Of a DNA stretch of 64,000 nt, positions 1-64,000 are shown one piece after another. The notes beneath the pieces are model-generated. The model did not search any database, was not told the DNA's origin, and saw only the letters and a program-made list of their open reading frames with translations. The stretch comes from Gemmatimonadota bacterium (GTDB lineage: Bacteria; Gemmatimonadota; Gemmatimonadetes; Longimicrobiales; Gaopeijiaceae): assembly GCA_028875075.1 (NCBI GenBank), contig JAPPGF010000012.1:461-64460 (forward strand). Direction: 5' to 3'. Made by a program: the position numbers and the translations under genes. The first letter of the stretch is position 1; each line of letters begins with the position of its first letter.

Positions 1-59
1 TGCATGTGTTAGGCACGCCGCCAGCGTTCGTCCTGAGCCAGGATCAAACTCTCCGTAGA
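1..59 (-). rRNA. rrs: 16S ribosomal RNA, 5' end only (truncated by window edge)
   Basis: Read on the minus strand, this stretch contains the universal 16S 5' signature AGAGTTTGATCCTGGCTCAG followed by the conserved ACGAACGCTGGCGGCG block and the start of helix 6. The AGAGTTTG begins at 52, so the mature 5' end should lie near 59. The rest of the gene is outside the window to the left. The fragment is too short for taxonomy. Confidence 0.97.
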
Positions 60-458
60 ATTTGAACAGCTCGACTGAACGCGATCCACGCTGCGGAGCA
101 CTCTGCTCCCGCTGCAGATCATGCGTTCGGAATTGCTACGTTGGAAACCCACGCACGAGTCGCCTCGTGCACCGGGAGGACGTAGTGCCTCCCGTAGTGG
201 GCCCGCCCACCGTACTCAACCTCGATTATCAATCAGCGTTGGAACGCCCCGCTCCCAGAGGCAGGGCAGACCGATGCGCCACCGCCGGGAAGCTGTCCCC
301 CCAGCCCTTGACGGCCGAGGGAGGGACTATGGAAGCGCAGCCGTCATAGAGCTTAGAAGCGGGCTGCGTCAGACCGTAAGGCTAACCGCGCGCGCTCTCT
401 CGTGTCAACGTGAGCCACGCTCGTCGGCGTTACCGGCTGAGCCAGGCCGGAGATTAAG
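60..458. other. rRNA operon leader region, no protein gene supported
   Basis: About 400 bases separate the 16S 5' end from tRNA-His. Short ORFs occur in several frames, but none resembles a protein and they disagree in frame and strand. The stretch holds the candidate rRNA promoter and the 16S leader. I did not see a convincing boxA antitermination motif. Confidence 0.6.
379..408 (-). promoter_or_regulatory. candidate rRNA operon promoter
   Basis: On the minus strand there is a perfect -35 box TTGACA (408-403), an 18-nt spacer and a weak -10 box TAGCCT (384-379). It points toward the 16S gene and would give a leader of roughly 310 nt. The perfect -35 upstream of an rRNA gene is suggestive, but the -10 match is poor, so this remains a candidate. 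Confidence 0.45.
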
Positions 459-533
459 GGTGAGCGACGGGACTTGAACCCGCGACCTCCAGGGCCACAA
501 CCTGGCGCTCTAACCACCTGAGCTACGCCCACC
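459..533 (-). tRNA. tRNA-His (anticodon GTG)
   Basis: The minus strand folds as a complete cloverleaf. The acceptor arms are GTGGGCG and CGCTCAC, the D stem is GCTC/GAGC, the anticodon stem is CCAGG/CCTGG around loop TTGTGGC, and the T arm is GCGGG TTCAAGT CCCGT. The anticodon is GTG. The extra 5' G (position -1, at 533) facing discriminator C73 is the identity element specific to histidine tRNA. The 3' CCA is not encoded. Confidence 0.96.
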
Positions 534-694
534 ATGGACAGCGGCCGGGGGCCATCAGGCTCGGGCGGCGACCAGACGCCGGCCGGCCGGCCGAGAAAGC
601 TAATCGCCGCCCGGCGGCGCCTCAACCGACGTCGTCCGACCTGAAGCCCTGCACGTATCGGCCGAACCACGACTCCGCCGCTCGGCCAGGGGCA

Positions 695-768
695 TGCGCC
701 TGGCAGGACTCGAACCTGCGACCCTCGGCTTAGAAGGCCGATGCTCTATCCAGCTGAGCTACAGGCGC
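695..768 (-). tRNA. tRNA-Arg (anticodon TCT)
   Basis: The minus strand gives acceptor arms GCGCCTG and CAGGCGC, D stem GCTC/GAGC, an anticodon stem TCGGC/GCCGA around loop CTTCTAA (anticodon TCT), and a T arm GCAGG TTCGAGT CCTGC. The discriminator base is A and the CCA is not encoded. It lies upstream of tRNA-His and the 16S gene on the same strand, but beyond the candidate rRNA promoter. Confidence 0.95.
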
Positions 769-984
769 AGCGGGGCTACGGGCACAGCGAGCGTGCCCGG
801 CGGAAGCTAGACGGGCGACCTGCCGCGGGCAACGGAGAGTCTTGTCTGACGACAAGTGAGGCTACAGGGGTGCCGGCCTCCAAGGGGAGATGAGGCTTAA
901 GGGCGGGCGCAGCCCTCGCCCCCGCGAGCCCCGTCCCAGCACTGGAGCACCCATGAGCTGTCCGCGCGGCCGAGCGGAGAGCCC

Positions 985-2193
985 TCAGAGCGGCGGCGCC
1001 ACCTCCCCGCTCACTGGTTCCAGCCGCACGATCGCCGTCGGCGGCCCGCGTCGGCCGTCGATGGCGAGGTAGATCAGCCCGTCCGGTCCTTGCCGGACGT
1101 CACGGACGCGTCCCACCGCGCCGGGGAGCAACATCTCGGTGCTCACCACGCGGTCGCCCTCCAGGGTGAGACGGGCCAGCCGCTCCCCCACGAGACCACC
1201 CACGAAGAGGCTGCCCCGCCACCAAGGGAACTGATCGCCCGTATAGAACAGCATGCCCGAGGTGGCGATCGAGGGGACCCACGCCCACACGGGCGACTCG
1301 ATCCCCTGGCGGTGCGTCTCTCCGCTGTAGACCGAACCGTCGTAGTTGATCCCGTGTGAGACCACGGGCCAGCCGTAGTTGGCTCCGCTACGGATCAGGT
1401 TTACTTCGTCGCCGCCACGGGGTCCGTGCTCGTTCTCCCACACTTCACCAGTCAGCGGGTGGACGGCGAGTCCTTGGGGGTTACGCTGGCCGTAGCTCCA
1501 GATCTCTGGTTTCGCGTCCGCGCGGCCCACGAAGGGGTTGTCGGCGGGGAGCTGGCCGTCGTCGTGAAGGCGAAGAATCTTGCCCTGGTGCTGTTCGAGG
1601 CTTTGGGCCGGATGGTCGGCCATCAGGTTCGCGGACGCACCCCGGTCGCCGACCGACAGGTAGAGATATCCGTCAGGGTCGAAGGCGAGCCGGCCGGCGA
1701 AGTGGGCGTTGCCCGCCGCCCAGGCGTCGGCGACGAAGATCTCCTCTACATCCACGAGTCGTCCGCCGTCGAATCGCCCCCGCGCGACGGCGGTGGTGGC
1801 GAGCGAAGCGTCCTCGTTGGGCTTCGCGAAGCTGAGATAGAGCAGTTGGTTGGTGGCGAAGTCCGGGTGAGGGCACACCTCGAGCAGCCCCCCCTGCCCA
1901 CGGGCGCGCACGTCCGGCACACCGGCTACCGGCTCAGGGAGCAGCCTGCCCTCGCGCACGATCCTGAGCCGTCCCTCCCGTTCTGTGACGAGCATGTCGC
2001 CGTTCGGGAGCCAGGCGATCGACCAGGGATTGACCAGCCCGTCGGCTACGGTCACGACCCGAAAGTTGTGCCGGGCGGACTCGTGGACCTCGGGATCGGC
2101 TTGCGCGGGCAGCTGGGCCGCATAGGCGAGGGTCGCGAGCGCCGCGAGACACGCCGCGGGACGAAAGGCGAAACACAGAGATTCGGATCGCAT
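985..2193 (-). CDS. exported PQQ-dependent sugar (aldose) dehydrogenase
   Basis: This 402-residue protein has an N-terminal signal peptide (hydrophobic core about residues 12-25, ending near LPAQA). A six-bladed soluble-glucose-dehydrogenase/YliI-type propeller follows. Family hallmarks visible are the opening VVTVADGLVNPWSIAWLPNG, the GQGGLL block, the SVGDRG motif, the GQRNPQGLA motif and the ENEHGPRGGDE motif. The last three belong to the PQQ and calcium site. Members oxidise aldose sugars in the periplasm and pass electrons to the respiratory chain. The ATG at 2193 is preceded by a strong GGAGGAG ribosome site. It is a single gene, transcribed away from the M23 lipoprotein. The exact sugar cannot be read from sequence. 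Confidence 0.9.
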   Translation of the reverse strand: MRSESLCFAFRPAACLAALATLAYAAQLPAQADPEVHESARHNFRVVTVADGLVNPWSIAWLPNGDMLVTEREGRLRIVREGRLLPEPVAGVPDVRARGQGGLLEVCPHPDFATNQLLYLSFAKPNEDASLATTAVARGRFDGGRLVDVEEIFVADAWAAGNAHFAGRLAFDPDGYLYLSVGDRGASANLMADHPAQSLEQHQGKILRLHDDGQLPADNPFVGRADAKPEIWSYGQRNPQGLAVHPLTGEVWENEHGPRGGDEVNLIRSGANYGWPVVSHGINYDGSVYSGETHRQGIESPVWAWVPSIATSGMLFYTGDQFPWWRGSLFVGGLVGERLARLTLEGDRVVSTEMLLPGAVGRVRDVRQGPDGLIYLAIDGRRGPPTAIVRLEPVSGEVAPPL

Positions 2194-2640
2194 AGCTCCT
2201 CCAGCTCCAGAGCTCGAGTCGGTGTCCCCCCGGGGATGCTACGGGATAGGATACAGCCTCTCGGCCGCTTCCGCCCGGTTTCAGGGCAGATTATCCGGCA
2301 ACAATTCCGGGACGTCGTCCGGCCTGAGCGTTGACCCGTCGCCCGTGCACTGTCCGTGCAGAGAGGCGCGCGCGCTCCGTCCGGGGGCCCGGCACCGAGT
2401 CCACACCTGCACAGCGTCGACGCCGTGCACTGCGCTGCCAGGCCGTCGACTCCCCGGGCGAAGGTATTCCAGTCTGTCTACGCGCCGTAGATTACGCGGA
2501 GCATTGTGCCCCCCGGACCCAGGGTTCGGCCGCCGTGGACGGGCCGGGTGCGGTGCGGCAAGGGGTTGGAGGGGCGAGGCACGCCGCCAGGACGGCGCGG
2601 AACTGCGCGAGCGCCACCGCATACCCTTCCCGCAACTCAT
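2194..2640. other. divergent intergenic region, no gene supported
   Basis: About 450 bases lie between the divergently transcribed sugar dehydrogenase and the M23 lipoprotein. The ORFs in this stretch are low-complexity, Arg/Pro-rich shadows. It must contain both start regions, but I could not pick out convincing -35/-10 pairs or a riboswitch. Confidence 0.5.
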
Positions 2641-4017
2641 GTGAACTGGACCGGAGCGACTCCACTGGGTACGAGGCTAGCTGCCGTGCTGGCGACGGGG
2701 GGCCTGCTGCTCACGGGCTGCGAGCAGGTCGAGCAAGTGATCGATGCACGCCGGGACCTCACCCCGCATGAGGCGTACGCGGCGTCCTTGGAGACCGCGG
2801 GTCTCGCCGGAAGCGCACTCGGAAGGGACTGGATGCGGGCTGCCGATCGGGCGCTACACGAGCCGCTGATCGTCGGTCTGCCCTACCGCGAGGAGGGCTT
2901 CCTGTCCGCCGACGCGCCGAGCGCCGTCGGGTTGCGTCTCGCACTCCAGCGTGGGCAGGTACTCACGGTTCGCACGAGCTTTTACGCGCAGGACCCGGCG
3001 CGTGTCTTCGTGGACCTGTTCCGCGTGCCGGCGCAGAGCGGCGACCCGCTCCGCCCGCTCGCGCGCGTCGACTCGCTGCCCGACGGCATGGTGTACGAGC
3101 CGTACCGCGACGGGGAATATGTCCTGCGGCTGCAGCCCGAGCTCCTGCGCGGCGGCCGCTATCAGCTCATGCTCTCGCTCGACCCTTCGCTGTCGTTCCC
3201 GGTCGACGGAGCGGACCCCAGCGCCATCGGGAGCACGTTCGGCCAGCCGCGAGACGGAGGCGCGCGCGCCCATCACGGGGTCGACATCTTCGCCCAGCGC
3301 GGCACCCCCGTGCTGGCGGCCACAGACGGGATCGCGTACCGGGTCGGCGAGACACCGCGGGGAGGGCGAGTGGTGTGGTTGCGGGACGAGCGGCGCGGAC
3401 AACGCCTGTACTACGCGCACCTCGATAGCCAGCGGGTATCCAACGGCCAGCGGGTGCGGCTCGGTGACACGCTGGGGTACGTGGGGAACTCCGGGAACGC
3501 GCGCACGACGTCCCCCCACCTACACTTTGGCGTATACGCGCGCGACGAACACGCGCGCGGGCCACAGGACCCCTTCCCCTACATCGTCCGACCCCGCGGC
3601 GCGCTCCCCGGGCTTCCGAGCGCGCCCGAACGCCTGGGTCACTGGGCCCGCGTGTCGACGGAGTCCGCGACGCTTCGCGCGGGGCCGCGGTCGCGAGCGC
3701 AAGCGCTTGCCTCGCTGCCCCGCCATACGCCCGTGCGTCTAGCTGCGGGGAGCGGCAGTTGGTGGCGCGTGCGCCTGCCGGACGGCCTGATGGGCTGGCT
3801 GCCGTCGTCCGCCACCGAGAACGCGGAGAGTGCGGTACGCGAGGAGGTGCTGGCTGCGCTGAATCCAGTCCCGATTCGCGCGGAGCCGGCGCCAGAGGCG
3901 CCGGTTGTCCAACCACTGCCGCCCGGCAGCCGAGTCGCCGTGTGGGGTGAGTTCTCCGGTTACCTGTGGGTGCGGGCGGGTGACGGGCGGCCCGGTTGGC
4001 TGGCGTCGCAGCAGTAG
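2641..4017 (+). CDS. M23 family metallopeptidase lipoprotein with C-terminal SH3 domains
   Basis: I take the GTG at 2641 as the start because it gives a compact lipoprotein signal peptide with the lipobox LLTGC. The ORF extends further upstream but without a plausible N-terminus. The 458-residue protein has a middle region of unknown fold and then a LytM/M23 zinc peptidase domain (about residues 195-320). The H..VD motif is HHGVDIF and the HxH motif is HLHFGVY. The C-terminal 130 residues look like two bacterial SH3 repeats (W[WV]RVRLPDGLMGWLP and YLWVRAGDGRPGWL). The predicted role is a periplasmic endopeptidase, or an activator, acting on peptidoglycan and tethered to a membrane. It is followed at once by another wall lipoprotein, RlpA, so they probably share a transcript. 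Confidence 0.88.
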   Translation: MNWTGATPLGTRLAAVLATGGLLLTGCEQVEQVIDARRDLTPHEAYAASLETAGLAGSALGRDWMRAADRALHEPLIVGLPYREEGFLSADAPSAVGLRLALQRGQVLTVRTSFYAQDPARVFVDLFRVPAQSGDPLRPLARVDSLPDGMVYEPYRDGEYVLRLQPELLRGGRYQLMLSLDPSLSFPVDGADPSAIGSTFGQPRDGGARAHHGVDIFAQRGTPVLAATDGIAYRVGETPRGGRVVWLRDERRGQRLYYAHLDSQRVSNGQRVRLGDTLGYVGNSGNARTTSPHLHFGVYARDEHARGPQDPFPYIVRPRGALPGLPSAPERLGHWARVSTESATLRAGPRSRAQALASLPRHTPVRLAAGSGSWWRVRLPDGLMGWLPSSATENAESAVREEVLAALNPVPIRAEPAPEAPVVQPLPPGSRVAVWGEFSGYLWVRAGDGRPGWLASQQ

Positions 4018-4025
4018 CGTCCCCG

Positions 4026-4586
4026 ATGCCCGCATGGAGCAAAGCGCCGCCGCGCAGCCACGAGTCCGGTGCTCGTCCGGGGCGCGTTCGGGCTCGAGCC
4101 GTCACGCTGGGTTTCTTCCTGGCACTCGCGCCGGCGGGATGCTCGGCGTTCGGTTATCCCGGCGGAGTGTCCGGACCGCTTCCCGCCTCTCCCCCGAGCC
4201 CCGACGAGCCCCTCCCGAGCACGTACGTGGTGAGGGGAGTACGCTACACTACACTCGCCTCTAGCGAAGGCTTCCGGGACGTGGGGATCGCCTCGTGGTA
4301 CGGCGAGCCGTTCCATGGCCAGCCGACGGCGAGCGGGGAGGTCTACGACATGTATGCGTTGACCGCGGCGCACCGCAGCCTTCCCCTCCCCACGTGTGTG
4401 GAGGTCCGGCGCCTCGACGAAGATCGCACGGTCGTCGTGCGCGTCAACGACCGGGGCCCCTTCGTCTTCGACCCGCGGGGGGACCGCATAATCGATCTGT
4501 CGTACTCTGCTGCGATGGCGCTGGATCTCGTCTGGCTGGGAACTGCGGAGGTCGAGATCCGGGCGCTCGACGACGAGCGCTGCTGA
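4026..4586 (+). CDS. rlpA: RlpA-family septal ring lytic transglycosylase lipoprotein
   Basis: This 186-residue protein starts with a basic region and a lipoprotein signal ending LAPAGC. The double-psi beta-barrel domain carries the RlpA hallmarks GIASWYGEPFHGQPTASGE, followed by AAHRSLPLPT and VRVNDRGPF, and the acidic catalytic-type residue of NDRGPF is present. RlpA proteins cleave denuded glycan strands at the septum. No SPOR domain follows, so this is the short form of the family. The ATG at 4026, just after the M23 stop, is preferred to the overlapping upstream ATG because it keeps the signal peptide short. Confidence 0.88.
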   Translation: MPAWSKAPPRSHESGARPGRVRARAVTLGFFLALAPAGCSAFGYPGGVSGPLPASPPSPDEPLPSTYVVRGVRYTTLASSEGFRDVGIASWYGEPFHGQPTASGEVYDMYALTAAHRSLPLPTCVEVRRLDEDRTVVVRVNDRGPFVFDPRGDRIIDLSYSAAMALDLVWLGTAEVEIRALDDERC

Positions 4587-4785
4587 AGCCGACCGTCTTA
4601 CTGGGCCTCGACAGCCTCACGCCCGCCGCTTCGGGGGTGCCCTAGCGTAGCCGTCCCGGAGAACCGCCTGCCGCTCGCGCCACCGTGCCCTCGCGAGTGC
4701 CCCACGAAGCGCAACTTCCGTGCTACTGTCGAATTCGAACGCCGGCCCACCCTCGCGCGCCGGCAGCCGAGGCGGCGCTTCCACC

Positions 4786-5352
4786 TCAGGCCTCGGCGCC
4801 GTACTCGGCCGCCCCCTCCCGCTCTAGCGCCCGCAACAGGAACATTACCGCGGTGATCAGGAGAAAGGCGGCGCCAGCCATCGTCGGTATGGAGACGAAA
4901 TCGAAGACGGCCACGTAGCGGGCGGTGCACGGTACCCCCTCGGCGCACATCTCGATATCCAACGTCGGCTGCCACTGGATGGTCACGTGGTACGCCGCGA
5001 CGAGCAGACCAGCGACCGACAGCGGGAGCGCGAAGCGCCACACCCCGGGATCTCTACCGATCAGGCCCACGCCCAGCACGAACACGAGCGGGTACATCGC
5101 GGTCCGCTGATACCAGCACAGCTCGCATGGCACCAGGTGGGCGACGTCGGACAGATACAGGCTCCCAGCCGCAGCGATCACTGCCGTGACCCACGCCCAA
5201 CCGATCGGGTGACGCTCCCGGCCGACAAGTGCTCGCACGACGAGCTTGCGGCCGCGGGGCAGGGCCAGCCCGGCACCGAGGCCCAGGCCGAGCGCGATCG
5301 CAGCCAAGGCCCAGATGCCGAGGGTCGTAACAACGGTCGCATACAACGCCAC
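4786..5352 (-). CDS. DsbB/BdbC-like disulfide bond formation membrane protein
   Basis: This 188-residue integral membrane protein has about five hydrophobic segments. The first redox pair is the typical CELCWYQR motif after SDVAHLVP, and the second is the closely spaced CAEGVPC pair seen in BdbC-type proteins. The family re-oxidises a periplasmic thioredoxin-like partner and passes electrons to quinone. Length matches BdbC (about 140) plus an extra N-terminal helix. No DsbA/BdbD partner is next to it. It is convergent with rlpA and divergent from the synthase at 5930. Confidence 0.88.
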   Translation of the reverse strand: MALYATVVTTLGIWALAAIALGLGLGAGLALPRGRKLVVRALVGRERHPIGWAWVTAVIAAAGSLYLSDVAHLVPCELCWYQRTAMYPLVFVLGVGLIGRDPGVWRFALPLSVAGLLVAAYHVTIQWQPTLDIEMCAEGVPCTARYVAVFDFVSIPTMAGAAFLLITAVMFLLRALEREGAAEYGAEA

Positions 5353-5929
5353 GCGCTACCTCCCCGTCTGTGCGGTACTCATGAGCCCGGCATTCTGTCC
5401 CGCGCCACGTGCTCAGGGCAAACCGCCATGGTGGCCCTCGGGAGTCTCTCCCGGCTGCGAGACGAGACTGGAGGCAAGGGTTGGGACGGCCATCGGGCTC
5501 GGGGCTGACCACGGACCATGAGTGGTGATATTCGGGCGGGGAGCGGAGGGGGGCAACGGGCGAACCGAGCGGATGTTCGCCGATTCGGCGTACCCTGATC
5601 CGGAGAGGGGAGACGAGCGTGGCCGGTGCTTGCATTCGACCGAGCCACCCTGGCACGGCCCTCTCGTTCTTGGGTTCGACGGGAGGGTTGTGGTTTGCCG
5701 TGGCGGAAGCACGGGCTGGCGCAAATCCCTGACGCTGGAGCCTCGGATTGACCTCGTCTCGGCCTGGAATACACGCCCCACTCATGGCTCATTCGTCGTC
5801 GGGGGTGACGCGGGGCAGCATAATGACCGGGACTGTACTATCATGGAACGGTCTGGACCCGCCGATTCCGAGGGGCGGGCACGCCCGAGCCCGATCGTCG
5901 ATCAGAGGCCGAACGCCTTCACCACGCGC
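5353..5929. other. 577-base divergent intergenic region, no gene supported
   Basis: The region separates bdbC (minus) from the synthase gene (plus). The ORF track extends the synthase back to 5522, but that extension has no family similarity and reads through noncoding-looking sequence. A weak promoter-like TTGACC at 5748 is present without a good -10. A TTCGACGGG string near 5675 resembles the tmRNA 5' motif, but no matching tmRNA 3' end follows. I see no known riboswitch. Confidence 0.45.
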
Positions 5930-7477
5930 ATGACCGGTCACGTACAGCTGCTGGATACCACCCTGCGGGACGGGGAACAGAGCCGCCACGTCTCCTTCTC
6001 TACCTCCGAAAAGGTGAGCCTCTCGGAGGCGCTGCTCGACTCGCTCCGCGTCGATCGGATCGAGGTGGCGTCGGCCGCCGTCTCCGAGGGCGAGCGCGAG
6101 GCCGTGACCAGGATTGCCGAGTGGGCGACTTCAAACGGTCATGCGGATCGGGTCGAAGTGCTCGGCTTCGTGGACGGCTCACGCAGCGCCGCCTGGATCG
6201 CCTCCACGGGCGTGCGGGTGATGAATCTGCTGGCCAAGGGGAGCGAGCGACACTGCCGTACCCAGCTCCGGCGCACGCTCGCCGCCCACCTGGACGACAT
6301 CCGCCGGACTGTCGATTCCGCACTGAGCGAGGGGCTGCGCGTCAACGTGTACCTTGAGGATTGGTCGAACGGCTACCGCGACGGTCCCGACTACGTATAC
6401 GCGATGGTGGAGGGACTGCAGGAGACGGGCATCGCGCACGTCATGCTGCCCGACACGCTAGGCGTCATGACACCCGAACAAGTGTACGACGGCGTCTCCG
6501 ACATGATCACCCGCTTCCCCGAGCAGACCTTCGACTTCCATCCCCACAACGACTACGGGCTCGCCACGGCCAACGCCATGGCGGCGGTCCGAGCCGGCGT
6601 ACGCACGCTCCATTGCACCGTGAACTGCCTCGGGGAGCGCGCGGGCAACGTGTCCCTGGCCGAGGTCGCGGTCGTGCTGCGCGACAAACTCGGCATGAGG
6701 CTCTCAGTCGATGAGGCCCGGATCACGGACCTCAGCAAGATGGTCGAGCGCTTCTCGGGGAAGTGGATCGCAGGTAACACGCCCGTCGTCGGCGCCGACG
6801 TTTTCACGCAGACCGCCGGGGTCCATGCCGACGGGGACAGCAAGGGCAAGCTTTATCAGAGTCCGCTGACCCCTGAGCGCTTCGCCCGCAAGCGCAGCTA
6901 CGCGCTCGGGAAGATGAGCGGAAAGGCGTCACTTGAGAGGAACCTCGAAGCGCTGGGCATCCACCTCACCGCGGAGGAACAGGCTAAGGTGCTCCAAAGA
7001 ATCGTAGAGCTGGGAGACATCAAGGCGACCGTCACGCCGGAGGACCTGCCGTTCGTCATCGCGGATGTCTTGGAGACGAACGACTACAGGCAGGTCGAGC
7101 TCCTCGCCTGCTCGGTCACGAGTCGGCTCGACGAAGGCTCGAGCGTGAGGCTCGAGGCCAAGGTGAATGGTGCCGTCCACCGCGCCTCCGGATCAGGGAA
7201 CGGGGGGTTCGACGCGTTCATCGACGCGATCGCCAAGGTCCTTCCCCCTTCGTTCGACTTCCCCGCCCTGGTCGACTACGAGCTGCGGATTCCAAAGGGA
7301 GGTCAGCCCAGCGCCCTGACCGAAGTGCTGATCACGTGGAAGGACGGAGATCGTACGTTCAGGACGCGGGGGATCCACGTGAACCAAGTGTTCGCCGGCG
7401 TCGCGGCGACATTGCGGATGCTCAACATGAAGCTTCAGCCGAGCGTGACGGCCCAGGAAGCTGGCGTGCGATCCTGA
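5930..7477 (+). CDS. citramalate synthase / 2-isopropylmalate synthase family enzyme
   Basis: The 515-residue protein opens with VQLLDTTLRDGEQS, the conserved DRE-TIM metallolyase start. HPHNDYGLATANA supplies the metal-binding HxH and NCLGERAGN is the conserved GERxGN-type motif. The C-terminal 130 residues form a LeuA-type dimerisation/regulatory domain (LDEGSSVRLEAKVNG, then GGFDAFIDAIAK). The family condenses acetyl-CoA with pyruvate, 2-oxoisovalerate or a similar keto acid. Substrate choice between citramalate and isopropylmalate synthesis cannot be settled from sequence alone. The ATG at 5930 is chosen because the family alignment begins there; the 651-residue ORF start at 5522 is rejected. 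No leuBCD neighbours are present. Confidence 0.86.
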   Translation: MTGHVQLLDTTLRDGEQSRHVSFSTSEKVSLSEALLDSLRVDRIEVASAAVSEGEREAVTRIAEWATSNGHADRVEVLGFVDGSRSAAWIASTGVRVMNLLAKGSERHCRTQLRRTLAAHLDDIRRTVDSALSEGLRVNVYLEDWSNGYRDGPDYVYAMVEGLQETGIAHVMLPDTLGVMTPEQVYDGVSDMITRFPEQTFDFHPHNDYGLATANAMAAVRAGVRTLHCTVNCLGERAGNVSLAEVAVVLRDKLGMRLSVDEARITDLSKMVERFSGKWIAGNTPVVGADVFTQTAGVHADGDSKGKLYQSPLTPERFARKRSYALGKMSGKASLERNLEALGIHLTAEEQAKVLQRIVELGDIKATVTPEDLPFVIADVLETNDYRQVELLACSVTSRLDEGSSVRLEAKVNGAVHRASGSGNGGFDAFIDAIAKVLPPSFDFPALVDYELRIPKGGQPSALTEVLITWKDGDRTFRTRGIHVNQVFAGVAATLRMLNMKLQPSVTAQEAGVRS

Positions 7478-7587
7478 AGCGCCCGAGCGCCGCAGCGAGC
7501 ACCCTCCGAGAGCGGCCGCAGGACCGTCTCGTTGCGCGCACCGAGACGGATGGTCATGCCGCCGCCCCGTGAGCCTGCCCGAGTGAA

Positions 7588-8685
7588 ATGAGCGGATCCC
7601 GCCTCGTCGCCTCACGGCGCGCCGTCCTGTGCCTCCTGCCTCTCGCCGTCACGGCCTGCGCCAGCGGCGGGCGCGGCGGCGAAGCCGCCCGGGTGGCCCC
7701 ATACGAACTCGTCTACGTGGCGAACGAGGCTTCGGGCACGGTTTCGGTCGTGGACGTCGCGCGACGCTCGGTCCAGGTCGTCGACCTCACGGAACTGGGC
7801 TACGGAGACAATCCGAGGCCGCACCACGTCGCTGTCGAGCCCGACGGATCTCACTGGTACGTGACGCTGATCGGTCGCGACCGGGTGCTCAAGTTCGACC
7901 GAAGAAACGAGCCCGTGGATTCGGTCACCTTCCAAGTCCCGGGCATGCTTGCCCTTGTGGGCAACGACCACATGGCCGTCGGCCGCTCGATGTCGGCCGT
8001 CAACGCGCCGCAGCGCGTCGGCCTGATCGAGCGAGGGTCGATGGCGCTCGAAGAGATCGATGTCTTCGTGCCCATGCCACACGCCTTGGCCGCTGATCCA
8101 GCGGGCCGCTGGGTCTTCACGGGCAGCATGCACGAGAACACGCTCGTGCGGCTCGATCCCAGCAGCGGCCGGGCCGACCTGACCCGCTTGACCGAAGGCC
8201 ACGACGATGCCCACGCGCTCATGCAGTACGCGGTTTCGCCCGACGGACAGACGCTCGTAGCGACGGCCGAGCGGACGGGCAAACTTCTCGTCTTCGATAT
8301 CACCGAGGCCCCGGCGATGCGCCTGACCCACGAGATCGACGTCGGGCCGCAGCCGTGGCACCCTGCCTTCACGCCGGACGGCGGCGAGGTCTGGTTCGCT
8401 AACCTAGCGGCCGACCAGGTCACGGTCGTCGAGGCTTCTTCCTGGATGGTGGCCGAAGTGATCCGAGGCCAAGGGATTGCGGAACCGCACGGGATCGTGG
8501 TCTCTCCCGACGGGAGCAGAGCTTTCCTATCCAATCGCAACACGTCCGGAGACTATTCGGGCCAAGGGCGGTTCGGACCTAGCGCCGGCACGTTGGTTGT
8601 GATCGACGTGCCCGCGCGTCGTGTGCTCGACGTGATCGAGGTACCGCACTACGGCGCCGGAGTGGCTGTGGCGGGAGCGCGGTGA
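7588..8685 (+). CDS. YncE-like beta-propeller lipoprotein
   Basis: This 365-residue protein has a lipoprotein signal with lipobox AVTAC, then repeated YVTN/NHL-like blades. Examples are LVYVANEASGTVSVVDVA, the HPAFTPDGGEVWFAN blade and the GIVVSPDGSRAFLSN blade. Such propellers bind ligands, metals or protein partners outside the cytoplasm, and the actual ligand is unknown. It is the first gene of a tight plus-strand cassette: its stop overlaps the GTG start of the next propeller gene by 4 bases. Translational coupling and a shared function are therefore likely. Confidence 0.82.
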   Translation: MSGSRLVASRRAVLCLLPLAVTACASGGRGGEAARVAPYELVYVANEASGTVSVVDVARRSVQVVDLTELGYGDNPRPHHVAVEPDGSHWYVTLIGRDRVLKFDRRNEPVDSVTFQVPGMLALVGNDHMAVGRSMSAVNAPQRVGLIERGSMALEEIDVFVPMPHALAADPAGRWVFTGSMHENTLVRLDPSSGRADLTRLTEGHDDAHALMQYAVSPDGQTLVATAERTGKLLVFDITEAPAMRLTHEIDVGPQPWHPAFTPDGGEVWFANLAADQVTVVEASSWMVAEVIRGQGIAEPHGIVVSPDGSRAFLSNRNTSGDYSGQGRFGPSAGTLVVIDVPARRVLDVIEVPHYGAGVAVAGAR

Positions 8686-10589
8686 GGCAGCGGACGCCAC
8701 ACGCTCGCGCTTGGCTTTGGGCGCTGCTGGCTGCGCTCGCCATGGAGGCGTGCACTGCGGGGAGCCCGGATGGCGGGAGTGCGGGCCGGGCAGGCGTATC
8801 ACCGACTGAGCGCCGTGCAGCGGAGGGAACTGCCCTCCGTTTCGAACGTCGGATCGCCCCGTTCGAGGTGTCCGGGGAAAACGGTCCCTATGCTCTGCCC
8901 TTCCTGGGCGGATTCAGCGCTCCCCGACCGCAATGGGTGGACCTGGACGGTGACGGCGACCTGGACGTGGTGCTGCAGGAGTACACGGACCAGCTCATGT
9001 ACTTCGAGCGTGTCTCGGACGGCCGACCGGGAGCGCGCTACGTGTACCGACCCGATCGGCTCGAGGAACTGAGCGTCGGGGAGTGGTATCGTTTCTTCGA
9101 CATGGACGGGGACGGCCGGATGGACCTCCTGGCAGAGGAGCCGTTCAGCTACGTGCGCCTCTATCGTAACCGGGGTACGGGGGCCACCCCGGCCTTCCAG
9201 CTCGCGGCCGACACGCTGCGCGACACGGAAGGCCAGGCAATCTTCTCGGATCGACAGAACATCCCGAATCTCGCGGACTTGGATTGCGACGGCCTGCCGG
9301 ATCTGCTCATCGGTCGCACCGTGGGGACGATCACGCACTACGAGGCAGCGGACGAGCCGGGCGCTCCGGTGCCCCGATTCCGCAGGGTCACGGACCGGTT
9401 TGAAGACATCGAAATCATCGGGGCGGCCGGTCAAAGACGCCCCCCCGGACGCCACGGAGCCAACACCATGACCCTCGCCGACTTCGATCGGGACGGCGAC
9501 GTGGATCTGTTCTGGGGGGACTTCTTCGAATCCGGCCTCCTCCTGATCGAGAACCGAGGAAGCTGTGCGGAGCCGGACTTCACCGCGAGCCCTCGCCTGT
9601 TCCCCGGCCACGATCCGGTGCGCACCAGCGGTTACAACGCCCCCACGTTCGGAGATGCGGACGGCGACGGCGACCTTGATCTCCTCATCGGAGTCCTAGG
9701 CGGAGCGTTCGACGCCAACGCCTCGACCGCCGACAATTTGCTGTTCCTCGAGCAAGACGCCGAGGCTCGCTTCCGGCTACGTACTCGCCGTTACCTCACC
9801 CAGATCGACGTCGGAAGCGAGAGCGTTCCGGCCGTTCTGGACGTCGACGGAGACCGGGATCTCGACTTGCTGCTGGCCAACCGGATCGAGCCGGGGGATT
9901 TCTCGACCTCGGCAATCCATGTCTTCGAGAACGTGGGCGGAGCCCTCGCTCCGGCTTTCCGGGCAGCCGGAACGCTGGACGTCGCACCCGACTACCATCA
10001 CGCTCCGGCGTTCGGCGACCTCGACGGCGACGGCTTCCCGGACATGGTCCTCGGAAGCTGGCGAGACCGGCTGCGGTACTACCGCAACGTCGGCGGCGCC
10101 TCAGGTGCGCGCTTCGAGCTTGCGGACAGCGCCCTCGTTACCTTGACGCGAGGCAGCAACGCCACACCCGCACTCGGAGATCTCAACGGGGACGGACTGC
10201 TGGACCTCTTGGTCGGTGAGGCGTCGGGCGCGCTCAACCACTACCGCAACGTCGGCACGCCTCGGGCGCCGAGCTTCCAGCTGCTGAGCGACGCCTACGC
10301 GGACATCGAGGTGGACCGGCGCAGCGCGCCGGTGTTGGCGGACACCGATGGAGACGGGGATCTGGACCTGCTCATTGGAAGCGAGCGTCAGGGCATACGG
10401 CATTTCCTGAACGAGGGTACTAGGACGCAGGTCCGGTTCGTGGAGGTCGAAGCGATGCTCCGGCCGGAGTCGTCTCCTGCCTACAGCGCTCCCACTCTCG
10501 CCGACCTGGACGGAGACGGCGACCAAGACCTATTGGTTGGGGGCGCGGGGGGAGGGCTGCATTATTTCGAGCGGCTCTCCGAGCCATGA
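8682..10589 (+). CDS. FG-GAP/VCBS repeat propeller lipoprotein
   Basis: The 635-residue protein has a signal peptide with a probable lipobox (LAMEAC). Many VCBS/FG-GAP repeats follow, each with a calcium-loop motif of the DLDGDGDLD kind. At least nine such loops can be seen from residue 85 to the C-terminus, each followed by a hydrophobic strand and a LxYYRNVG-type turn. This predicts a large extracellular or periplasmic calcium-binding beta-propeller used for adhesion or binding. The GTG start overlaps the previous stop, and its own TGA overlaps the frame of the next gene. No catalytic motif was recognised. Confidence 0.85.
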   Translation: MRQRTPHARAWLWALLAALAMEACTAGSPDGGSAGRAGVSPTERRAAEGTALRFERRIAPFEVSGENGPYALPFLGGFSAPRPQWVDLDGDGDLDVVLQEYTDQLMYFERVSDGRPGARYVYRPDRLEELSVGEWYRFFDMDGDGRMDLLAEEPFSYVRLYRNRGTGATPAFQLAADTLRDTEGQAIFSDRQNIPNLADLDCDGLPDLLIGRTVGTITHYEAADEPGAPVPRFRRVTDRFEDIEIIGAAGQRRPPGRHGANTMTLADFDRDGDVDLFWGDFFESGLLLIENRGSCAEPDFTASPRLFPGHDPVRTSGYNAPTFGDADGDGDLDLLIGVLGGAFDANASTADNLLFLEQDAEARFRLRTRRYLTQIDVGSESVPAVLDVDGDRDLDLLLANRIEPGDFSTSAIHVFENVGGALAPAFRAAGTLDVAPDYHHAPAFGDLDGDGFPDMVLGSWRDRLRYYRNVGGASGARFELADSALVTLTRGSNATPALGDLNGDGLLDLLVGEASGALNHYRNVGTPRAPSFQLLSDAYADIEVDRRSAPVLADTDGDGDLDLLIGSERQGIRHFLNEGTRTQVRFVEVEAMLRPESSPAYSAPTLADLDGDGDQDLLVGGAGGGLHYFERLSEP

Positions 10590-10648
10590 GGATCGCGCTT
10601 CGCCTCCGGAGAGAACGAGCGAGGCCTATTGAGACGAGGGATCTATCG

Positions 10649-13042
10649 ATGGGACGACAGCGCACGAGGCAACTACGCTGGATGATCGCGACGATCACCG
10701 TTCTGATGCCGGCAACCGAGGCCCGCACGCAGCAGTTCGGGGCTTCTGTCGCGGTGGACGGTGGAAGCGTGCTGGTCGGCGCACCGACGGACGATCGGGA
10801 ACAGGCGCTCGTCTATGTCTACCGCCGCGTCGGCGACGAATGGCAGCCGACCGATACGCTCTCGCGTCCCGAGGCAGGGGCCGGTCGCGACTATTTCGGA
10901 CGCTTCCTGGCGATCGACGGCGATGATCTGCTCGTGGGTGGCACGAGATTCCAGGACTCCGAAGGGGCGGTGTGGCGCTTCCGTCGCGCGGGGGAGGGTT
11001 GGGACTTCGTCGAACGGTTCCGGCCAAGCGACGTTCAGCCCGGCGACTTCTTCGGACGAGTAGGGATCACGGCGGACGGTCTCCTGTTCGTGACCGCGCT
11101 CGGCCATCTCCGAACCGGTGCGGTGTGGGTATTTCGGCGTGACGCCGGTGGCCGCTGGGTCGAAGAGGCGAAGCTCCGCCCCGAGGATGCCGGAGACGAG
11201 CACTTCTTCGGCTGGTCGCTGGCGTACGACGCCGCCGCCGGGCGGCTCCTGGTCGGAGCCGTCACGCCTGGCAACCAGAGTCGCGGCGCGGCCTACGTCT
11301 ACCGCCGCCAAGCACCCGGTCAGTGGACGCTCGAGTACGTGCTCGAGCCCGGTGTGGGCGCGCCCGCGCGACTCCAGTTTGGGGCCGCGGTGGGCTGGCT
11401 GCGCGGCCGGGCCCTGGTGGGTGCGCCCGGAGCCGACGGCTTCCGGGGTGCGGTGCGGGTGTACGAGCGGGACCCGGTCACCGGTTCCTGGGAGCAGCAG
11501 CTCACGTTCACCGCCTACGACCGACAACAGCGCGCCGAGTTCGGCACTTGGATCGACACGAGCACCGGCGACCTCTGGGTCGGGGCTCCGGGCACCGATC
11601 GCGCCGGCAGGATCTACCGCATCACGGCGGACCCCACGAACGCCGGGTCCACGAAGATCGGCGGAATCGACGTAGAGCCGGGCGACGACTTCGGCGCGGT
11701 GATCGCAGTCGGAGCGGACGTGGCGGTCGTCGGCCAGCCCGGAGACGACTACCGGCTGGGTTCCGCGGTGATCCTCACTCGCTTGGGCGACGAGTGGACG
11801 CCGGAGGCGAAGCTGATCGGCCCCACGCCCACACCCTTGGCTGCGTTGACCGGGGAGGACGTGGTGTGCACGGATGGCCAAGCCGATCAGTTCCCCTGCC
11901 AAAGCGTGGACATCCTTTCGTTCCTGCCGGTGCAGGAGATCGGGGGCGGCCGTGGGGCCGAGACCAACGACGTGTGGGGATGGACCGACCCTGAGACCGG
12001 CCGCGAGTATGCACTCGTAGGACGCACGGACGGCACGGCCTTCATCGACGTCACGGATCCGAACCGGCCCGCCTACGTCGGCAACCTACCCAAGACACCC
12101 GATTCCCGGGCGAGTGTGTGGCGAGACATCAAGGTCTACGGTAACCACGCGTACGTGGTGGCGGACGGGGCGTTCGAGCACGGCATGCAGATCTTTGACC
12201 TCGCGCGCCTTCGTGATGTCCAGGACATGCCCGCCACGTTCGAGCCCGACGCACTCTACGGCCAGATCGCCAGCGCCCACAACATCGTCGTCAACGAGCA
12301 GACCGGGTTCGCGTACGCCGTGGGCGCGAACAGCGGTGGCGAGACCTGTGGAGGTGCTCTCCACATGATCGATATCCGCGAGCCCAAACAGCCCAGCTTC
12401 GCGGGCTGTTTCGCGGATTCGCGCACCGGCCGGGTCGGCACCGGATACACGCATGATGCCCTGTGTCTGACATACGACGGTCCCGACCGTGAGCACGCCG
12501 GCAAGGAGATCTGCTTCGGATCCAACGAGACGGCGCTCTCCATCGCCGACGTGACCGACAAGGCCAATCCGACACCGATCGCGGTGGCGGACTACCCGAA
12601 CGCTGCGTACGCGCACCAGGGCTGGATCACGCCCGACTTCAAGTACTTCTACATGAACGACGAAGGCGACGAATCCAATTCGGTCCGCGCGGATCAGCCC
12701 ATGCCCGGGACACGCACGCTGATCTGGGACGTACAGGACCTGGACGATCCGTTGATGGTGAAGGAACACTTCGGTACGACGTTCACGATCGACCACAACC
12801 TGTACATCAAAGACGACTTGATGTATCAGTCCAACTACGTGAGCGGACTCAGGATCCTAGACATCCGCGATCCCCTGAACCCGGTCGAGGTCGGCTACCT
12901 CGACACGGTTCCGTGGAGCGAGCACGTTGGGTTCGACGGCTCTTGGAGCAACTATCCCTTCTTCGAGAGCGGCACGCTCGTCGTGTCCAGCGGCCGTGAG
13001 GGCGTCTTTCTCCTGAAGTACGAGCCGAGGTTGATTCCATGA
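10649..13042 (+). CDS. seven-repeat FG-GAP propeller fused to a choice-of-anchor B (LVIVD) domain
   Basis: This exported protein has 797 residues. The ATG at 10649 follows a GACGAGG ribosome site and gives a normal signal peptide, so I prefer it to the overlapping ATG at 10586. Residues about 20-370 carry seven FG-GAP blades, each starting FGxxxx and ending with a vWxFRR-type strand, which is the number expected for a closed integrin-type propeller. From about residue 385 the protein is a choice-of-anchor B domain, with motifs such as NDVWGWTDPETGREYALVG, GTAFIDVTDPNRP and LRILDIRDPLNPVEVGYLDT. These domains are secreted and their function is not established. It sits between another propeller and an SPFH lipoprotein. 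Confidence 0.84.
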   Translation: MGRQRTRQLRWMIATITVLMPATEARTQQFGASVAVDGGSVLVGAPTDDREQALVYVYRRVGDEWQPTDTLSRPEAGAGRDYFGRFLAIDGDDLLVGGTRFQDSEGAVWRFRRAGEGWDFVERFRPSDVQPGDFFGRVGITADGLLFVTALGHLRTGAVWVFRRDAGGRWVEEAKLRPEDAGDEHFFGWSLAYDAAAGRLLVGAVTPGNQSRGAAYVYRRQAPGQWTLEYVLEPGVGAPARLQFGAAVGWLRGRALVGAPGADGFRGAVRVYERDPVTGSWEQQLTFTAYDRQQRAEFGTWIDTSTGDLWVGAPGTDRAGRIYRITADPTNAGSTKIGGIDVEPGDDFGAVIAVGADVAVVGQPGDDYRLGSAVILTRLGDEWTPEAKLIGPTPTPLAALTGEDVVCTDGQADQFPCQSVDILSFLPVQEIGGGRGAETNDVWGWTDPETGREYALVGRTDGTAFIDVTDPNRPAYVGNLPKTPDSRASVWRDIKVYGNHAYVVADGAFEHGMQIFDLARLRDVQDMPATFEPDALYGQIASAHNIVVNEQTGFAYAVGANSGGETCGGALHMIDIREPKQPSFAGCFADSRTGRVGTGYTHDALCLTYDGPDREHAGKEICFGSNETALSIADVTDKANPTPIAVADYPNAAYAHQGWITPDFKYFYMNDEGDESNSVRADQPMPGTRTLIWDVQDLDDPLMVKEHFGTTFTIDHNLYIKDDLMYQSNYVSGLRILDIRDPLNPVEVGYLDTVPWSEHVGFDGSWSNYPFFESGTLVVSSGREGVFLLKYEPRLIP

Positions 13043-13152
13043 TCGGCGCACAATCCCTTCGGGGCCTTCAGACGCCGCCGGGATCGGAACCACGGTTTCG
13101 TGGACGGGGTTCTGCTGGGCTCCGAGACTGTTTCCCGCGCCGGGAGGTTCCG

Positions 13153-13962
13153 ATGCCGAGATCCCATGCTTGCCTGCTCTTCGCCGCCGTCGTCTTGCTC
13201 AGCGGCTGCGCGCGTGTCGACACGTACGAGGCGGCGGTCAAGATGAACGCCATCACCGGAGCCGTGTCCGAGGAGACTTACGGACAGGGCCTCTACCACG
13301 CGATCCTGCGGGACTGGACGGTATTCGATCTTCGCGAGATTCAGCACCCGCGGAACAACGGCTCCGACATTCTCGACGTCCTCACCGCCGACCAGCTCCG
13401 GATCAACGTCGACGCGGCCTTCCGTTGGCGCGTCGATCCCGCTCGGGTCCGTAACCTGTACGTGGAGGTCGGCGAGCCGGTGGATGTGGAGGCGCTCGTC
13501 TACAACACATACCGCAGCGCGGTCCGCGACGCGGTGGCCGAGGTCACCGCGACGAACATCCTGAGCGAGCAGCGAGCCGGCCTCGCCCCGCGCATCCGTT
13601 CGTTGATGGAGGAGCAACTGACGCCGCGCGGCATCGTCATGACCGACTTCTTCCTGCGCGGCATCGATCCGCCCGAGGCCATTCGCGTCGCTGTCGAGGA
13701 GAAGCTGGCGCGGGAGCAACAGGTCGCCGCGGAGGAGTACCAGACCGAGGTCGTGATGGAACAGGCGAACCAGCGCCGCGCCGAGGCCGCAGGTATTCGT
13801 GACGCGCAGAGAATCATCGCCGAGTCGCTCGTAGGAGACCGTGGCCGTGCCTACCTCGCGTACGAAGGTCTCCAGGCCCTGAAGGCGGCGGCGGACGGGG
13901 AGAACAACGTGATCATCTCACCCTCGGAGGGCGGTATTCCACTGATGCGGCCGATCCCGTAG
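13153..13962 (+). CDS. SPFH/prohibitin-like lipoprotein
   Basis: The ATG at 13153 is preceded by GGGAGG at good spacing and begins a lipoprotein signal ending LLSGC. The 114-base upstream ORF extension looks noncoding and is dropped. The 269-residue protein has the SPFH/Band 7 core, with LTADQLRINVDAAFRWRVDP and AVRDAVAEVTATNIL recognisable. A charged, coiled-coil-like helix rich in Glu/Ala/Arg follows (about residues 180-235). SPFH proteins build ring-like scaffolds at membranes and often hold proteases or other partners. Lipid anchoring instead of a transmembrane helix is less common. It lies about 110 bases after the propeller genes and probably belongs with them. Confidence 0.85.
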   Translation: MPRSHACLLFAAVVLLSGCARVDTYEAAVKMNAITGAVSEETYGQGLYHAILRDWTVFDLREIQHPRNNGSDILDVLTADQLRINVDAAFRWRVDPARVRNLYVEVGEPVDVEALVYNTYRSAVRDAVAEVTATNILSEQRAGLAPRIRSLMEEQLTPRGIVMTDFFLRGIDPPEAIRVAVEEKLAREQQVAAEEYQTEVVMEQANQRRAEAAGIRDAQRIIAESLVGDRGRAYLAYEGLQALKAAADGENNVIISPSEGGIPLMRPIP

Positions 13963-14050
13963 TCGGCTCGCGCGTGCGCGGGCCCCGTGCTCGTGCACGG
14001 CAGCGACGGCAGTAGCCTCCGGGGTATGGAGCAAGCGGCCGGATTCCCTC

Positions 14051-14305
14051 ATGGAGATCCTGCCCACGGCGATCAGGCTCGGCACGTGGGCGGCCTACCT
14101 AGGCCTGGCTTGCGGCGTCCTTTATTCGGTCGGTGGTCTGGTCGCGGATACGCTCACGACCGGCCTGAACTGGGGCACGGCGATGGCGTTTCTGGCGCTC
14201 GTCGGCATGCCCGCCCTCGCCGGCTCGGCAGGTTTCCTCGTTGGAACGCTCATCGCCCTAGCCGCCCGCGGAGTCAGCACCGCACTCAAGACGCTCAGGC
14301 GCTGA
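14051..14305 (+). CDS. small two-helix membrane protein, unknown function
   Basis: This 84-residue ORF encodes two clear hydrophobic segments (about residues 13-35 and 43-70) separated by a short polar loop, and ends in a basic tail KTLRR. I do not recognise the family. Its 3' end overlaps the 3' end of dusB, which is on the opposite strand, by 11 bases. It lies about 90 bases after the SPFH lipoprotein, so it could be the last gene of that cassette, but this is only positional evidence. Confidence 0.55.
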   Translation: MEILPTAIRLGTWAAYLGLACGVLYSVGGLVADTLTTGLNWGTAMAFLALVGMPALAGSAGFLVGTLIALAARGVSTALKTLRR

Positions 14306-15380
14306 TGCTAGGCCTAGGGCAAGCCCGGTGCTGCGCCGCTTTCGCGGCCGGACGCGCGAATCTCAGCCACGTCTCCAGATATCCGACCAGCTGCCCCTCC
14401 ACCTCTTCAAGTGTCCGTGCCTCGAACAACCGCCGCCGCAGGCTCCCTCCGTCTGGCAGCCCCCTTGTGTACCAGCCGAGGTGCTTGCGGAACTCGATCA
14501 CACCCTTCTGCGGCTCGCGCTCGAAGGCGATCGCGTTGCGGGCATGGCGCAAACAGATCTCGAAGCGCTCCTTGATGTCCGGGTCACCGGGAACCGTACG
14601 GCCGTCAAGCGCGGCCCGCGCCTGGGCGAAAATCCACGGATCCCCGTGCGAGCCCCGCGCGATCATGATCCCTTGGCAACCCGTTCGCTCGCGCATCCGA
14701 CGCGCGTCCAGACCGTTACGCACGTCTCCGTTGCCGATCACGGGAATCGAGAGCTTGTCTACCAGCGCAGCGATCTCCGCCCAGCGGGCCTTACCCCCGT
14801 ACATGTCCGCGCGCGTGCGCGGATGCAGGGTGATCCAGCGTGCGCCGGCCTCCTCGCAGCGACGCCCGATCGCGACCGGATCGCGGCTGTTCTCGTCGTA
14901 GCCGCTGCGGATCTTGACCGAGACCGGGAGGCGGACTGCGTCCCTAACGGCCCGGATGATGGCCTCGACCAAGTCCATATCGCGGAGGCATCCCGAGCCG
15001 CCGTTCCTGCGCACAATCTTCTTGACGGGGCAGCCGAAGTTTATGTCGACAAAGTCGGGCGCGAACATCTCCTCTACCAACGCCGCCCCCTCAGCCATCA
15101 TCACTGGGTCGGCCCCGAAGATCTGCACTCCGATCGGGCGCTCTTCAGGCTCGAAGCGCAAGTAGTCACGGGTCCGGACGTTGCCCCTGACCACGCCGTC
15201 GGCGCTCACGAATTCGGTCACCACGACGTCCGCGCCGAACTCGCGGCAGAGTCGACGGAACGGCGACTCGCTTACCCCCGCTTGGGGCGCGAGAAACAGA
15301 GGCGTGCGTCCACTGCGAAGGAGCGCGACCAGGTCGCCCCCGTCGGGGGGAGATGCAGCCCGCGAAAACGCGTCGGTCAT
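14295..15380 (-). CDS. dusB: tRNA-dihydrouridine synthase
   Basis: This 361-residue FMN enzyme of the Dus family reduces uridines in the D loop of tRNA using NAD(P)H. The TIM barrel shows LAPQAGVSESPFR, VQIFGADPVMM, and NFGCPVKKIVRRNGGSGCL with the catalytic Cys followed by the usual G.G.L region. It also shows SVKIRSGYDE, ITLHPRTRADMY and VIGNGDV for phosphate/FMN binding. Members closest to DusB show this combination. It is transcribed alone and divergently from the EIIA-like gene. Confidence 0.92.
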   Translation of the reverse strand: MTDAFSRAASPPDGGDLVALLRSGRTPLFLAPQAGVSESPFRRLCREFGADVVVTEFVSADGVVRGNVRTRDYLRFEPEERPIGVQIFGADPVMMAEGAALVEEMFAPDFVDINFGCPVKKIVRRNGGSGCLRDMDLVEAIIRAVRDAVRLPVSVKIRSGYDENSRDPVAIGRRCEEAGARWITLHPRTRADMYGGKARWAEIAALVDKLSIPVIGNGDVRNGLDARRMRERTGCQGIMIARGSHGDPWIFAQARAALDGRTVPGDPDIKERFEICLRHARNAIAFEREPQKGVIEFRKHLGWYTRGLPDGGSLRRRLFEARTLEEVEGQLVGYLETWLRFARPAAKAAQHRACPRPSISA

Positions 15381-15493
15381 ACTGGGAAACTAGTCTCGGG
15401 TCGCAGCGGGCTAAAGTGAGGAACCGTGGGACCGGTAGCAGGATATCACGTTCTCTTGTTCGTGCCAGTCACCGAACGCGTTGGAGCCGATAC

Positions 15494-15946
15494 ATGAAGC
15501 TGCGGGAGTTCTTCACCGAGGAGGCTGTAAGCCTTGACCTGCAGGCGGACACCAAAGACGACCTGCTGAAGGAGCTGGTCCGCCTGCTCCGGCTCGATCC
15601 GAAGTCGGAAGGCATCCTCTTCAAGACCCTTAGACGCCGCGAGAACCTGGGATCCACAGGCATCGGGAAGGGGCTCGCGATTCCTCACTGTCGTTCGCTG
15701 GTAGCGAACCGCCTGCGGTTGGCCTACGGCCGCAAGCCGCGCGGGATCGATTTCAAGGCCATCGACGGCGCACCCGTGTACCACTTTTTCCTTATCGTAG
15801 CGCCTCCGCTGGAGGTGTCGAACCAATACCTCCCGGTGCTGGGCAAGATCGCCCAATTCGGAAAGGACCCGGCCGTACCCGCGACCCTGCAGACGATCAC
15901 GACGCCGCGGGAATTCTTGGACCTGCTCGAAGAGCGAGCGCCCTGA
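15494..15946 (+). CDS. ptsN: PTS EIIA-Ntr-like (PtsN) protein
   Basis: The ORF starts earlier, but family similarity begins at the ATG at 15494, which has GGAG upstream. The 150-residue protein is a fructose/mannitol-type EIIA domain. The phosphorylatable His sits in GIGKGLAIPHCRS and the core sequence DGAPVYHFFLIVAPP is typical of PtsN. In other bacteria EIIA-Ntr is a regulator that receives phosphate from EI and NPr/HPr and controls potassium or stress functions. A full PTS relay is encoded at 20.5-25.9 kb in this window, so a phosphate donor is available. No EIIB/C partner is adjacent. Confidence 0.87.
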   Translation: MKLREFFTEEAVSLDLQADTKDDLLKELVRLLRLDPKSEGILFKTLRRRENLGSTGIGKGLAIPHCRSLVANRLRLAYGRKPRGIDFKAIDGAPVYHFFLIVAPPLEVSNQYLPVLGKIAQFGKDPAVPATLQTITTPREFLDLLEERAP

Positions 15947-16005
15947 CCTGTCCAGCCGCAAGCTGACTTCCCGACACGACGCGAGCTGGGACATCCCCGC
16001 TCGGG

Positions 16006-16449
16006 CTACTTTGTCACGTACATCTTTCGGGTCTGGCTCACGCCGTTCACGGTGAGCTGCATGAGATAGATGCCCGACGCCACTTCTCGCCCGCTGCCGT
16101 CCGTACCGTCCCAGTAGGCTTCATATCGTCCGGGACCCGGGTACTCCAGGTCGCTCACCGGGACACCCTCGCCCAAGGGGTGCCGCAGAGCAGTGGGCAC
16201 TGCGACCAGCTGCTGCAAGATGTTGAAGATCCGGATGGAGACCACAGGAGTTTCCCCGTCCGAGAACAACTCCTCGTTCAGATCGAACGGGATACGGGTC
16301 TCCGGATTGAACGGATTCGGATAGTTCTGCCCGAGGCTGAAGCCGCCGGACGGGCGCTCGACCGTCTCCTGGGCCGGAAGAGAGGAAACAGCAAGCACCG
16401 CGAGGGCGGCGAGCCACACCCCCGAAGCACGCAAGACAGGTGGTATCAC
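16006..16449 (-). CDS. minimal secreted protein consisting of a type IX sorting / FlgD-Ig tail
   Basis: This 147-residue protein has a signal peptide (ends near SLPAQE) and then, almost at once, the hallmark of Bacteroidetes-type sorting tails: FSLGQNYPNPFNPETRIPFDL. The usual second half follows, with SIRIFNILQQLV, YEAYWDGTDGSGREVASGIYLM and MYVTK at the end. The tail normally sits at the C-terminus of large secreted proteins, where it directs export or forms a FlgD-like Ig domain. Here there is no passenger domain. The GTG at 16449 is the only start giving a signal peptide. It ends in TAG. Function unknown. Confidence 0.8.
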   Translation of the reverse strand: MIPPVLRASGVWLAALAVLAVSSLPAQETVERPSGGFSLGQNYPNPFNPETRIPFDLNEELFSDGETPVVSIRIFNILQQLVAVPTALRHPLGEGVPVSDLEYPGPGRYEAYWDGTDGSGREVASGIYLMQLTVNGVSQTRKMYVTK

Positions 16450-16525
16450 AGGTTAAGCGCGGTCAGTAGCGTTGGTATCGATCGATTCTCCCGGCGACGC
16501 GCGGAAAATCCACCTCCCCACTTGT

Positions 16526-16554
16526 ATCATACACTGTCCTGGCGGAAAGAGCCA
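16526..16554 (-). promoter_or_regulatory. candidate promoter for the sorting-tail protein
   Basis: The minus strand carries TATGAT (five of six consensus bases) at 531-526 of this kilobase, in an A+T-rich patch unusual for this genome. It lies about 75 bases before the GTG start. The -35 region (TGGCTC, 17-nt spacing) is a poor match, so confidence is low. Confidence 0.3.
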
Positions 16555-16699
16555 CCGCCACAGGCCGACGAGCCCACATGCCAGGGGTCACGCGCTGCTC
16601 CGGCCCCCGAGGGACGCCGATCGGCGGCCAGGCGGCGCGCGGAAGCTCGAGGTTTGCTTCCCGAGCAACCGGGTGATGTCGCGCTCGGCTCCCTCCGGC

Positions 16700-17449
16700 T
16701 CAGGACCCGAGCAGCCCGGTGAGCACCTCGAATGAGGCGAGCGGCCGCCCACCCGACAGGTGGTAGGTCACGAAGTCCGACAGGAGCCGGAGGTGGACAA
16801 CCGGACGCTCGAGCGTCGGGGGGGCCGGCCCGCTCTGGTCGAGCAGCGCCGAGAGCTGCGCCCGCGCTCTGGGCCCGAGCCGCGGACCCGCCGGGTCCGG
16901 GGCACATCGACCGCAACGGATGCCGCCCCCGGCGAGGTCGAACCTAACCAGCTCGTCGGTCGGGGACACTCCGCACTCCAGACAGCGCTCGACCTGGGGT
17001 CGGTAGCCGAGGGTGCTCACTAGGCGCCAGCCCTCTTGGAGCAGCGCGGGCAACACCGACTCTGCCGGCACCTCGCACAGCCGATCGAGCGCACGACTCA
17101 GGACGTCGAACAGCCGAGGGTTCGCCTCCTCGCCCGCATGCTTGAGGACCAACTCGCCGAGCACCGCTCCGCCACCGAATCGGGGCAGGTCGGCTGCGAG
17201 CTTGCGGCGCACGCGCGTGGGCGCGAACTCGCGTAACGTCTGAAGCTCCCGAGTGGGTCTCACGTAGATGGTGAGGCCGCCCTCGGTGAAGCTCTCAAGC
17301 GAAGTGCCCCGTCGCCCTCCGCCGGCCCGCAACCCCTTAGCCATGACGCCAACCGTGCCCAAGGCATCCGTGTAGAAGCGCAGTACGCGGCTGGTCTCGC
17401 TGTAGGGAAACGAGCGCAGGAGAACTGCGCGCGTCGTGACTATCCCCAT
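16700..17449 (-). CDS. recO: DNA repair protein RecO
   Basis: The 249-residue product starts at MGIVTTRAVLLRSFPYSETSRVLRFYT, the typical RecO OB-fold opening; the ORF track's longer N-terminus is low-complexity and rejected. The middle has LRTLREFAPTR-like sequence and helical regions. The zinc-binding C-terminal part shows CLECGVSP and GGIRCGRCAPD. RecO works with RecR/RecF to load RecA at single-strand gaps. It is the last gene of the long minus-strand run and lies 40 bases after the unknown membrane protein. Confidence 0.9.
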   Translation of the reverse strand: MGIVTTRAVLLRSFPYSETSRVLRFYTDALGTVGVMAKGLRAGGGRRGTSLESFTEGGLTIYVRPTRELQTLREFAPTRVRRKLAADLPRFGGGAVLGELVLKHAGEEANPRLFDVLSRALDRLCEVPAESVLPALLQEGWRLVSTLGYRPQVERCLECGVSPTDELVRFDLAGGGIRCGRCAPDPAGPRLGPRARAQLSALLDQSGPAPPTLERPVVHLRLLSDFVTYHLSGGRPLASFEVLTGLLGS

Positions 17450-17489
17450 GGCGACGGGCGGCGCGCGGGCCCCCGAGACGGCCGACCCG

Positions 17490-18659
17490 TCACGGAGCGT
17501 CGGAGCCGAGCTCCCGCACGCGCCGGAGGAGCGCCCGCCGGCGAGCGCTCCGTTGGTCCTCATGGACGGTGCCGTCCGGGCTTTCCTCATCCAGTCGGGC
17601 CACTTCCAACAGGAGCAGCTGCCGGCGCTCGAACGGGCTCATGCGTACGTCCATGTCTGCGGCGGGCACGGCCGAGGCCATGCGCGCTACTGCGTCGCGG
17701 GGCCGCAGCACTGCGAAGACACCGGCGCCGGTCAGTGTCATCGCGATGCTGACCGCCACCCAACCCAGCAGAAGTTCGGGCGGATCGACCAGCTCTCGGA
17801 CCGACACGACCGCGTCCACGAGCTGCGCCCCGGTGTAGCGCTGGTAGCGCACGCCCATAGCCATCTCGACCGGCTGTTCGCTGACGAGCCCCTCCACGGC
17901 CAGACGGGGGGCGGGCTCGCGCACGAGCAGCCCGACCTCACTCGTGACGCCAGGATAGCGCAAGGTCACGAAGGGGTCGGGCAGACGGTAACGCACCAGG
18001 ACTTCCCTCTGTCCCGGGGGAATGGCCGACGTCACGCGCAACGCTCCTTCAACGATCCGTGCCGCGTTGGGGGCCATCTGTTCCCCGCCGATCTCCAGGT
18101 CGACGGCCCCGGCCGGTAGCGGATAGACCCAAGTCGCTCCTCCCGTCCCCGCTACCAGCGTCCGCTCTCCGTCGTTGACGAGCTGCATCATGTCGGTCAC
18201 ATACCACCCCTCCGGCTCCCCTTCGAGCATCGTGTAGCGAGCCGAGAGCGGAAGGAGCGCGCCGGCGGCGGGGGCCACGGTCGTATCGTAGACCTGCAGG
18301 ACATGGAGGCTGTCCAGCTGTGCAGCTCCGTGGATCGGCGTCCCGAAATACTCGACGCCCTCATGGTCAACCGAAAAGAACCACACGTCCGCGAACGTGG
18401 AAGCATCGGGCACGCTCGGAAGACCGAATCGGAACTGGCCGTCCGCTCCGCTGCGCAAGCTGTCGACCGGCCCGGCATTGCCAGCGGACACGCGATGGAG
18501 CACTACTCGCACCGAAGGCAACGGGTCTTCGCCCAGAAGCACCCGTCCCCGCAGCTCGGCGGTGCCGACCTCCTGCCCGTCAACCGATCCCGCAGCCCAC
18601 AGGGCGGCGGCGAGGAAGAGGAACGCGGCCTTGCTCAGCTCAAGGCGTGAAGCGGCCAA
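17490..18659 (-). CDS. exported single-pass membrane protein, unknown function
   Basis: The 389-residue protein has a signal peptide (ends near SVDGQE). A carboxypeptidase-regulatory-like/transthyretin-type beta domain follows (GTAELRGRVLLGEDPLPSVRVVLHR), with further beta-rich sequence, one transmembrane helix around residues 295-320 (LLGWVAVSIAMTLTGAGVFAVL) and a charged cytoplasmic tail of about 65 residues. I do not recognise a named family. It overlaps the end of the bifunctional nuclease gene by 20 bases and precedes recO, so it is probably co-transcribed with both. A role in sensing or anchoring an external ligand is only a guess from topology. Confidence 0.7.
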   Translation of the reverse strand: MAASRLELSKAAFLFLAAALWAAGSVDGQEVGTAELRGRVLLGEDPLPSVRVVLHRVSAGNAGPVDSLRSGADGQFRFGLPSVPDASTFADVWFFSVDHEGVEYFGTPIHGAAQLDSLHVLQVYDTTVAPAAGALLPLSARYTMLEGEPEGWYVTDMMQLVNDGERTLVAGTGGATWVYPLPAGAVDLEIGGEQMAPNAARIVEGALRVTSAIPPGQREVLVRYRLPDPFVTLRYPGVTSEVGLLVREPAPRLAVEGLVSEQPVEMAMGVRYQRYTGAQLVDAVVSVRELVDPPELLLGWVAVSIAMTLTGAGVFAVLRPRDAVARMASAVPAADMDVRMSPFERRQLLLLEVARLDEESPDGTVHEDQRSARRRALLRRVRELGSDAP

Positions 18660-19167
18660 AGTCCTCGGGATTCAGGCGCCGCAAGTGCTCTTCTAGCTGC
18701 TCCGGATCCATGGTCTCCGATGGCCCCTCGCCCTTCGGCGTACTACCCGGGTCCGGCGCCTCCTCGGCGATCTCGATGGAGGCGCGCTCCAGTAGGTCAT
18801 CCTGGGCGAAGATCCGCGCCTTGGTACGCAGCGCTATGGCGATCGAATCGGACGGACGCGCATCCACGGAGATCACCTCGCCGTTGCGATGGACGATCAG
18901 CTCCGCGTAATACGTGTTCTTTTCCACACGGCTGATGACTACCTTCCGCAGGCTACCGCCCAGCCCGTTCAGCACGGCGACCAGCAAGTCATGCGTGAGC
19001 GGTCGAGAAAACTCCATGTCGGCCAGCTGCATCGCGATCGCACTTGCCTCGCCGGGGCCGATCCAGATCGGCAGCACGCGCTCGCCGCCCGTCTCCTCCA
19101 AGATGACCACGGGTGTGTTGCTGGAGCGGTCTAGCCCGAGGCTCTGGACCTTGACCTCGACGAGCAC
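18640..19167 (-). CDS. bifunctional nuclease (BFN/DUF151) family protein
   Basis: The 175-residue protein shows the BFN family core: LVEVKVQSLGLDRSSNTPVVIL, LPIWIGPGEASAIA, RPLTHDLLVAVLNGLGG and ISVDARPSDSIAIALR. An acidic C-terminal tail follows. Plant and bacterial relatives have RNase/DNase activity, but the biochemical role in bacteria is unclear. I chose the GTG at 19167, which follows a GGCGGAG ribosome site, over the ATG at 19200. It lies downstream of metK on the same strand. Confidence 0.82.
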   Translation of the reverse strand: MLVEVKVQSLGLDRSSNTPVVILEETGGERVLPIWIGPGEASAIAMQLADMEFSRPLTHDLLVAVLNGLGGSLRKVVISRVEKNTYYAELIVHRNGEVISVDARPSDSIAIALRTKARIFAQDDLLERASIEIAEEAPDPGSTPKGEGPSETMDPEQLEEHLRRLNPEDFGRFTP

Positions 19168-19252
19168 GCGATTGCTCCGCCTGCAGGGGGGAGAGAGCAA
19201 ACCTCGCGTACAGTACTCCCCAGGGGGAGGCGGGTTCGCCCACCCGCGTGCT

Positions 19253-20425
19253 CTAGAGCCCGAGAACGTCGCGCAATTGTGCCGCCTGCTCCGTCCGCTC
19301 CCACGGGAAGAGCCACATCTTCCCGCGCGGTCCGTCTACGTACTCCGCTTGCCGGCCGAAATGCCCATAGGCGGCGGTGTAAGCGTAGATCGGATTCCTG
19401 AGCCCGAGTGTCTCGATGATCGCTCCGGGGCGAAAGTCGAAGGTCCCCGCTACCGCCTTCTCGATCGCGGCGTCCTCCACCACGGCCGTTCCGAACGTGT
19501 TCACGTGGACCGATACCGGCTCCGCGACCCCGATCGCGTACGCGAGCTGAATCTCGCAGCGCCGGGCGGCGCCGCACGCGACCACGTTCTTGGCAGCCCA
19601 GCGCGCCGCGTACGACGCCGAACGGTCAACCTTCGTGGCGTCCTTGCCGGAGAACGCGCCGCCGCCGTGGTGACCGGCTCCTCCGTAGCTGTCCACGATG
19701 ATCTTCCGGCCCGTGAGACCGGCATCGCCGCGGGGGCCGCCGATCTGGAACATACCGGTCGGATTCACGTGGAAGACACATCGATCGTCGAGCAGTGGGG
19801 CGGGGATCGCCGGCTTCACCACCTTCTCGATGATGTCGCGGCCGATCATGTCCTGGCACACGTCGGGCCCGTGCTGCGCGCTGACCACGACGGTGTGAAC
19901 CCGCACGGGGCGAGCGCCGTCGTAATCGACCGTGACCTGGCTCTTGCCGTCCGGGCGCAGGTAGGCCAGCTCCCCCGACTTGCGCATGTGCGCCAGACGA
20001 CTTGTGATGCGGTGGGCAAACTGGATCGGCGCGGGCATCAACGCTTCGGTCTCGTCCGTGGCATAGCCGAACATCACGCCCTGGTCGCCGGCGCCACCGC
20101 GGTCCACCCCCATCGCGATGTCGGCGGACTGCTGGTCTACCGCCGTCAGGACCGCACAGGTCTCGGAGTCGATGCCGTAGGCCGGGTCAGTGTAGCCGAT
20201 CTGGCACAGGGCATTGCGCACTATGTGGGGGATGTCGACTTCAGTTTCGCTGCTGATCTCTCCCGCGACCAACACGAGCCCAGTCGTCACGAGCGTCTCG
20301 CAAGCAACGCGCGCGTGGCTGTCGTCCTCCAGGATACGATCCAGCACGGCGTCCGAGATCTGGTCGGCGATCTTGTCGGGATGCCCTTCGGTTACCGACT
20401 CGGACGTGAAGAGCCTGCGGCCCAC
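19253..20425 (-). CDS. metK: S-adenosylmethionine synthetase
   Basis: The 390-residue enzyme makes S-adenosylmethionine from methionine and ATP. The N-terminus has [20 protein letters not shown]. The [12 protein letters not shown] motif and the P-loop-like [16 protein letters not shown] motif are both present and normal. The GTG start at 20425 is preceded by AGGAAGG. It follows ptsI after an 81-base gap that contains a strong hairpin, and precedes the bifunctional nuclease. Confidence 0.96.
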
Positions 20426-20458
20426 GGGCCTTCCTAGAGTGGGTTCAGGTGGTGACGA

Positions 20459-20500
20459 AGCTTCCGGACGGGAGGCGCCGGAGCGGAGGCGCCGGAAGCT
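20459..20500 (-). promoter_or_regulatory. hairpin in the ptsI-metK gap (possible attenuator or leader element)
   Basis: A perfect 9-base inverted repeat, AGCTTCCGG and CCGGAAGCT, encloses a 24-base loop. The loop region and right arm contain a 12-base direct repeat GGAGGCGCCGGA. No U-run follows, so it is not a classical terminator. It lies about 34 bases before the metK start, a place where SAM-sensing leaders occur in other bacteria, but I could not match it to a known SAM riboswitch class. Confidence 0.4.
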
Positions 20501-20506
20501 ACCCTG

Positions 20507-22288
20507 TCAACCGCCGGGGGACAAGTTCCAGCGTCCCGAGAACGCGGCCAAGTCCACGGAGTTCCCGATCCCGTCGACGAGCGCGCGGAAGACCTCACTC
20601 GCGCTGGACGCGGCCAGCGCCCTGCGAGCTGCATGGCGCGCCTCCTCCAAGCTGAAACTGCGCACGGCGTGCTTCACCTCGGGCAGCGCCGGCCAGGCCA
20701 CCGACAGCGAGGTAATGCCGAGTCCGAGCAGCAAGAAAGTCCCCACGGGGTTCGCGGCAAGCTCCCCGCAGATGCTCACCTCGATGTCGGCCGACCGTGC
20801 GGCGCCCGCGACTTGGCGCAGCAGGTGCACAACGGCGGGATGGAAGGGACTGTACATGCTCGCCAGACGCGCGTTGGCACGGTCTACCGCCAACGTGTAC
20901 TGCACGAGGTCGTTCGTGCCGATCGAGAAATAGTCCGCGTGCTTCGCCAGCTCCGCCGCGTCCAGGGCCGCTGCCGGAGTCTCGATCATGATCCCCACCT
21001 TGTAGGCGGAGTCGTACGCGGTGCCCGCCTTCTTCAGCGTGTCCTCCTCCTCCCTGAGCATGGCTCTGGTGCGCTGGATTTCCGTGCTGTCGTTGATGAG
21101 CGGCAGCAGCACGTGCACGTCGCCGTGCGCGCTCGAGCGCAGGATCGCCCTCAGCTGGGTGCGGAAGAGCTGCGGTTCGTCGAGGCAGACCCGGATGGCA
21201 CGCCACCCGAGGAACGGGTTCTCCTCGGCGGGCATGTGCAGAAACATCGGAAACTTGTCGCCGCCGAGGTCGAAGGTGCGGATGTAGACGCTACCGTCCG
21301 CAAACGCTTCTGCGACCTCGCGATAGGCGCCGTACTGCTCTTCCTCCCCCGGCATCACCGCGCGGCCGACCACCAGGAACTCCGTGCGGTATAGGCCGAC
21401 CCCTTCGGCCCCGTGGTCCTTCGCGTCGTCTGCCTCCTCGGGAAGATCGAGGTTGGCACGCAGCACCACCGGTTGGCCGTCACGAGTGACCGACTCCTGG
21501 CCGGCCAACACGACGATCTCCTCCTCCATCTCGAGGAGCTGGGACCGGCGTTCCTCGAACACGGCGCGGTCGTGTTCGTTCGGATCCAGCACGACGCGCC
21601 CGATGCGCCCGTCCAGAATGGCCAGCTGCCCCTCCCTGACCCGGGTCGTGATGTCCCTGAGCCCCACGACGGCGGGGATCGAGAGCGAGCGGGCGAGGAT
21701 GGCCCAGTGCGACGTACGCGTGCCGCCGTCGGTCGCGATGCCGGCAACCTGCTCGGAATCGAGCTGCACCGTGAGGCTGGGCGTGATGTTGGCCGCGACC
21801 AGGATGACCGGATCGGCGCCGAGCACGACCGCCGTCGGATCGGGCAGGCCCAAGAGACGGGTGAGCAGTCGGATCTTCAGATCCTCGAGGTCGTTCAGCT
21901 TGTCCAGCACCATCGCGTTGGCCCGCCGCGTCCACATGGTATGGAGCTCGAGCATGCGCCACTGGAAGGCGCGAGGCGCGCTGAGGCGGTTCTCTCGGAT
22001 GTAGCGCACGGTGCCCTCGGCGATCTCCACGTCGTCGAGCATGACGATCTGCGGATCGAAGATGCGCGCCTCGACAGGTCCCAGGCGTTCCTCGGCATGC
22101 GCCTTGAGCTCATTCAACCGCTGGCGCGACCACTCGCGCGCCGCGTGGAAGCGCTCCACTTCCCTGTCGACGAGCTCCGTCGACACCGTCTGGTGCGGGA
22201 CCTCCGGCGCTCCCCAATGGAGCACTTGCACGGGGCCAAAACCGATGCCCTCCGTGGCGCCGAATCCGTCCACGACCACGGACATCAA
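20507..22288 (-). CDS. ptsI: PTS enzyme I (phosphoenolpyruvate-protein phosphotransferase)
   Basis: The 593-residue protein is a full-length enzyme I. It has the N-terminal HPr-binding/swivelling domain with the active His in GGTRTSHWAILARSL. The C-terminal PEP-binding TIM barrel shows LYRTEFLVVGR, LGGDKFP, MIETPAAAL, YFSIGTNDLVQYTLAVDR and SICGELAANP. It takes phosphate from PEP and gives it to HPr, whose gene lies 34 bases upstream. Co-orientation with HPr, the EII genes and hprK makes this a complete relay locus. Confidence 0.95.
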   Translation of the reverse strand: MMSVVVDGFGATEGIGFGPVQVLHWGAPEVPHQTVSTELVDREVERFHAAREWSRQRLNELKAHAEERLGPVEARIFDPQIVMLDDVEIAEGTVRYIRENRLSAPRAFQWRMLELHTMWTRRANAMVLDKLNDLEDLKIRLLTRLLGLPDPTAVVLGADPVILVAANITPSLTVQLDSEQVAGIATDGGTRTSHWAILARSLSIPAVVGLRDITTRVREGQLAILDGRIGRVVLDPNEHDRAVFEERRSQLLEMEEEIVVLAGQESVTRDGQPVVLRANLDLPEEADDAKDHGAEGVGLYRTEFLVVGRAVMPGEEEQYGAYREVAEAFADGSVYIRTFDLGGDKFPMFLHMPAEENPFLGWRAIRVCLDEPQLFRTQLRAILRSSAHGDVHVLLPLINDSTEIQRTRAMLREEEDTLKKAGTAYDSAYKVGIMIETPAAALDAAELAKHADYFSIGTNDLVQYTLAVDRANARLASMYSPFHPAVVHLLRQVAGAARSADIEVSICGELAANPVGTFLLLGLGITSLSVAWPALPEVKHAVRSFSLEEARHAARRALAASSASEVFRALVDGIGNSVDLAAFSGRWNLSPGG

Positions 22289-22322
22289 CAGGCTCCCAAG
22301 AGCCGGCTCGGCACTCGACGGC

Positions 22323-22604
22323 TCACGCCTCTTCCTCGAAACCGCTGGCTATCAGGCGGGTGAGCGCGTCCAGTGCCTCGCCCGCGCGTTCACCGCTACA
22401 CCGGAGCTCCACTTCGCTCCCGTGCTCGGCGGCGAGCATGAGCACCCCCATGATGCTCTTGGCGTTCACCGTGAGTCTGTCCTTGCCGATCTCGATATCG
22501 CACGGGAAATCACTGGCGAGCTTCACCAGCTGCGCGGCGGGACGCGCGTGCAGCCCGGCCCGGTTGACGATCTGAACGCTCCGCTCTACGGCGTCCCCGC
22601 TCAT
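22323..22604 (-). CDS. ptsH: HPr phosphocarrier protein
   Basis: The 93-residue HPr has the catalytic His in the sequence RAGLHARPAAQLVKLA. The regulatory Ser, target of HPr kinase, is in VNAKSIMGVLMLAA. Both phosphorylation sites are intact. It relays phosphate from enzyme I (just downstream) to EIIA proteins. The presence of the Ser site together with hprK at 24.9 kb supports HPr(Ser-P) control here. Confidence 0.95.
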   Translation of the reverse strand: MSGDAVERSVQIVNRAGLHARPAAQLVKLASDFPCDIEIGKDRLTVNAKSIMGVLMLAAEHGSEVELRCSGERAGEALDALTRLIASGFEEEA

Positions 22605-22635
22605 CGCCGGCCCTGGTCCGGGCGCGTCTGGCCAC

Positions 22636-23397
22636 TCACCGCGCCGCCACCGTCAGGATGCTCACCACGGCACCGACCACAACCACGGCGGCGGGCCGCC
22701 AGACGCGGACGCCGCCCACAAGGCCCACGACGAAGGCGCCCACCGCCAGGACAAGCCACAACGCCTCGCTGGCGCCGCCGCGCAGTCCAGCGGCCGACGC
22801 TGCAGGACCGACCGTGCACACGAGCCCTGCGAACACGCCCAGCAGGAGTGCGCCTGCCCTGCTCACCGTTTCGGTCCTGCGGCCCAGTGCGGCTTCGCGC
22901 AGCACGCGGCCTACTTCATGCCCCCAGCGCAATCCGGTCCGAAATCCCCACAGACGCAGAGCCAAGTGACCGAGGTTGTATGGCAGCAAGAAGACCAACA
23001 CGCACAGCCAGGGCGGCGCTCCGCTGAAATGCGCAATGAGCCCGAGCAGGGCGGTCGCAGGCAGCCAGGCTGCCCATACGAGCGCGTCACCCAGCCCGCC
23101 CAACGGTCCCTTGATCGCCGTCTTGAAGCGCCGCACGAGCTCGGGGTCACAGCCGTCGGCCTCAAGCTTCGCCGCGGCCCCCAGGGCCAGGCCGGCCAAG
23201 TAGGGATGCGCGTTGAAGTGCTCCGTGTGCCGGCGCAGCGCCTCGGTCAGCTGCGGGCCCCGGAACACCTGGCGCAGCACAGGCAGCAAGGCGAACGCGA
23301 AGCCGCCCCCGAGCATCGTGCGGTAGTTCCATGATCCCTGAATGGTGAAGGAACGCAGGAATGCGGACGCGCGCGCAGACGAAGTGACGGCGCTCAA
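22636..23397 (-). CDS. PTS mannose/fructose/sorbose-family EIID component
   Basis: The ORF track shows a 436-residue reading frame, but its first part overlaps EIIC out of frame and is not real. The gene probably starts at the TTG at 23397, overlapping the EIIC stop (TTGA), which gives 253 residues. Family motifs are the opening GSWNYRTMLGGGFAFALLP, then HTEHFNAHPYLAGLALG, and IKGPLGGLGDALVW. The C-terminal half has several hydrophobic helices. It forms the sugar channel with EIIC. It is slightly shorter than E. coli ManZ (283). Confidence 0.86.
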   Translation of the reverse strand: MSAVTSSARASAFLRSFTIQGSWNYRTMLGGGFAFALLPVLRQVFRGPQLTEALRRHTEHFNAHPYLAGLALGAAAKLEADGCDPELVRRFKTAIKGPLGGLGDALVWAAWLPATALLGLIAHFSGAPPWLCVLVFLLPYNLGHLALRLWGFRTGLRWGHEVGRVLREAALGRRTETVSRAGALLLGVFAGLVCTVGPAASAAGLRGGASEALWLVLAVGAFVVGLVGGVRVWRPAAVVVVGAVVSILTVAAR

Positions 23398-24053
23398 AGG
23401 AGCAGTCCTCCGAGAGCGCCGCCCGCGAGGCCGACCAGGAACAGTGTGCGGCGGCGGCGAAAGCCGCCGAAGCTCTGGAGCAGGATACCGGCCGATACCG
23501 CGGCGCCCACCAGGAACAAGCCGACCGTGTCGGGCTGACCGAGCGGCCAGCGCCCGTTCAGGTGAGCTACTACCAGATCCGCCAGCCAGACCCCCGTTCC
23601 GGTCACCAGGGCGCCGCGGACGAAATCCAACAGCAACGCCAGCAGGTGTCCTCCCGCCACGCGACGGGGCCGGAGTTCGGAGTGCATCGGATCGGGCACG
23701 ACGCGGATGTTCAGGTTGCGCAGTCCGCTGATGCTCCAACCTCCCAGCTGACCCCAAACCAGACCGAAGCCCACGGCCAACGCCAGGGGGCCGGGGCCAG
23801 GATGCGTCGCGGCGGTGGCCGCCGCCACCACGGTCGCCGTAGCGCCCTCCGGGAAGCGCGCGCCGCCTACCGGAAAGGCGACCAGCAGGTAGATCTCCAG
23901 GATCACCCCGGCCAGGAAACCCGCTCGCAGGTCTCCGGACAGCCATCCCGAGAGGAATCCGGCCGCCAGGGGGCGAGACAGCATGAGCTGCGCCACGGAG
24001 GTGGAGTCGAGCGCCAGGGCACCACCCAGCAGCGAGGCTCCGAGAAGCGTCAC
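23394..24053 (-). CDS. PTS mannose-family EIIC component
   Basis: The 219-residue protein is almost wholly hydrophobic, with about six to seven transmembrane segments. It matches the ManY type: ALALDSTSVAQLMLSRPLAAGFLSGWL near the start, then LAGVILEIYLLVAFPVGGARFPEGATA. It is shorter than typical EIIC (about 260). The GTG start lies 4 bases after the EIIB stop, and the gene ends overlapping EIID. Together with EIID it should move a hexose or amino sugar across the membrane; the substrate is not readable. Confidence 0.84.
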   Translation of the reverse strand: MTLLGASLLGGALALDSTSVAQLMLSRPLAAGFLSGWLSGDLRAGFLAGVILEIYLLVAFPVGGARFPEGATATVVAAATAATHPGPGPLALAVGFGLVWGQLGGWSISGLRNLNIRVVPDPMHSELRPRRVAGGHLLALLLDFVRGALVTGTGVWLADLVVAHLNGRWPLGQPDTVGLFLVGAAVSAGILLQSFGGFRRRRTLFLVGLAGGALGGLLL

Positions 24054-24056
24054 CTG

Positions 24057-24539
24057 TCAGTCCTCGATAAGGTTATCCAGGCCGACTCCAAGCGAGCCCG
24101 GAAGGTCCCGACCCGAGACCGTCACGCCCTCCTCGGCAAGCGCCCGCACCCGCTCGCGATCCTCCGCACTGAGGTAGAGATAGGGCCGGACGCGGCGGCG
24201 GCCCTCCGTGTGGTGGATTCCTCCGAGGTTCACGCTCTCGCCCTCCATAGCGTGCTCCCGAGCGAGCCCGAGCATCGACTCGAGGTCGCGGGTGAGTACT
24301 ACCGTGCGTGCCTCGCCGGCTCTCCACGACGCAATGCGCTCGCGTGCGTCGGCGACGGAACAGAAACCCACGTCCGTGGCGTCCGCCGCCGCCAGCCGGT
24401 AGAGCTCCTGTTCCCATTCGCTGTTGGCGAGTTCATCATCGACGACCACGTAGCGATCCGGCTGGAGCTGCTTACCCCAACCGATCACGACCTGGCCGTG
24501 GATGAGCCGCTCGTCAACCCGGAACAGGAGAATCGGCAT
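24057..24539 (-). CDS. PTS mannose-family EIIB component
   Basis: The 160-residue protein shows the EIIB-Man signature FRVDERLIHGQVVIGWG with the phosphorylatable His. Further family blocks are YVVVDDELANSEWEQELYRLAA, VNLGGIHHTEGRRRVRPYLYLS and a C-terminal LEDxGVxVxxRDLP-like stretch. It accepts phosphate from EIIA and passes it to the sugar. Its ATG overlaps the EIIA gene by 26 bases, so translation is likely coupled. Confidence 0.9.
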   Translation of the reverse strand: MPILLFRVDERLIHGQVVIGWGKQLQPDRYVVVDDELANSEWEQELYRLAAADATDVGFCSVADARERIASWRAGEARTVVLTRDLESMLGLAREHAMEGESVNLGGIHHTEGRRRVRPYLYLSAEDRERVRALAEEGVTVSGRDLPGSLGVGLDNLIED

Positions 24540-24939
24540 TGGGCAGATGCGCGGTGACGGCGGCCCGACCTCGTTCGACGAGACGCGGAACGAGCTGGTC
24601 GAGCGGCAGCTCCCGGTTGAACACGAACTCCAGCAACATCGGGAGATTCACCCCGCACACCACGGCACTCTCCCTGCTGCGGCATACCAGCCTGGCTGCG
24701 AGCGCGCAGCTCCCGGAGTGCATGTCGGTAAAGACGAGCGCGGGGCCCGGCCCGGCGGTCCGGGCCAGCTCGTCCCTCAGCGCCTCCGGCCCCTTCCCCT
24801 CGTTCGAGAGCGCGATGAGGACATTCCCTTCCACGCCTGCGATGCGGTGGACCGCGTCTACCAGCCCCGTGGCCATGCCGCCGTGGCCGAGCACGACCCC
24901 GTACGCAGGCGGGGCGGCCGTCTCATTCACGGCTCTCAC
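24514..24939 (-). CDS. PTS mannose-family EIIA component
   Basis: The 141-residue protein begins AYGVVLGHGGMATGLVDAVHRIAG, with the phosphorylatable His in GHGGMATG. VFTDMHSGSCALAARLV and VCGVNLPMLLEFVF follow, all typical of EIIA-Man. It receives phosphate from HPr. It overlaps the end of hprK by 4 bases and the start of EIIB by 26, so all four EII genes and hprK look like one translationally coupled unit. Confidence 0.9.
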   Translation of the reverse strand: MRAVNETAAPPAYGVVLGHGGMATGLVDAVHRIAGVEGNVLIALSNEGKGPEALRDELARTAGPGPALVFTDMHSGSCALAARLVCRSRESAVVCGVNLPMLLEFVFNRELPLDQLVPRLVERGRAAVTAHLPNADSPVPG

Positions 24940-25880
24940 TCGTAGTCCTGCTCAAGATATTCCTGGACGGAAGTCATGGCCGCGCGCACGCGCTGATCGA
25001 ACGCAGCCGCCGCGTCCACGCCTGCGTAACGCAGCAGATGATTCATCGCGATCACTTCCGACACGACCGTTATGTTCTTCCCAGGGTTCAGGGGCACGGT
25101 CAGCCGCGGCACGTTAACACCCAAGATGTTCGTGCTGTCCCGCTCAAGCCCCGTGCGTCCGTAATTCCGATCGACGTCCCAGTACTCAAGGTGGACGATC
25201 ACCTCGATCCGCTTCTGCAGTCGAATCGCGCGAATCCCGAACAGTGCCGCGACGTCGATGATCCCGATACCCCGGATCTCCATGTGGTGGCTCTGAAGCT
25301 CGTGGCCCTTCCCGATCAGGATCTCGTTCCCGTGGCGGGACACCATCACGAGATCGTCCGCCACGAGTCGGTGCCCACGCTCGACCAGGTCGAGGACGCA
25401 TTCGCTTTTTCCTACGCCGCTCTGGCCTACGAACAGCAGGCCTACGCCGTAGACGTCCGCCAGCGAACCGTGCAAAGTTGTCCGGGGCGCCAGCGCGGCT
25501 TCCAGGAACGGCTTGATCACTGCGAAGAAGTCGCGTGTGGATAGCGCGCTGCGGAACACCGCGATGCCGGCGGCGACCGCGAGCTCAAGGAACCAGTCCG
25601 GCACGTCCTGGCCCTTGGTCACGAAGACCGCCGGGATGTCGAACCCGAACAGCTTGCGCAGCCGGTCGCGAGCCGTTCCGGGATCGAGGCCCGCCAGGTA
25701 GCTCATCTCCGTCTGGCCGAACACCTGCAGTCTCCCTTCGGCGAAGCGGTCCATGAAGCCGGACAGTGCCAGGCCGGGACTCGATATGTCGGAATCGACG
25801 ACGGGTCGGTCGAGGGAGGCATGCGGCGTGAGCACCTCGAGGGCCAGCGAGCCGCGCCGCGCGTCGAAGACCTCTCGCAC
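24936..25880 (-). CDS. hprK: HPr kinase/phosphorylase
   Basis: The protein has an N-terminal domain (LTVREVFDARRG..., SDISSPGLALSGF, RLQVFGQTEMSYL). The C-terminal kinase domain has the P-loop GQSGVGKSECVLDL, the HprK signature MEIRGIGIIDVAALFGI and VPLNPGKNITVVSEVIAMN. It phosphorylates and dephosphorylates the Ser of HPr according to metabolic state. The start is uncertain: the GTG at 25880 gives 314 residues, the usual family size, while a CTG at 25931 would overlap the glycosyltransferase stop. The ORF start at 26081 lies deep in the upstream gene and is rejected. Confidence 0.93.
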   Translation of the reverse strand: MREVFDARRGSLALEVLTPHASLDRPVVDSDISSPGLALSGFMDRFAEGRLQVFGQTEMSYLAGLDPGTARDRLRKLFGFDIPAVFVTKGQDVPDWFLELAVAAGIAVFRSALSTRDFFAVIKPFLEAALAPRTTLHGSLADVYGVGLLFVGQSGVGKSECVLDLVERGHRLVADDLVMVSRHGNEILIGKGHELQSHHMEIRGIGIIDVAALFGIRAIRLQKRIEVIVHLEYWDVDRNYGRTGLERDSTNILGVNVPRLTVPLNPGKNITVVSEVIAMNHLLRYAGVDAAAAFDQRVRAAMTSVQEYLEQDYE

Positions 25881-25927
25881 GGTGAGGGGCGCCCGCCTGC
25901 CTCCCTTCGAATAGTCGTTGTCGGGGC

Positions 25928-27202
25928 TCAGTGCCGTTCCTCCGCCGAAGGGTCCCAAGACGCTCCGCTGCCGCCGTCCGGCGGGAGCCGGGCGCCCGCG
26001 GGATTGGATTCTACGCCGGAGCGCGTCCGGGCCACCACCCGTTGCAGCGCACCCAGTACGCCTCTGGCCGATGCCTCCCACGAGAAACCCTCGGCGAAGC
26101 TCCGCCCAGAGGCTCCCAGCCTATCGCGCTGGATTGGATCGGCGAACAACCCGGCCAGTCTGTTCGCCAGCGCCGAGATGTCGCCGTGGGGAACCAGCCA
26201 TCCTGTCCGGCCGTGCACGACCGAGTCCCGCAGGCCGGGCACGTCGCTCGCGACCGTGGCGGTCCCGCAGGCCGCCGCCTCGAGCGCGGCGATCCCCCAA
26301 CCCTCCTTCGACGACGTCAGAACGTGCACCCACGCCTCCCTGAACAGGGCGATCTTCTCCGCCTGGGACACGAAACCGAGGAAGCGCACGCGATCCTCGC
26401 CCAGACGGAGCGAGGCCGCCAGCCGCATGAGAGCCAGCCGGCGGTCGCCACGGCCCGCGACGACGAGTCTTCCGGGAAGGCCCCGCTCACGCAGTTGCGC
26501 TATCGCCCGTATGGGCAGATCAACACGCTTGTATCGCTTAAGCCTACCCACGTAGAGCGCGGTGGGCTCCGGAGATCGCGCGACATTCTCGTCCGGCGTG
26601 TAGATCCCGAGGTCGACTCCGTTGGGAACCACCTCGATCCGGGGAGCGTCGAGCCCACGCGCTACGAGATCGGCCCGCGTGCTCTGTGACACCGCGATCA
26701 CCGTCGCTCCGCGAAAAGCGCGCGGAACAGGACGCTCGAGCAACCAAGTCGCGGCCGCCAGAGGCAGGGACGCCTCCTGGAATGCCGTGGCGCCGAAGAG
26801 GTGATGCACGAGCAGCACGACCGGACGGGCCGTCCACCTAGGGGTGAAGAGCGGAACCTTGTTCAGGTCCTCGACGATCACGTCGAAAGCGCGCCGGGCG
26901 AGATGGTCCTTGAAGTATCGGCCGGCCATCGTGGCGAACGAGTAACGCCCTCCCACGCGGTGCACTTCGATCCCATCGAGCTTGGTCCGCGTGGGCGCGC
27001 TTTCGAAGCCGGAACAGAGTAGGGTGACGCGGTGGCCCCACCGGGCGAACCGGCCGAACACCTCATGGAGGTGGGCTTCCGCGCCCCCGGCGCGTGGGTT
27101 CTCTCGGTCCTGCCAGTTGACCACGAGGATATCGAGCGGAGACGGCGTGTCGGGATCCGCGGCCGCAACCGGGCCGCTTCGCTCAGGGCCTCGGCCGCTC
27201 AC
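25928..27202 (-). CDS. GT4-family glycosyltransferase
   Basis: The 424-residue protein is a two-domain GT-B enzyme. The N-terminus has NWQDRENPRAGGAEAHLHEV, the usual acceptor-side glycine-rich loop of GT4. The C-terminal nucleotide-sugar domain has ALYVGRLKRYKRVDLPI and the E(x7)E-type motif SSKEGWGIAALEAAACGT. It transfers a sugar from an activated donor, most likely for envelope polysaccharide, but donor and acceptor are unknown. It overlaps the nusB end by 4 bases and abuts hprK, so it is inside the operon although its role there is not obvious. Confidence 0.87.
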   Translation of the reverse strand: MSGRGPERSGPVAAADPDTPSPLDILVVNWQDRENPRAGGAEAHLHEVFGRFARWGHRVTLLCSGFESAPTRTKLDGIEVHRVGGRYSFATMAGRYFKDHLARRAFDVIVEDLNKVPLFTPRWTARPVVLLVHHLFGATAFQEASLPLAAATWLLERPVPRAFRGATVIAVSQSTRADLVARGLDAPRIEVVPNGVDLGIYTPDENVARSPEPTALYVGRLKRYKRVDLPIRAIAQLRERGLPGRLVVAGRGDRRLALMRLAASLRLGEDRVRFLGFVSQAEKIALFREAWVHVLTSSKEGWGIAALEAAACGTATVASDVPGLRDSVVHGRTGWLVPHGDISALANRLAGLFADPIQRDRLGASGRSFAEGFSWEASARGVLGALQRVVARTRSGVESNPAGARLPPDGGSGASWDPSAEERH

Positions 27203-27603
27203 ACGCGCGGTTCGCGCTTGTAGAGGGCGTCGAGCACGCCATTGACGAAACGGGGCGAGTCGGGACCCCCGTACTGCTCAGCCAGGCGGATCCCCTCCTG
27301 GATCGTCACCTTGGGTGGCACGTCGTCCACATAGGAGAGTTCTGCCGCGGCCAGCCTGAGGATACCACGGTCGATGGCCGAAAGGCGCTCAAGTCGCCAG
27401 TTCTGAAGCGCGTCACGCAGGGCGTCGTCCAGCTCTACGAGATGCAGGTCCACGAGCGCCAGGAGGCGCCGGACATAAGGCAGTCTCCGGGAGGCGATCC
27501 GGCGGTTGCTCAGCAAGACGGACAACGTCTGTCCCAGCGTGCTTTGGCAGCCCGCGCTCTCCCAGCTGTAGTGCACCTGGAGCGCCCAGGCCCGTGCCCG
27601 CAT
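27199..27603 (-). CDS. nusB: transcription antitermination protein NusB
   Basis: The 134-residue protein has the NusB helical fold pattern: RARAWALQVHYSWE at the start, LSAIDRGILRLAAAELSYVDDVPPKVTIQEGIRLAEQYG, and PRFVNGVLDALYK near the end. NusB binds boxA RNA with NusE in rRNA antitermination. The ATG at 27603 is used; a TTG at 27642, overlapping the ribH stop, would add 13 residues and cannot be excluded. Coupling of nusB with ribH is a widely conserved gene order. Confidence 0.92.
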   Translation of the reverse strand: MRARAWALQVHYSWESAGCQSTLGQTLSVLLSNRRIASRRLPYVRRLLALVDLHLVELDDALRDALQNWRLERLSAIDRGILRLAAAELSYVDDVPPKVTIQEGIRLAEQYGGPDSPRFVNGVLDALYKREPRV

Positions 27604-27638
27604 GCGGTCGATGCGCTCACGGCCACCTAGTGAGAGGC

Positions 27639-28151
27639 TCAACGCGCGCCGGAGTCCGGCCGCGGCTCCACGCGCCGGCGCAGCTCCGCCATCTCGAGCG
27701 CGGCGAGGGCGGTCTCGCGACCCTTGTTGCCGTGCTCGGGGTCGGCACGCTCCATCGCCTGTTCGCGGTTCTCCGTCGTCAGCACGCCGAACGCCACGGG
27801 GAGCCCGCTCACGCGCGCGGCGTCGGCAAGGCCGCGGGCGACCTCGGCCGCGATCAGCTCGAAGTGCGCCGTATGACCACGGACCAGGCAACCGAGCGCG
27901 AGGATCGCCGCATAATCGCCCCTGTTGGCAAGCCAGCCGACGGCCTGCGGCAACTCCCACGCTCCTGGCACCCAAAACACGTCGACCGCGTCGCGGGTGA
28001 CGCCGTGTTCCAGCAGACCGCCCATGGCTCCGTGGAGCAAGGTCTCGGTTACCTGGGCGTTGAAGCGGGAGACGACGACCGCGAAGCGGCGCCGGGCACC
28101 CGAGACGTGCCCCTCGAGGGCGGGCGCGTACGAGGCGTCGCCGGTGCTCAA
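27639..28151 (-). CDS. ribH: 6,7-dimethyl-8-ribityllumazine synthase
   Basis: The 170-residue lumazine synthase condenses the ribitylamino-pyrimidine with dihydroxybutanone phosphate. Conserved blocks are FAVVVSRFNAQVTETLLHGA, VPGAWELPQAV, ALGCLVRGHTAHFELIA with the catalytic His, and LPVAFGVLTTENREQA. The TTG at 28151 is the best available start, 14 bases after the ribBA stop; the longer ORF runs into ribBA. The gene lies between ribBA and nusB. Confidence 0.92.
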   Translation of the reverse strand: MSTGDASYAPALEGHVSGARRRFAVVVSRFNAQVTETLLHGAMGGLLEHGVTRDAVDVFWVPGAWELPQAVGWLANRGDYAAILALGCLVRGHTAHFELIAAEVARGLADAARVSGLPVAFGVLTTENREQAMERADPEHGNKGRETALAALEMAELRRRVEPRPDSGAR

Positions 28152-28165
28152 GGGAGTCCGCCTGG

Positions 28166-29398
28166 TCAGAGGATGTGGCCGAGCTTCGAGCGTTTGGTAT
28201 CCAGGTAGCGCTCGTTGTGCCGGCCCGGCTGGACCTGCAAGGGCTCGCGGCCCACGATCTGGATGTCGTAGCCGTCCAGCCCGACCACCTTTCTGGGGTT
28301 GTTGGTGAGCAGTCGGATCGAATGCAGGCCCAGGTCGAGCAGAATCTGCGCGCCGATGCCGTAGTCTCGGAGGTCCGGCTTGAATCCGAGCGCAGCGTTG
28401 GCCTGGACGGTGTCCTGTCCGTCGTCCTGGAGTGCGTAGGCCCGGAGCTTGTTGCCGAGACCGATGCCCCTCCCTTCCTGGCGCAAGTACACGATCGCGC
28501 CCCTGCCCTCCTGCTGGATGCGCCGCATCGCCGTAGCCAGCTGCTCCCCGCAGTCGCAGCGCTCCGAGCGGAAAACGTCGCCCGTCAGGCACTCGGAGTG
28601 CATGCGCACGAGCGTTTCGGGCTCACCCGCCAGTTCGCCCTTAACCAGCGCGAGGTGCTCGCGCTCGTCCACGAGGCTCCGGTAGCCGATCACCCGAAAG
28701 TCGCCGTGGGCCGTGGGCAGGCTCGCCTCGGCTATGCGCTGGACGAGCCGCTCCTTTCTCAGCCGATACGCTACGAGCTGGGCCACGGTGATGAAGCGCA
28801 GTTTGTGCTCTTTGGCGAACACCTCCAGCTCCGGGCGGCGCGCCATCGTGCCGTCTTCCTTGAGGATCTCGCAGATGACCCCGGCCGGCCGGTAGCCGGC
28901 GAGGCGGGCCAGATCCACGGCGGCCTCTGTCTGGCCGACGCGCCGCAGCACTCCGCCGGCTCGAGCCCTGAGCGGGAACACGTGGCCGGGGCGCCGCAGG
29001 TCGGCGGGGCGTGCGGTCGGATCGACCAGCAAGCCGATCGTGGTGGCCCGGTCCTGTGCGCTGATGCCCGTGCTGACGCCGAATCTTTGGTGGGCGTCAA
29101 CCGAGACCGTGAACGCCGTGCCTTGGGGATCGGTGTTCTGCTCGGTCATGTGTCCGAGATCCAGCTCGTCCGCCCGATCCTCGGTGAGCGCGACACAGAT
29201 CAACCCGCGGCCATAGCGAGCCATGAAGTTGATCAATTCGGGCGTCACGGCGTCGGCAGCGCACACGAGGTCGCCTTCGTTCTCACGGTCCTCGTCGTCG
29301 GCCACGATCACGAGCCGGCCTTGTCGAATGTTCTCGAGGGCGTCTTCCACTCGGCTGAACGGAGGATTTGGCGAACCATCGAGCACGAGGTGGGTCAC
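28166..29398 (-). CDS. ribBA: bifunctional 3,4-dihydroxy-2-butanone-4-phosphate synthase / GTP cyclohydrolase II
   Basis: The 410-residue protein joins both entry enzymes of riboflavin synthesis. Residues about 10-205 are RibB, with the acidic motif [13 protein letters not shown] and the downstream [16 protein letters not shown] motif. Residues about 210-400 are RibA, with the zinc site [14 protein letters not shown] and the GTP site [16 protein letters not shown]. The order in the locus is ribD, ribE, ribBA, ribH. Confidence 0.96.
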
Positions 29399-30024
29399 GA
29401 AGCGTCATCGCCGGGTGAGGGGGTAGTCGGGCTCCTGGCGGAGAACATCCTACCCAGGTACTTCCCGATCAGGTCCCCCTCCAGGTTCACCCGCTCGCGG
29501 GCGCGGAGGCCGGAGAGCGTCGTGACTTCCAGGGTGTGGGGGATCAACACCACGCGGCAGCGATCGGGTGCGGGCAGCCCGCTCACGGTGAGGCTCACCC
29601 CGTTCACGGCAATCGAGCCGTGGAGCACCGTGCCGGCAGCGATTTCGGCCGGAAGCGTCACATCGACGAGGCGGGCGCCCCCCTCAGTAGCTACGGTGAC
29701 GACCTCTCCCATGCCGTCCACATGCCCCTGCACAAGGTGTCCGTCGATTCGGTCGCCCAAGCGGAGCGCTCGCTCGAGATTGACCCTGGATCCCTCTGCG
29801 TAGCTGCCAGCGATCGTCCGGGAAAGCGTAGCTCCCGTCAGGTCGATCGAGAAGCTTTCCGCTGCGATCTCGACCGCCGTCAAGCACGCCCCGTCCACCG
29901 CGATCGACGCTCCGACCCGCAGGTCCGCAGCCAACTCCGGACAGTGGAGCCGGATGCGCCGCCCCCCCTCGGTCGGGACGATGGCCAGGATGCTTCCGAT
30001 CGCTTCAACGATGCCCGTGAACAC
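29395..30024 (-). CDS. ribE: riboflavin synthase (alpha subunit)
   Basis: The 209-residue protein starts [12 protein letters not shown], the universal riboflavin synthase opening. It has two similar half-domains, with [13 protein letters not shown] in the first and [13 protein letters not shown] in the second, each followed by VNLERAL- or VNLEGDL-like motifs. It converts two lumazine molecules into riboflavin. It overlaps the ribBA start by 4 bases and lies directly after ribD. Confidence 0.95.
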
Positions 30025-30027
30025 AGC

Positions 30028-31191
30028 TCATGCCTCCCGGTCGTAGACGCAGAGCACGTCCTCCCCCAGCCTGGCCGGCGGGAAGGCCAGACGCCACTGC
30101 TCCCAGATGGCCCGGGGGAACGGCCCCGGAAAGCCGGGCACCGCATCGGGCCCGAGGGCGATGGGCGAGTAGAAGAGGTAGAGTCGGTCTGCGCGCCGCT
30201 CGGCCAGGAACGAGTTGGCCAGCCGGCCTCCGCCCTCGCAGAGGATGGAGCGGATCCCCACTCGCGCGGCCGTTTCGAGCACGGGCCCCAGAGCGAGTCG
30301 TCGATCCCTTCGGGGGACCCGGTGCACGTCGGCGCCAGCGCCCTCCAACCGGTCGAGCACCGCTTCATCCACGCCCGAGGCGACGAACACGAGCACTCGT
30401 CCCGCCGGCTCCCGAAAGAGGGAGCGCTCGCCGGTCACCGATCCGTCCGGGTCCACGACCATACGCGCCGGCGGCACCCTGGGCTCGATTCCTCCCTCGC
30501 GCACGGTCAGCCGCGGGTCGTCCGCGTGCACCGTGCGAGCCCCTACAAGTACGGCGTCGAACCCCGCCCGCAACTGGTGGACCGCGACGGTGGCTTCAGG
30601 GCCCGTGAGCCGCGTCGGCCCGCCGGGAACCCTGGCAATCTTGCCGTCGAGCGAGAGCGCGAGCTTGATCGCTACGAAAGGCTGCAGGCCCGCGTGGAAG
30701 AACACGGGGTTCTCGCGGCGGCCCGCCGCCTCCGGCCAAACCGGTCCCTCTACCCGCACGCCGGCCGCCCGCAGCACGTCGCCGCCACCGCCCGCCGCGG
30801 GGTGCGGATCTGCGACCCCGTAGACCACACGTGCGACTCCGGCGCGCGCCAGCTCCTCGGTGCAGGCGGCCGTCCTTCCATGGTGGCGACAGGGCTCAAG
30901 GCTCACGAACGCCGTAGCGCCCCCGGGACAACCGCGGACGCGCTCGAGCGCGTCCACCTCGGCGTGGGGACCTCCGAACTCCCGGTGCCAGCCCTCGGCC
31001 AGGATTTCACCATCACGCACCAACACGCAGCCCACCATGGGATTGGGGTGCACCCTGCCCCAGCCGCGGCGCCCGAGACGGATGGCCCGTTCCAGCAGCG
31101 CAAGCTCATGCTCCGGCAGCGGCACGAGTGGAGCTTCGGACGGGAGAGTGGAAGCGTGCCAAGGAGGCCCGAACTCGGTCGGAGCGGCCAT
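30028..31191 (-). CDS. ribD: bifunctional diaminohydroxyphosphoribosylaminopyrimidine deaminase / reductase
   Basis: The 387-residue protein has an N-terminal zinc deaminase with HPNPMVGCVLV, GPHAEVDAL and EPCRHHGRTAACTEEL (the HAE and PCxxxGRTxxC ligands are intact). The C-terminal reductase shows IKLALSLDGKIA, LVGARTVHADDPRLTVR and ILCEGGGRLANSFL. It performs the second and third steps of riboflavin synthesis. It begins only 5 bases after the preceding outer-membrane-like gene, and there is no room for an FMN riboswitch directly upstream. Confidence 0.95.
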   Translation of the reverse strand: MAAPTEFGPPWHASTLPSEAPLVPLPEHELALLERAIRLGRRGWGRVHPNPMVGCVLVRDGEILAEGWHREFGGPHAEVDALERVRGCPGGATAFVSLEPCRHHGRTAACTEELARAGVARVVYGVADPHPAAGGGGDVLRAAGVRVEGPVWPEAAGRRENPVFFHAGLQPFVAIKLALSLDGKIARVPGGPTRLTGPEATVAVHQLRAGFDAVLVGARTVHADDPRLTVREGGIEPRVPPARMVVDPDGSVTGERSLFREPAGRVLVFVASGVDEAVLDRLEGAGADVHRVPRRDRRLALGPVLETAARVGIRSILCEGGGRLANSFLAERRADRLYLFYSPIALGPDAVPGFPGPFPRAIWEQWRLAFPPARLGEDVLCVYDREA

Positions 31192-31196
31192 CGGTC

Positions 31197-32186
31197 CTAG
31201 AAGGTGAGCCGTGCGGAGAGGGAGCCGAAGATCGTCCCGGCGGTGGGATCGTACCCGCCTAGATCACGATCGGGCACGGCATCCCAGCCAGTGGCCAAGC
31301 CGCCCTCGGCGGCGATCTGAAGCACTAGGAACGTCAACGACAGCCCACCGAAGAGGAGGGTGCGGTCGGAGGCGAACTGGCTGGACACGGCCTGACCCGC
31401 TCGGGCGACGCCCCTCGGCGCCACTCCCACCGTGCTCGTCCCGTCGTAGCGCTCCCAGCCCCACCCCGCGAGGATACCGAAGGCGAGGAAGTCCTTTCCA
31501 GCGGTGACCCGTACCGACGTGCCCTCGGCCTGGAATACCGCGTGCGCCGATTCGCTCTCCCGACCCCACTGCGTCTCCGTCAGGTGGCGGCGCATAGCCG
31601 TCACGCTCAGCCCCGGAAGTGTGAACGACTCACGGAGCAGGCCCAGACGCACGCCGTAGCCGAGCCACTGCACCGGACCCGCGAAGCCGTTTTCCTCGCT
31701 TAGCTTGGCGATGCCCACGGCCCCGATCAGGTCGAGCGAAAAGATTCCGCCGACCGTCGGCAGGACCGACACGCCGTCGAGCACGCCCATCGCGAGCGCG
31801 GCCTCTGCGGCAGGCACCAAGAACGCCCGCCCGCCGGCCCGCACCTCTCCCGCTCTAGGATCGGGCATGCCCACGCGGGAGAGCGAGGCACGGGTCGAGA
31901 AAGCGACTCTAGGCGACAAGCCCAGCCGACGCCCGAGCGTGCTCGAGCTGCCGGGGACGGCGGAACCCTGCGAGGCGGCGATGCCAATGCCGCCCCGTGC
32001 GGCTTCCAGCGCGAGCACGCCCTCCACACAGAGCGGCGCAAGGTTCGGGACAGAGCCCACGCACTCGACCACCATCTCGGAGCGCGTGACCTGCGCGGAC
32101 ACGGGGGCCTGGGCGAATGCGAGCGCGACAGCCCCGACGATCGAGCGCACTAGAGCCCCGGGAGGGGGCCCCACCAGAGGCGTCAT
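31197..32186 (-). CDS. probable outer-membrane beta-barrel protein, unknown function
   Basis: The ATG at 32186 yields a signal peptide (ends near APVSAQ) and a 329-residue protein rich in alternating Gly/aromatic strands. It ends in SARLTF, with the C-terminal Phe expected for the outer-membrane insertion signal. Blocks such as GYGVRLGLLRESF and DRTLLFGGLSLTFLVLQIAAEGG fit membrane beta-strands. The family is not recognised. It sits between purM and ribD on the same strand, an odd position for an envelope protein, so it is probably a passenger of the operon. Confidence 0.62.
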   Translation of the reverse strand: MTPLVGPPPGALVRSIVGAVALAFAQAPVSAQVTRSEMVVECVGSVPNLAPLCVEGVLALEAARGGIGIAASQGSAVPGSSSTLGRRLGLSPRVAFSTRASLSRVGMPDPRAGEVRAGGRAFLVPAAEAALAMGVLDGVSVLPTVGGIFSLDLIGAVGIAKLSEENGFAGPVQWLGYGVRLGLLRESFTLPGLSVTAMRRHLTETQWGRESESAHAVFQAEGTSVRVTAGKDFLAFGILAGWGWERYDGTSTVGVAPRGVARAGQAVSSQFASDRTLLFGGLSLTFLVLQIAAEGGLATGWDAVPDRDLGGYDPTAGTIFGSLSARLTF

Positions 32187-32229
32187 GCCGGACCCGGCGG
32201 CGATCGGTCCCGGGCGCCAGCCACGCGGG

Positions 32230-33297
32230 CTAGGAATAGCGTACGCCCGCCCCGACCTCGACCCGGCCAAGGTGCCACGCGGTCTCGCCCCGGGCCCGCA
32301 GAGCCCGTAGCACTGTGTCCGCCTCCGCCACCGTGACCACAGCGATCATGCCGACACCCATGTTGAACACGCGGTCCATCTCGGCCTGTTCGACTCTTCC
32401 CGCTTCCTGAAGCCAGGCGAACACTTGGGGAGGCTCCCAGGAGCCGCGCTCCACGACGGCGCCGAGCCCGTCTGGCAGCACGCGCGGAAGGTTGCCGGGG
32501 ATTCCCCCTCCCGTGACGTGCGCGAGGGCAAGCACGCGCCCCTCGTCAAGGAGCGGTGCAAGCGGCCTCAGGTAGCTCCGGTGGGGGGCCAGGAGCTCGT
32601 CCGCCACGCTCCGACCGGTGCCGGGAAACGGATCCTCCGTGGACAGCCCCACTCGGTCGAAGACGATCCGCCGGGCGAGCGTGTACCCGTTGGTGTGAAG
32701 CCCGGCCGACCCGAGCGCGATCAGCCGATCTCCCGCCCGCACGGCCCTGCCGTCCAGCAGTCTGTCGCGCTCGACGGCGCCCACCACGAATCCGGCCAGG
32801 TCGTACTCGCCGGGGCGGTAGAATTCGGGCATCTGCGCGGTCTCGCCGCCCAGCAGTACGCACTCGTTCTCCCGACAGCCTGCCGCTACGCCCGAGACGA
32901 CGTCGCCGACGATGCGCTCGTCCATCTCGCCCACGGCCAAGTAGTCCAGAAAGAAGAGTGGCCGCGCGCCCTGCACGAGGATGTCGTTCACGCAGTGGTT
33001 GACCAGGTCGTGACCGATCGTGTCGTGGCACTCGACCTGGATCGCAACCTTGAGCTTCGTGCCCACGCCGTCGGTGCTGGAGACGAGCACCGGCTCGGCG
33101 AGCCCGGGCGGAAGCGCATACAACCCCGCGAAGGAGCCCACCGAGGACAGGGTGTTGACATCGCACGTCGCAGCCGCGAAGTCCTTGAGCCGCATCTTGA
33201 CATGGGCCGCCGCGTCCAGATCGACGCCCGCCTCCCGATAGCTGACGGGCGCCTCAGAGCGTCCGCCCCCCAGGGCGTTCTCAGACCACTCAGCCAT
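32230..33297 (-). CDS. purM: phosphoribosylformylglycinamidine cyclo-ligase (AIR synthetase)
   Basis: The 355-residue enzyme performs the fifth step of purine synthesis. Hallmarks are SSVGSFAGLYALP, VSSTDGVGTKLKVA, HDTIGHDLVNHCVNDIL, FLDYLAVG, GGETAQMPEFY and LAHVTGGGIPGNLPRVL. It ends at TAG with a normal family C-terminus, which shows TAG is a genuine stop in this genome. It overlaps the PfkB kinase gene by 8 bases. Confidence 0.95.
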   Translation of the reverse strand: MAEWSENALGGGRSEAPVSYREAGVDLDAAAHVKMRLKDFAAATCDVNTLSSVGSFAGLYALPPGLAEPVLVSSTDGVGTKLKVAIQVECHDTIGHDLVNHCVNDILVQGARPLFFLDYLAVGEMDERIVGDVVSGVAAGCRENECVLLGGETAQMPEFYRPGEYDLAGFVVGAVERDRLLDGRAVRAGDRLIALGSAGLHTNGYTLARRIVFDRVGLSTEDPFPGTGRSVADELLAPHRSYLRPLAPLLDEGRVLALAHVTGGGIPGNLPRVLPDGLGAVVERGSWEPPQVFAWLQEAGRVEQAEMDRVFNMGVGMIAVVTVAEADTVLRALRARGETAWHLGRVEVGAGVRYS

Positions 33298-34213
33298 CGG
33301 GAGGCACGTGCATCTCGAGCTCGAAGGCAGTCATGTCTCGGAACTGCCGGATGCGCTCGACCACGGCATCGGGCTCGAGCCCGATCAGGCGATCCACGCC
33401 GAAGGCCTCCACCGCAAACGAACCGAGAGCCGACCCGTACACCATTGCGCGCCGGAAATCATCTTCGGAAGTGCCCCCGGTCCAGTCCAAGCAGCCCAGA
33501 AAGCCGCCCGCGAAGGCGTCCCCCGCACCGGTCGGGTCCAAGACCTGCTCCAGCGGATACCCGGGTACGAAGAACACGGAATCCTTACCGAACAAGATCG
33601 CACCGTGTTCCCCTTTCTTGACGACTACCCACTCGGGTCCGCGCGCCTGTATCCAGCGTGCCGCCTTGAGCAAGTTCGGCTCGCCGGCCAGCTGCCGCGC
33701 CTCCGAGTCGTTTACCAAGAGGATGTCCACCCGGGCGAGAATCGTTAGCAGCGCTTCCCGGCTACGCTCGATCCAGAAGTTCATTGTGTCGCAAGCGGTC
33801 AGCCGCGGGCGCCGCACCTGCTTGAGCACGTCGAGTTGCAGCTGGGGATCGATGTTGCCTAGAAAGACCGAGCGGCTGTCGCGGAAATGGTCCGGGATGC
33901 GCGGACGGAACTGCGCGAATACACCGAGACGGGTCCAGATCGTGTCGCGCTCGTTCAGGTCGTAGCTGTAGCGGCCCTTCCAGCGGAAGCTCTCGCCGTC
34001 GGCCGTCTCTACGCCAGTGAGATCCACCCCCTGTTCCGCGAGAAAGGCGAGCTTTCCGCGCGGGTAGTCCGTCCCAACCACGCCAACTACTTGCACCGAC
34101 GTCAACACGGAGGCCGCGGCGGCGAAGTAGATCGCCGATCCGCCGGGGGCTTCCTCCACGCTGCCGAAGGGGGTCTCGACGTGGTCGAGAGCAACGCTGC
34201 CCACCACCAGCAT
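33290..34213 (-). CDS. PfkB-family carbohydrate kinase
   Basis: The 307-residue protein has the ribokinase fold: VVGSVALDHVETP with an early GGSAIYFA glycine pair, and the PfkB signature DPTGAGDAFAGGFLG containing the catalytic Asp. Blocks LLVNDSEARQL and VVVKKGEHGAILF are also typical. It would phosphorylate a sugar, nucleoside or similar alcohol with ATP, but the substrate cannot be told. Position next to purM hints at nucleoside or sugar salvage, as inference only. Confidence 0.88.
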   Translation of the reverse strand: MLVVGSVALDHVETPFGSVEEAPGGSAIYFAAAASVLTSVQVVGVVGTDYPRGKLAFLAEQGVDLTGVETADGESFRWKGRYSYDLNERDTIWTRLGVFAQFRPRIPDHFRDSRSVFLGNIDPQLQLDVLKQVRRPRLTACDTMNFWIERSREALLTILARVDILLVNDSEARQLAGEPNLLKAARWIQARGPEWVVVKKGEHGAILFGKDSVFFVPGYPLEQVLDPTGAGDAFAGGFLGCLDWTGGTSEDDFRRAMVYGSALGSFAVEAFGVDRLIGLEPDAVVERIRQFRDMTAFELEMHVPPDG

Positions 34214-34241
34214 AGAATCTCCTCCCAGGCCCGGCTCGCAC

Positions 34242-36011
34242 CTACGAGCCGGACGACTCGTCGGGTCCGCCCCCTGTCACAGGCTCGACCGTATCCTCAA
34301 GCCGGCGCTCCATGCGCACGGGAGCCGACACGTTCAGCATGCGCAATCCGTTGCCCAGCACAACGCGCGCCGCCCGCGCCAGCACGAGCCGGGCGGCCCG
34401 CAACGCCGGATCGGGCACCAGCACGGCGAGCTCCGGATTCCGGCTCGGGTTGCCCTCGTGATACCAGGAATTCACCGTACCCGCAGTCTGCTCTAGGTAT
34501 TCGCAGAGCAGATGCGGAGCGCGTGCCTCGGCCGCCCGAGCGATCAAGTCCGGAAACTCGGCGAGCGCTTTCGCTAGATCGAGTTCGGCCGGGTGCGAGA
34601 GGAGCGAGAGATCCGCATGCCCCGGTGCCAGCGCAACCGCGGTTACCTCATCCCCCGCCTTGGCGAAGATGCTGCACATGCGGGCGTGCGCGTACTGGAC
34701 CTTGTAGACCGGATTCTTCTCCGACTGATCCAGCGCCGCTTCTAGATCGAACACAAGGTGCGCCTCGGGCCTGCGCATGAGGAAGAAGTAGCGCGCCACG
34801 TCCACGCCCACCATCTCGAACAGTTCCCTGAGGGTGGTGTAGCCGCCGGCGCGCTTGGACAACTTCACCTCCCGGCCACCCCGCTCGAGGCGCACCATCT
34901 GATGCAGCACCCATTCCGGAAAGTCCTGCGGGTGTCCGAGAGCCAAGAGCCCGGCACGGACGCGCGTAGTCGTGCCGTGATGATCGGCGCCCTGCACGTT
35001 AATCGCCCGACGGAATCCACGCTGCCACTTGGTGACATGATACGCAACATCCGACAGGAAATACGTGGTGGTGCCATCGCTGCGCAGCATCACACGGTCC
35101 TTGTCGTCGCCGAACGCGGTCGTGCGGAGCCATACAGCGCCGTCTTGCCGAAAGACATGCCCTGTGGCCTCAAGGGCCTCGACCGTGCTGGCGACCAGTC
35201 CGTCGGTGAACAGCGACGACTCGAGATAGTAGGTGTCGAAGCGGACCTGGAAATCCTTGAGGTCGACGTCCTGCTCCCGGCGCAGGAGCTCGACCACGAA
35301 GCGGCGTAGCGCATCCAGCCGTTCCGTCGTGTCCCCGTCGTCGATCGGGTCTGCGGTCGTCGCCTCGTACTCGCGCGCCAGCTCCAGGACGTACTCGCCC
35401 CGGTAGCCGCCCTCGGGCACACCGGCGGGCAGCCCGAGCAGCTGGCAGCGCCGCGCGTGCACGCTGCGCGCCAGCAGGTCCATCTGCTTGCCCGTGTCGT
35501 TGTAGTAGAATTCCCTGTGCACGGCCCAACCGGTCGCCGCAAGCAGCTCACAGATGGCGTCGCCCAGGGCGGCTTGGCGGCCGTGTCCGAGATGAAGGGG
35601 GCCAGTGGGGTTCGCCGAGACCCATTCCACGATGACGGGCTCGCCCGCCGCAGCCGCGCTTCGACCATAGGCTTCGTTGTCGGCCACGATGCCCGCCAGC
35701 GCCTGCGTGATTGAATCCGCAGCCAGACGGAAGTTCAGGAATCCCGGCCCAGCAACCTCGACCGAACTCGCACCCGTGCCGGCGAGGTCGATCCGGCGGG
35801 CGATCTCTTCCGCAAGCTGGCGCGGCGGGCGTCCGAGCTGCCTGGCCAGCACCATTGCGACGTTGCTCGCCCAGTCGCCGTGCACAGCCTCGCGCGGACG
35901 CTCCAGTCGGATGTCCGGCCGGGACTCCGCTCGTGCGTCGACTTCTCGGACAGCCCGAGCAAGCGCCCCGGCGATCGCGGGCCGGGGATCGCTCGTGGAG
36001 AACCCGCTCAC
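34242..36011 (-). CDS. argS: arginyl-tRNA synthetase
   Basis: The 589-residue class I enzyme starts at the GTG at 36011, overlapping the fmdB stop (GTGA). The longer ORF runs into fmdB. The N-terminal additional domain leads to the catalytic domain with VSANPTGPLHLGHGRQAALGD (the HIGH motif) and KLSKRAGGYTTL (KMSKS position). The DALR anticodon domain is at the C-terminus (VQYAHARMCSIFAKAG onward). It charges tRNA-Arg. Confidence 0.95.
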   Translation of the reverse strand: MSGFSTSDPRPAIAGALARAVREVDARAESRPDIRLERPREAVHGDWASNVAMVLARQLGRPPRQLAEEIARRIDLAGTGASSVEVAGPGFLNFRLAADSITQALAGIVADNEAYGRSAAAAGEPVIVEWVSANPTGPLHLGHGRQAALGDAICELLAATGWAVHREFYYNDTGKQMDLLARSVHARRCQLLGLPAGVPEGGYRGEYVLELAREYEATTADPIDDGDTTERLDALRRFVVELLRREQDVDLKDFQVRFDTYYLESSLFTDGLVASTVEALEATGHVFRQDGAVWLRTTAFGDDKDRVMLRSDGTTTYFLSDVAYHVTKWQRGFRRAINVQGADHHGTTTRVRAGLLALGHPQDFPEWVLHQMVRLERGGREVKLSKRAGGYTTLRELFEMVGVDVARYFFLMRRPEAHLVFDLEAALDQSEKNPVYKVQYAHARMCSIFAKAGDEVTAVALAPGHADLSLLSHPAELDLAKALAEFPDLIARAAEARAPHLLCEYLEQTAGTVNSWYHEGNPSRNPELAVLVPDPALRAARLVLARAARVVLGNGLRMLNVSAPVRMERRLEDTVEPVTGGGPDESSGS

Positions 36012-36349
36012 TCGCCGTTGAACTCCTTGGGCTTGGCCTTGCGCTCGGCCTCGCCGCCCTCCTTCTTCTCCACCGCAGGCTTGTCCGCCTTGGACTCGCC
36101 TATGCCCCCTGCGGTGCCGGACGCCGGATCGCCACCGGGCTCCTCGATGCGGGCCTTCTGCTTGTAGTCCTCCGAGCGGTAGTCGGTGGCATAGAAGCCC
36201 TCGCCCTTGAGGACGAATCCCGCGCCCGCTGAGATCACGCGCTCCGCACCGTCGCCGCACTCCGGACAGCTCGCCTCGGGAGGATCAGACATCTTCCGGA
36301 AGACCTCGAAGCTGTGGCCGTTCGGACAGCGGTACTCGTAAGTCGGCAT
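36008..36349 (-). CDS. FmdB-family zinc ribbon protein
   Basis: The 113-residue protein begins MPTYEYRCPNGHSFE, the typical FmdB start. It has two cysteine knuckles (CPNGH and CPECG), then GAGFVLKGEGFYATDYRS and a highly charged Lys/Glu tail. The ATG at 36349 is favoured because the family begins there. Relatives are thought to bind zinc and act as small regulators. It overlaps argS, and its start faces the end of the decayed carboxylase locus. Confidence 0.87.
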   Translation of the reverse strand: MPTYEYRCPNGHSFEVFRKMSDPPEASCPECGDGAERVISAGAGFVLKGEGFYATDYRSEDYKQKARIEEPGGDPASGTAGGIGESKADKPAVEKKEGGEAERKAKPKEFNGE

Positions 36350-36459
36350 GAGGGGACGGGGTTGGAAGTCCACGGTCCAGAAAGAACCAGCTAAGCTAAC
36401 ATGTGCCTACCTCGAGGCCGGGTACTCGCTCGCACGTCACCGGCCATGGGCTTGGCCGC

Positions 36460-36972
36460 TCAGGACTGGGTAGTCGCAGCCAGATCGATCAGCGTCCGGT
36501 CTTTTTCGACCGTCTACCCGGCACGAACGTGGACCGCCCGGACTTCCCCCGCGACCTCGGTGCGCATGTCGCTTTCCATTTTCATCGCCTCTACGATCAC
36601 TAGGCCCTAGCCCGGGCGCACCTGGTCGCCCTCCTCCACTTCGACCCGGACCACCAGGCCAGGCATCGGAGTCCGGACGGGCCGGGCTCCCGCCGACACC
36701 GTTGCCGCCCCGGTCAACGCGCGGATCGCCCGCGTACGCTCGTCAAGGACCTCCGTGGTGAGGTGCCAGCCTCCGAGCCGGAGATCCCACCGTCCCCTGC
36801 CCCAGGCGTACGCCACCACCCAGTGGGACGCGGTGCCCAGGAGGAGTGAGCGAACCGGGCTGTCAGGCACGGCTGTCAGCTCGGCCGCCAAGGCTCGATC
36901 ATCCACACGCACGCTGTCTGGCCCGAGCTCCACTTCGACGGTCTGGTCCCCGATGGTGACGGCGTAGCGCAT
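36460..36972 (-). pseudogene. biotin carboxyl carrier protein gene with two in-frame amber codons
   Basis: Reading from the ATG at 36972, the frame gives a 170-codon carrier protein with an N-terminal beta domain, TPMPGLVVRVEVEEGDQVRPG, and the biotinylation motif EAMKMES. It ends VEKDRTLIDLAATTQS before TGA at 36460. Two TAG codons interrupt this one frame, at codon 122 (36609-36607) and codon 153 (36516-36514). Both stand where family sequence has Gln (RPG-Q-GLVIVEAMKME and RAG-Q-TVEKD). The biotinyl Lys lies between them, so normal termination would remove it. Either two CAG to TAG changes broke the gene, or TAG is read through here. Its ATG overlaps the upstream remnant's TGA (TGATG). Confidence 0.85.
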
Positions 36973-37315
36973 CAGCCGCCGGCCGCGCACTCGAGCACAT
37001 GGAGCCCTCCCGAGGCACCCACGCGGGCGGCCACGCCGGGCGCGGCGAGCGCCGACGACGATCTTCGTCTCGTTGAGCCCCAGATGTTCGTCCGCGTAGC
37101 CGATCGAGAGCCGCCCCGTGCGGAAGTCCGGTTCTTCAATCACGCGACGGTGCCATGACGCGGTCGCGTCCAGCCCAGCCACGACCAAGCTCCAGGCGCT
37201 CCCAGGCCGACAACTTACCGCGAGCGTGCTGTGCGGCGAGGCGCTCTTCACCGCCCCCTAACTCGGACCGGTGCCGCAGCTCCTGGAACCGTTCAAACCT
37301 GTCGCGCGTGCTCAC
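36973..37315 (-). pseudogene. deletion-fused remnant of acyl-CoA carboxylase carboxyltransferase and biotin carboxylase
   Basis: From the GTG at 37315 the frame reads STRDRFERFQELRHRSELGG then GEERLAAQHARGKLSAWERLEL. This is the exact N-terminal pattern of a propionyl/acetyl-CoA carboxylase beta subunit. After about 43 codons the similarity stops, and in another frame the C-terminal end of a biotin carboxylase begins: LVVAGLDATASWHRRVIEEPDFRTGRLSIGYADEHLGL. A further frame change leads to LAAPGVAARVGASGG and a TGA overlapping the carrier-protein ATG. The simplest reading is an operon CT-BC-BCCP in which most of CT and BC was deleted near 37190, with later indels. Length missing is more than 2 kb. 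Confidence 0.82.
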
Positions 37316-39240
37316 CGCAGGCGGGGGGCCGCGAAGCCTGCGGGTGCAGCGACCCCTGGACAGAGCACCATGACGGGCGTTCCCTCGATCGCGACCGGCG
37401 GCCTCTCCCCCGTGGAGTCCGGTGGCGGGCGGCGATCGATCAGCACGGGTTGCTCACCAACATCCATGGGAAGGAGGCGACCGCCCTGGATGCAGACGAC
37501 GCGGTGCTCCCGCACGACCCGCCCCTCGGCCACGCCGAGCTCGCCCGTCGCCCCGGCGAACAAGTCCATACTCTCGAGCGCATCGGCAAGGGCTGCAGGG
37601 GTGCGGGCTCCGCCCGCCAGCGCATTCAGGACGAGGGCGGCCGCGTCGAAGCCGACCGCCGGCACCGGACTTCGAAGCGTCCGCCTGAACAACGCCTCGT
37701 AGGCCGTGACCAGCGCGGCCTCGCCCGCAGTGCTCCCCTCGCTCCCATTGGGAACGACTGCCACCACGCCGTTGGTGTGCCGCTCGGCCACCACGTCGAG
37801 CACCTCCGGTCGTGTCCAGCCGTCCGTACCCAATACGCGGATGTCCAGCGTATCCAGACCGAAGAAGGTGATCTGAGGAGCCACGGTCTCGATGTCTTCG
37901 GGCGGCAACGGCAACACAACGGCGTCAGGGCGCAGGTTCTCCACGTTCCGCATCTGCGTCTCAAAGAAGGTGGCTCCCCGCTCGTAGAAGAAGCGTGCGA
38001 GCACGGTGCCACCGGAGTTCCTCAGCGCCTCCTCGAAAGCCAGTGCCTCGGCCTCGGCTTCGCCGCCCCGCGGGTGGACGATCACCGTTCGCCGCAGCCC
38101 CGTGTCGGCGGCCCAAAGCGCGAGTGTCCGGGCCGCCTCCGGATCGAAGCCGCCGAGCGTGTAGACGTTCTGTGAGCGCGGTGCCTCCGGCGCCGTCGGC
38201 GAGACCAGTGGCAGGGGGGTCGTTCGGGCACGCGCTGCGGCGAAGAGCTCGGTCGCATCAAGCGGACCCACGACGGCCACCGCCCCCGCCTCTTCGAGCG
38301 CGCGCATGCCGGCGGCAGCACCCTCCGGTGTGGCGTGGTCGTCCTCGACCACGATCTCCAAACCGCTCGCGATCGGGATCGCCTCGGCCGCGGCGCGTAT
38401 GCCCTCCTCGACCAGCTGGGCGAACCGGGTGAGCGACGGCGGGCCCGTGCGCGTGAGCAGAACTCCGAGCACCGTTACGGGTCCCGTGATCCCGAGGGAG
38501 GCCTCGATGCCGTCGTCGAGGACGACGCGGCTGACCCGGGCGTCGCTCTCCACCGCCCCCGCCTGCAGGGCAGCCTCAGCGCTACGACGGGCAGCCGTAC
38601 GCTCGCCTTCGTTGTAGAGCGCGCGCGCTTGCGCAGCGAGCAGCGCAGCCGCGAACGGATGACGGCGCGCGAGCCCTTCCTGCCGGGCAATGATCTCCTC
38701 GGAGTCGAGATCTCTCGCGGCCGCGCGTACGAGCCCGGTCGCCGAATCCGCAATTGCCGAAGGTACGTCGGGCGCAAGTGCTGTCAAACGATCGAGGGCG
38801 CCACCCACATCCCCCTGCCGGATCCGCGCATCGCCCTGGAGGAGGCGCAGCTGGGGCACACGAGGGTCGTTCTCGGGCACGAGCCGAATCCAGCGCTGGG
38901 CGTGGAGGTCCGCTTCCAGCCAGCTTCCTTGAGCGTAGGCCACGTCGGCCAGCAGCCGAAGCGCGCGTCCGGCCACGCGAGCCCCCGGATAGCGCTCGAC
39001 GATCTCCTCGCTCGCCGCACGTGCCGCTTCGAAGTCGTCGAGCGCGTAGGCCCGGCGAGCGTCCTCGAAGAGCTCGACTGCGACGGTCTCCTCGGAGCGC
39101 GACAGCCGCTCGTTGGAGAGCACCGGATCCGGCGGCAGGGCACCCCCACCACTTGCGCTGCCGACCACTGTACACCCCCACGGCGCCAGCAGCACAAGGA
39201 GACGGTGCAAGACCCTTGGGCCGGGGCGGGCTGAGTTCAT
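37312..39240 (-). CDS. periplasmic-binding-fold lipoprotein with N-terminal TPR repeats (LpoA / penicillin-binding protein activator-like)
   Basis: I use the ATG at 39240, which gives a signal peptide and a probable lipobox ending WGC; the 48-residue longer ORF start is rejected. The 642-residue protein has TPR-like helices (about residues 55-260: ALDDFEAARAASEEIVERYPGARVAGRALRLLADVAYAQG). A type I periplasmic-binding domain of the LivK kind follows (VTVLGVLLTRTGP..., AVAVVGPLDATELFAAA, PLPLVSPTAPEA, VYTLGGFDPEAARTLALWAAD). This architecture matches LpoA, a partner of class A penicillin-binding proteins. A transport-binding protein is the alternative. Its TGA overlaps the GTG of the carboxylase remnant. 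Confidence 0.8.
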   Translation of the reverse strand: MNSARPGPRVLHRLLVLLAPWGCTVVGSASGGGALPPDPVLSNERLSRSEETVAVELFEDARRAYALDDFEAARAASEEIVERYPGARVAGRALRLLADVAYAQGSWLEADLHAQRWIRLVPENDPRVPQLRLLQGDARIRQGDVGGALDRLTALAPDVPSAIADSATGLVRAAARDLDSEEIIARQEGLARRHPFAAALLAAQARALYNEGERTAARRSAEAALQAGAVESDARVSRVVLDDGIEASLGITGPVTVLGVLLTRTGPPSLTRFAQLVEEGIRAAAEAIPIASGLEIVVEDDHATPEGAAAGMRALEEAGAVAVVGPLDATELFAAARARTTPLPLVSPTAPEAPRSQNVYTLGGFDPEAARTLALWAADTGLRRTVIVHPRGGEAEAEALAFEEALRNSGGTVLARFFYERGATFFETQMRNVENLRPDAVVLPLPPEDIETVAPQITFFGLDTLDIRVLGTDGWTRPEVLDVVAERHTNGVVAVVPNGSEGSTAGEAALVTAYEALFRRTLRSPVPAVGFDAAALVLNALAGGARTPAALADALESMDLFAGATGELGVAEGRVVREHRVVCIQGGRLLPMDVGEQPVLIDRRPPPDSTGERPPVAIEGTPVMVLCPGVAAPAGFAAPRLR

Positions 39241-39289
39241 CCCCGCGTCCCGGCGTTGGCTATCGTCGAACTGGCGATGGCGTGCGCGG

Positions 39290-41230
39290 TCAGCTCTGCG
39301 GGGATTCTTCCCCCTTTGCCGCTTCGGAAGTGCCCTGTTCCACGGTCGCCTCCGTCTCGGACGGAGCCTCTCCCTCATCGGCATCTACGGAGGTCGTCGC
39401 TTCCGCCGGGCGTTCGCCCTCCGCCACCGCGGGCGCGTCTGCGGCGGCGGACTGCGGCGCGGGCGGCCTGCGCTCGGGCTTCGTCAGCACCTCGAGCACA
39501 ATACGGCGGTTGGTCGCATCCGACTCGACCACGCGAAGGTCGAGCGGATCTCCGGCGTGGTAGTACTCCTCAAGGCGATCGGCGTCCTCGACGCCAGAAT
39601 GCGACGCGGGTATGAAGCCCTCTATGTCGTCTCCTAGGTCCACTACCACACCTCGGTCCTGCACGCGCACCACGTTGCCCTCGCACTCGATGCCCGGCAT
39701 GAGCCGCTCGGAAATCTGCGGCCATGGGTCCTCGTGCAACTGCTTCATGCCCAGGCTGATGCGCTTGTGCTCGGCGTCCACGTCGAGCACTACGACGCGC
39801 ATCGGCTCGCCCTTCTGTATCACCTCCGAAGGATGCTCTATACGGCGTGTCCAGCTCATGTCGGAGACGTGCACTAGGCCGTCGATGCCGGGCTCGATCT
39901 CCACGAAGGCGCCAAAAGACGTGAGGTTTCGCACGACGCCGTCCAAGACCGTACTGGTCGGATACTTGACCGGCAGCGCGAGCCACGGATCCTCCTCGAC
40001 CTGCTTCATCCCGAGCGAGATCTTCTCCTCGTTTGGATCCACCTTGAGCACGACCGCCTCGACCTCGTCGCCGATCGCGACGAGCTTGGACGGATGGCGG
40101 ACATTGCGGGTCCAGCTCATCTCGGAGATGTGAACCAGTCCTTCGACGCCCTTCTCGAGCTCCACGAAGGCGCCGTAGTTGGTGATCGAGACAACCCTGC
40201 CCCGGACACGCGACCCGATCGGATACTTCTTGTCGATCTCCCTCCACGGATAGGGGAGCAGCTGCTTGAGCCCGAGGCTGATGCGCTCCCGGTTCCAGTC
40301 GATGTCCAACACCTTGATGTCGATGGCCGCTCCGATGTGCACCACTTCGGTAGGATGACCGACGCGGCCCCAAGACATGTCGGTGATGTGAAGGAGACCG
40401 TCGAGCCCACCGAGGTCGATGAAGGCACCGAAATCCGTGATGTTCTTTACGACGCCCTCGCGCACCTGGCCGACAAGCAACTCCTTCACAAGAGTTTCGC
40501 GCTTCCTTGCGCGCTCCGCCTCCAAGATCACGCGGCGCGAGACCACGATGTTTCGGCGCCGCTTGTTGAGCTTGATGATCTTGAATTTGTAGGTATCGCC
40601 GATCAGGTCCTCGATGTTGGGAACCCTTCTCAGCGCGATCTGCGAGCCCGGAAGAAACGCGTCCACACCCATCAGGTCCACGGTCACGCCGCCCTTGATC
40701 TTGTGTACCAGCGTGCCCTTGACCGGCTTGTCGGCCTCGTAGGCGTCCTTGATCTTCTCCCATACGCGCAGGAAATCGGCTTTCTTCTTCGACAGTACGA
40801 CTACGCCCTCGTCGTCCTCCAAGCTCTCCAGCAGAACCTCGACCTCCCCGTCGGCCGAGGGCGGGTCCTTGAATTCGTCGAGGGGAACTGATCCTTCGCT
40901 CTTGAAGCCGAACTCTAGGATCACCGCGTTCTCGGTGACCCGAAGCACTTTGGCTTTGACGATCTCTCCCTCACGTATGTCCTGCAGGTCTTCGGCGTAG
41001 TCGCCCAGAAGCTTCGCGAACTCGTCGCGGGACATGTCGAGCGGCTCTTCCCCGTAGGGGTCCATTAGCAACTCGGGGGAGACGCGCTTGTTCGGCTGGC
41101 CCGCCGGGCTGCCGTCCACATCGTCGTCGGGAACGTCGGTCAACACTTCACCGGTCAGGGCGTCGACGGCGACGCCGGACTCTTCGTCAGATTCGGGCGA
41201 GGTAGGGAACGTCGGATCAGTGGGGGTCAT
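39290..41230 (-). CDS. rpsA: 30S ribosomal protein S1
   Basis: The 646-residue protein has an acidic N-terminus and six S1/OB repeats. Typical strings are FGFKSEGSVPLDEF, KGGVTVDLMGVDAFLPGSQI, NITDFGAFIDLGGLDGLLHITDMSW, NYGAFVELEKGVEGLVHISEMSW and LTSFGAFVEIEPGIDGLVHVSDMSW. A long acidic tail ends it. S1 unwinds and holds mRNA on the 30S subunit. It follows cmk on the same strand, which is the classical order tyrA-aroA-cmk-rpsA. Confidence 0.96.
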   Translation of the reverse strand: MTPTDPTFPTSPESDEESGVAVDALTGEVLTDVPDDDVDGSPAGQPNKRVSPELLMDPYGEEPLDMSRDEFAKLLGDYAEDLQDIREGEIVKAKVLRVTENAVILEFGFKSEGSVPLDEFKDPPSADGEVEVLLESLEDDEGVVVLSKKKADFLRVWEKIKDAYEADKPVKGTLVHKIKGGVTVDLMGVDAFLPGSQIALRRVPNIEDLIGDTYKFKIIKLNKRRRNIVVSRRVILEAERARKRETLVKELLVGQVREGVVKNITDFGAFIDLGGLDGLLHITDMSWGRVGHPTEVVHIGAAIDIKVLDIDWNRERISLGLKQLLPYPWREIDKKYPIGSRVRGRVVSITNYGAFVELEKGVEGLVHISEMSWTRNVRHPSKLVAIGDEVEAVVLKVDPNEEKISLGMKQVEEDPWLALPVKYPTSTVLDGVVRNLTSFGAFVEIEPGIDGLVHVSDMSWTRRIEHPSEVIQKGEPMRVVVLDVDAEHKRISLGMKQLHEDPWPQISERLMPGIECEGNVVRVQDRGVVVDLGDDIEGFIPASHSGVEDADRLEEYYHAGDPLDLRVVESDATNRRIVLEVLTKPERRPPAPQSAAADAPAVAEGERPAEATTSVDADEGEAPSETEATVEQGTSEAAKGEESPQS

Positions 41231-41613
41231 GAGTCTGACTCGTCCCCGGCCGGCCTCCCGGGGGTACGTTTGCCGGACCCGGCGGCCCGGATTGAGGTGA
41301 ACACGCTACGCCTTCGGCGCGCTCTCGGCTCCGACGGCGACCGGAGTCGTGCGGAGTCACGGAGAGAGAGGCTCCATACCGGCAGCCGAGCGAAAGCAAG
41401 CTAGACAGGCCTGCCGAGGCGGTCAACCGGATTGGCGCACGGTCGCAGGCTGGCACCCCGACGCGTGCCGGTGCGCCGCCCCCGGGTCGCTGTCGTCCGT
41501 CTACGGCCGGCGCGACAATTCGGACGAGGTCCGCTCGGCGGGCCTCGGTGGCTGCATTCTAGGGGCTCCGCCCCCGGTAGCCCCGGGGTGTGAATACGTT
41601 TGCTGCGTAGCGC
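41231..41613. other. cmk-rpsA intergenic region, no gene supported
   Basis: About 380 bases separate the cmk stop from the rpsA start on the same strand. It likely contains the rpsA leader and possibly its promoter. Reading frames here are short and inconsistent. The one clear structure is the hairpin annotated at 41562-41584. Confidence 0.5.
41562..41584 (-). terminator. GC-rich hairpin after cmk, possible terminator or attenuator
   Basis: GGGGCT and AGCCCC form a 6-base stem, extended inward by CCG/CGG with one bulged base, around a four-base loop. It lies 30 bases after the cmk stop. On the minus strand the sequence after the stem is TAGAATGC, so there is no U-run. It may weaken readthrough into rpsA rather than terminate fully. 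Confidence 0.35.
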
Positions 41614-42330
41614 TCAGCCCGCTCCAAGAACCCTCGCCACGATTGCCTCGACCTGCTGATCGAACTCGAGTCGTGTCGTGTCGATCTCGTAGGCGTCGTC
41701 GGGGCGACGAAGCGGTGCGTGCCGGCGCTCGGAGTCGCACCGGTCACGGTCCTCGATACGACGGGCCTCCTCTTCGATCTCTGCCACCGTTGGTGCATCG
41801 ACTCCGTGGTCGCGGAGCCGCCTGCGCGCGCGCGCGCTCAAATCCGCCGTCAGGTAGAACTTGAGCTCAGCCTCGGGGAAAACAACCGTGCCCATGTCGC
41901 GGCCGTCCGCGACCAGCCGGCCACCCCGCCCCACTTCGCGCTGGACACCAAGCAGCCATGCCCGCACGGGCGCGAACGCGGCCAAGCGGGACGCCTCGCC
42001 GGTGACAAGCGGCGATCGCAGCTCTTCTTCCAGCACGCGCGCATCGAGCATGGTGCGAAAGCCTTCGGAGGTAGGCTCGACCCGAAGCGGGAGCGCGTCG
42101 AAGTGCTCCGTTCGCAGCTCGCTCCAGCGTTCGGGCACGATCTCGGCGTCGAGTAGCGCGAACGCGAGAGCGCGATAGAAGGTGCCGGAGTTGAGATGGC
42201 GAAACCCGAGCCGACAAGCGACTTCCCTCGCCGTGGTCGACTTCCCAGCGCCCGCGGGCCCGTCAAGCGTGACGATCGGGCCCGCGAGCGGTCGCGGCGA
42301 GCCGTGCGCGGGCGCCTTCGGCCCGGTCAT
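41614..42330 (-). CDS. cmk: cytidylate kinase
   Basis: The 238-residue P-loop kinase phosphorylates CMP/dCMP. The nucleotide loop is LDGPAGAGKSTTAREVA, followed by GFRHLNSGTFYRALA. The CMP-binding insert is present, as is the VADGRDMGTVVFPEAELKFYLTA motif. It overlaps the aroA stop by 4 bases. Confidence 0.95.
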   Translation of the reverse strand: MTGPKAPAHGSPRPLAGPIVTLDGPAGAGKSTTAREVACRLGFRHLNSGTFYRALAFALLDAEIVPERWSELRTEHFDALPLRVEPTSEGFRTMLDARVLEEELRSPLVTGEASRLAAFAPVRAWLLGVQREVGRGGRLVADGRDMGTVVFPEAELKFYLTADLSARARRRLRDHGVDAPTVAEIEEEARRIEDRDRCDSERRHAPLRRPDDAYEIDTTRLEFDQQVEAIVARVLGAG

Positions 42331-43604
42331 GGCAAAGACAGCTGCGCTAGGCGCGTCCAGAAGTCCGGGAAACTCACGTCCACGGTCTCGCCGCCGCGAA
42401 CACGTATGTCGTTCCCGGGCAGGGCCCCCAGCACACCAAACGCCATCGCGATGCGGTGATCGCCCAGCGAGTCGACCGTGCCCGAGAGCGGATGATCCCC
42501 GCCCTGGATCTCTAGCCCATCCGGCAGCTCCTCCGCCTCGGCCCCGACCGCGCGCAGGTTCAGCGCCAGCGCGCGGATGCGGTCGGTCTCCTTGTGCCGG
42601 AGCTCTCCTGCGCCCGTGATCCGCGTGGTTCCGTGGGCGCGCGCTGCCGCCACGGAAAGGATCGGTATCTCGTCGATCGCCGCCACGACATCGGCCGCGC
42701 CGATCTCGGTCGCACGGAGTTCGCCGGCACGAGCTGTGATGGTACCGACCGGCTCTCCGGCCTGTTCGGCTTCGGCCTCGACGACGAGGCGGGCTCCCAT
42801 CCGCTCGAGCACCGGGAGCATACCCGTGCGGGTCGGGTTGAGTCCGACGCCTCGCACACTCAGCTCGCGTCCCGCACCCCCGAGCAGGGCCAGCACGATC
42901 AGGAACGCCGCCGAGGACAGGTCCCCCGGAACCACCAGATCGAGCGGCTCAAGCCGCCCGGGCGGGTCGCGAAGCTCCACGCGCCAGCACTCGCCCGAGC
43001 GGCCGGACCTCACGACGGCGCCCATGGCGGCGAGCATCCGTTCTGAATGGTCGCGCGAGCGTCCCGGCTCGGAGAGCAGGACCGACACGCCGCCCACCAC
43101 GCCCGCGAGGATCAGCGAGCTCTTGACCTGTGCACTTGCGACCGGGAGTTCGTACGTGAGAGGGCGCAGGGCCCCGCCCTGGATCTCGAGAGGGAGCCGG
43201 TCCTCGTCCAGCAGGAAGCGGAAGCGCGCGCCCATGCGCGAGAGCGGCCGCGTCACACGCGCCATGGGGCGTCGGGAGAGGGAGGCGTCCCCCGTGATCA
43301 CGGCCCGCAGCGGCTGGCCTGCGAGCACGCCGACAAGCAAGCGCGCGCCGGTTCCGCTGTTCCCCAGGTCGAGCGGACCATCCGGCGCCGACAGCCCGCG
43401 CAGACCCCGCCCGCGTACGACGGTCTCACCCTCTTGGACGGCCAGCGCCGGGACTTCTGCACCCAGCGCCTTGAGGGCGTCGGCCGTGGAGACGGGATCC
43501 GCACCTGGGAGGAGGCCGCGCAGGCGACTCGGGCCCTCGGCGATGGCTGCGAAGATCAACGCGCGCTGGGTGACTGACTTGTCGCCCGGCACCGTGATGA
43601 TCAT
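42327..43604 (-). CDS. aroA: 3-phosphoshikimate 1-carboxyvinyltransferase (EPSP synthase)
   Basis: The ATG at 43604, overlapping the tyrA stop (ATGA), gives a 425-residue enzyme. Motifs are VPGDKSVTQRALIFAAIAEG at the start, DLGNSGTGARLLVGVLAG for the shikimate/PEP site, and SLSRRPMARVTRPL. The C-terminal block has DEIPILSVAAARA and RHKETDRIRALA. It is the sixth shikimate-pathway step. The longer ORF start at 43784 lies inside tyrA and is rejected. Confidence 0.94.
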   Translation of the reverse strand: MIITVPGDKSVTQRALIFAAIAEGPSRLRGLLPGADPVSTADALKALGAEVPALAVQEGETVVRGRGLRGLSAPDGPLDLGNSGTGARLLVGVLAGQPLRAVITGDASLSRRPMARVTRPLSRMGARFRFLLDEDRLPLEIQGGALRPLTYELPVASAQVKSSLILAGVVGGVSVLLSEPGRSRDHSERMLAAMGAVVRSGRSGECWRVELRDPPGRLEPLDLVVPGDLSSAAFLIVLALLGGAGRELSVRGVGLNPTRTGMLPVLERMGARLVVEAEAEQAGEPVGTITARAGELRATEIGAADVVAAIDEIPILSVAAARAHGTTRITGAGELRHKETDRIRALALNLRAVGAEAEELPDGLEIQGGDHPLSGTVDSLGDHRIAMAFGVLGALPGNDIRVRGGETVDVSFPDFWTRLAQLSLP

Positions 43605-44494
43605 TCCGTTTCGCTCGCGCGCTTGCCCCGGCCCACCCGCCAACGGCCAGTCCGCGCCATCAGCTCGGCGACCGCCCCGAGCTCTCCCGACTCGAGCCGT
43701 ACGGCCAGCTCCTCCAGCCGACCGCCTAGGTCGCGCAGCAGGCCGGCCAACTCCGGGGCAGTGTGAGCGAACAGATCGCGCCACACTTCAGGGGAACTCT
43801 CGGCGAGGCGTGTCATGTCACGGCCACCGGGTCCCAGGTCCGAGGCTCGGGCTCCGCAGTCCTCCAGCGCGAGAGCGAGCGCGTTGGCCGTGAGCTGCGG
43901 CAGCTGGCTGACCCTCTCCATTAGCCGGTCGTGCGATTCCGGGTCGGTCCACTCGGGACGGCAACCGAGGTTCGACCAGAAGAGTTCGACAGTCTGCGCG
44001 GCGTGGGGTTCGACTCCGCGGTCCGCGCATAGCCAGACCAGCGCGTCACGGAACAGATCTTCGTGGCCGCCGTCGAACCCGGAACGCTCCCCGCCCGCCA
44101 TCGGATGCGCACCCACGTAGCGGGACGAGAGCCCCGCCCGCTGCACCGCATGGAGGATCGGGCGCTTGAGACCGGCCACGTCGGTGACCACGGCGTCGTC
44201 GCGGAGCAGCGGCGCGTGAACGGGCACCATCTCCACAATGGGCGCGAGCGGTGCCGCATAGACGACCAGATCGGCGTCCGCGATCACGTCGCGCGCGTCG
44301 GGGGCGGCCGGCACACGCAGTACGCGTTCGGCAGCTGCACGGTCACGGGGGTCAGGTGTGGCACCCAGCACACGCGTGCCGTCCTCGCGCGAAATCAGCG
44401 CGCGCACCAAAGAGCCGCCCATCAACCCGAGCCCAATTACGGCGATAGTGGACCCGCTCGAGGATCCCGGGAGCCGGCTGGGGGGTTCGCTCAT
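43601..44494 (-). CDS. tyrA: prephenate dehydrogenase
   Basis: The 297-residue protein has the NAD-binding Rossmann motif IAVIGLGLMGGSLVRAL, then VVTDVAGLKRPIL, RYVGAHPMAGGERSGFDGG with the catalytic His-containing HPMAG, and the helical C-terminal dimerisation domain (SQLPQLTANALALAL). It converts prephenate to 4-hydroxyphenylpyruvate for tyrosine synthesis. No chorismate mutase or ACT domain is attached. The ATG at 44494 is used. Confidence 0.92.
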   Translation of the reverse strand: MSEPPSRLPGSSSGSTIAVIGLGLMGGSLVRALISREDGTRVLGATPDPRDRAAAERVLRVPAAPDARDVIADADLVVYAAPLAPIVEMVPVHAPLLRDDAVVTDVAGLKRPILHAVQRAGLSSRYVGAHPMAGGERSGFDGGHEDLFRDALVWLCADRGVEPHAAQTVELFWSNLGCRPEWTDPESHDRLMERVSQLPQLTANALALALEDCGARASDLGPGGRDMTRLAESSPEVWRDLFAHTAPELAGLLRDLGGRLEELAVRLESGELGAVAELMARTGRWRVGRGKRASETE

Positions 44495-44501
44495 GACCGC
44501 C

Positions 44502-45422
44502 TCAATCGAGGGACTCGGAGAACGGGATCTCGAGCACCAGCCCGTCGTGCGCGACCCGTGCACCTGGGAATTCGGCGGCCGCCTCCTGTTCGAGCGCCCG
44601 GGGATTGTCAGCATACCGGGCCGACACGTGCGTGAGCAGAAGGCTGCGCACGCCGGCCTTGCGGGCGGTGCGAGCAGCGCCCGCAGCCGTGGAGTGATAC
44701 GTCTCGCGTGCACGTGCTGCCTCTTTCTCACCGAAGGTGCAGTCGTGTACGAGAAGATCCGCGTGGCGTGCTGTCTCGCGGGTCCCGGCGCAGGGGCGGG
44801 AGTCGCCGGTGTAGACTACCCGCCGCCCGGGCCGGGGCGCCCCGACCACGTCAGACGGCCGGACAACGCGCCCGTCGACCTGTACGGACTCGCCGCGGTG
44901 AAGCCGGCCACGGAGCGGGCCTTCAGGGACACCTAGCGCTCGGGCGCGTTCCGCGTCGAAGCGCCCCAGACGGTCGTCCTCGACGAGCGCGTAGCCCACG
45001 GCCTGCACGCCGTGATCCACGGCGAAGGCGACCACCCTGTATCCGCTACGGGGGACGGTATCGCCCGGGGCGAGCTCGCGGATCGGAACCTTGAACGGAA
45101 TCCTTTCGACCCCGAGGTGTGCCGCGGTCTCCAGGGCCGGACGGCTCTCGGGTGGCCCGAACAGCTCTACTGGCTCCTGTCTTCCCTGCAGCCCGAGCGT
45201 GCGCAAGAGGCCGCTGATCCCGAGGAAGTGGTCCGCATGCATGTGCGTGATGTATACGGCGCCGATTCCGAAGCCGGTACCATGGCGCATCATCTGTCGC
45301 TGAGTGCCTTCCCCGCAGTCGAACAGCATCAGATCACCCTCCCGCTGGACGGCGAGGGCGGCGACGTTGCGGCCGACGGTAGGACGAGAGGCCGCGGTCC
45401 CGAGAAACGTTACACGGATCAC
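44502..45422 (-). CDS. rnz: ribonuclease Z
   Basis: The GTG at 45422 starts a 306-residue metallo-beta-lactamase-fold endonuclease that trims tRNA 3' ends. Motifs are VTFLGTAASRPTVGRN, FDCGEGTQRQMM, THMHADHFLGISGLL with the zinc-binding HxHxDH, VVYTGDSRPC, LVHDCTFGEK and LLLTHVSARY. It stands 8 bases from the tyrA start on the same strand and opposite to the sulfite dehydrogenase operon. Confidence 0.93.
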   Translation of the reverse strand: MIRVTFLGTAASRPTVGRNVAALAVQREGDLMLFDCGEGTQRQMMRHGTGFGIGAVYITHMHADHFLGISGLLRTLGLQGRQEPVELFGPPESRPALETAAHLGVERIPFKVPIRELAPGDTVPRSGYRVVAFAVDHGVQAVGYALVEDDRLGRFDAERARALGVPEGPLRGRLHRGESVQVDGRVVRPSDVVGAPRPGRRVVYTGDSRPCAGTRETARHADLLVHDCTFGEKEAARARETYHSTAAGAARTARKAGVRSLLLTHVSARYADNPRALEQEAAAEFPGARVAHDGLVLEIPFSESLD

Positions 45423-45904
45423 GACAGAGAATGTAGCGTCGAACCGGCCATTGTTCCCCACCGGTTCGGCTAAGCGACCGTGCCGGCTTCCGCGCCCACC
45501 CGCAGCCTGGAGGACGGGCCGCACGATGCCACGACTCGGAACTCATCCGTGGTTCCGACGGCGATCCCTCCGAATACACGGGATCGATGCGTCTCGGCGC
45601 GTCCACCCGTACGGCCCCGGCCGAGGCCCACGGTCCGACTCGAACCTGGAGTGCACTCCCCCTCCGACCCCAACCGCCATCCGATGCGCACTGAGGCTGT
45701 CCACCGTGTAGTCCTCGCTCCCGTGTCCGCGTCAGCACCGCCTTCTCGTTGCTCCTGTCCGGGCCATCGTTGGTGACTGCCGCTCTGCGGGGAGTCCTGG
45801 AACTGCTCGACCTGATGCGGACCTGTGGCCTTTCTTGTTCCCGTGCGGTTCCTGTAGCAGGTTGGGGGAAACACGCACACGGGAAGCGGCTAGGGAGCCT
45901 AGAC
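45423..45904. other. divergent rnz / soxC-like intergenic region, no gene supported
   Basis: About 480 bases lie between two divergent genes. ORFs of 130-295 codons cross it in several frames with Arg/Ser/Pro-rich, family-free translations, as expected for GC-rich noncoding DNA. The promoters of both flanking genes should be here, but no clear pair of boxes stands out. Confidence 0.45.
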
Positions 45905-47161
45905 ATGGACCGATCCAAGCTGTCTCGACGCGCCTGGCTGACGACCACGTCCGGCGTCATCGCGGCAGGCCTGCTGCGGACGCAAACGGATGCCGTGAGA
46001 CTGGAGGCGCAGGAGGCCCCGGAGGGTTTGCGCGATCCGAGCAAGGTGCCGGGACGTCCGACCTCCGAGGTCGGCGCTAGAGCCCCCGGTGAGCAGCCGA
46101 GCCGGCTGGTAAGAAACCAGAACCTGTCCAGCTCGTCGCGCACTCCGCTGCAGGACCTGAACGGGACCATCACGCCCGCCGATCTGCACTTCGAACGGCA
46201 CCACGCCGGTGTGCCCGACATCGTCGCCGAGGACCACGAGCTCCTGATTCATGGCATGGTCGATCGTCCCATGATGTTCCGGATGGCCGACCTGAAGCGC
46301 TACCCGTGCGCCTCTCAGACCTACTTTCTGGAGTGCTCGGGCAACGGAGGAGGGGCCTACAGCCGCGACCGGATGCCTACTGACATCACCGTCCAAGCGC
46401 TCGACGGCCTTCTGAGCACGAGCGAGTGGACCGGCCTCCCACTCTCCTGGGTGCTGCGGGAGGTCGGCGTGCGCCTGGGCGCGAGCTGGATGCTGGCTGA
46501 AGGCGGGGACGCGGCCCTCATGTCGCGGAGCGTGCCGCTGGACAAGGCTATGGATGACGCGCTCCTAGCGTACGGGCAAAACGGGGAGGCGATCCGGCCT
46601 GAACAGGGCTACCCGCTGCGCCTCTTCCTGCCAGGCTGGGAAGGGAACATCAGCGTGAAGTGGCTGCGCCGCCTCGAGATCACCGATCGGCCTACGATGA
46701 CCCGGGACGAGACGTCGAAATACACGGATCCCCTGCGCGGGGGCGCGGCCCGCCAGTTCAGCTTCGTAATGGATGCCAAGTCAGTGATCACTTTCCCCTC
46801 GTACCCGTACGCGCTGCCGGATCGCGGCTGGTGGGAGATCAAGGGGCTCGCATGGACGGGCCGCGGCCGGATCACTCGGGTCGAGGTCAGCACGGATGGA
46901 GGCCGAAGCTGGGCAGACGCCCAGCTCCAGCGGCCGGTTCTGTCGAAGTCGACGGTCCGGTTCCGGCACCTTTGGGAGTGGAGCGGGCGCGAGGCACTCA
47001 TCGTGAGCCGTGCGACGGACGAGACGGGCTACGTCCAGCCTACGGTTCACCAGCTCTGGGACGTTCGGGGAGAGCGGACGTCCTACCACCAGAACCATCA
47101 GCGGGCCTGGAAGGTCGCATCGACGGGAGAAGTGACGTTCGGGCTGGGAGATCTCGTGTGA
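45905..47161 (+). CDS. molybdopterin sulfite dehydrogenase, SoxC/SorA-like, Tat exported
   Basis: The ATG at 45905 follows GGGAG and starts a 418-residue protein with a Tat signal (SRRAWLTTTSG). The molybdopterin domain has YFLECSGNGGG, whose Cys is the Mo ligand, then WTGLPLSWVLREVGV, and PLRLFLPGWEGNISVKWLRRLEI. The C-terminal dimerisation domain has AWTGRGRITRVEVSTDGG. It should oxidise sulfite, or act within a Sox cycle, in the periplasm. The stop overlaps the GTG of a cytochrome c gene by 4 bases, giving a two-gene operon. No soxAXYZB genes are present, so a stand-alone sulfite dehydrogenase is more likely. Confidence 0.87.
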   Translation: MDRSKLSRRAWLTTTSGVIAAGLLRTQTDAVRLEAQEAPEGLRDPSKVPGRPTSEVGARAPGEQPSRLVRNQNLSSSSRTPLQDLNGTITPADLHFERHHAGVPDIVAEDHELLIHGMVDRPMMFRMADLKRYPCASQTYFLECSGNGGGAYSRDRMPTDITVQALDGLLSTSEWTGLPLSWVLREVGVRLGASWMLAEGGDAALMSRSVPLDKAMDDALLAYGQNGEAIRPEQGYPLRLFLPGWEGNISVKWLRRLEITDRPTMTRDETSKYTDPLRGGAARQFSFVMDAKSVITFPSYPYALPDRGWWEIKGLAWTGRGRITRVEVSTDGGRSWADAQLQRPVLSKSTVRFRHLWEWSGREALIVSRATDETGYVQPTVHQLWDVRGERTSYHQNHQRAWKVASTGEVTFGLGDLV

Positions 47162-47742
47162 AGGGCTTGGTCGCTGCCGGCGCGTCGCTGATCCTCGTCG
47201 CTTGCGAGATGTCCGGAGCTGGCGAGGGGGAAGGCATGGAGTCGCCCTACCCGCTTCCCTTGGAGGCGCCGGAGCGCTTCTCGTTCGGACAGGACGCTTC
47301 GGAGGACAGGATCTTCCTCTGGGATATCGATGTGAGGCCGGATGGGGAAGGGCTTCCACAGGGAAGCGGGACGGTGCAGGAAGGGGAGGCCGTGTACCGG
47401 ACCCACTGCCTCGTGTGCCACGGCCCGACCGGGACCGAGGGCCCCTATCACGTCCTGGTGGGCACGGCTCCGTGGGAGGAGTGGCCGGGGTCACGCACGA
47501 TCGGCGGCTATTGGCCGTACGCGACAACCCTGTACGACTTCATCCGCAGAGCGATGCCCCAGCTCACCCCCGGAATCCTCACCGCGAACGAAACGTACGC
47601 GGTCGTCGCCTACCTTCTCCATCTGAACGGCGTCGTGCCGGATGACGCGGTGATGGATGCCGAGGCCCTGCCTGCGGTGATCATGCCGGCCCGCGATCGG
47701 TTTGTTGCGGACGATCGGCGAGGAGGAGCCGAGGTCCGCTAG
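47158..47742 (+). CDS. c-type cytochrome lipoprotein, electron acceptor of the sulfite dehydrogenase
   Basis: The GTG at 47158 overlaps the dehydrogenase stop. The 194-residue protein has a lipoprotein signal (ILVACEM) and one haem motif, CLVCH, preceded by GEAVYRTH. The region around MPQLTPGILT supplies a candidate distal Met. It resembles the cytochrome part of SoxD or the SorB subunit. Translational coupling supports its role in taking electrons from the Mo site. The ORF track start at 46660 is inside the previous gene. Confidence 0.85.
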   Translation: MKGLVAAGASLILVACEMSGAGEGEGMESPYPLPLEAPERFSFGQDASEDRIFLWDIDVRPDGEGLPQGSGTVQEGEAVYRTHCLVCHGPTGTEGPYHVLVGTAPWEEWPGSRTIGGYWPYATTLYDFIRRAMPQLTPGILTANETYAVVAYLLHLNGVVPDDAVMDAEALPAVIMPARDRFVADDRRGGAEVR

Positions 47743-47920
47743 ATAGCGGTCGACCCAACAGGCATACCAAGCGCCTTCGGATGAAGATGGGCCTTATGCG
47801 CGTCACGCCGCCCGGCACCCTCATCCGCACCGCCAAGGGCACGCGCATTGCCCAGCGCCCGTCCCATACCACGACATAGGAGCGACCGTGTGGACACCGA
47901 GCAGACCCGGGGAGGGGAGA

Positions 47921-48285
47921 GTGACCGAAACACCGACCGGACGATTCTGCTGGGGCGAGTTGCTCACGACGGACCCGGCCACCGCCGCCGACTTCTACCG
48001 TGCAGTGATCGGCTGGGGCACCAGGGAGTGGGAGGGAAGCGAGACCCTGTACACCGTGTGGATGAACGATGACACGCCGGTCGGAGGTCTCATGCAACTT
48101 CCGGCGGAACTCACCGCCACCGGCGCCCGCCGCACTGACTCGTCTACATCTCGACACCGGATGCGGAAGCCTGCGGAATGAAGGCCCGGAGCTTGGTAGG
48201 AACTCAATTGAACATGCTCGAACTTCCGGATGTCGGGCCCATGGCCATCATCGCCGACCCGTAAGGGGTCGTCTTCATGTGGCCG
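47921..48285 (+). pseudogene. broken VOC/glyoxalase-like gene
   Basis: The GTG at 47921 has an excellent GGAGGGGAGA site and begins TETPTGRFCWGELLTTDPATAADFYRAVIGW, a typical VOC-family start. At about 48125 one base is missing. In the restored frame the sequence continues PPH-stop-LVYISTPDAEA and later MAIIADP-stop-GVVFMW. The TGA at 48136 stands at a normal Trp position, and the TAA at 48262 at the usual Gln of DPQGAVF. The gene is therefore broken by one indel and two nonsense changes. The middle (ACGMKARSLVGTQLNMLELPDVG) also looks shortened. Confidence 0.85.
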
Positions 48286-48721
48286 GTGAGCCTCGAAGAC
48301 AGGAGGCCGAACCGGCCCGGTGTTCCGCGGGCTCATGACCCGTTAGCGATCAGGAGCAGCTCACCCTTTGGAGCCACGCTTCGCGCCCCCACCGGTGGCT
48401 GGCGAGGGTAGGCTTCCACCCCCCCTCCACCCACCGGCGTCCTGTGCCACTGCCAGGGCAGCGGGCCACACGGGCACGGCGCTGAACGCCGTCGCCAGGA
48501 CGGCCGCGGTCCGTGTCGCCTTCCGGCCAATCCGGTTCCAAACTGACGCTGATACCGTCGCGGGAGCCGGGCCAAGATTGACCGCGAGGACCCTCCGCGG
48601 TAGCCTTCTGCCGCTTCAGAGCCCGCCTGAAACGGCCCCTGACAGCGCCGTCACGCGCACCCGCCCCGCAGGGGCCCGGCGCGCCGTTTTCGATGCCCAC
48701 GTCCCCAGCCGGAGCTGACCC
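48286..48721. other. hppA upstream region, no gene supported
   Basis: About 435 bases precede hppA. Overlapping ORFs in both directions have no family features. The region contains the ribosome site CGGAG just before the hppA GTG. I see no clear promoter or riboswitch. Confidence 0.45.
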
Positions 48722-51121
<2,400 letters not shown>

Positions 51122-51131
51122 CGGGGGTCCC

Positions 51132-51896
51132 GTGAGGCAGTTTCCGGCGACCCTCATCCGGGGCGACCGGCGCCAGGAGCGCCTGAGCTGGATGGTCACG
51201 TTGACCGGCTCCGCCGCCATGCATGCCACGGTCTTAGCAATCCTGCTCCAGGGCGGCCCGACCCCGCAACGCGCGGGCGCTCCCACGTGGCTGTTCGCGG
51301 AGCTCACGGAGGATGGTGGCGGTGGTGAGTCCCCCGTCGTCCGCCTCGCCTGGGGGTCGCCGGCGCCGCGCTCCACTCCCGAGGAACTCACGGTCCCTTC
51401 CGAGATCCCAGTCCCGGAACTTCAGCTCCCGGAGATCGCCCAAGTGGCGGACGTCGAGCTTAGCCTGGAGACGCTTGCGACCGACCGGCCCGCCGTGGTC
51501 GCGCCGCCAGCGCCGTCGGAGCCGGCGTCCGCCGGAGGCGCCGGAGCCTCGGCCCCCGGCAGGGGAAGAGGCGTGGGCGGCAGCAGGGGAGCGGGTCTAG
51601 GGTCCGGCGCCGGACCCGGCGCCGGCACGCCGGCCCAGGGCATCCGCCCGCCCGCACCGCTCACCATTTTGATGCCACCCGTCGCGACCGACCCCGTGCG
51701 CGGGGGCACGGCCAAGGTCCGGCTGCAGGTGGACAGCACCGGTGCGGTAAGTGCCGTCGACGTCCTGGTCTCCAGCGGTGACCGTGGCTACGATAAGCAG
51801 CTCCGTCTCGTAGCCTCGGGTTGGCGCTTCCTCCCGGCCCGGGATGCGGCCAATCGTCCCGTCGCCTACCCATTCGAGGTCTCGGTCACCTTCTGA
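51132..51896 (+). CDS. TonB-family energy transducer-like protein
   Basis: The GTG at 51132 gives a 254-residue protein. It has one N-terminal transmembrane helix (MVTLTGSAAMHATVLAILL), a long Pro/Gly/Ala-rich linker (residues about 60-170) and a C-terminal TonB-type domain (GTAKVRLQVDSTGAVSAVDVLVSSGDRGYDKQLRLVASGWRFLPA). TonB spans the periplasm to energise outer-membrane transport. ExbB/ExbD are not adjacent. The slightly longer ORF start overlaps hppA. Confidence 0.82.
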   Translation: MRQFPATLIRGDRRQERLSWMVTLTGSAAMHATVLAILLQGGPTPQRAGAPTWLFAELTEDGGGGESPVVRLAWGSPAPRSTPEELTVPSEIPVPELQLPEIAQVADVELSLETLATDRPAVVAPPAPSEPASAGGAGASAPGRGRGVGGSRGAGLGSGAGPGAGTPAQGIRPPAPLTILMPPVATDPVRGGTAKVRLQVDSTGAVSAVDVLVSSGDRGYDKQLRLVASGWRFLPARDAANRPVAYPFEVSVTF

Positions 51897-51935
51897 GCTC
51901 GCGGGCCTCGGGCGCTCCCACGACCGCCAAGCAGG

Positions 51936-52736
51936 TCAGGTCCAGTAAGACGCGAGCAACACCCCACCGAAGACGATTCGATACCAGGCGAACGGGACGA
52001 ACGTGTGTTTCTTGACGAAGCCGAGGAACGCCCTCACCACGAGCAAGGCGGACACGAACGAGACGCCGAATCCTATGGCGAACACGGGAACGAGTTCGGG
52101 GGAATAGAGATCGAGGCTGCCCATCAACTCGTACCCGGTCGCGGCCAGCATGACCGGGATCGCGAGAAAGAAAGAGAATTCTGTCGCCGCAACGCGTGAG
52201 GCACCCAGGCCGAGAGCGCCCATGATCGTGGCTCCGGAGCGCGAGACGCCGGGAATCAGGGCAAGGGTCTGGGCTAGCCCGATCCCGAGCGCCTGGGCGG
52301 GTGTGATGTCATCGACAGTCTCGGTCCTGGGCGGGCGGTGCCATCGCTCGACGGCCAGGATCAGCATCCCCCCAACGACGAGCGACGCCGACACGACCAC
52401 GGGGTCGAAGAATCGCTCCGTGATGATGTCGTGGATCAACAAGCCTAGCACGGCAGCTGGTGCGAAGGCGATCGCGACGTTCAGCAGGAAGCGTCGCGCC
52501 ACGGGGTCGGTGCGGCAGCCGGTGAGCGAGCACACCACCTTGACTCTCTCCACCCATAGCACGGCGAGAATGGCGCCCAGCTGGATCACGATGTCGAAGG
52601 TGACGGCCACCTCGCCTTCGAAAGAAAGCCAGCGGCCGACGAGAATCAGGTGGCCGGTCGAGGATACGGGAATGAACTCGGTCGTGCCTTCTACCAAGCC
52701 CAGAACCAGTGCCTTCGCCCAGGTCAACAGGTCCAA
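51936..52736 (-). CDS. uppP: undecaprenyl-diphosphatase
   Basis: The 266-residue membrane enzyme dephosphorylates undecaprenyl-PP to recycle the lipid carrier of cell-wall synthesis. Motifs are LVEGTTEFIPVSSTGHLIL near the N-terminus and IPGVSRSGATIMGAL in the second half, both containing catalytic residues. The start is TTG at 52736 with TGGGAG upstream. It converges with the TonB-like gene. Confidence 0.94.
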   Translation of the reverse strand: MDLLTWAKALVLGLVEGTTEFIPVSSTGHLILVGRWLSFEGEVAVTFDIVIQLGAILAVLWVERVKVVCSLTGCRTDPVARRFLLNVAIAFAPAAVLGLLIHDIITERFFDPVVVSASLVVGGMLILAVERWHRPPRTETVDDITPAQALGIGLAQTLALIPGVSRSGATIMGALGLGASRVAATEFSFFLAIPVMLAATGYELMGSLDLYSPELVPVFAIGFGVSFVSALLVVRAFLGFVKKHTFVPFAWYRIVFGGVLLASYWT

Positions 52737-53098
52737 GAGCGGCTCCCAGGCGAAGGGCCACGACAGGGCACCACGAGCGGGACGAGTACTAGGCCCGAGA
52801 GATCAGAGTCACGGGCCGCCGCGTGCGTCGCGGCAGCCGATCGCCCGACACGGCTGACCCGCCGGGCCGGGGCCGTCAGTTGGCGAGCCAACATCCGAGA
52901 GTCACCGTTCGCAGCGCGTGGCGCAACGGCAGCGAGGTCGTGCCATCGGCGGTCGCAACGTCCGAATCCGTCGCATAGTCTCTCGGTGGTGCGGTCGAGT
53001 CCCCGATATGCTGACGACCGCAACGATACCGGGCGCCACGCGATGCCGCGACAGTTCGTCCCGCTGCCTGCCATCAGCGACGACGGCCGCGCGCTGGC
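52737..53098. other. intergenic, no gene supported
   Basis: About 360 bases lie between the uppP start and the end of the frameshifted hypothetical gene. Translations in all frames are Arg/Ser/Ala-rich with no domain features. It should include the uppP promoter. Confidence 0.45.
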
Positions 53099-53937
53099 CT
53101 ACGGAGCCGCCCGGGACTCCTCGACCAGGGCTCCGAGCACGAGGTTCCGGATGTCGTCGGACGGACGACCGCTCCGCAGGAGCTGAGCGTTGAGAGCTGC
53201 GCGGGCCTTACCTGTGTCCCCTACCCCGAGATACACGGCGACGGCGGCGTCGAGCACAATGGAAGGCGGCAGCAGTTGGGACACGTCGGGCTCGGTGAGC
53301 CTGAGAGCGTCGGCCGCGCTCGACGCCTGGGAGAGATCTAGGGTTCGCAGGCCCTCGAGGAGAGCGACCGACTCCCGGACAGCTGCGCGGGTGCGCCGTG
53401 GTCGGCCCGGTAGTCCCAGACTCCGTCATAGAACGTGGCATCACACCACCCCACCGCCCGGCCGTGCAGTACGCCCTCGACCAGCGCGAACCCCTGGAAC
53501 CACTCGCACCAATCGGCTGGGGGACCCTCCCCGAGCGCGCGCTCGAACGCGACGAGCCCCGAAACGGCGGGATCCCACCACGCGAACGGAGGCGTCTGCC
53601 CGCTGCGACCCACACGCGTCAGCCAGCCGGCGATCGCCCGTCGCTCCACGGGCGCGATTCCGATGACGGGCGGCGGATCATACGGCAGCGGCGCGAACCG
53701 CGCGCGTGACAGGATCCGTGTCAGGTTCACCGGATGATCGGCGAAGCTGAAGAGTCCGTCGGCCCCACCTCCCAGGAAGCGCGCCCGTTCGGCACGCGTA
53801 TCCAGGAGCGGGCGAGCATCGGTGTTGGCGGTCCACCGTTCCAGCAGCGGGCCCAACGTCCGATGATCGAATAGCAGCAGGCTCTCGAGCATGCCCGCGG
53901 TGAGCGTCCGCTTCGAGAAGCTCGGCCGGTGATCCAT
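53099..53937 (-). pseudogene. frameshifted gene of unknown function
   Basis: From the ATG at 53937 the frame reads a soluble protein (SFSKRTLTAGMLESLLLFD..., WCDATFYDGVWDYRADH) and ends early in SSRACEP at a TAG. In another frame, from about 53400 onward, a natural-looking continuation is open: RTRAAVRESVALLEGLRTL, then DLSQASSAADALRLTEPDV and AVAVYLGVGDTGKARAALNAQLL, ending at TAG 53099. One indel near 53400 would join them into a protein of about 278 residues. The C-terminal part looks TPR-like. The start may also be truncated, since the frame is open for 17 more codons upstream. I do not recognise the family. Confidence 0.6.
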
Positions 53938-54159
53938 GCAGACCGGAGCAAGCAGCTCGCCGGACTCGGAGGAGATCGTTCAGGAAGGTACGGGCCGGGG
54001 GGATCTCAGTAAGGGCGGGCGAAGAGTTTCCGCGCTCACGGCCGAAACCTAGTCGCCCGCCGCGCGATTTCCAGTTCGGAGCGCACGTGCCGCTTGTGCC
54101 GGCCCTCGTCTGGCGAGAGGTTCCGCGCGCGAACTCCCACCTCCAGGCCCAGCCTACTC

Positions 54160-54813
54160 ATGGAACAACTGAGGGACGTCGTCGATCTCTTCCTGCACGT
54201 GGACCGCCATCTCGTCACGGTTACCACGGAGTACGGGGCGTGGACCTACGCGATCCTCTTCCTGATCATCTTCTGCGAGACCGGGCTCGTCGTCACGCCT
54301 TTCTTGCCGGGTGACTCGCTGCTCTTCGCAGCCGGCGCGTTGGCGGCCGGTCCGGGGCTGAACCCTCAGGTCCTGCTGGCGCTGCTCGTCACGGCCGCCA
54401 TCGTGGGCGACAGCGTCAATTACGCGATCGGCTCTGCGGTAGGGACACGGGCCTTCGACGGACGCTACCGGGTGCTCAAGCGGGAATACCTCGAGCGTAC
54501 GAACCGTTTCTACGTCCGTCACGGAGGAAAGACCATCGTGCTGGCCCGTTTCGTACCCATCGTGCGGACGTACGCACCGTTCGTGGCGGGCGCAGCCGGC
54601 ATGGCCTACCCGCGCTTCCTTTTCTTCAACGTCACTGGCGGCATCGTCTGGATCGCGATCTTCGTCCTAGGAGGGTACTTCTTCGGCAACCTCCCCGTGG
54701 TGGCGGAGAACTTCGGACTCGTCGTGATCGCTATTATCGTACTCTCGCTCGTGCCGATCGCCTGGGAGTACATCAGGCATCGAAGTCCTGGCCGGCACCG
54801 GACGGCGGCTTGA
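54160..54813 (+). CDS. DedA-family membrane protein
   Basis: The 217-residue protein starts at the ATG at 54160. It has the DedA/SNARE-associated pattern: FCETGLVVTPFLPGDSLLFAAGALA, DSVNYAIGSAVGTRAF, the Gly/Arg-rich FVRHGGKTIVLARFVPIVRTYAPFVAGAAGM-like block (here FYVRHGGKT...), and YFFGNLPVV near the end. DedA proteins act as lipid-carrier or phospholipid translocases and help maintain membrane potential. The undecaprenyl phosphatase gene is nearby on the other strand. Confidence 0.92.
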   Translation: MEQLRDVVDLFLHVDRHLVTVTTEYGAWTYAILFLIIFCETGLVVTPFLPGDSLLFAAGALAAGPGLNPQVLLALLVTAAIVGDSVNYAIGSAVGTRAFDGRYRVLKREYLERTNRFYVRHGGKTIVLARFVPIVRTYAPFVAGAAGMAYPRFLFFNVTGGIVWIAIFVLGGYFFGNLPVVAENFGLVVIAIIVLSLVPIAWEYIRHRSPGRHRTAA

Positions 54814-54836
54814 GCGCCAACCCCTAGACTCACCTC

Positions 54837-54865
54837 GCCACAGCCGCTTACTATTTGGCTATATT
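54837..54865 (+). promoter_or_regulatory. candidate promoter for the small cytochrome gene
   Basis: TATATT (five of six -10 consensus bases) at 54860-54865 lies in a local A+T-rich stretch. A 17-base spacer precedes it, with GCCACA as a partial -35 (ACA matches). The start of transcription would be about 45 bases before the ATG at 54918. Confidence 0.42.
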
Positions 54866-54917
54866 CTTTTCCGTCGGCCGGCCGGCCGGGATCGTCCAGT
54901 CCAGCAAGAGAGACCTG

Positions 54918-55343
54918 ATGCGGATCACGTCCGACCTGCACCCTGCGATGTTCTTCTGTGCGTTGATCCTCTTATCCGGTTCGTCGTCTCCTGCCGCCGC
55001 ACAACTTCCTGAACCCCGCTCGTCCCTGTCCGGCGTCTATACCGAGGAGCAGGCCCAGGCGGGAGCCGAGATCTTCGGCAATATCTGCTCGAACTGCCAC
55101 AACGCCTCGTATCCGCTGTGGGGAACGAAGTTCATGGGCATGTGGAGCGGGCAATCGTTGTGGAAGCTCTACGAGTTCCTCTCGACCCGCATGCCGTACG
55201 GAGACGGGGGCGGGCTGACTCCCGAGCAGTATCGCGCGGTCACGGCTTACGTGCTGCAGCGAAACGGATATCCGCCCGGCGATACGCCGATCCCCGAGAC
55301 GCCGCTCGAGATCGCTTTCATCAATTTTGACCCGCACCCGTAG
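54918..55343 (+). CDS. small periplasmic c-type cytochrome
   Basis: The ATG at 54918 follows AAGAGAGA and begins a 141-residue protein with a signal peptide (ends near PAAAQ). One haem-binding motif CSNCH lies in GAEIFGNICSNCHNASYP. Probable distal Met lies in STRMPYGDGGGLTPEQYRAVTAYVL, a sequence shared by cytochromes that partner exported PQQ dehydrogenases. No intact dehydrogenase follows. Confidence 0.85.
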   Translation: MRITSDLHPAMFFCALILLSGSSSPAAAQLPEPRSSLSGVYTEEQAQAGAEIFGNICSNCHNASYPLWGTKFMGMWSGQSLWKLYEFLSTRMPYGDGGGLTPEQYRAVTAYVLQRNGYPPGDTPIPETPLEIAFINFDPHP

Positions 55344-55664
55344 CCCGACGGCTAGGGGGAACACGGGCGCCACAGACGAAGAAACAGGTTCGGCACCGCG
55401 ACCGGACAGGTCCCGGGCTTAACCTGGGAAGGGCTTTCGGGAGGACACCGCGTTCCAGCACGTATGGGCTCGCATGCCAGCCCGAGGCCTCTGTCGCGAT
55501 TTGGGCGGGCTTGGCGTAGGCCTGCATGCCGGGCCCCGGTGCTCGATCGGCCGTACGGCACCGGTTCGCCGAACGTCTACGCGGACGCCCCCTCCGGGCG
55601 CCGGTACATTACTTACGCGGGTGACGCCCAGGGTCGTCGATGACGGGCCCGGACTTCACGTCGG
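55344..55664. other. intergenic; possible dehydrogenase fragment
   Basis: No intact gene. One short frame around 55550-55640 reads RPYGTGSPNVYADAPSGRRY then ITYAGDAQG, which faintly resembles the C-terminal end of PQQ-propeller dehydrogenases. The match is too short to annotate as a pseudogene. Confidence 0.3.
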
Positions 55665-56450
55665 TTAGGGCTCTCCGGAGGAAGTCACTGGTTTCGACGC
55701 GCTGAATGCGGTGAGCGGGGCATGGATCAGAAAGTCGTCCCAGTAGGGATCGTCCCGCTCCGTGGGCTCAAGCGCAGCGTCGACCCAGCGGAAGTCATCG
55801 AAGCCGGCAGCGCGCGCGGCGGCCTCGTACGTGGCCGGTGCAAGGTAGAAGTTCTCAAACTCGAACGCCTGACCGCTATGGTTGGTTATTCTATACTGGA
55901 TGACATCGCCTTCGCAGGGTGGATATCGGCAGGTCCTATCGAGTCCGTACTTGGCCAGTGACACACCTGGCCGAGGCGGGTTGCGGACGTTGTCATTGAA
56001 GCCGACGAATCGCCCGCCCGGCCTTAGCGCGCGGAAGCAGGTTTGGCAGAAGCGGTCCAACGCCTCCCGGGTGCGGGCATAGTTGAACAGATAGACAGCC
56101 GTCACGATGTCAAACGGAGCATCTGGCACGTATGTCGCTGCATCCTCTTGGATGTAGCGACAGCCTAGTGGGTCCGCACGTTCCTCTGCTTCGGCTAGTG
56201 CGATCATCTCCCGCGAGATGTCGACCCCGGTGACCTCCGCCGCGCCTGTCCGCTTGAATTGGCGCGTATAGACTCCTTCGCCGCACGCCAAGTCCAGCAC
56301 CGACCGTCCTCGCAGGTCACCCAACACCTTGAACAAGGTGTAGCGTTCGATGTAGTGCCGGAAGAGGAGCCATTTGGACTCCCGGTAGTGCTCGGCGATA
56401 TCGTCGTAGGCATGCTCTTTGGTCACGAAACGCTTCCCTGGCCGAGGCAC
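55665..56450 (-). CDS. class I SAM-dependent methyltransferase
   Basis: The 261-residue protein has a Rossmann-type methyltransferase core: VLDLACGEGVYTRQFKRTGAAEVTGVDIS (motif I and the acidic end of strand 2), FDIVTAVYLFNYA (motif II) and FRALRPGGRFVGFND (motif III). The substrate is unknown. A GTG at 56426 (VTKEHAYDDIAEHY) is an alternative start. It is isolated, flanked by a degraded region on its 5' side, and its codon use seems a little less GC-biased than its neighbours. Confidence 0.85.
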   Translation of the reverse strand: MPRPGKRFVTKEHAYDDIAEHYRESKWLLFRHYIERYTLFKVLGDLRGRSVLDLACGEGVYTRQFKRTGAAEVTGVDISREMIALAEAEERADPLGCRYIQEDAATYVPDAPFDIVTAVYLFNYARTREALDRFCQTCFRALRPGGRFVGFNDNVRNPPRPGVSLAKYGLDRTCRYPPCEGDVIQYRITNHSGQAFEFENFYLAPATYEAAARAAGFDDFRWVDAALEPTERDDPYWDDFLIHAPLTAFSASKPVTSSGEP

Positions 56451-57031
56451 CGGGCCATCGGGCCCACCGTACTCGGTTGAAGTCTCACCATGTCCGTGCC
56501 GCCAGTCGATCAGTACGTGGCCTTGGTTACTGAGTCAACGCCGACCCAGAGCTTCCTCGAGGCTCGCCGCTTGCTCCTGAGCATCGGGTACCGAGGGGCA
56601 TTGCCAAGTCCGGCTGCATCAGACACCGGACGTAAGTCGAACTCGACCTTACCCCCGTAGGCGCCGTGCCCGGGCAGGAGCGCGGGGCGGTCGGCCGAAC
56701 ACGCGGCCCCCGAGATGGAGTGGCTTGGCAAGCGCTCCTCGGGAAGATCTTGCGACTGTGTCTTGTGTTCGCCCCAGTTGGCTGTAGTTGGTTCGGAGTG
56801 CGCCCACTTTGACTCCCGTGGTTTGGCTGCTACGAACTTCCGCGTACGCACGTCCCGCTGCCTGCAAGTGCGATTACGAGAGAAGGCCGATAGGATGTTG
56901 TCGGGAACTCATCGCATCCGGACCTACCATCTACGAAGACGTACTCGCCGGGGCGACGGCTCCCCGCTTCTCGCTCGGACGGTCTCGTTTCGCCGCTTCG
57001 ATCCTCGAGCCCGTAGATCAGACAGCTTGCC
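56451..57031. other. degraded or noncoding region upstream of the broken binding-protein gene
   Basis: Several overlapping ORFs exist, none with family features. A short plus-strand frame near 56503 (PVDQYVALVTESTPTQSFLEARRLL) looks protein-like for about 50 codons before a stop, but I cannot assign it. The stretch is probably decayed sequence. Confidence 0.35.
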
Positions 57032-57616
57032 GTGAGAGGACTCACCTCGCCTGCGCTTCGGCCATCGTGTTCATTGCTTGCGGAGACCAGACGACGCCCT
57101 CCTCTGTTGCTGGCAGCGGTGCTGCCTCCGTGAAGTTCGGTTTTCTCGTTTCGGGCGACCGGCTCACTTACTGGAATGCCGCCAGGATCGCCGTAGATGA
57201 AGTCAACAGGCGCGGGGGCCTGTCGGGCCGCTCCGTCGAATTGGTCGCACAAGTGGAACTTGAGGATGCGGAGGCGGCCGTGCGGGCCGCCGAGACCATG
57301 ATCCTAACGGATCAAGTCTCCGCCCTCATTGGTCCCGATCGCCGAGCGCTCGCGCGTTCGTCGACGCGTGTAAGGCACAGTACGGGACGACCCCACCGGG
57401 GTCGACGCGGCAAGCTACCATGCAGTCCGGTTGTTCCTGGAGGCCGCAGAGCGAGCCGGCGGTCTCGACGCGGACGCTGTCAGGCGGCAGCTCTGAGCCA
57501 CCGAGCAGTACGCCGGAGCCACGCGCATCGCCCGCTACGACGGAGCTTGGCACTCGACCAAGAGCATGCCCACCGAGAACGGTACGACGAAATTCTACCG
57601 GCAGGTCGATCCATAG
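57032..57616 (+). pseudogene. decayed periplasmic substrate-binding protein (branched-chain amino acid type)
   Basis: The N-terminal part is clear: a lipoprotein-like VFIACGDQT, then VKFGFLVSGDRLTYWNAARI and DEVNRRGGLSGRSVELVAQV, followed by DQVSALIGPDRR, as in LivK-type proteins. After about 100 codons the sequence jumps, in another frame, to the C-terminal lobe: SARAFVDACKAQYGTTPPG, then in a third frame DAASYHAVRLFLEAAERAGGLDADAVRRQL and a TGA. The end YAGATRIARYDG...TKSMP...FYRQVDP follows in the same frame. About 200 middle residues are missing, with at least two frame changes and one nonsense codon. Confidence 0.82.
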
Positions 57617-57729
57617 GCCTCGTATCCCATCTGAGCTACTCGATGCCCGGCTGACACATTCTCGGACCAAGCCCTTCAGGCGCCGTCCGTGCTTGCAGAG
57701 GTGTTCCGCAGGGCCGGCAGCCAGGAGGC

Positions 57730-59484
57730 TTACGCATCAGGCGCCGGCGCCTTCACGCGAATTGTGATGACGTCGGTATCGTGGTACTGCTGGTGCCGGA
57801 TCGAGGACGCGACGTGACGAAGCAGCCGCAGCGAGACTTCCCGTTCCACGCTCGGCGTGTCCATGTCTTCGCTGAGCAACGCGACCCGGTCCTGAAGGTT
57901 CTGCTCGACGTCACTCGAGGCGATGAGCTCAAGGACGGCGCTGCCGTTCTCCCTATGCGCCACAAGCTGCAGACGTCGCGCCTCCCGCGTCTCGTCGCCC
58001 TCGTCGCGCTGGAGCAGGGTCACCAAGGTCTCTTCCACCGCCGTGTCCAGGCGGTTGCGCATGATCCGACCCCACCCATGACGTGATGCGAAGTCACTTA
58101 GGAACGTCTGGATCTCAGGTAGAGCCGATAGATGGCACTGGGTCTCCATCTGCCGCCGCTGCGGCCCGGTCAATTCCACGAACATCGTCATCACGATCGC
58201 CGCCAGGCCGCCTGCCGTCATCCCGTTCTGCAGCAGGCCGCCTACGAAGCCGCCGAAGTACTCAGGGAATATGACGCCGTTCTGGAAACCCACGCCGATC
58301 CAGAATGACACTCCGACTACCAAACCCTTCCGGTAGTCTACGCCGTCCTGCACGACAATCTTCATGCCGATCACGAACAGCATTGCCATGAGAACCGTGA
58401 TGTAGGCCGCCGCGACCGGCCCCGGTATCGCCAGCAGCACAGCGAGTGCCTTCGGCAGGAACGCCATCCCGACGAACACGGCGCCCACCGCCATGCCGAC
58501 TGTACGGGCCCCAACCCCGGTGAGCTCGGTCACCGAAACGCTCGTCGAATAGGTGGTGTTCGGCATGGTGCCGGCCAGGCCCGACAAGAGGTTGCCCATT
58601 CCGTCGGCGGCCAACGCGCCCTGGACGGCGCGGAAGTCGACGGCCTGGGCGCGGCGGTAGGAGACGCGCTGGATCGCAACCGCGTCCCCGATGGTCTCGA
58701 TCGCCCCGACCAGCGTGACGAACGCGAACGCCGGAAGCAGGGCCCAGAACGTCGGCCCGAAGCTCAGGTCCAGACCCGGCCATCCACCTGATGGCACTCC
58801 CAGCCACGATGCCTCGGCTATGAGGTTCGTGTCGTAGATGCCGAAGAGACCGGCCACCACCGATCCGGCCGCCACGCCAGCGACCGGAGCCCACAAGCGG
58901 AGCGTACCTCGGGCTTTGAGGGCGAGACCGGCGATGACCAGAACCGTAGCCAGCGCGGCGAATGCGGCAGCACTCAACGACTCCCCCGGCACATCGGTCA
59001 GCATGTCGAAGATGAGCGGCATCACCGTTACCGGAATCAGCATGATGACGGTGCCCGCTACGCCCGGTGTAAGGATCCGTCGAAAAAGCGAAAGCCTGGA
59101 TGCGAGGCTGAACTGGAAGAACGAGGAGATGACCACCAGAGTGGCCAGCATCGCCGGCCCGCCTTCCGCGATGGCCGTAATACAAACCGCGATGAATGCT
59201 CCGGACGTACCCATCAACAGCACATAGCCGGCGCCGACGCGGCCGAAGCGTGCGGCTTGCGTCAAGGTGCTTACGCCGCTGATCGCCACCGCGGCGAACA
59301 CGGCCCAGGACAGGTAGGACTCGCTCCCGCCCGCCGCTCGAATCACGATCGCAGGAGTCAGTACGATGCCGGCGATGCATAGGACGGCCAGTTGCGCCCC
59401 GAGGCCCAGGGAGAGCAAGGTCGGCGGCTTCTCGTCGGGCTCGTAGCGCACACCGGCGTTCCGGTCGGTGTCCTGGACATCCAT
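57730..59484 (-). CDS. NCS2 (xanthine/uracil) permease fused to a C-terminal HATPase-like domain
   Basis: Residues about 20-440 form an NCS2 nucleobase permease. It has some 13 hydrophobic helices, FVTLVGAIETIGDAVAIQRVS as the conserved helix-8 region, and PNTTYSTSVSVTELTGVGARTVG matching the NCS2 signature. Residues about 445-578 are soluble and follow the RsbW-like histidine-kinase-ATPase pattern. FLSDFASRHGWGRIMRNRLDTAVEETLVTLL matches the first helix and N-box, but Asn of the N-box is replaced and no GxG ATP-lid motif is visible. Strands RRLQLVAHRENGSAVLELIAS and a final VITIRVKA strand follow. The tail is probably a protein-interaction or degenerate ATP module. A STAS gene lies about 680 bases upstream on the same strand. 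Confidence 0.82.
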   Translation of the reverse strand: MDVQDTDRNAGVRYEPDEKPPTLLSLGLGAQLAVLCIAGIVLTPAIVIRAAGGSESYLSWAVFAAVAISGVSTLTQAARFGRVGAGYVLLMGTSGAFIAVCITAIAEGGPAMLATLVVISSFFQFSLASRLSLFRRILTPGVAGTVIMLIPVTVMPLIFDMLTDVPGESLSAAAFAALATVLVIAGLALKARGTLRLWAPVAGVAAGSVVAGLFGIYDTNLIAEASWLGVPSGGWPGLDLSFGPTFWALLPAFAFVTLVGAIETIGDAVAIQRVSYRRAQAVDFRAVQGALAADGMGNLLSGLAGTMPNTTYSTSVSVTELTGVGARTVGMAVGAVFVGMAFLPKALAVLLAIPGPVAAAYITVLMAMLFVIGMKIVVQDGVDYRKGLVVGVSFWIGVGFQNGVIFPEYFGGFVGGLLQNGMTAGGLAAIVMTMFVELTGPQRRQMETQCHLSALPEIQTFLSDFASRHGWGRIMRNRLDTAVEETLVTLLQRDEGDETREARRLQLVAHRENGSAVLELIASSDVEQNLQDRVALLSEDMDTPSVEREVSLRLLRHVASSIRHQQYHDTDVITIRVKAPAPDA

Positions 59485-60166
59485 ATGCGGTACACCTCAC
59501 ACGCAAGTGGGACAGCAGCTAGTCTGCGAAGACCATCCCGTGAGAGCCAAATGTACCCGTCCTGCGCATCGGTGAGCTCGCACCCCGTCGAACGATTGGC
59601 TCAGGGAACGCCGTGACCGTGTGGCCCCCGGCCCAGGCCCGCGAATCGCCCAACCGTAAGGCGGCATGGACTAGACGCTCTCTCGCCCAGGAGAGAGCTG
59701 ATTCCGAGATTCGTTCGAGGCGATGTCCTATCGTGGATGAGGTGGGAAGGACCGTACCGGCTTCCGGCGGACGGCTGGCGAGGACGTCCACGGCGTCGCG
59801 CGCGGCTCTGGAGTCACCCGGTTTGCTCGGGAGAGTCACTTCGCTCCCGGACGGTCGAGTACGTGAAGTCGAATTTGGCGGAACATGCCCGCCCTAGGCC
59901 TCTAGCGCGCTGTTTGCCACGCCGGGCTCAAGCGTCGTCCTCCTGCGAACCGCAGGAGCGTGGCGGAGGGTGTAAGCGCCTCGACCGGTGGCCCTTCCCG
60001 CCATAACAGACGACCCGGCACCGACATGCGGGGGGCGACGCCATTTCGAACGACCTAGGTGCGTGAGGTTCCGAACACAGAACCTGCGATGGTCATCAGC
60101 GTCTTGAGCAGGCATTCACTGTGCGCGCACTCGCCCGCGGGAACCATCCCGCGCGCGCCATCCCCG
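59485..60166. other. 680-base gap between STAS and permease genes, no gene supported
   Basis: The ORFs here are family-free. A very short minus-strand frame at 59886-59836 (RQIRLHVLDRPGAK) resembles the start of an ACT domain but ends after 16 codons. No purine riboswitch was recognised in front of the permease. The gap weakens any claim that STAS and permease are one operon. Confidence 0.45.
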
Positions 60167-60508
60167 TCAGGACGCTACAGCGAGAGCCGCCTCGCGAGAA
60201 TCCTTGATGGGGATGATCTGGCTGAAACCGCTGATCTGAAAGACTTCCTCGATGTGGTCCTTCATGGAACAGAGAACAAGCGTTCCCTGCTGGGCCTTCA
60301 ACGCCTTAGCGGCAAGAAGGAGCACCCGCATGCCCGAGCTGCTGATGAAGTCGAGACGGCCAAAGTCTACGATCATACGCCGTTCTCCGTCGTTTACGTG
60401 CTCCATTACGACGGACTCGAACGAGCCAGCGTTTCCGCTGTCCAATCGTCCAACAGGCGAAAGCACTAGTACTTCGCCGGTTCTCTCCTTGGCGACTTCG
60501 ATCTCCAT
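60167..60508 (-). CDS. STAS-domain anti-sigma factor antagonist
   Basis: The 113-residue protein has the STAS fold: VLVLSPVGRLDSGNAGSFESVV, then VDFGRLDFISSSGMRVLLLAAK with the Ser-Ser-Ser phosphorylation site in a DFISSSGMR loop, and ISGFSQIIPI at the end. Such proteins bind, and are phosphorylated by, RsbW-type kinases. The ATG at 60508 with GGGGG upstream is preferred to the GTG at 60517. No kinase or phosphatase gene is adjacent. The only HATPase-like sequence nearby is the tail of the NCS2 permease downstream. Confidence 0.88.
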   Translation of the reverse strand: MEIEVAKERTGEVLVLSPVGRLDSGNAGSFESVVMEHVNDGERRMIVDFGRLDFISSSGMRVLLLAAKALKAQQGTLVLCSMKDHIEEVFQISGFSQIIPIKDSREAALAVAS

Positions 60509-60857
60509 TAGATCCACCCCCCGCTGCTACGCTCACACAGCCTCGGTCTGAGACAGTGCACCCTCGACAGTCCATTGTTGAATCCTCGCGCAACTTTACT
60601 AGCGGCATAGCCATGGGACAAGGGCCAGACCGACACAGCAGGACGGGAGCCCTAGGCAGGGGTGAGCGTCTCCCGAGGGTCGTCCATCGTCAGCTCCGGG
60701 ATGACTTACACGTGCCGGCCGTGACTTGACTCACGCTCTGGACCTCCAGAACGTCTGGCTGGAGCGTACCGCCAAATGCGCACCGGGACCCGGGGTGAGC
60801 GTCGCCTCGCGAGGAGCCCGGGCCGGGGCGGGCTCCTCGCGCCATCCGCCAGTTGGC
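60509..60857. other. intergenic between STAS and gltX; holds a strong hairpin
   Basis: About 350 bases with no protein features. The gltX transcript would run through it. The main feature is the 13-base inverted repeat at 60808-60841. The STAS promoter should lie nearer 60530-60600 but is not clear. Confidence 0.5.
60808..60841 (-). terminator. strong hairpin after gltX, probable terminator
   Basis: CGCGAGGAGCCCG and CGGGCTCCTCGCG form a perfect 13-base stem around an 8-base loop. It starts 17 bases after the gltX stop. The downstream minus-strand sequence has no U-run, so it may act as a Rho-assisted or RNA-stabilising 3' end. Confidence 0.55.
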
Positions 60858-62309
60858 TCAGACGGCCCACTCGGAGAGAGCGGCCGACAAGCGGGCGAGG
60901 ACCTCCTCACGCCCGATGGCAGCGAGGACCTGACCCAGGTCGGGGCCGCTGGACGTAGCGGTGAGGGCCTGCCGCACGGGATGAAATAGCCGAGGCCCGG
61001 TCGCGCCCACCTGTGTTCCCGCAGTCCGTACCGCTCGTCCGAGTCGGGCCGCCTCCCAAGTCGATTCGGCGGCGAGGCCCGTGCGGACAGCCTCCAGCAG
61101 GGAACGGGCCAGCGGATCCTTCCTGAGCTCCCCGTGTGCGACATCGAGTGCGGCCGCCCGAGGATGAATCAGGTGCAGGTGCTCGCCTATGTCGCCGAAC
61201 GTCTGCAGCCGTGAGCGAAGTGCGGCTACGGTCGCCGCGGCGCGTTCCCCCGGAAGATCGCTCTCCGCGAGCCAGGGGCGTACGGCGGCGACCAGCTCGT
61301 GGAGACCCATACCAGCGATGTGCTGGCCCGACATCCAGAGTAGTTTGCCGGGGTCGAACATAGTATCGGCGCTGCCCACGCGGTCGAGCGACGTGCGCTC
61401 AATAAGCTCCTCCAGGTTGAGGACTTCGCGGCCGTCGGAGGAGGACCATCCGAGCAGTGACAAGTAGTTGACGATCGCAACTGGATGGTAGCCTCTCTTG
61501 CGCAAGCCCGTGAGCGAATCCGAGCGGTGGCGCTTCGAGAGCGGCTGGCCATCGCGCCCGAGCACTGTGGGAAGGTGGGCGAAGACGGGAGGCGGGCCAC
61601 CGAGGGCGTCGAAGAGAATGGCCTGCTTGTGAGTGTTCGAGAGGTGGCCGGCGCCACGGATCACGTGCGTGATCTCCATCGCCATGTCGTCGACGACGAC
61701 CGCGAGATTGTACGTGGCACGGCCGTCGGCGCGCAGCAGCACGAAGTCGTCCAGATCGTTCATCGGAAACGTCACGGACCCCCGCAACGCGTCCACCACC
61801 GTCACGGAGTCCACCTCGGGAAGGCGGAGGCGGACCACCGAGGTCCGGCCACAGGACTCGAGCTCGCGCTGCCGGTCGGCGGACAGCTCTCGGCAGGTCC
61901 CGGGATAACGTTGTGCGGCGTTGCTTCCGCGCCTTCTACGAGCGGACGCGACCCCACTCGATAGAGTGCCGAGGGCCTCGGGTGTGCACCAGCAACGGTA
62001 GGCGCGGCCGCTGGCCAACAGCCCTTCGACGGCAGCGCCGTGCACGGCTCCGCGCTCGCTCTGCCGGTAGGGCCCGCAGGGCCCGCCGATATCGGGGCCC
62101 TCGTCCCAGTCGAGGCCCAGCCAGCGCAGGTCGGCCAAGATCGCCGCTTCGGATCCGGCGACCGCGCGCTCCAAGTCGGTGTCTTCGATCCGGACGATGA
62201 AGCATCCGCCGTGGTGGCGCGCCAACAGCCAATTGAAGGCGGCGATCCGTGCGTTCCCAAGGTGCAGGCGTCCCGTCGGGCTCGGGGCAAAACGGACGCG
62301 CACGCTCAC
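60858..62309 (-). CDS. gltX: glutamyl-tRNA synthetase
   Basis: The GTG at 62309 gives 483 residues. The class I core has VRVRFAPSPTGRLHLGNARIA (HIGH motif) and GQPLSKRHRSDS (KMSKS motif). A zinc knuckle is suggested by YRCWCTPEAL and RYPGTCREL (Cys-x-Cys plus Tyr-x3-Cys). The C-terminal helical anticodon-binding region is present. It charges tRNA-Glu, and possibly tRNA-Gln in organisms using GatCAB. It begins just after the uvrC stop on the same strand. Confidence 0.94.
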   Translation of the reverse strand: MSVRVRFAPSPTGRLHLGNARIAAFNWLLARHHGGCFIVRIEDTDLERAVAGSEAAILADLRWLGLDWDEGPDIGGPCGPYRQSERGAVHGAAVEGLLASGRAYRCWCTPEALGTLSSGVASARRRRGSNAAQRYPGTCRELSADRQRELESCGRTSVVRLRLPEVDSVTVVDALRGSVTFPMNDLDDFVLLRADGRATYNLAVVVDDMAMEITHVIRGAGHLSNTHKQAILFDALGGPPPVFAHLPTVLGRDGQPLSKRHRSDSLTGLRKRGYHPVAIVNYLSLLGWSSSDGREVLNLEELIERTSLDRVGSADTMFDPGKLLWMSGQHIAGMGLHELVAAVRPWLAESDLPGERAAATVAALRSRLQTFGDIGEHLHLIHPRAAALDVAHGELRKDPLARSLLEAVRTGLAAESTWEAARLGRAVRTAGTQVGATGPRLFHPVRQALTATSSGPDLGQVLAAIGREEVLARLSAALSEWAV

Positions 62310-62310
62310 G

Positions 62311-64000
62311 TCAACGCCCCAGATAGGTGAGGATGCGGCGCGCGAGCACGTGTGACAAGCCGGGCACGCGTGCGATTTCGTCTTCACTCGCCTCGCGGAT
62401 TCCTTTCAGTGAACCGAAGCGCGCGAGAAGCGCCTGTTGGCGGTTCGGCCCGATCCCCGGTACGTCGCCGATAGCGCTTCTGATCGTGCGTCGGCCCCGC
62501 AGCTTCCGGTTGTAACGGATGGCGAAGCGGTGCGCCTCGTTCCGCACGCGCTGCAACAGCTGCAGGGCTCGGTCACGGCGGTCGAGCAGAACCGGCTCCA
62601 CCACACCCGGCACGAACACCTCCTCCTCTCGCTTGGCGAGCGCAGCGATGGCCACGTCTTCGACGCCGAGATCGGCCAATGCCTTCCGTGCGGCCGACAG
62701 CTGGCCCTTGCCCCCGTCGACTAACGCGAGATCGGGAAGCGGCCCGCCCTTCTCCAGGCGGCGCCCGAACCAACGCCCGATGGCTTCGCTCATGCTGCGG
62801 AAGTCGTCGTTTCCCCATTCGCCGCGGATCCGCATGTGCCTGTACTGTGCCCGACGCGGTTCGGCGTTCTCGAACACGACGGCGCTAGCGACCGTCGCGG
62901 CGCCTTGGAAGTGCGATACGTCGAAGCAGACGATCAAGCGCGGCACGACCTTGAGGTCCAGCCGGTCCCGCAGCTCGTAGAGTGCCTCGTCCGCGCGTTC
63001 GGCGTCGGAAAGCGCGGCGACCCGGTCTTCCAGCGCGTGCCGGGCATTCTGGTTCGCGAGCTCGACCAGACGACGTTTCTCCCCGCGCAACGGTACGTGC
63101 GTGCGTACGCGGCGGCCCGCCTTGCCGGACAGCACATTGCCCAACAGGGCGCGGTCTTCGAAGTCGGACGGCAGCAGGATCTCGTGCGCCAGCTCCTGCA
63201 CGGCCTGCTCCCCACGGCCGAGATAGTAGCGCGCGGCGAAGCTGGCGAGGAGCGTCGCGTCCGACTCGCCCCCGAGGTCATGGAAGCGCATGGTGTCGCG
63301 ACCGAGGAGGCGGCCCCTGCGGACCTTCAGTGCCACCGCAGCCGCGGTCGCGCCGTCGCGTGCGAGGCCGATCACGTCGTGATCTCCGCCCCCCACGCGC
63401 TGGACGCGCTGCTCGTAGGCGAGTCCTTCCAGCCCGGCGATCACGTCGCGGAGGCGGGCGGCGCGCTCGAAGTCGAGCTGCGCGGAGGCCTCCCGCATGC
63501 GCCCCTCGACCTCTCGGCGTACGTCCTCCACGTTTCCCTCAAGGACGCGCAGGATCTCATCGATCATGCCTCGGTAGGCGTCCTGCGTTTGCAGCCCCAC
63601 GCACGGCGCCTGGCAACAGCCGATGTGGTGGTCGAGGCACGGCCGGCTGGGGGCCTCGTCCGGCAGGTCGTAGCGACAGGAGCGCACGCTATAGAGCCGT
63701 TTCACGACGTCCAGCGCCCGCCGCATGTTGCTGACCGAAGGATACGGCCCGAAATAGCGGGCACCGTCGTTCACCACCCGGCGGGTCACCCACGCGCGCG
63801 GGAAACATTCTTGCACCGTGACCTTGATGTACGGATATCGCTTGTCGTCCCTCAACTGGACGTTGAAGCGCGGACGGTACTCCTTGATCAGGTTGGCCTC
63901 GAGGATCAGCGCCTCGGCCTCGGTACCGACCACTATCGTCTCGATCGACCCCACCCGACGCACCAGCTCCTCGGTCTTCACGCCGCCCACTTCACGGCGG
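62311..64000 (-). CDS. uvrC: excinuclease ABC subunit C (5' end outside the window)
   Basis: The frame is open to the right edge, and the missing N-terminus (about 30-50 residues of the GIY-YIG domain) lies beyond 64000. Visible parts are EALILEANLIKEYRPRFNVQLRDDKRYPYIK, the Cys-rich stretch GCCQAPC, the UvrB-binding (UVR) motif AQLDFERAARLRD, the endonuclease region with CFDVSHFQGAATVASAVVF and DLALVDGGKGQLSAA, and the C-terminal helix-hairpin-helix pair (IGDVPGIGPNRQQALLARFG). It makes both cuts in nucleotide excision repair. Confidence 0.95.
   Translation of the reverse strand, partial: RREVGGVKTEELVRRVGSIETIVVGTEAEALILEANLIKEYRPRFNVQLRDDKRYPYIKVTVQECFPRAWVTRRVVNDGARYFGPYPSVSNMRRALDVVKRLYSVRSCRYDLPDEAPSRPCLDHHIGCCQAPCVGLQTQDAYRGMIDEILRVLEGNVEDVRREVEGRMREASAQLDFERAARLRDVIAGLEGLAYEQRVQRVGGGDHDVIGLARDGATAAAVALKVRRGRLLGRDTMRFHDLGGESDATLLASFAARYYLGRGEQAVQELAHEILLPSDFEDRALLGNVLSGKAGRRVRTHVPLRGEKRRLVELANQNARHALEDRVAALSDAERADEALYELRDRLDLKVVPRLIVCFDVSHFQGAATVASAVVFENAEPRRAQYRHMRIRGEWGNDDFRSMSEAIGRWFGRRLEKGGPLPDLALVDGGKGQLSAARKALADLGVEDVAIAALAKREEEVFVPGVVEPVLLDRRDRALQLLQRVRNEAHRFAIRYNRKLRGRRTIRSAIGDVPGIGPNRQQALLARFGSLKGIREASEDEIARVPGLSHVLARRILTYLGR

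Follow-up and report, generated by a model that had tools for sequence, protein, structure and literature searches.

An NCS2-family permease with a degenerate RsbW-like tail, and its possible role as a STAS receptor

The window, as we call the whole 64,000-nucleotide stretch of DNA analysed here, encodes an NCS2-family permease with a C-terminal tail that has the predicted fold of RsbW-type anti-sigma kinases and lacks their ATP motifs. We suggest that the tail descends from RsbW, is dead as a kinase and serves as a receptor for a STAS protein, so that a periplasmic nitrogen-compound signal would gate transport, and we put the probability of this at about 0.5. The observations behind it are the predicted fold, the loss of the ATP motifs, the single origin of the tail as it appears in our tree, the genomic linkage to partner-switch genes and the orthology of the partner-switch modules concerned. 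The features of the window locus are:

57730..59484, minus strand: NCS2-family (PF00860) permease with a C-terminal degenerate RsbW-like tail, 584 aa (open reading frame and Pfam)
57733..58176, minus strand: the tail, about residues 437-584 (~145 residues), of RsbW/SpoIIAB-type GHKL fold without ATP motifs (AlphaFold, PDB fold search, profiles)
58030..58035, minus strand: E484-E485, the kept N-box glutamates; the Asn is replaced, position 489 being Thr (family alignment)
57778..57795, minus strand: HQQYHD, residues 564-569, a family signature (alignment)
60167..60508, minus strand: single-domain STAS protein of the anti-sigma-antagonist type with an intact ISSSG loop (PF01740, E 1.4e-21); alternative GTG start at 60517
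57190..57396, plus strand: broken Peripla_BP_6 fragment inside the ORF 56788-57654, with partner-switch module binding proteins (SBPs) as best match
55665..56426, minus strand: SAM-dependent methyltransferase

With regard to the tail, a Pfam scan of the window tail alone gave no meaningful match. PF13581 (HATPase_c_2) does match 27 of 54 homologous tails, with a best E of 8.3e-7, and the tail of the alphaproteobacterial locus L147 is above Pfam's own cut-off for that family (27.6 vs 27.4 bits). An AlphaFold model of the window tail (pLDDT 78) was compared with the PDB, and the first 19 matches were all RsbW, UsfX/anti-sigma F or SpoIIAB (E 1.7e-6 to 5.6e-4), most of them from complexes with STAS or sigma partners. 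Comparison of the tail profile with a profile of true RsbW proteins gave E 4e-6. A preliminary description of this DNA had recognised an RsbW-type helix and N-box pattern in the extra C-terminal residues and had proposed fold prediction as the check; the model is indeed GHKL-like, and fold and sequence profile agree on the RsbW/SpoIIAB type. By sequence, most PDB hits were designed repeat proteins; an unrelated helical domain is ruled out by the fold and profile results.

The same description saw that the N-box Asn and the ATP-lid glycines were lost, and this extends to the whole family. The Asn is present in none of 102 readable tails, with T, S, F, A or a hydrophobic residue at that position and the glutamates retained, and the G1 Asp (Asp-x-Gly) and lid glycines are also missing across the family. 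The tails have other conserved features: a motif of the H-x-Q/K-Y/F type is found in 104/104, there are 13 invariant positions among 54 tails, and R478, E484-E485, N529, R553-L-L, H564-Q565, H568 and D571 are invariant in 48 full-length rows. The kinase motifs are thus lost in all tails yet the domain is strongly conserved, and selection must be maintaining something other than catalysis.

The transporter part of the window protein (residues 28-400) matches PF00860 with E 1.3e-41, which places it in the NCS2/NAT (SLC23) family, and the closest solved structures by sequence are UapA, UraA and SVCT1. The NAT signature [QEP]-N-x-G, at the substrate site in TM10, is found in none of 84 readable members, which have STSV, SSSV, STSI and similar instead, and the window permease is below the NCBIfam curated cut-offs for both ncs2 and xanthine permease. 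As the signature is replaced and the ncs2 cut-off missed, 'nucleobase permease', the name first given to it, is correct for the family only, and a nucleobase is at most a putative substrate. The genes beside permeases of this family include those for an ammonium transporter, glutamine synthetase, hydantoinase and a luciferase-like monooxygenase, which point to nitrogen compounds as the substrate class. Beside two distant tail permeases (L162, L163) lie genes for a LysR regulator and a hydantoinase, a hint at substrate. The STAS domain that marks SLC26/SulP transporters is absent, the tail being RsbW-like, and a chance ORF or mis-annotated fusion is ruled out by the presence of transporter and tail in one frame in 104/104 long members.

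When 84,980 species genomes were searched with the tail as query, 222 relatives were found, and the best 80 of these were retrieved for study; 104 full-length members were collected. Seven sequences in the genome that the window comes from match the tail profile, and the six examined are all long permease-tail genes. Within its phylum the tail is present in 42 of 298 sampled genomes but only 8 of 119 genera, and a single genome can have as many as 12 copies; the figure for Alphaproteobacteria is 16 of 385 genomes. Spread on plasmids is rejected, as there was no match among 72,556 plasmids. Thirteen sampled tails form one clade in the tree, with support 100/100, and the fusion thus probably arose once. 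The nearest orthologue of the window permease is in an Acidobacteria MAG (L016), with 80% identity, and there too a methyltransferase gene, 60% identical to that in the window, lies beside it (L016 1602-4605; window 55665-59484), which suggests that the two genes moved together between these genomes.

The 80 named relatives, the best of the 222, come from many phyla, and despite this their bin names are almost entirely those of sponge or coral metagenome projects. We tentatively take the prefixes SB066x, RHO, COS, APA, p16x, 277c, CO and Plut to be from such projects, in part by likeness. The jk18x bins are from Ircinia sponges (PMC9531527), and Gemmatimonadota of sponges and of the coral Porites lutea have been described (PMC10581226). 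The transporter family is apparently restricted to the niche of sponge and coral symbionts and horizontally spread; the basal alphaproteobacterial clade of tail permeases may be free-living.

Some relatives have a complete partner-switch module beside the permease, as seen when locus genes were called with an in-house codon model and scanned against Pfam. The plainest example is L147, from an alphaproteobacterium that the tree places in the basal clade, where the genes form one tight operon on a single strand:

L147 2589-3758, operon strand: Peripla_BP_6 binding protein
L147 3755-6274, operon strand: TorS-HAMP-SpoIIE-HATPase_c_2 fusion (sensor, phosphatase and kinase)
L147 6286-6624, operon strand: STAS protein
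L147 6711-8447, operon strand: permease with tail

The fusion protein matches SiaA (2e-37) and TorS (9e-15). Phosphatase, kinase and STAS are also encoded together beside the permease in five Nitrospinota-type loci (L018, L019, L023, L027, L028), which have a response regulator, RR-SpoIIE, RsbW, a Peripla_BP_6 SBP, a HAMP-HisKA-HATPase kinase and STAS, and in L035 (Nitrospirales), with the same parts in another order (RsbW, STAS, RR-SpoIIE, SBP, HK). In three Rhodospirillales loci (L041, L043, L058) a STAS gene lies 0.3-1.6 kb downstream of the permease, and the order after the permease is STAS, GPP34, ammonium transporter, STAS and type III glutamine synthetase (8798-13854 in L041). No sigma factor was found among the annotated module genes.

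The module SBPs are 51-58% identical across three phyla, vs about 20% to control SBPs. Of the 16 alphaproteobacterial genomes with a tail, 7 also have the module SBP, as do 24 of the 369 without one (Fisher p 8e-5), although the genomes are related and the counts are thus not independent events. For most of the modules the RsbW proteins are also closer to the tail: seven match the tail profile with E 3e-7 to 2e-4, vs 0.2 to 4 for five unlinked RsbWs, and by BLASTP a module RsbW matches the window tail with E 1e-4. This suggests that the tail descended from the RsbW kinase of this type of module, although its placement near the module RsbWs is uncertain because the tail branch is long.

The same type of module is not confined to permeases. 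In three of these alphaproteobacterial genomes (G501, G673 and G595; loci L195, L196 and L197 respectively) a related cluster reads AmtB - STAS - RR-SpoIIE - RsbW - Peripla_BP_6 - histidine kinase, so that the module has an ammonium transporter beside it and not the permease, and its STAS may have other targets. We found no published description of this cluster.

In the window the linkage is looser. The preliminary description had drawn attention to an upstream STAS protein with an intact loop, and the gene is there on the same strand, its phospho-acceptor ISSSG retained; it is above the TIGR00377 cut-off and, with a single domain and conserved phospho-Ser loop, is of the RsbV antagonist type. 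It is 682 nt upstream of the permease, so that the pair is not a tight operon, and a search of the gap for remnants of other module genes found none recognisable. The only module parts beside the permease are this STAS gene and the broken SBP fragment on the other side, which matches module binding proteins with E 2e-8 to 3e-5 vs 9e-5 for controls. Two further SpoIIE/RsbW loci are present elsewhere in the genome, and we infer that their products could act in trans. This genome has a second STAS of the window type, with 70% identity, that no permease adjoins (L142 824-1165; G000:C15). The window also encodes, at 37315-39384 on the minus strand, a protein of 689 aa whose C-terminal domain is Peripla_BP_6, an LpoA-like layout.

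It is quite possible, though we lean to the opposite view, that the window STAS is an unrelated neighbour and that the partners of the tail are encoded elsewhere, a local variant that is compatible with our main explanation for the family. This would account for the 682-nt gap and for the L016 permease, which at 80% identity has a different upstream gene and not a STAS gene, and STAS density puts the chance of a STAS gene lying within 8 kb of any one site at about 2.4%, or 0.3% within 1.1 kb. It does not account for the window STAS being closer to permease-linked STAS proteins (34-41% identity) than to stress-type STAS (26-30%), or for the module-type SBP fragment on the permease's other side.

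Whether STAS genes and the fusion occur together in other genomes was the survey that had been proposed, and its outcome is mixed: the association recurs in several lineages unrelated to one another, in one case as a tight operon, but only 8 of the 80 named loci (the best 80 of 222 relatives), from about three lineages, have STAS within 8 kb. The 1.08 Mb of these loci contain twelve STAS genes vs 1.7 expected, again from about three lineages, and a lineage-based P is 0.015-0.06 for a distance of 8 kb and 0.001 for 1.1 kb, with the numbers of independent lineages assumed. Closeness of STAS fails as a general rule in the window's own family, where it is at about chance level. The linkage is thus convincing in those lineages that bear a module, but for the window by itself it is weak, and with STAS neighbours in the minority any action of STAS must as a rule be in trans.

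In the explanation that we prefer, a periplasmic binding protein would sense an external nitrogen compound and signal to a SpoIIE-type phosphatase via a TorS-like sensor kinase; the phosphatase and the true RsbW kinase would together set the phosphorylation state of STAS, and unphosphorylated STAS would dock on the transporter tail and alter transport through gating, assembly or turnover. We infer the STAS binding, its control by phosphorylation, the effect on transport (direction included) and the ligand. Counting against a STAS receptor are the many tail permeases, most of the family, without STAS or module nearby, L016 without an upstream STAS, the modules beside an ammonium transporter, and the low score (0.09) of L147's fused RsbW domain against the tail profile. 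An extension, which we offer tentatively and think somewhat unlikely as it stands, is that in sponge and coral symbionts a periplasmic nitrogen-compound sensor sets how far STAS proteins are phosphorylated, and that these dock on the kinase-dead tails of many transporters together, a single switch thus tuning as many as 12 uptake systems in a cell post-translationally.

Of less probability again, but still to be taken seriously, is a tail that functions without STAS, as an allosteric ligand sensor or dimer-stabilising domain, the STAS neighbours being partly due to chance. The former ATP pocket would have been rebuilt, with its kept Glu, Asn, His, Gln and Asp, to hold a different ligand, for example a nucleobase, a nucleotide or a nitrogen metabolite, and transport would be gated by it. 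The conserved polar residues E485, N529, H564, Q565, H568 and D571 fit with this, as do the lack of a STAS neighbour in most family members and the distant members that adjoin LysR and hydantoinase genes only. However it leaves unexplained the L147 operon, the recurrence of modules in several lineages and the greater likeness of the tail to module RsbWs.

Signalling in the outward direction we consider distinctly unlikely. Here transport or substrate binding would alter the STAS held by the tail, so that true RsbW is freed or occupied and a sigma factor or other target changes. The components are those of our main explanation, RsbW and target do compete for STAS in canonical partner switching, and the genome has its two further SpoIIE/RsbW loci, but the modules already hold a periplasmic sensor, kinase and phosphatase and have no linked sigma factor. 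For this reason, of the two options in the preliminary description, a permease regulated by STAS binding fits better than one that senses uptake and signals outward. That the tail is a still-active kinase or ATPase can be dismissed almost completely, as its N-box glutamates are retained but the N-box Asn, G1 Asp and lid glycines are all missing across the family.

The known outputs of partner switching are sigma factors and a diguanylate cyclase, and we found no paper in the open literature on an NCS2 permease under STAS/SpoIIE control. If our explanation is correct, a membrane transporter that carries the dead-kinase half of the switch would be a new output, giving direct and fast coupling of uptake to an external signal. 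The family is large, is found in many phyla and seems to be concentrated in sponge and coral symbionts, where it may bear on symbiont use of host nitrogen compounds. The RsbV-RsbW, SpoIIAA-SpoIIAB and RsfB-UsfX systems share with it the fold of the tail, a STAS protein with intact serine loop and, in linked modules, true RsbW and SpoIIE phosphatase; they differ in that here one RsbW-like copy forms part of a transporter and no longer has an ATP site, and the modules have no sigma factor. In TorT-TorS a periplasmic binding protein works with the TorS sensor, and L147 has a binding protein and TorS-like sensor, but its output is a SpoIIE phosphatase/RsbW/STAS switch. Transporter-kinases of the CbrA type also join a transport domain to a GHKL-superfamily domain, but are two-component histidine kinases. 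The same is true of the ammonium sensor Ks-Amt5 (PMC5764959), whereas the tail discussed here is RsbW-type and kinase-dead. In SiaABCD of Pseudomonas aeruginosa SiaC activates a diguanylate cyclase (PMC7647112, PMC8457831). This system too has a SpoIIE phosphatase in the membrane (SiaA, which the L147 fusion resembles), a kinase, a phosphorylatable switch protein and an output other than a sigma factor; our candidate output differs in being a transporter that bears a pseudo-RsbW tail, and a periplasmic binding protein belongs to the module. SLC26/SulP proteins (PMC8256260, PMC6497670) are related 7+7 transporters, also with a C-terminal cytoplasmic regulatory domain from the STAS/anti-sigma world. 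The arrangement is a mirror image, as SLC26 bears the STAS half whereas here an SLC23-type transporter bears the RsbW half and STAS is separate, and as the role of the SLC26 STAS domain is unsettled, the permeases described here could make that question testable.
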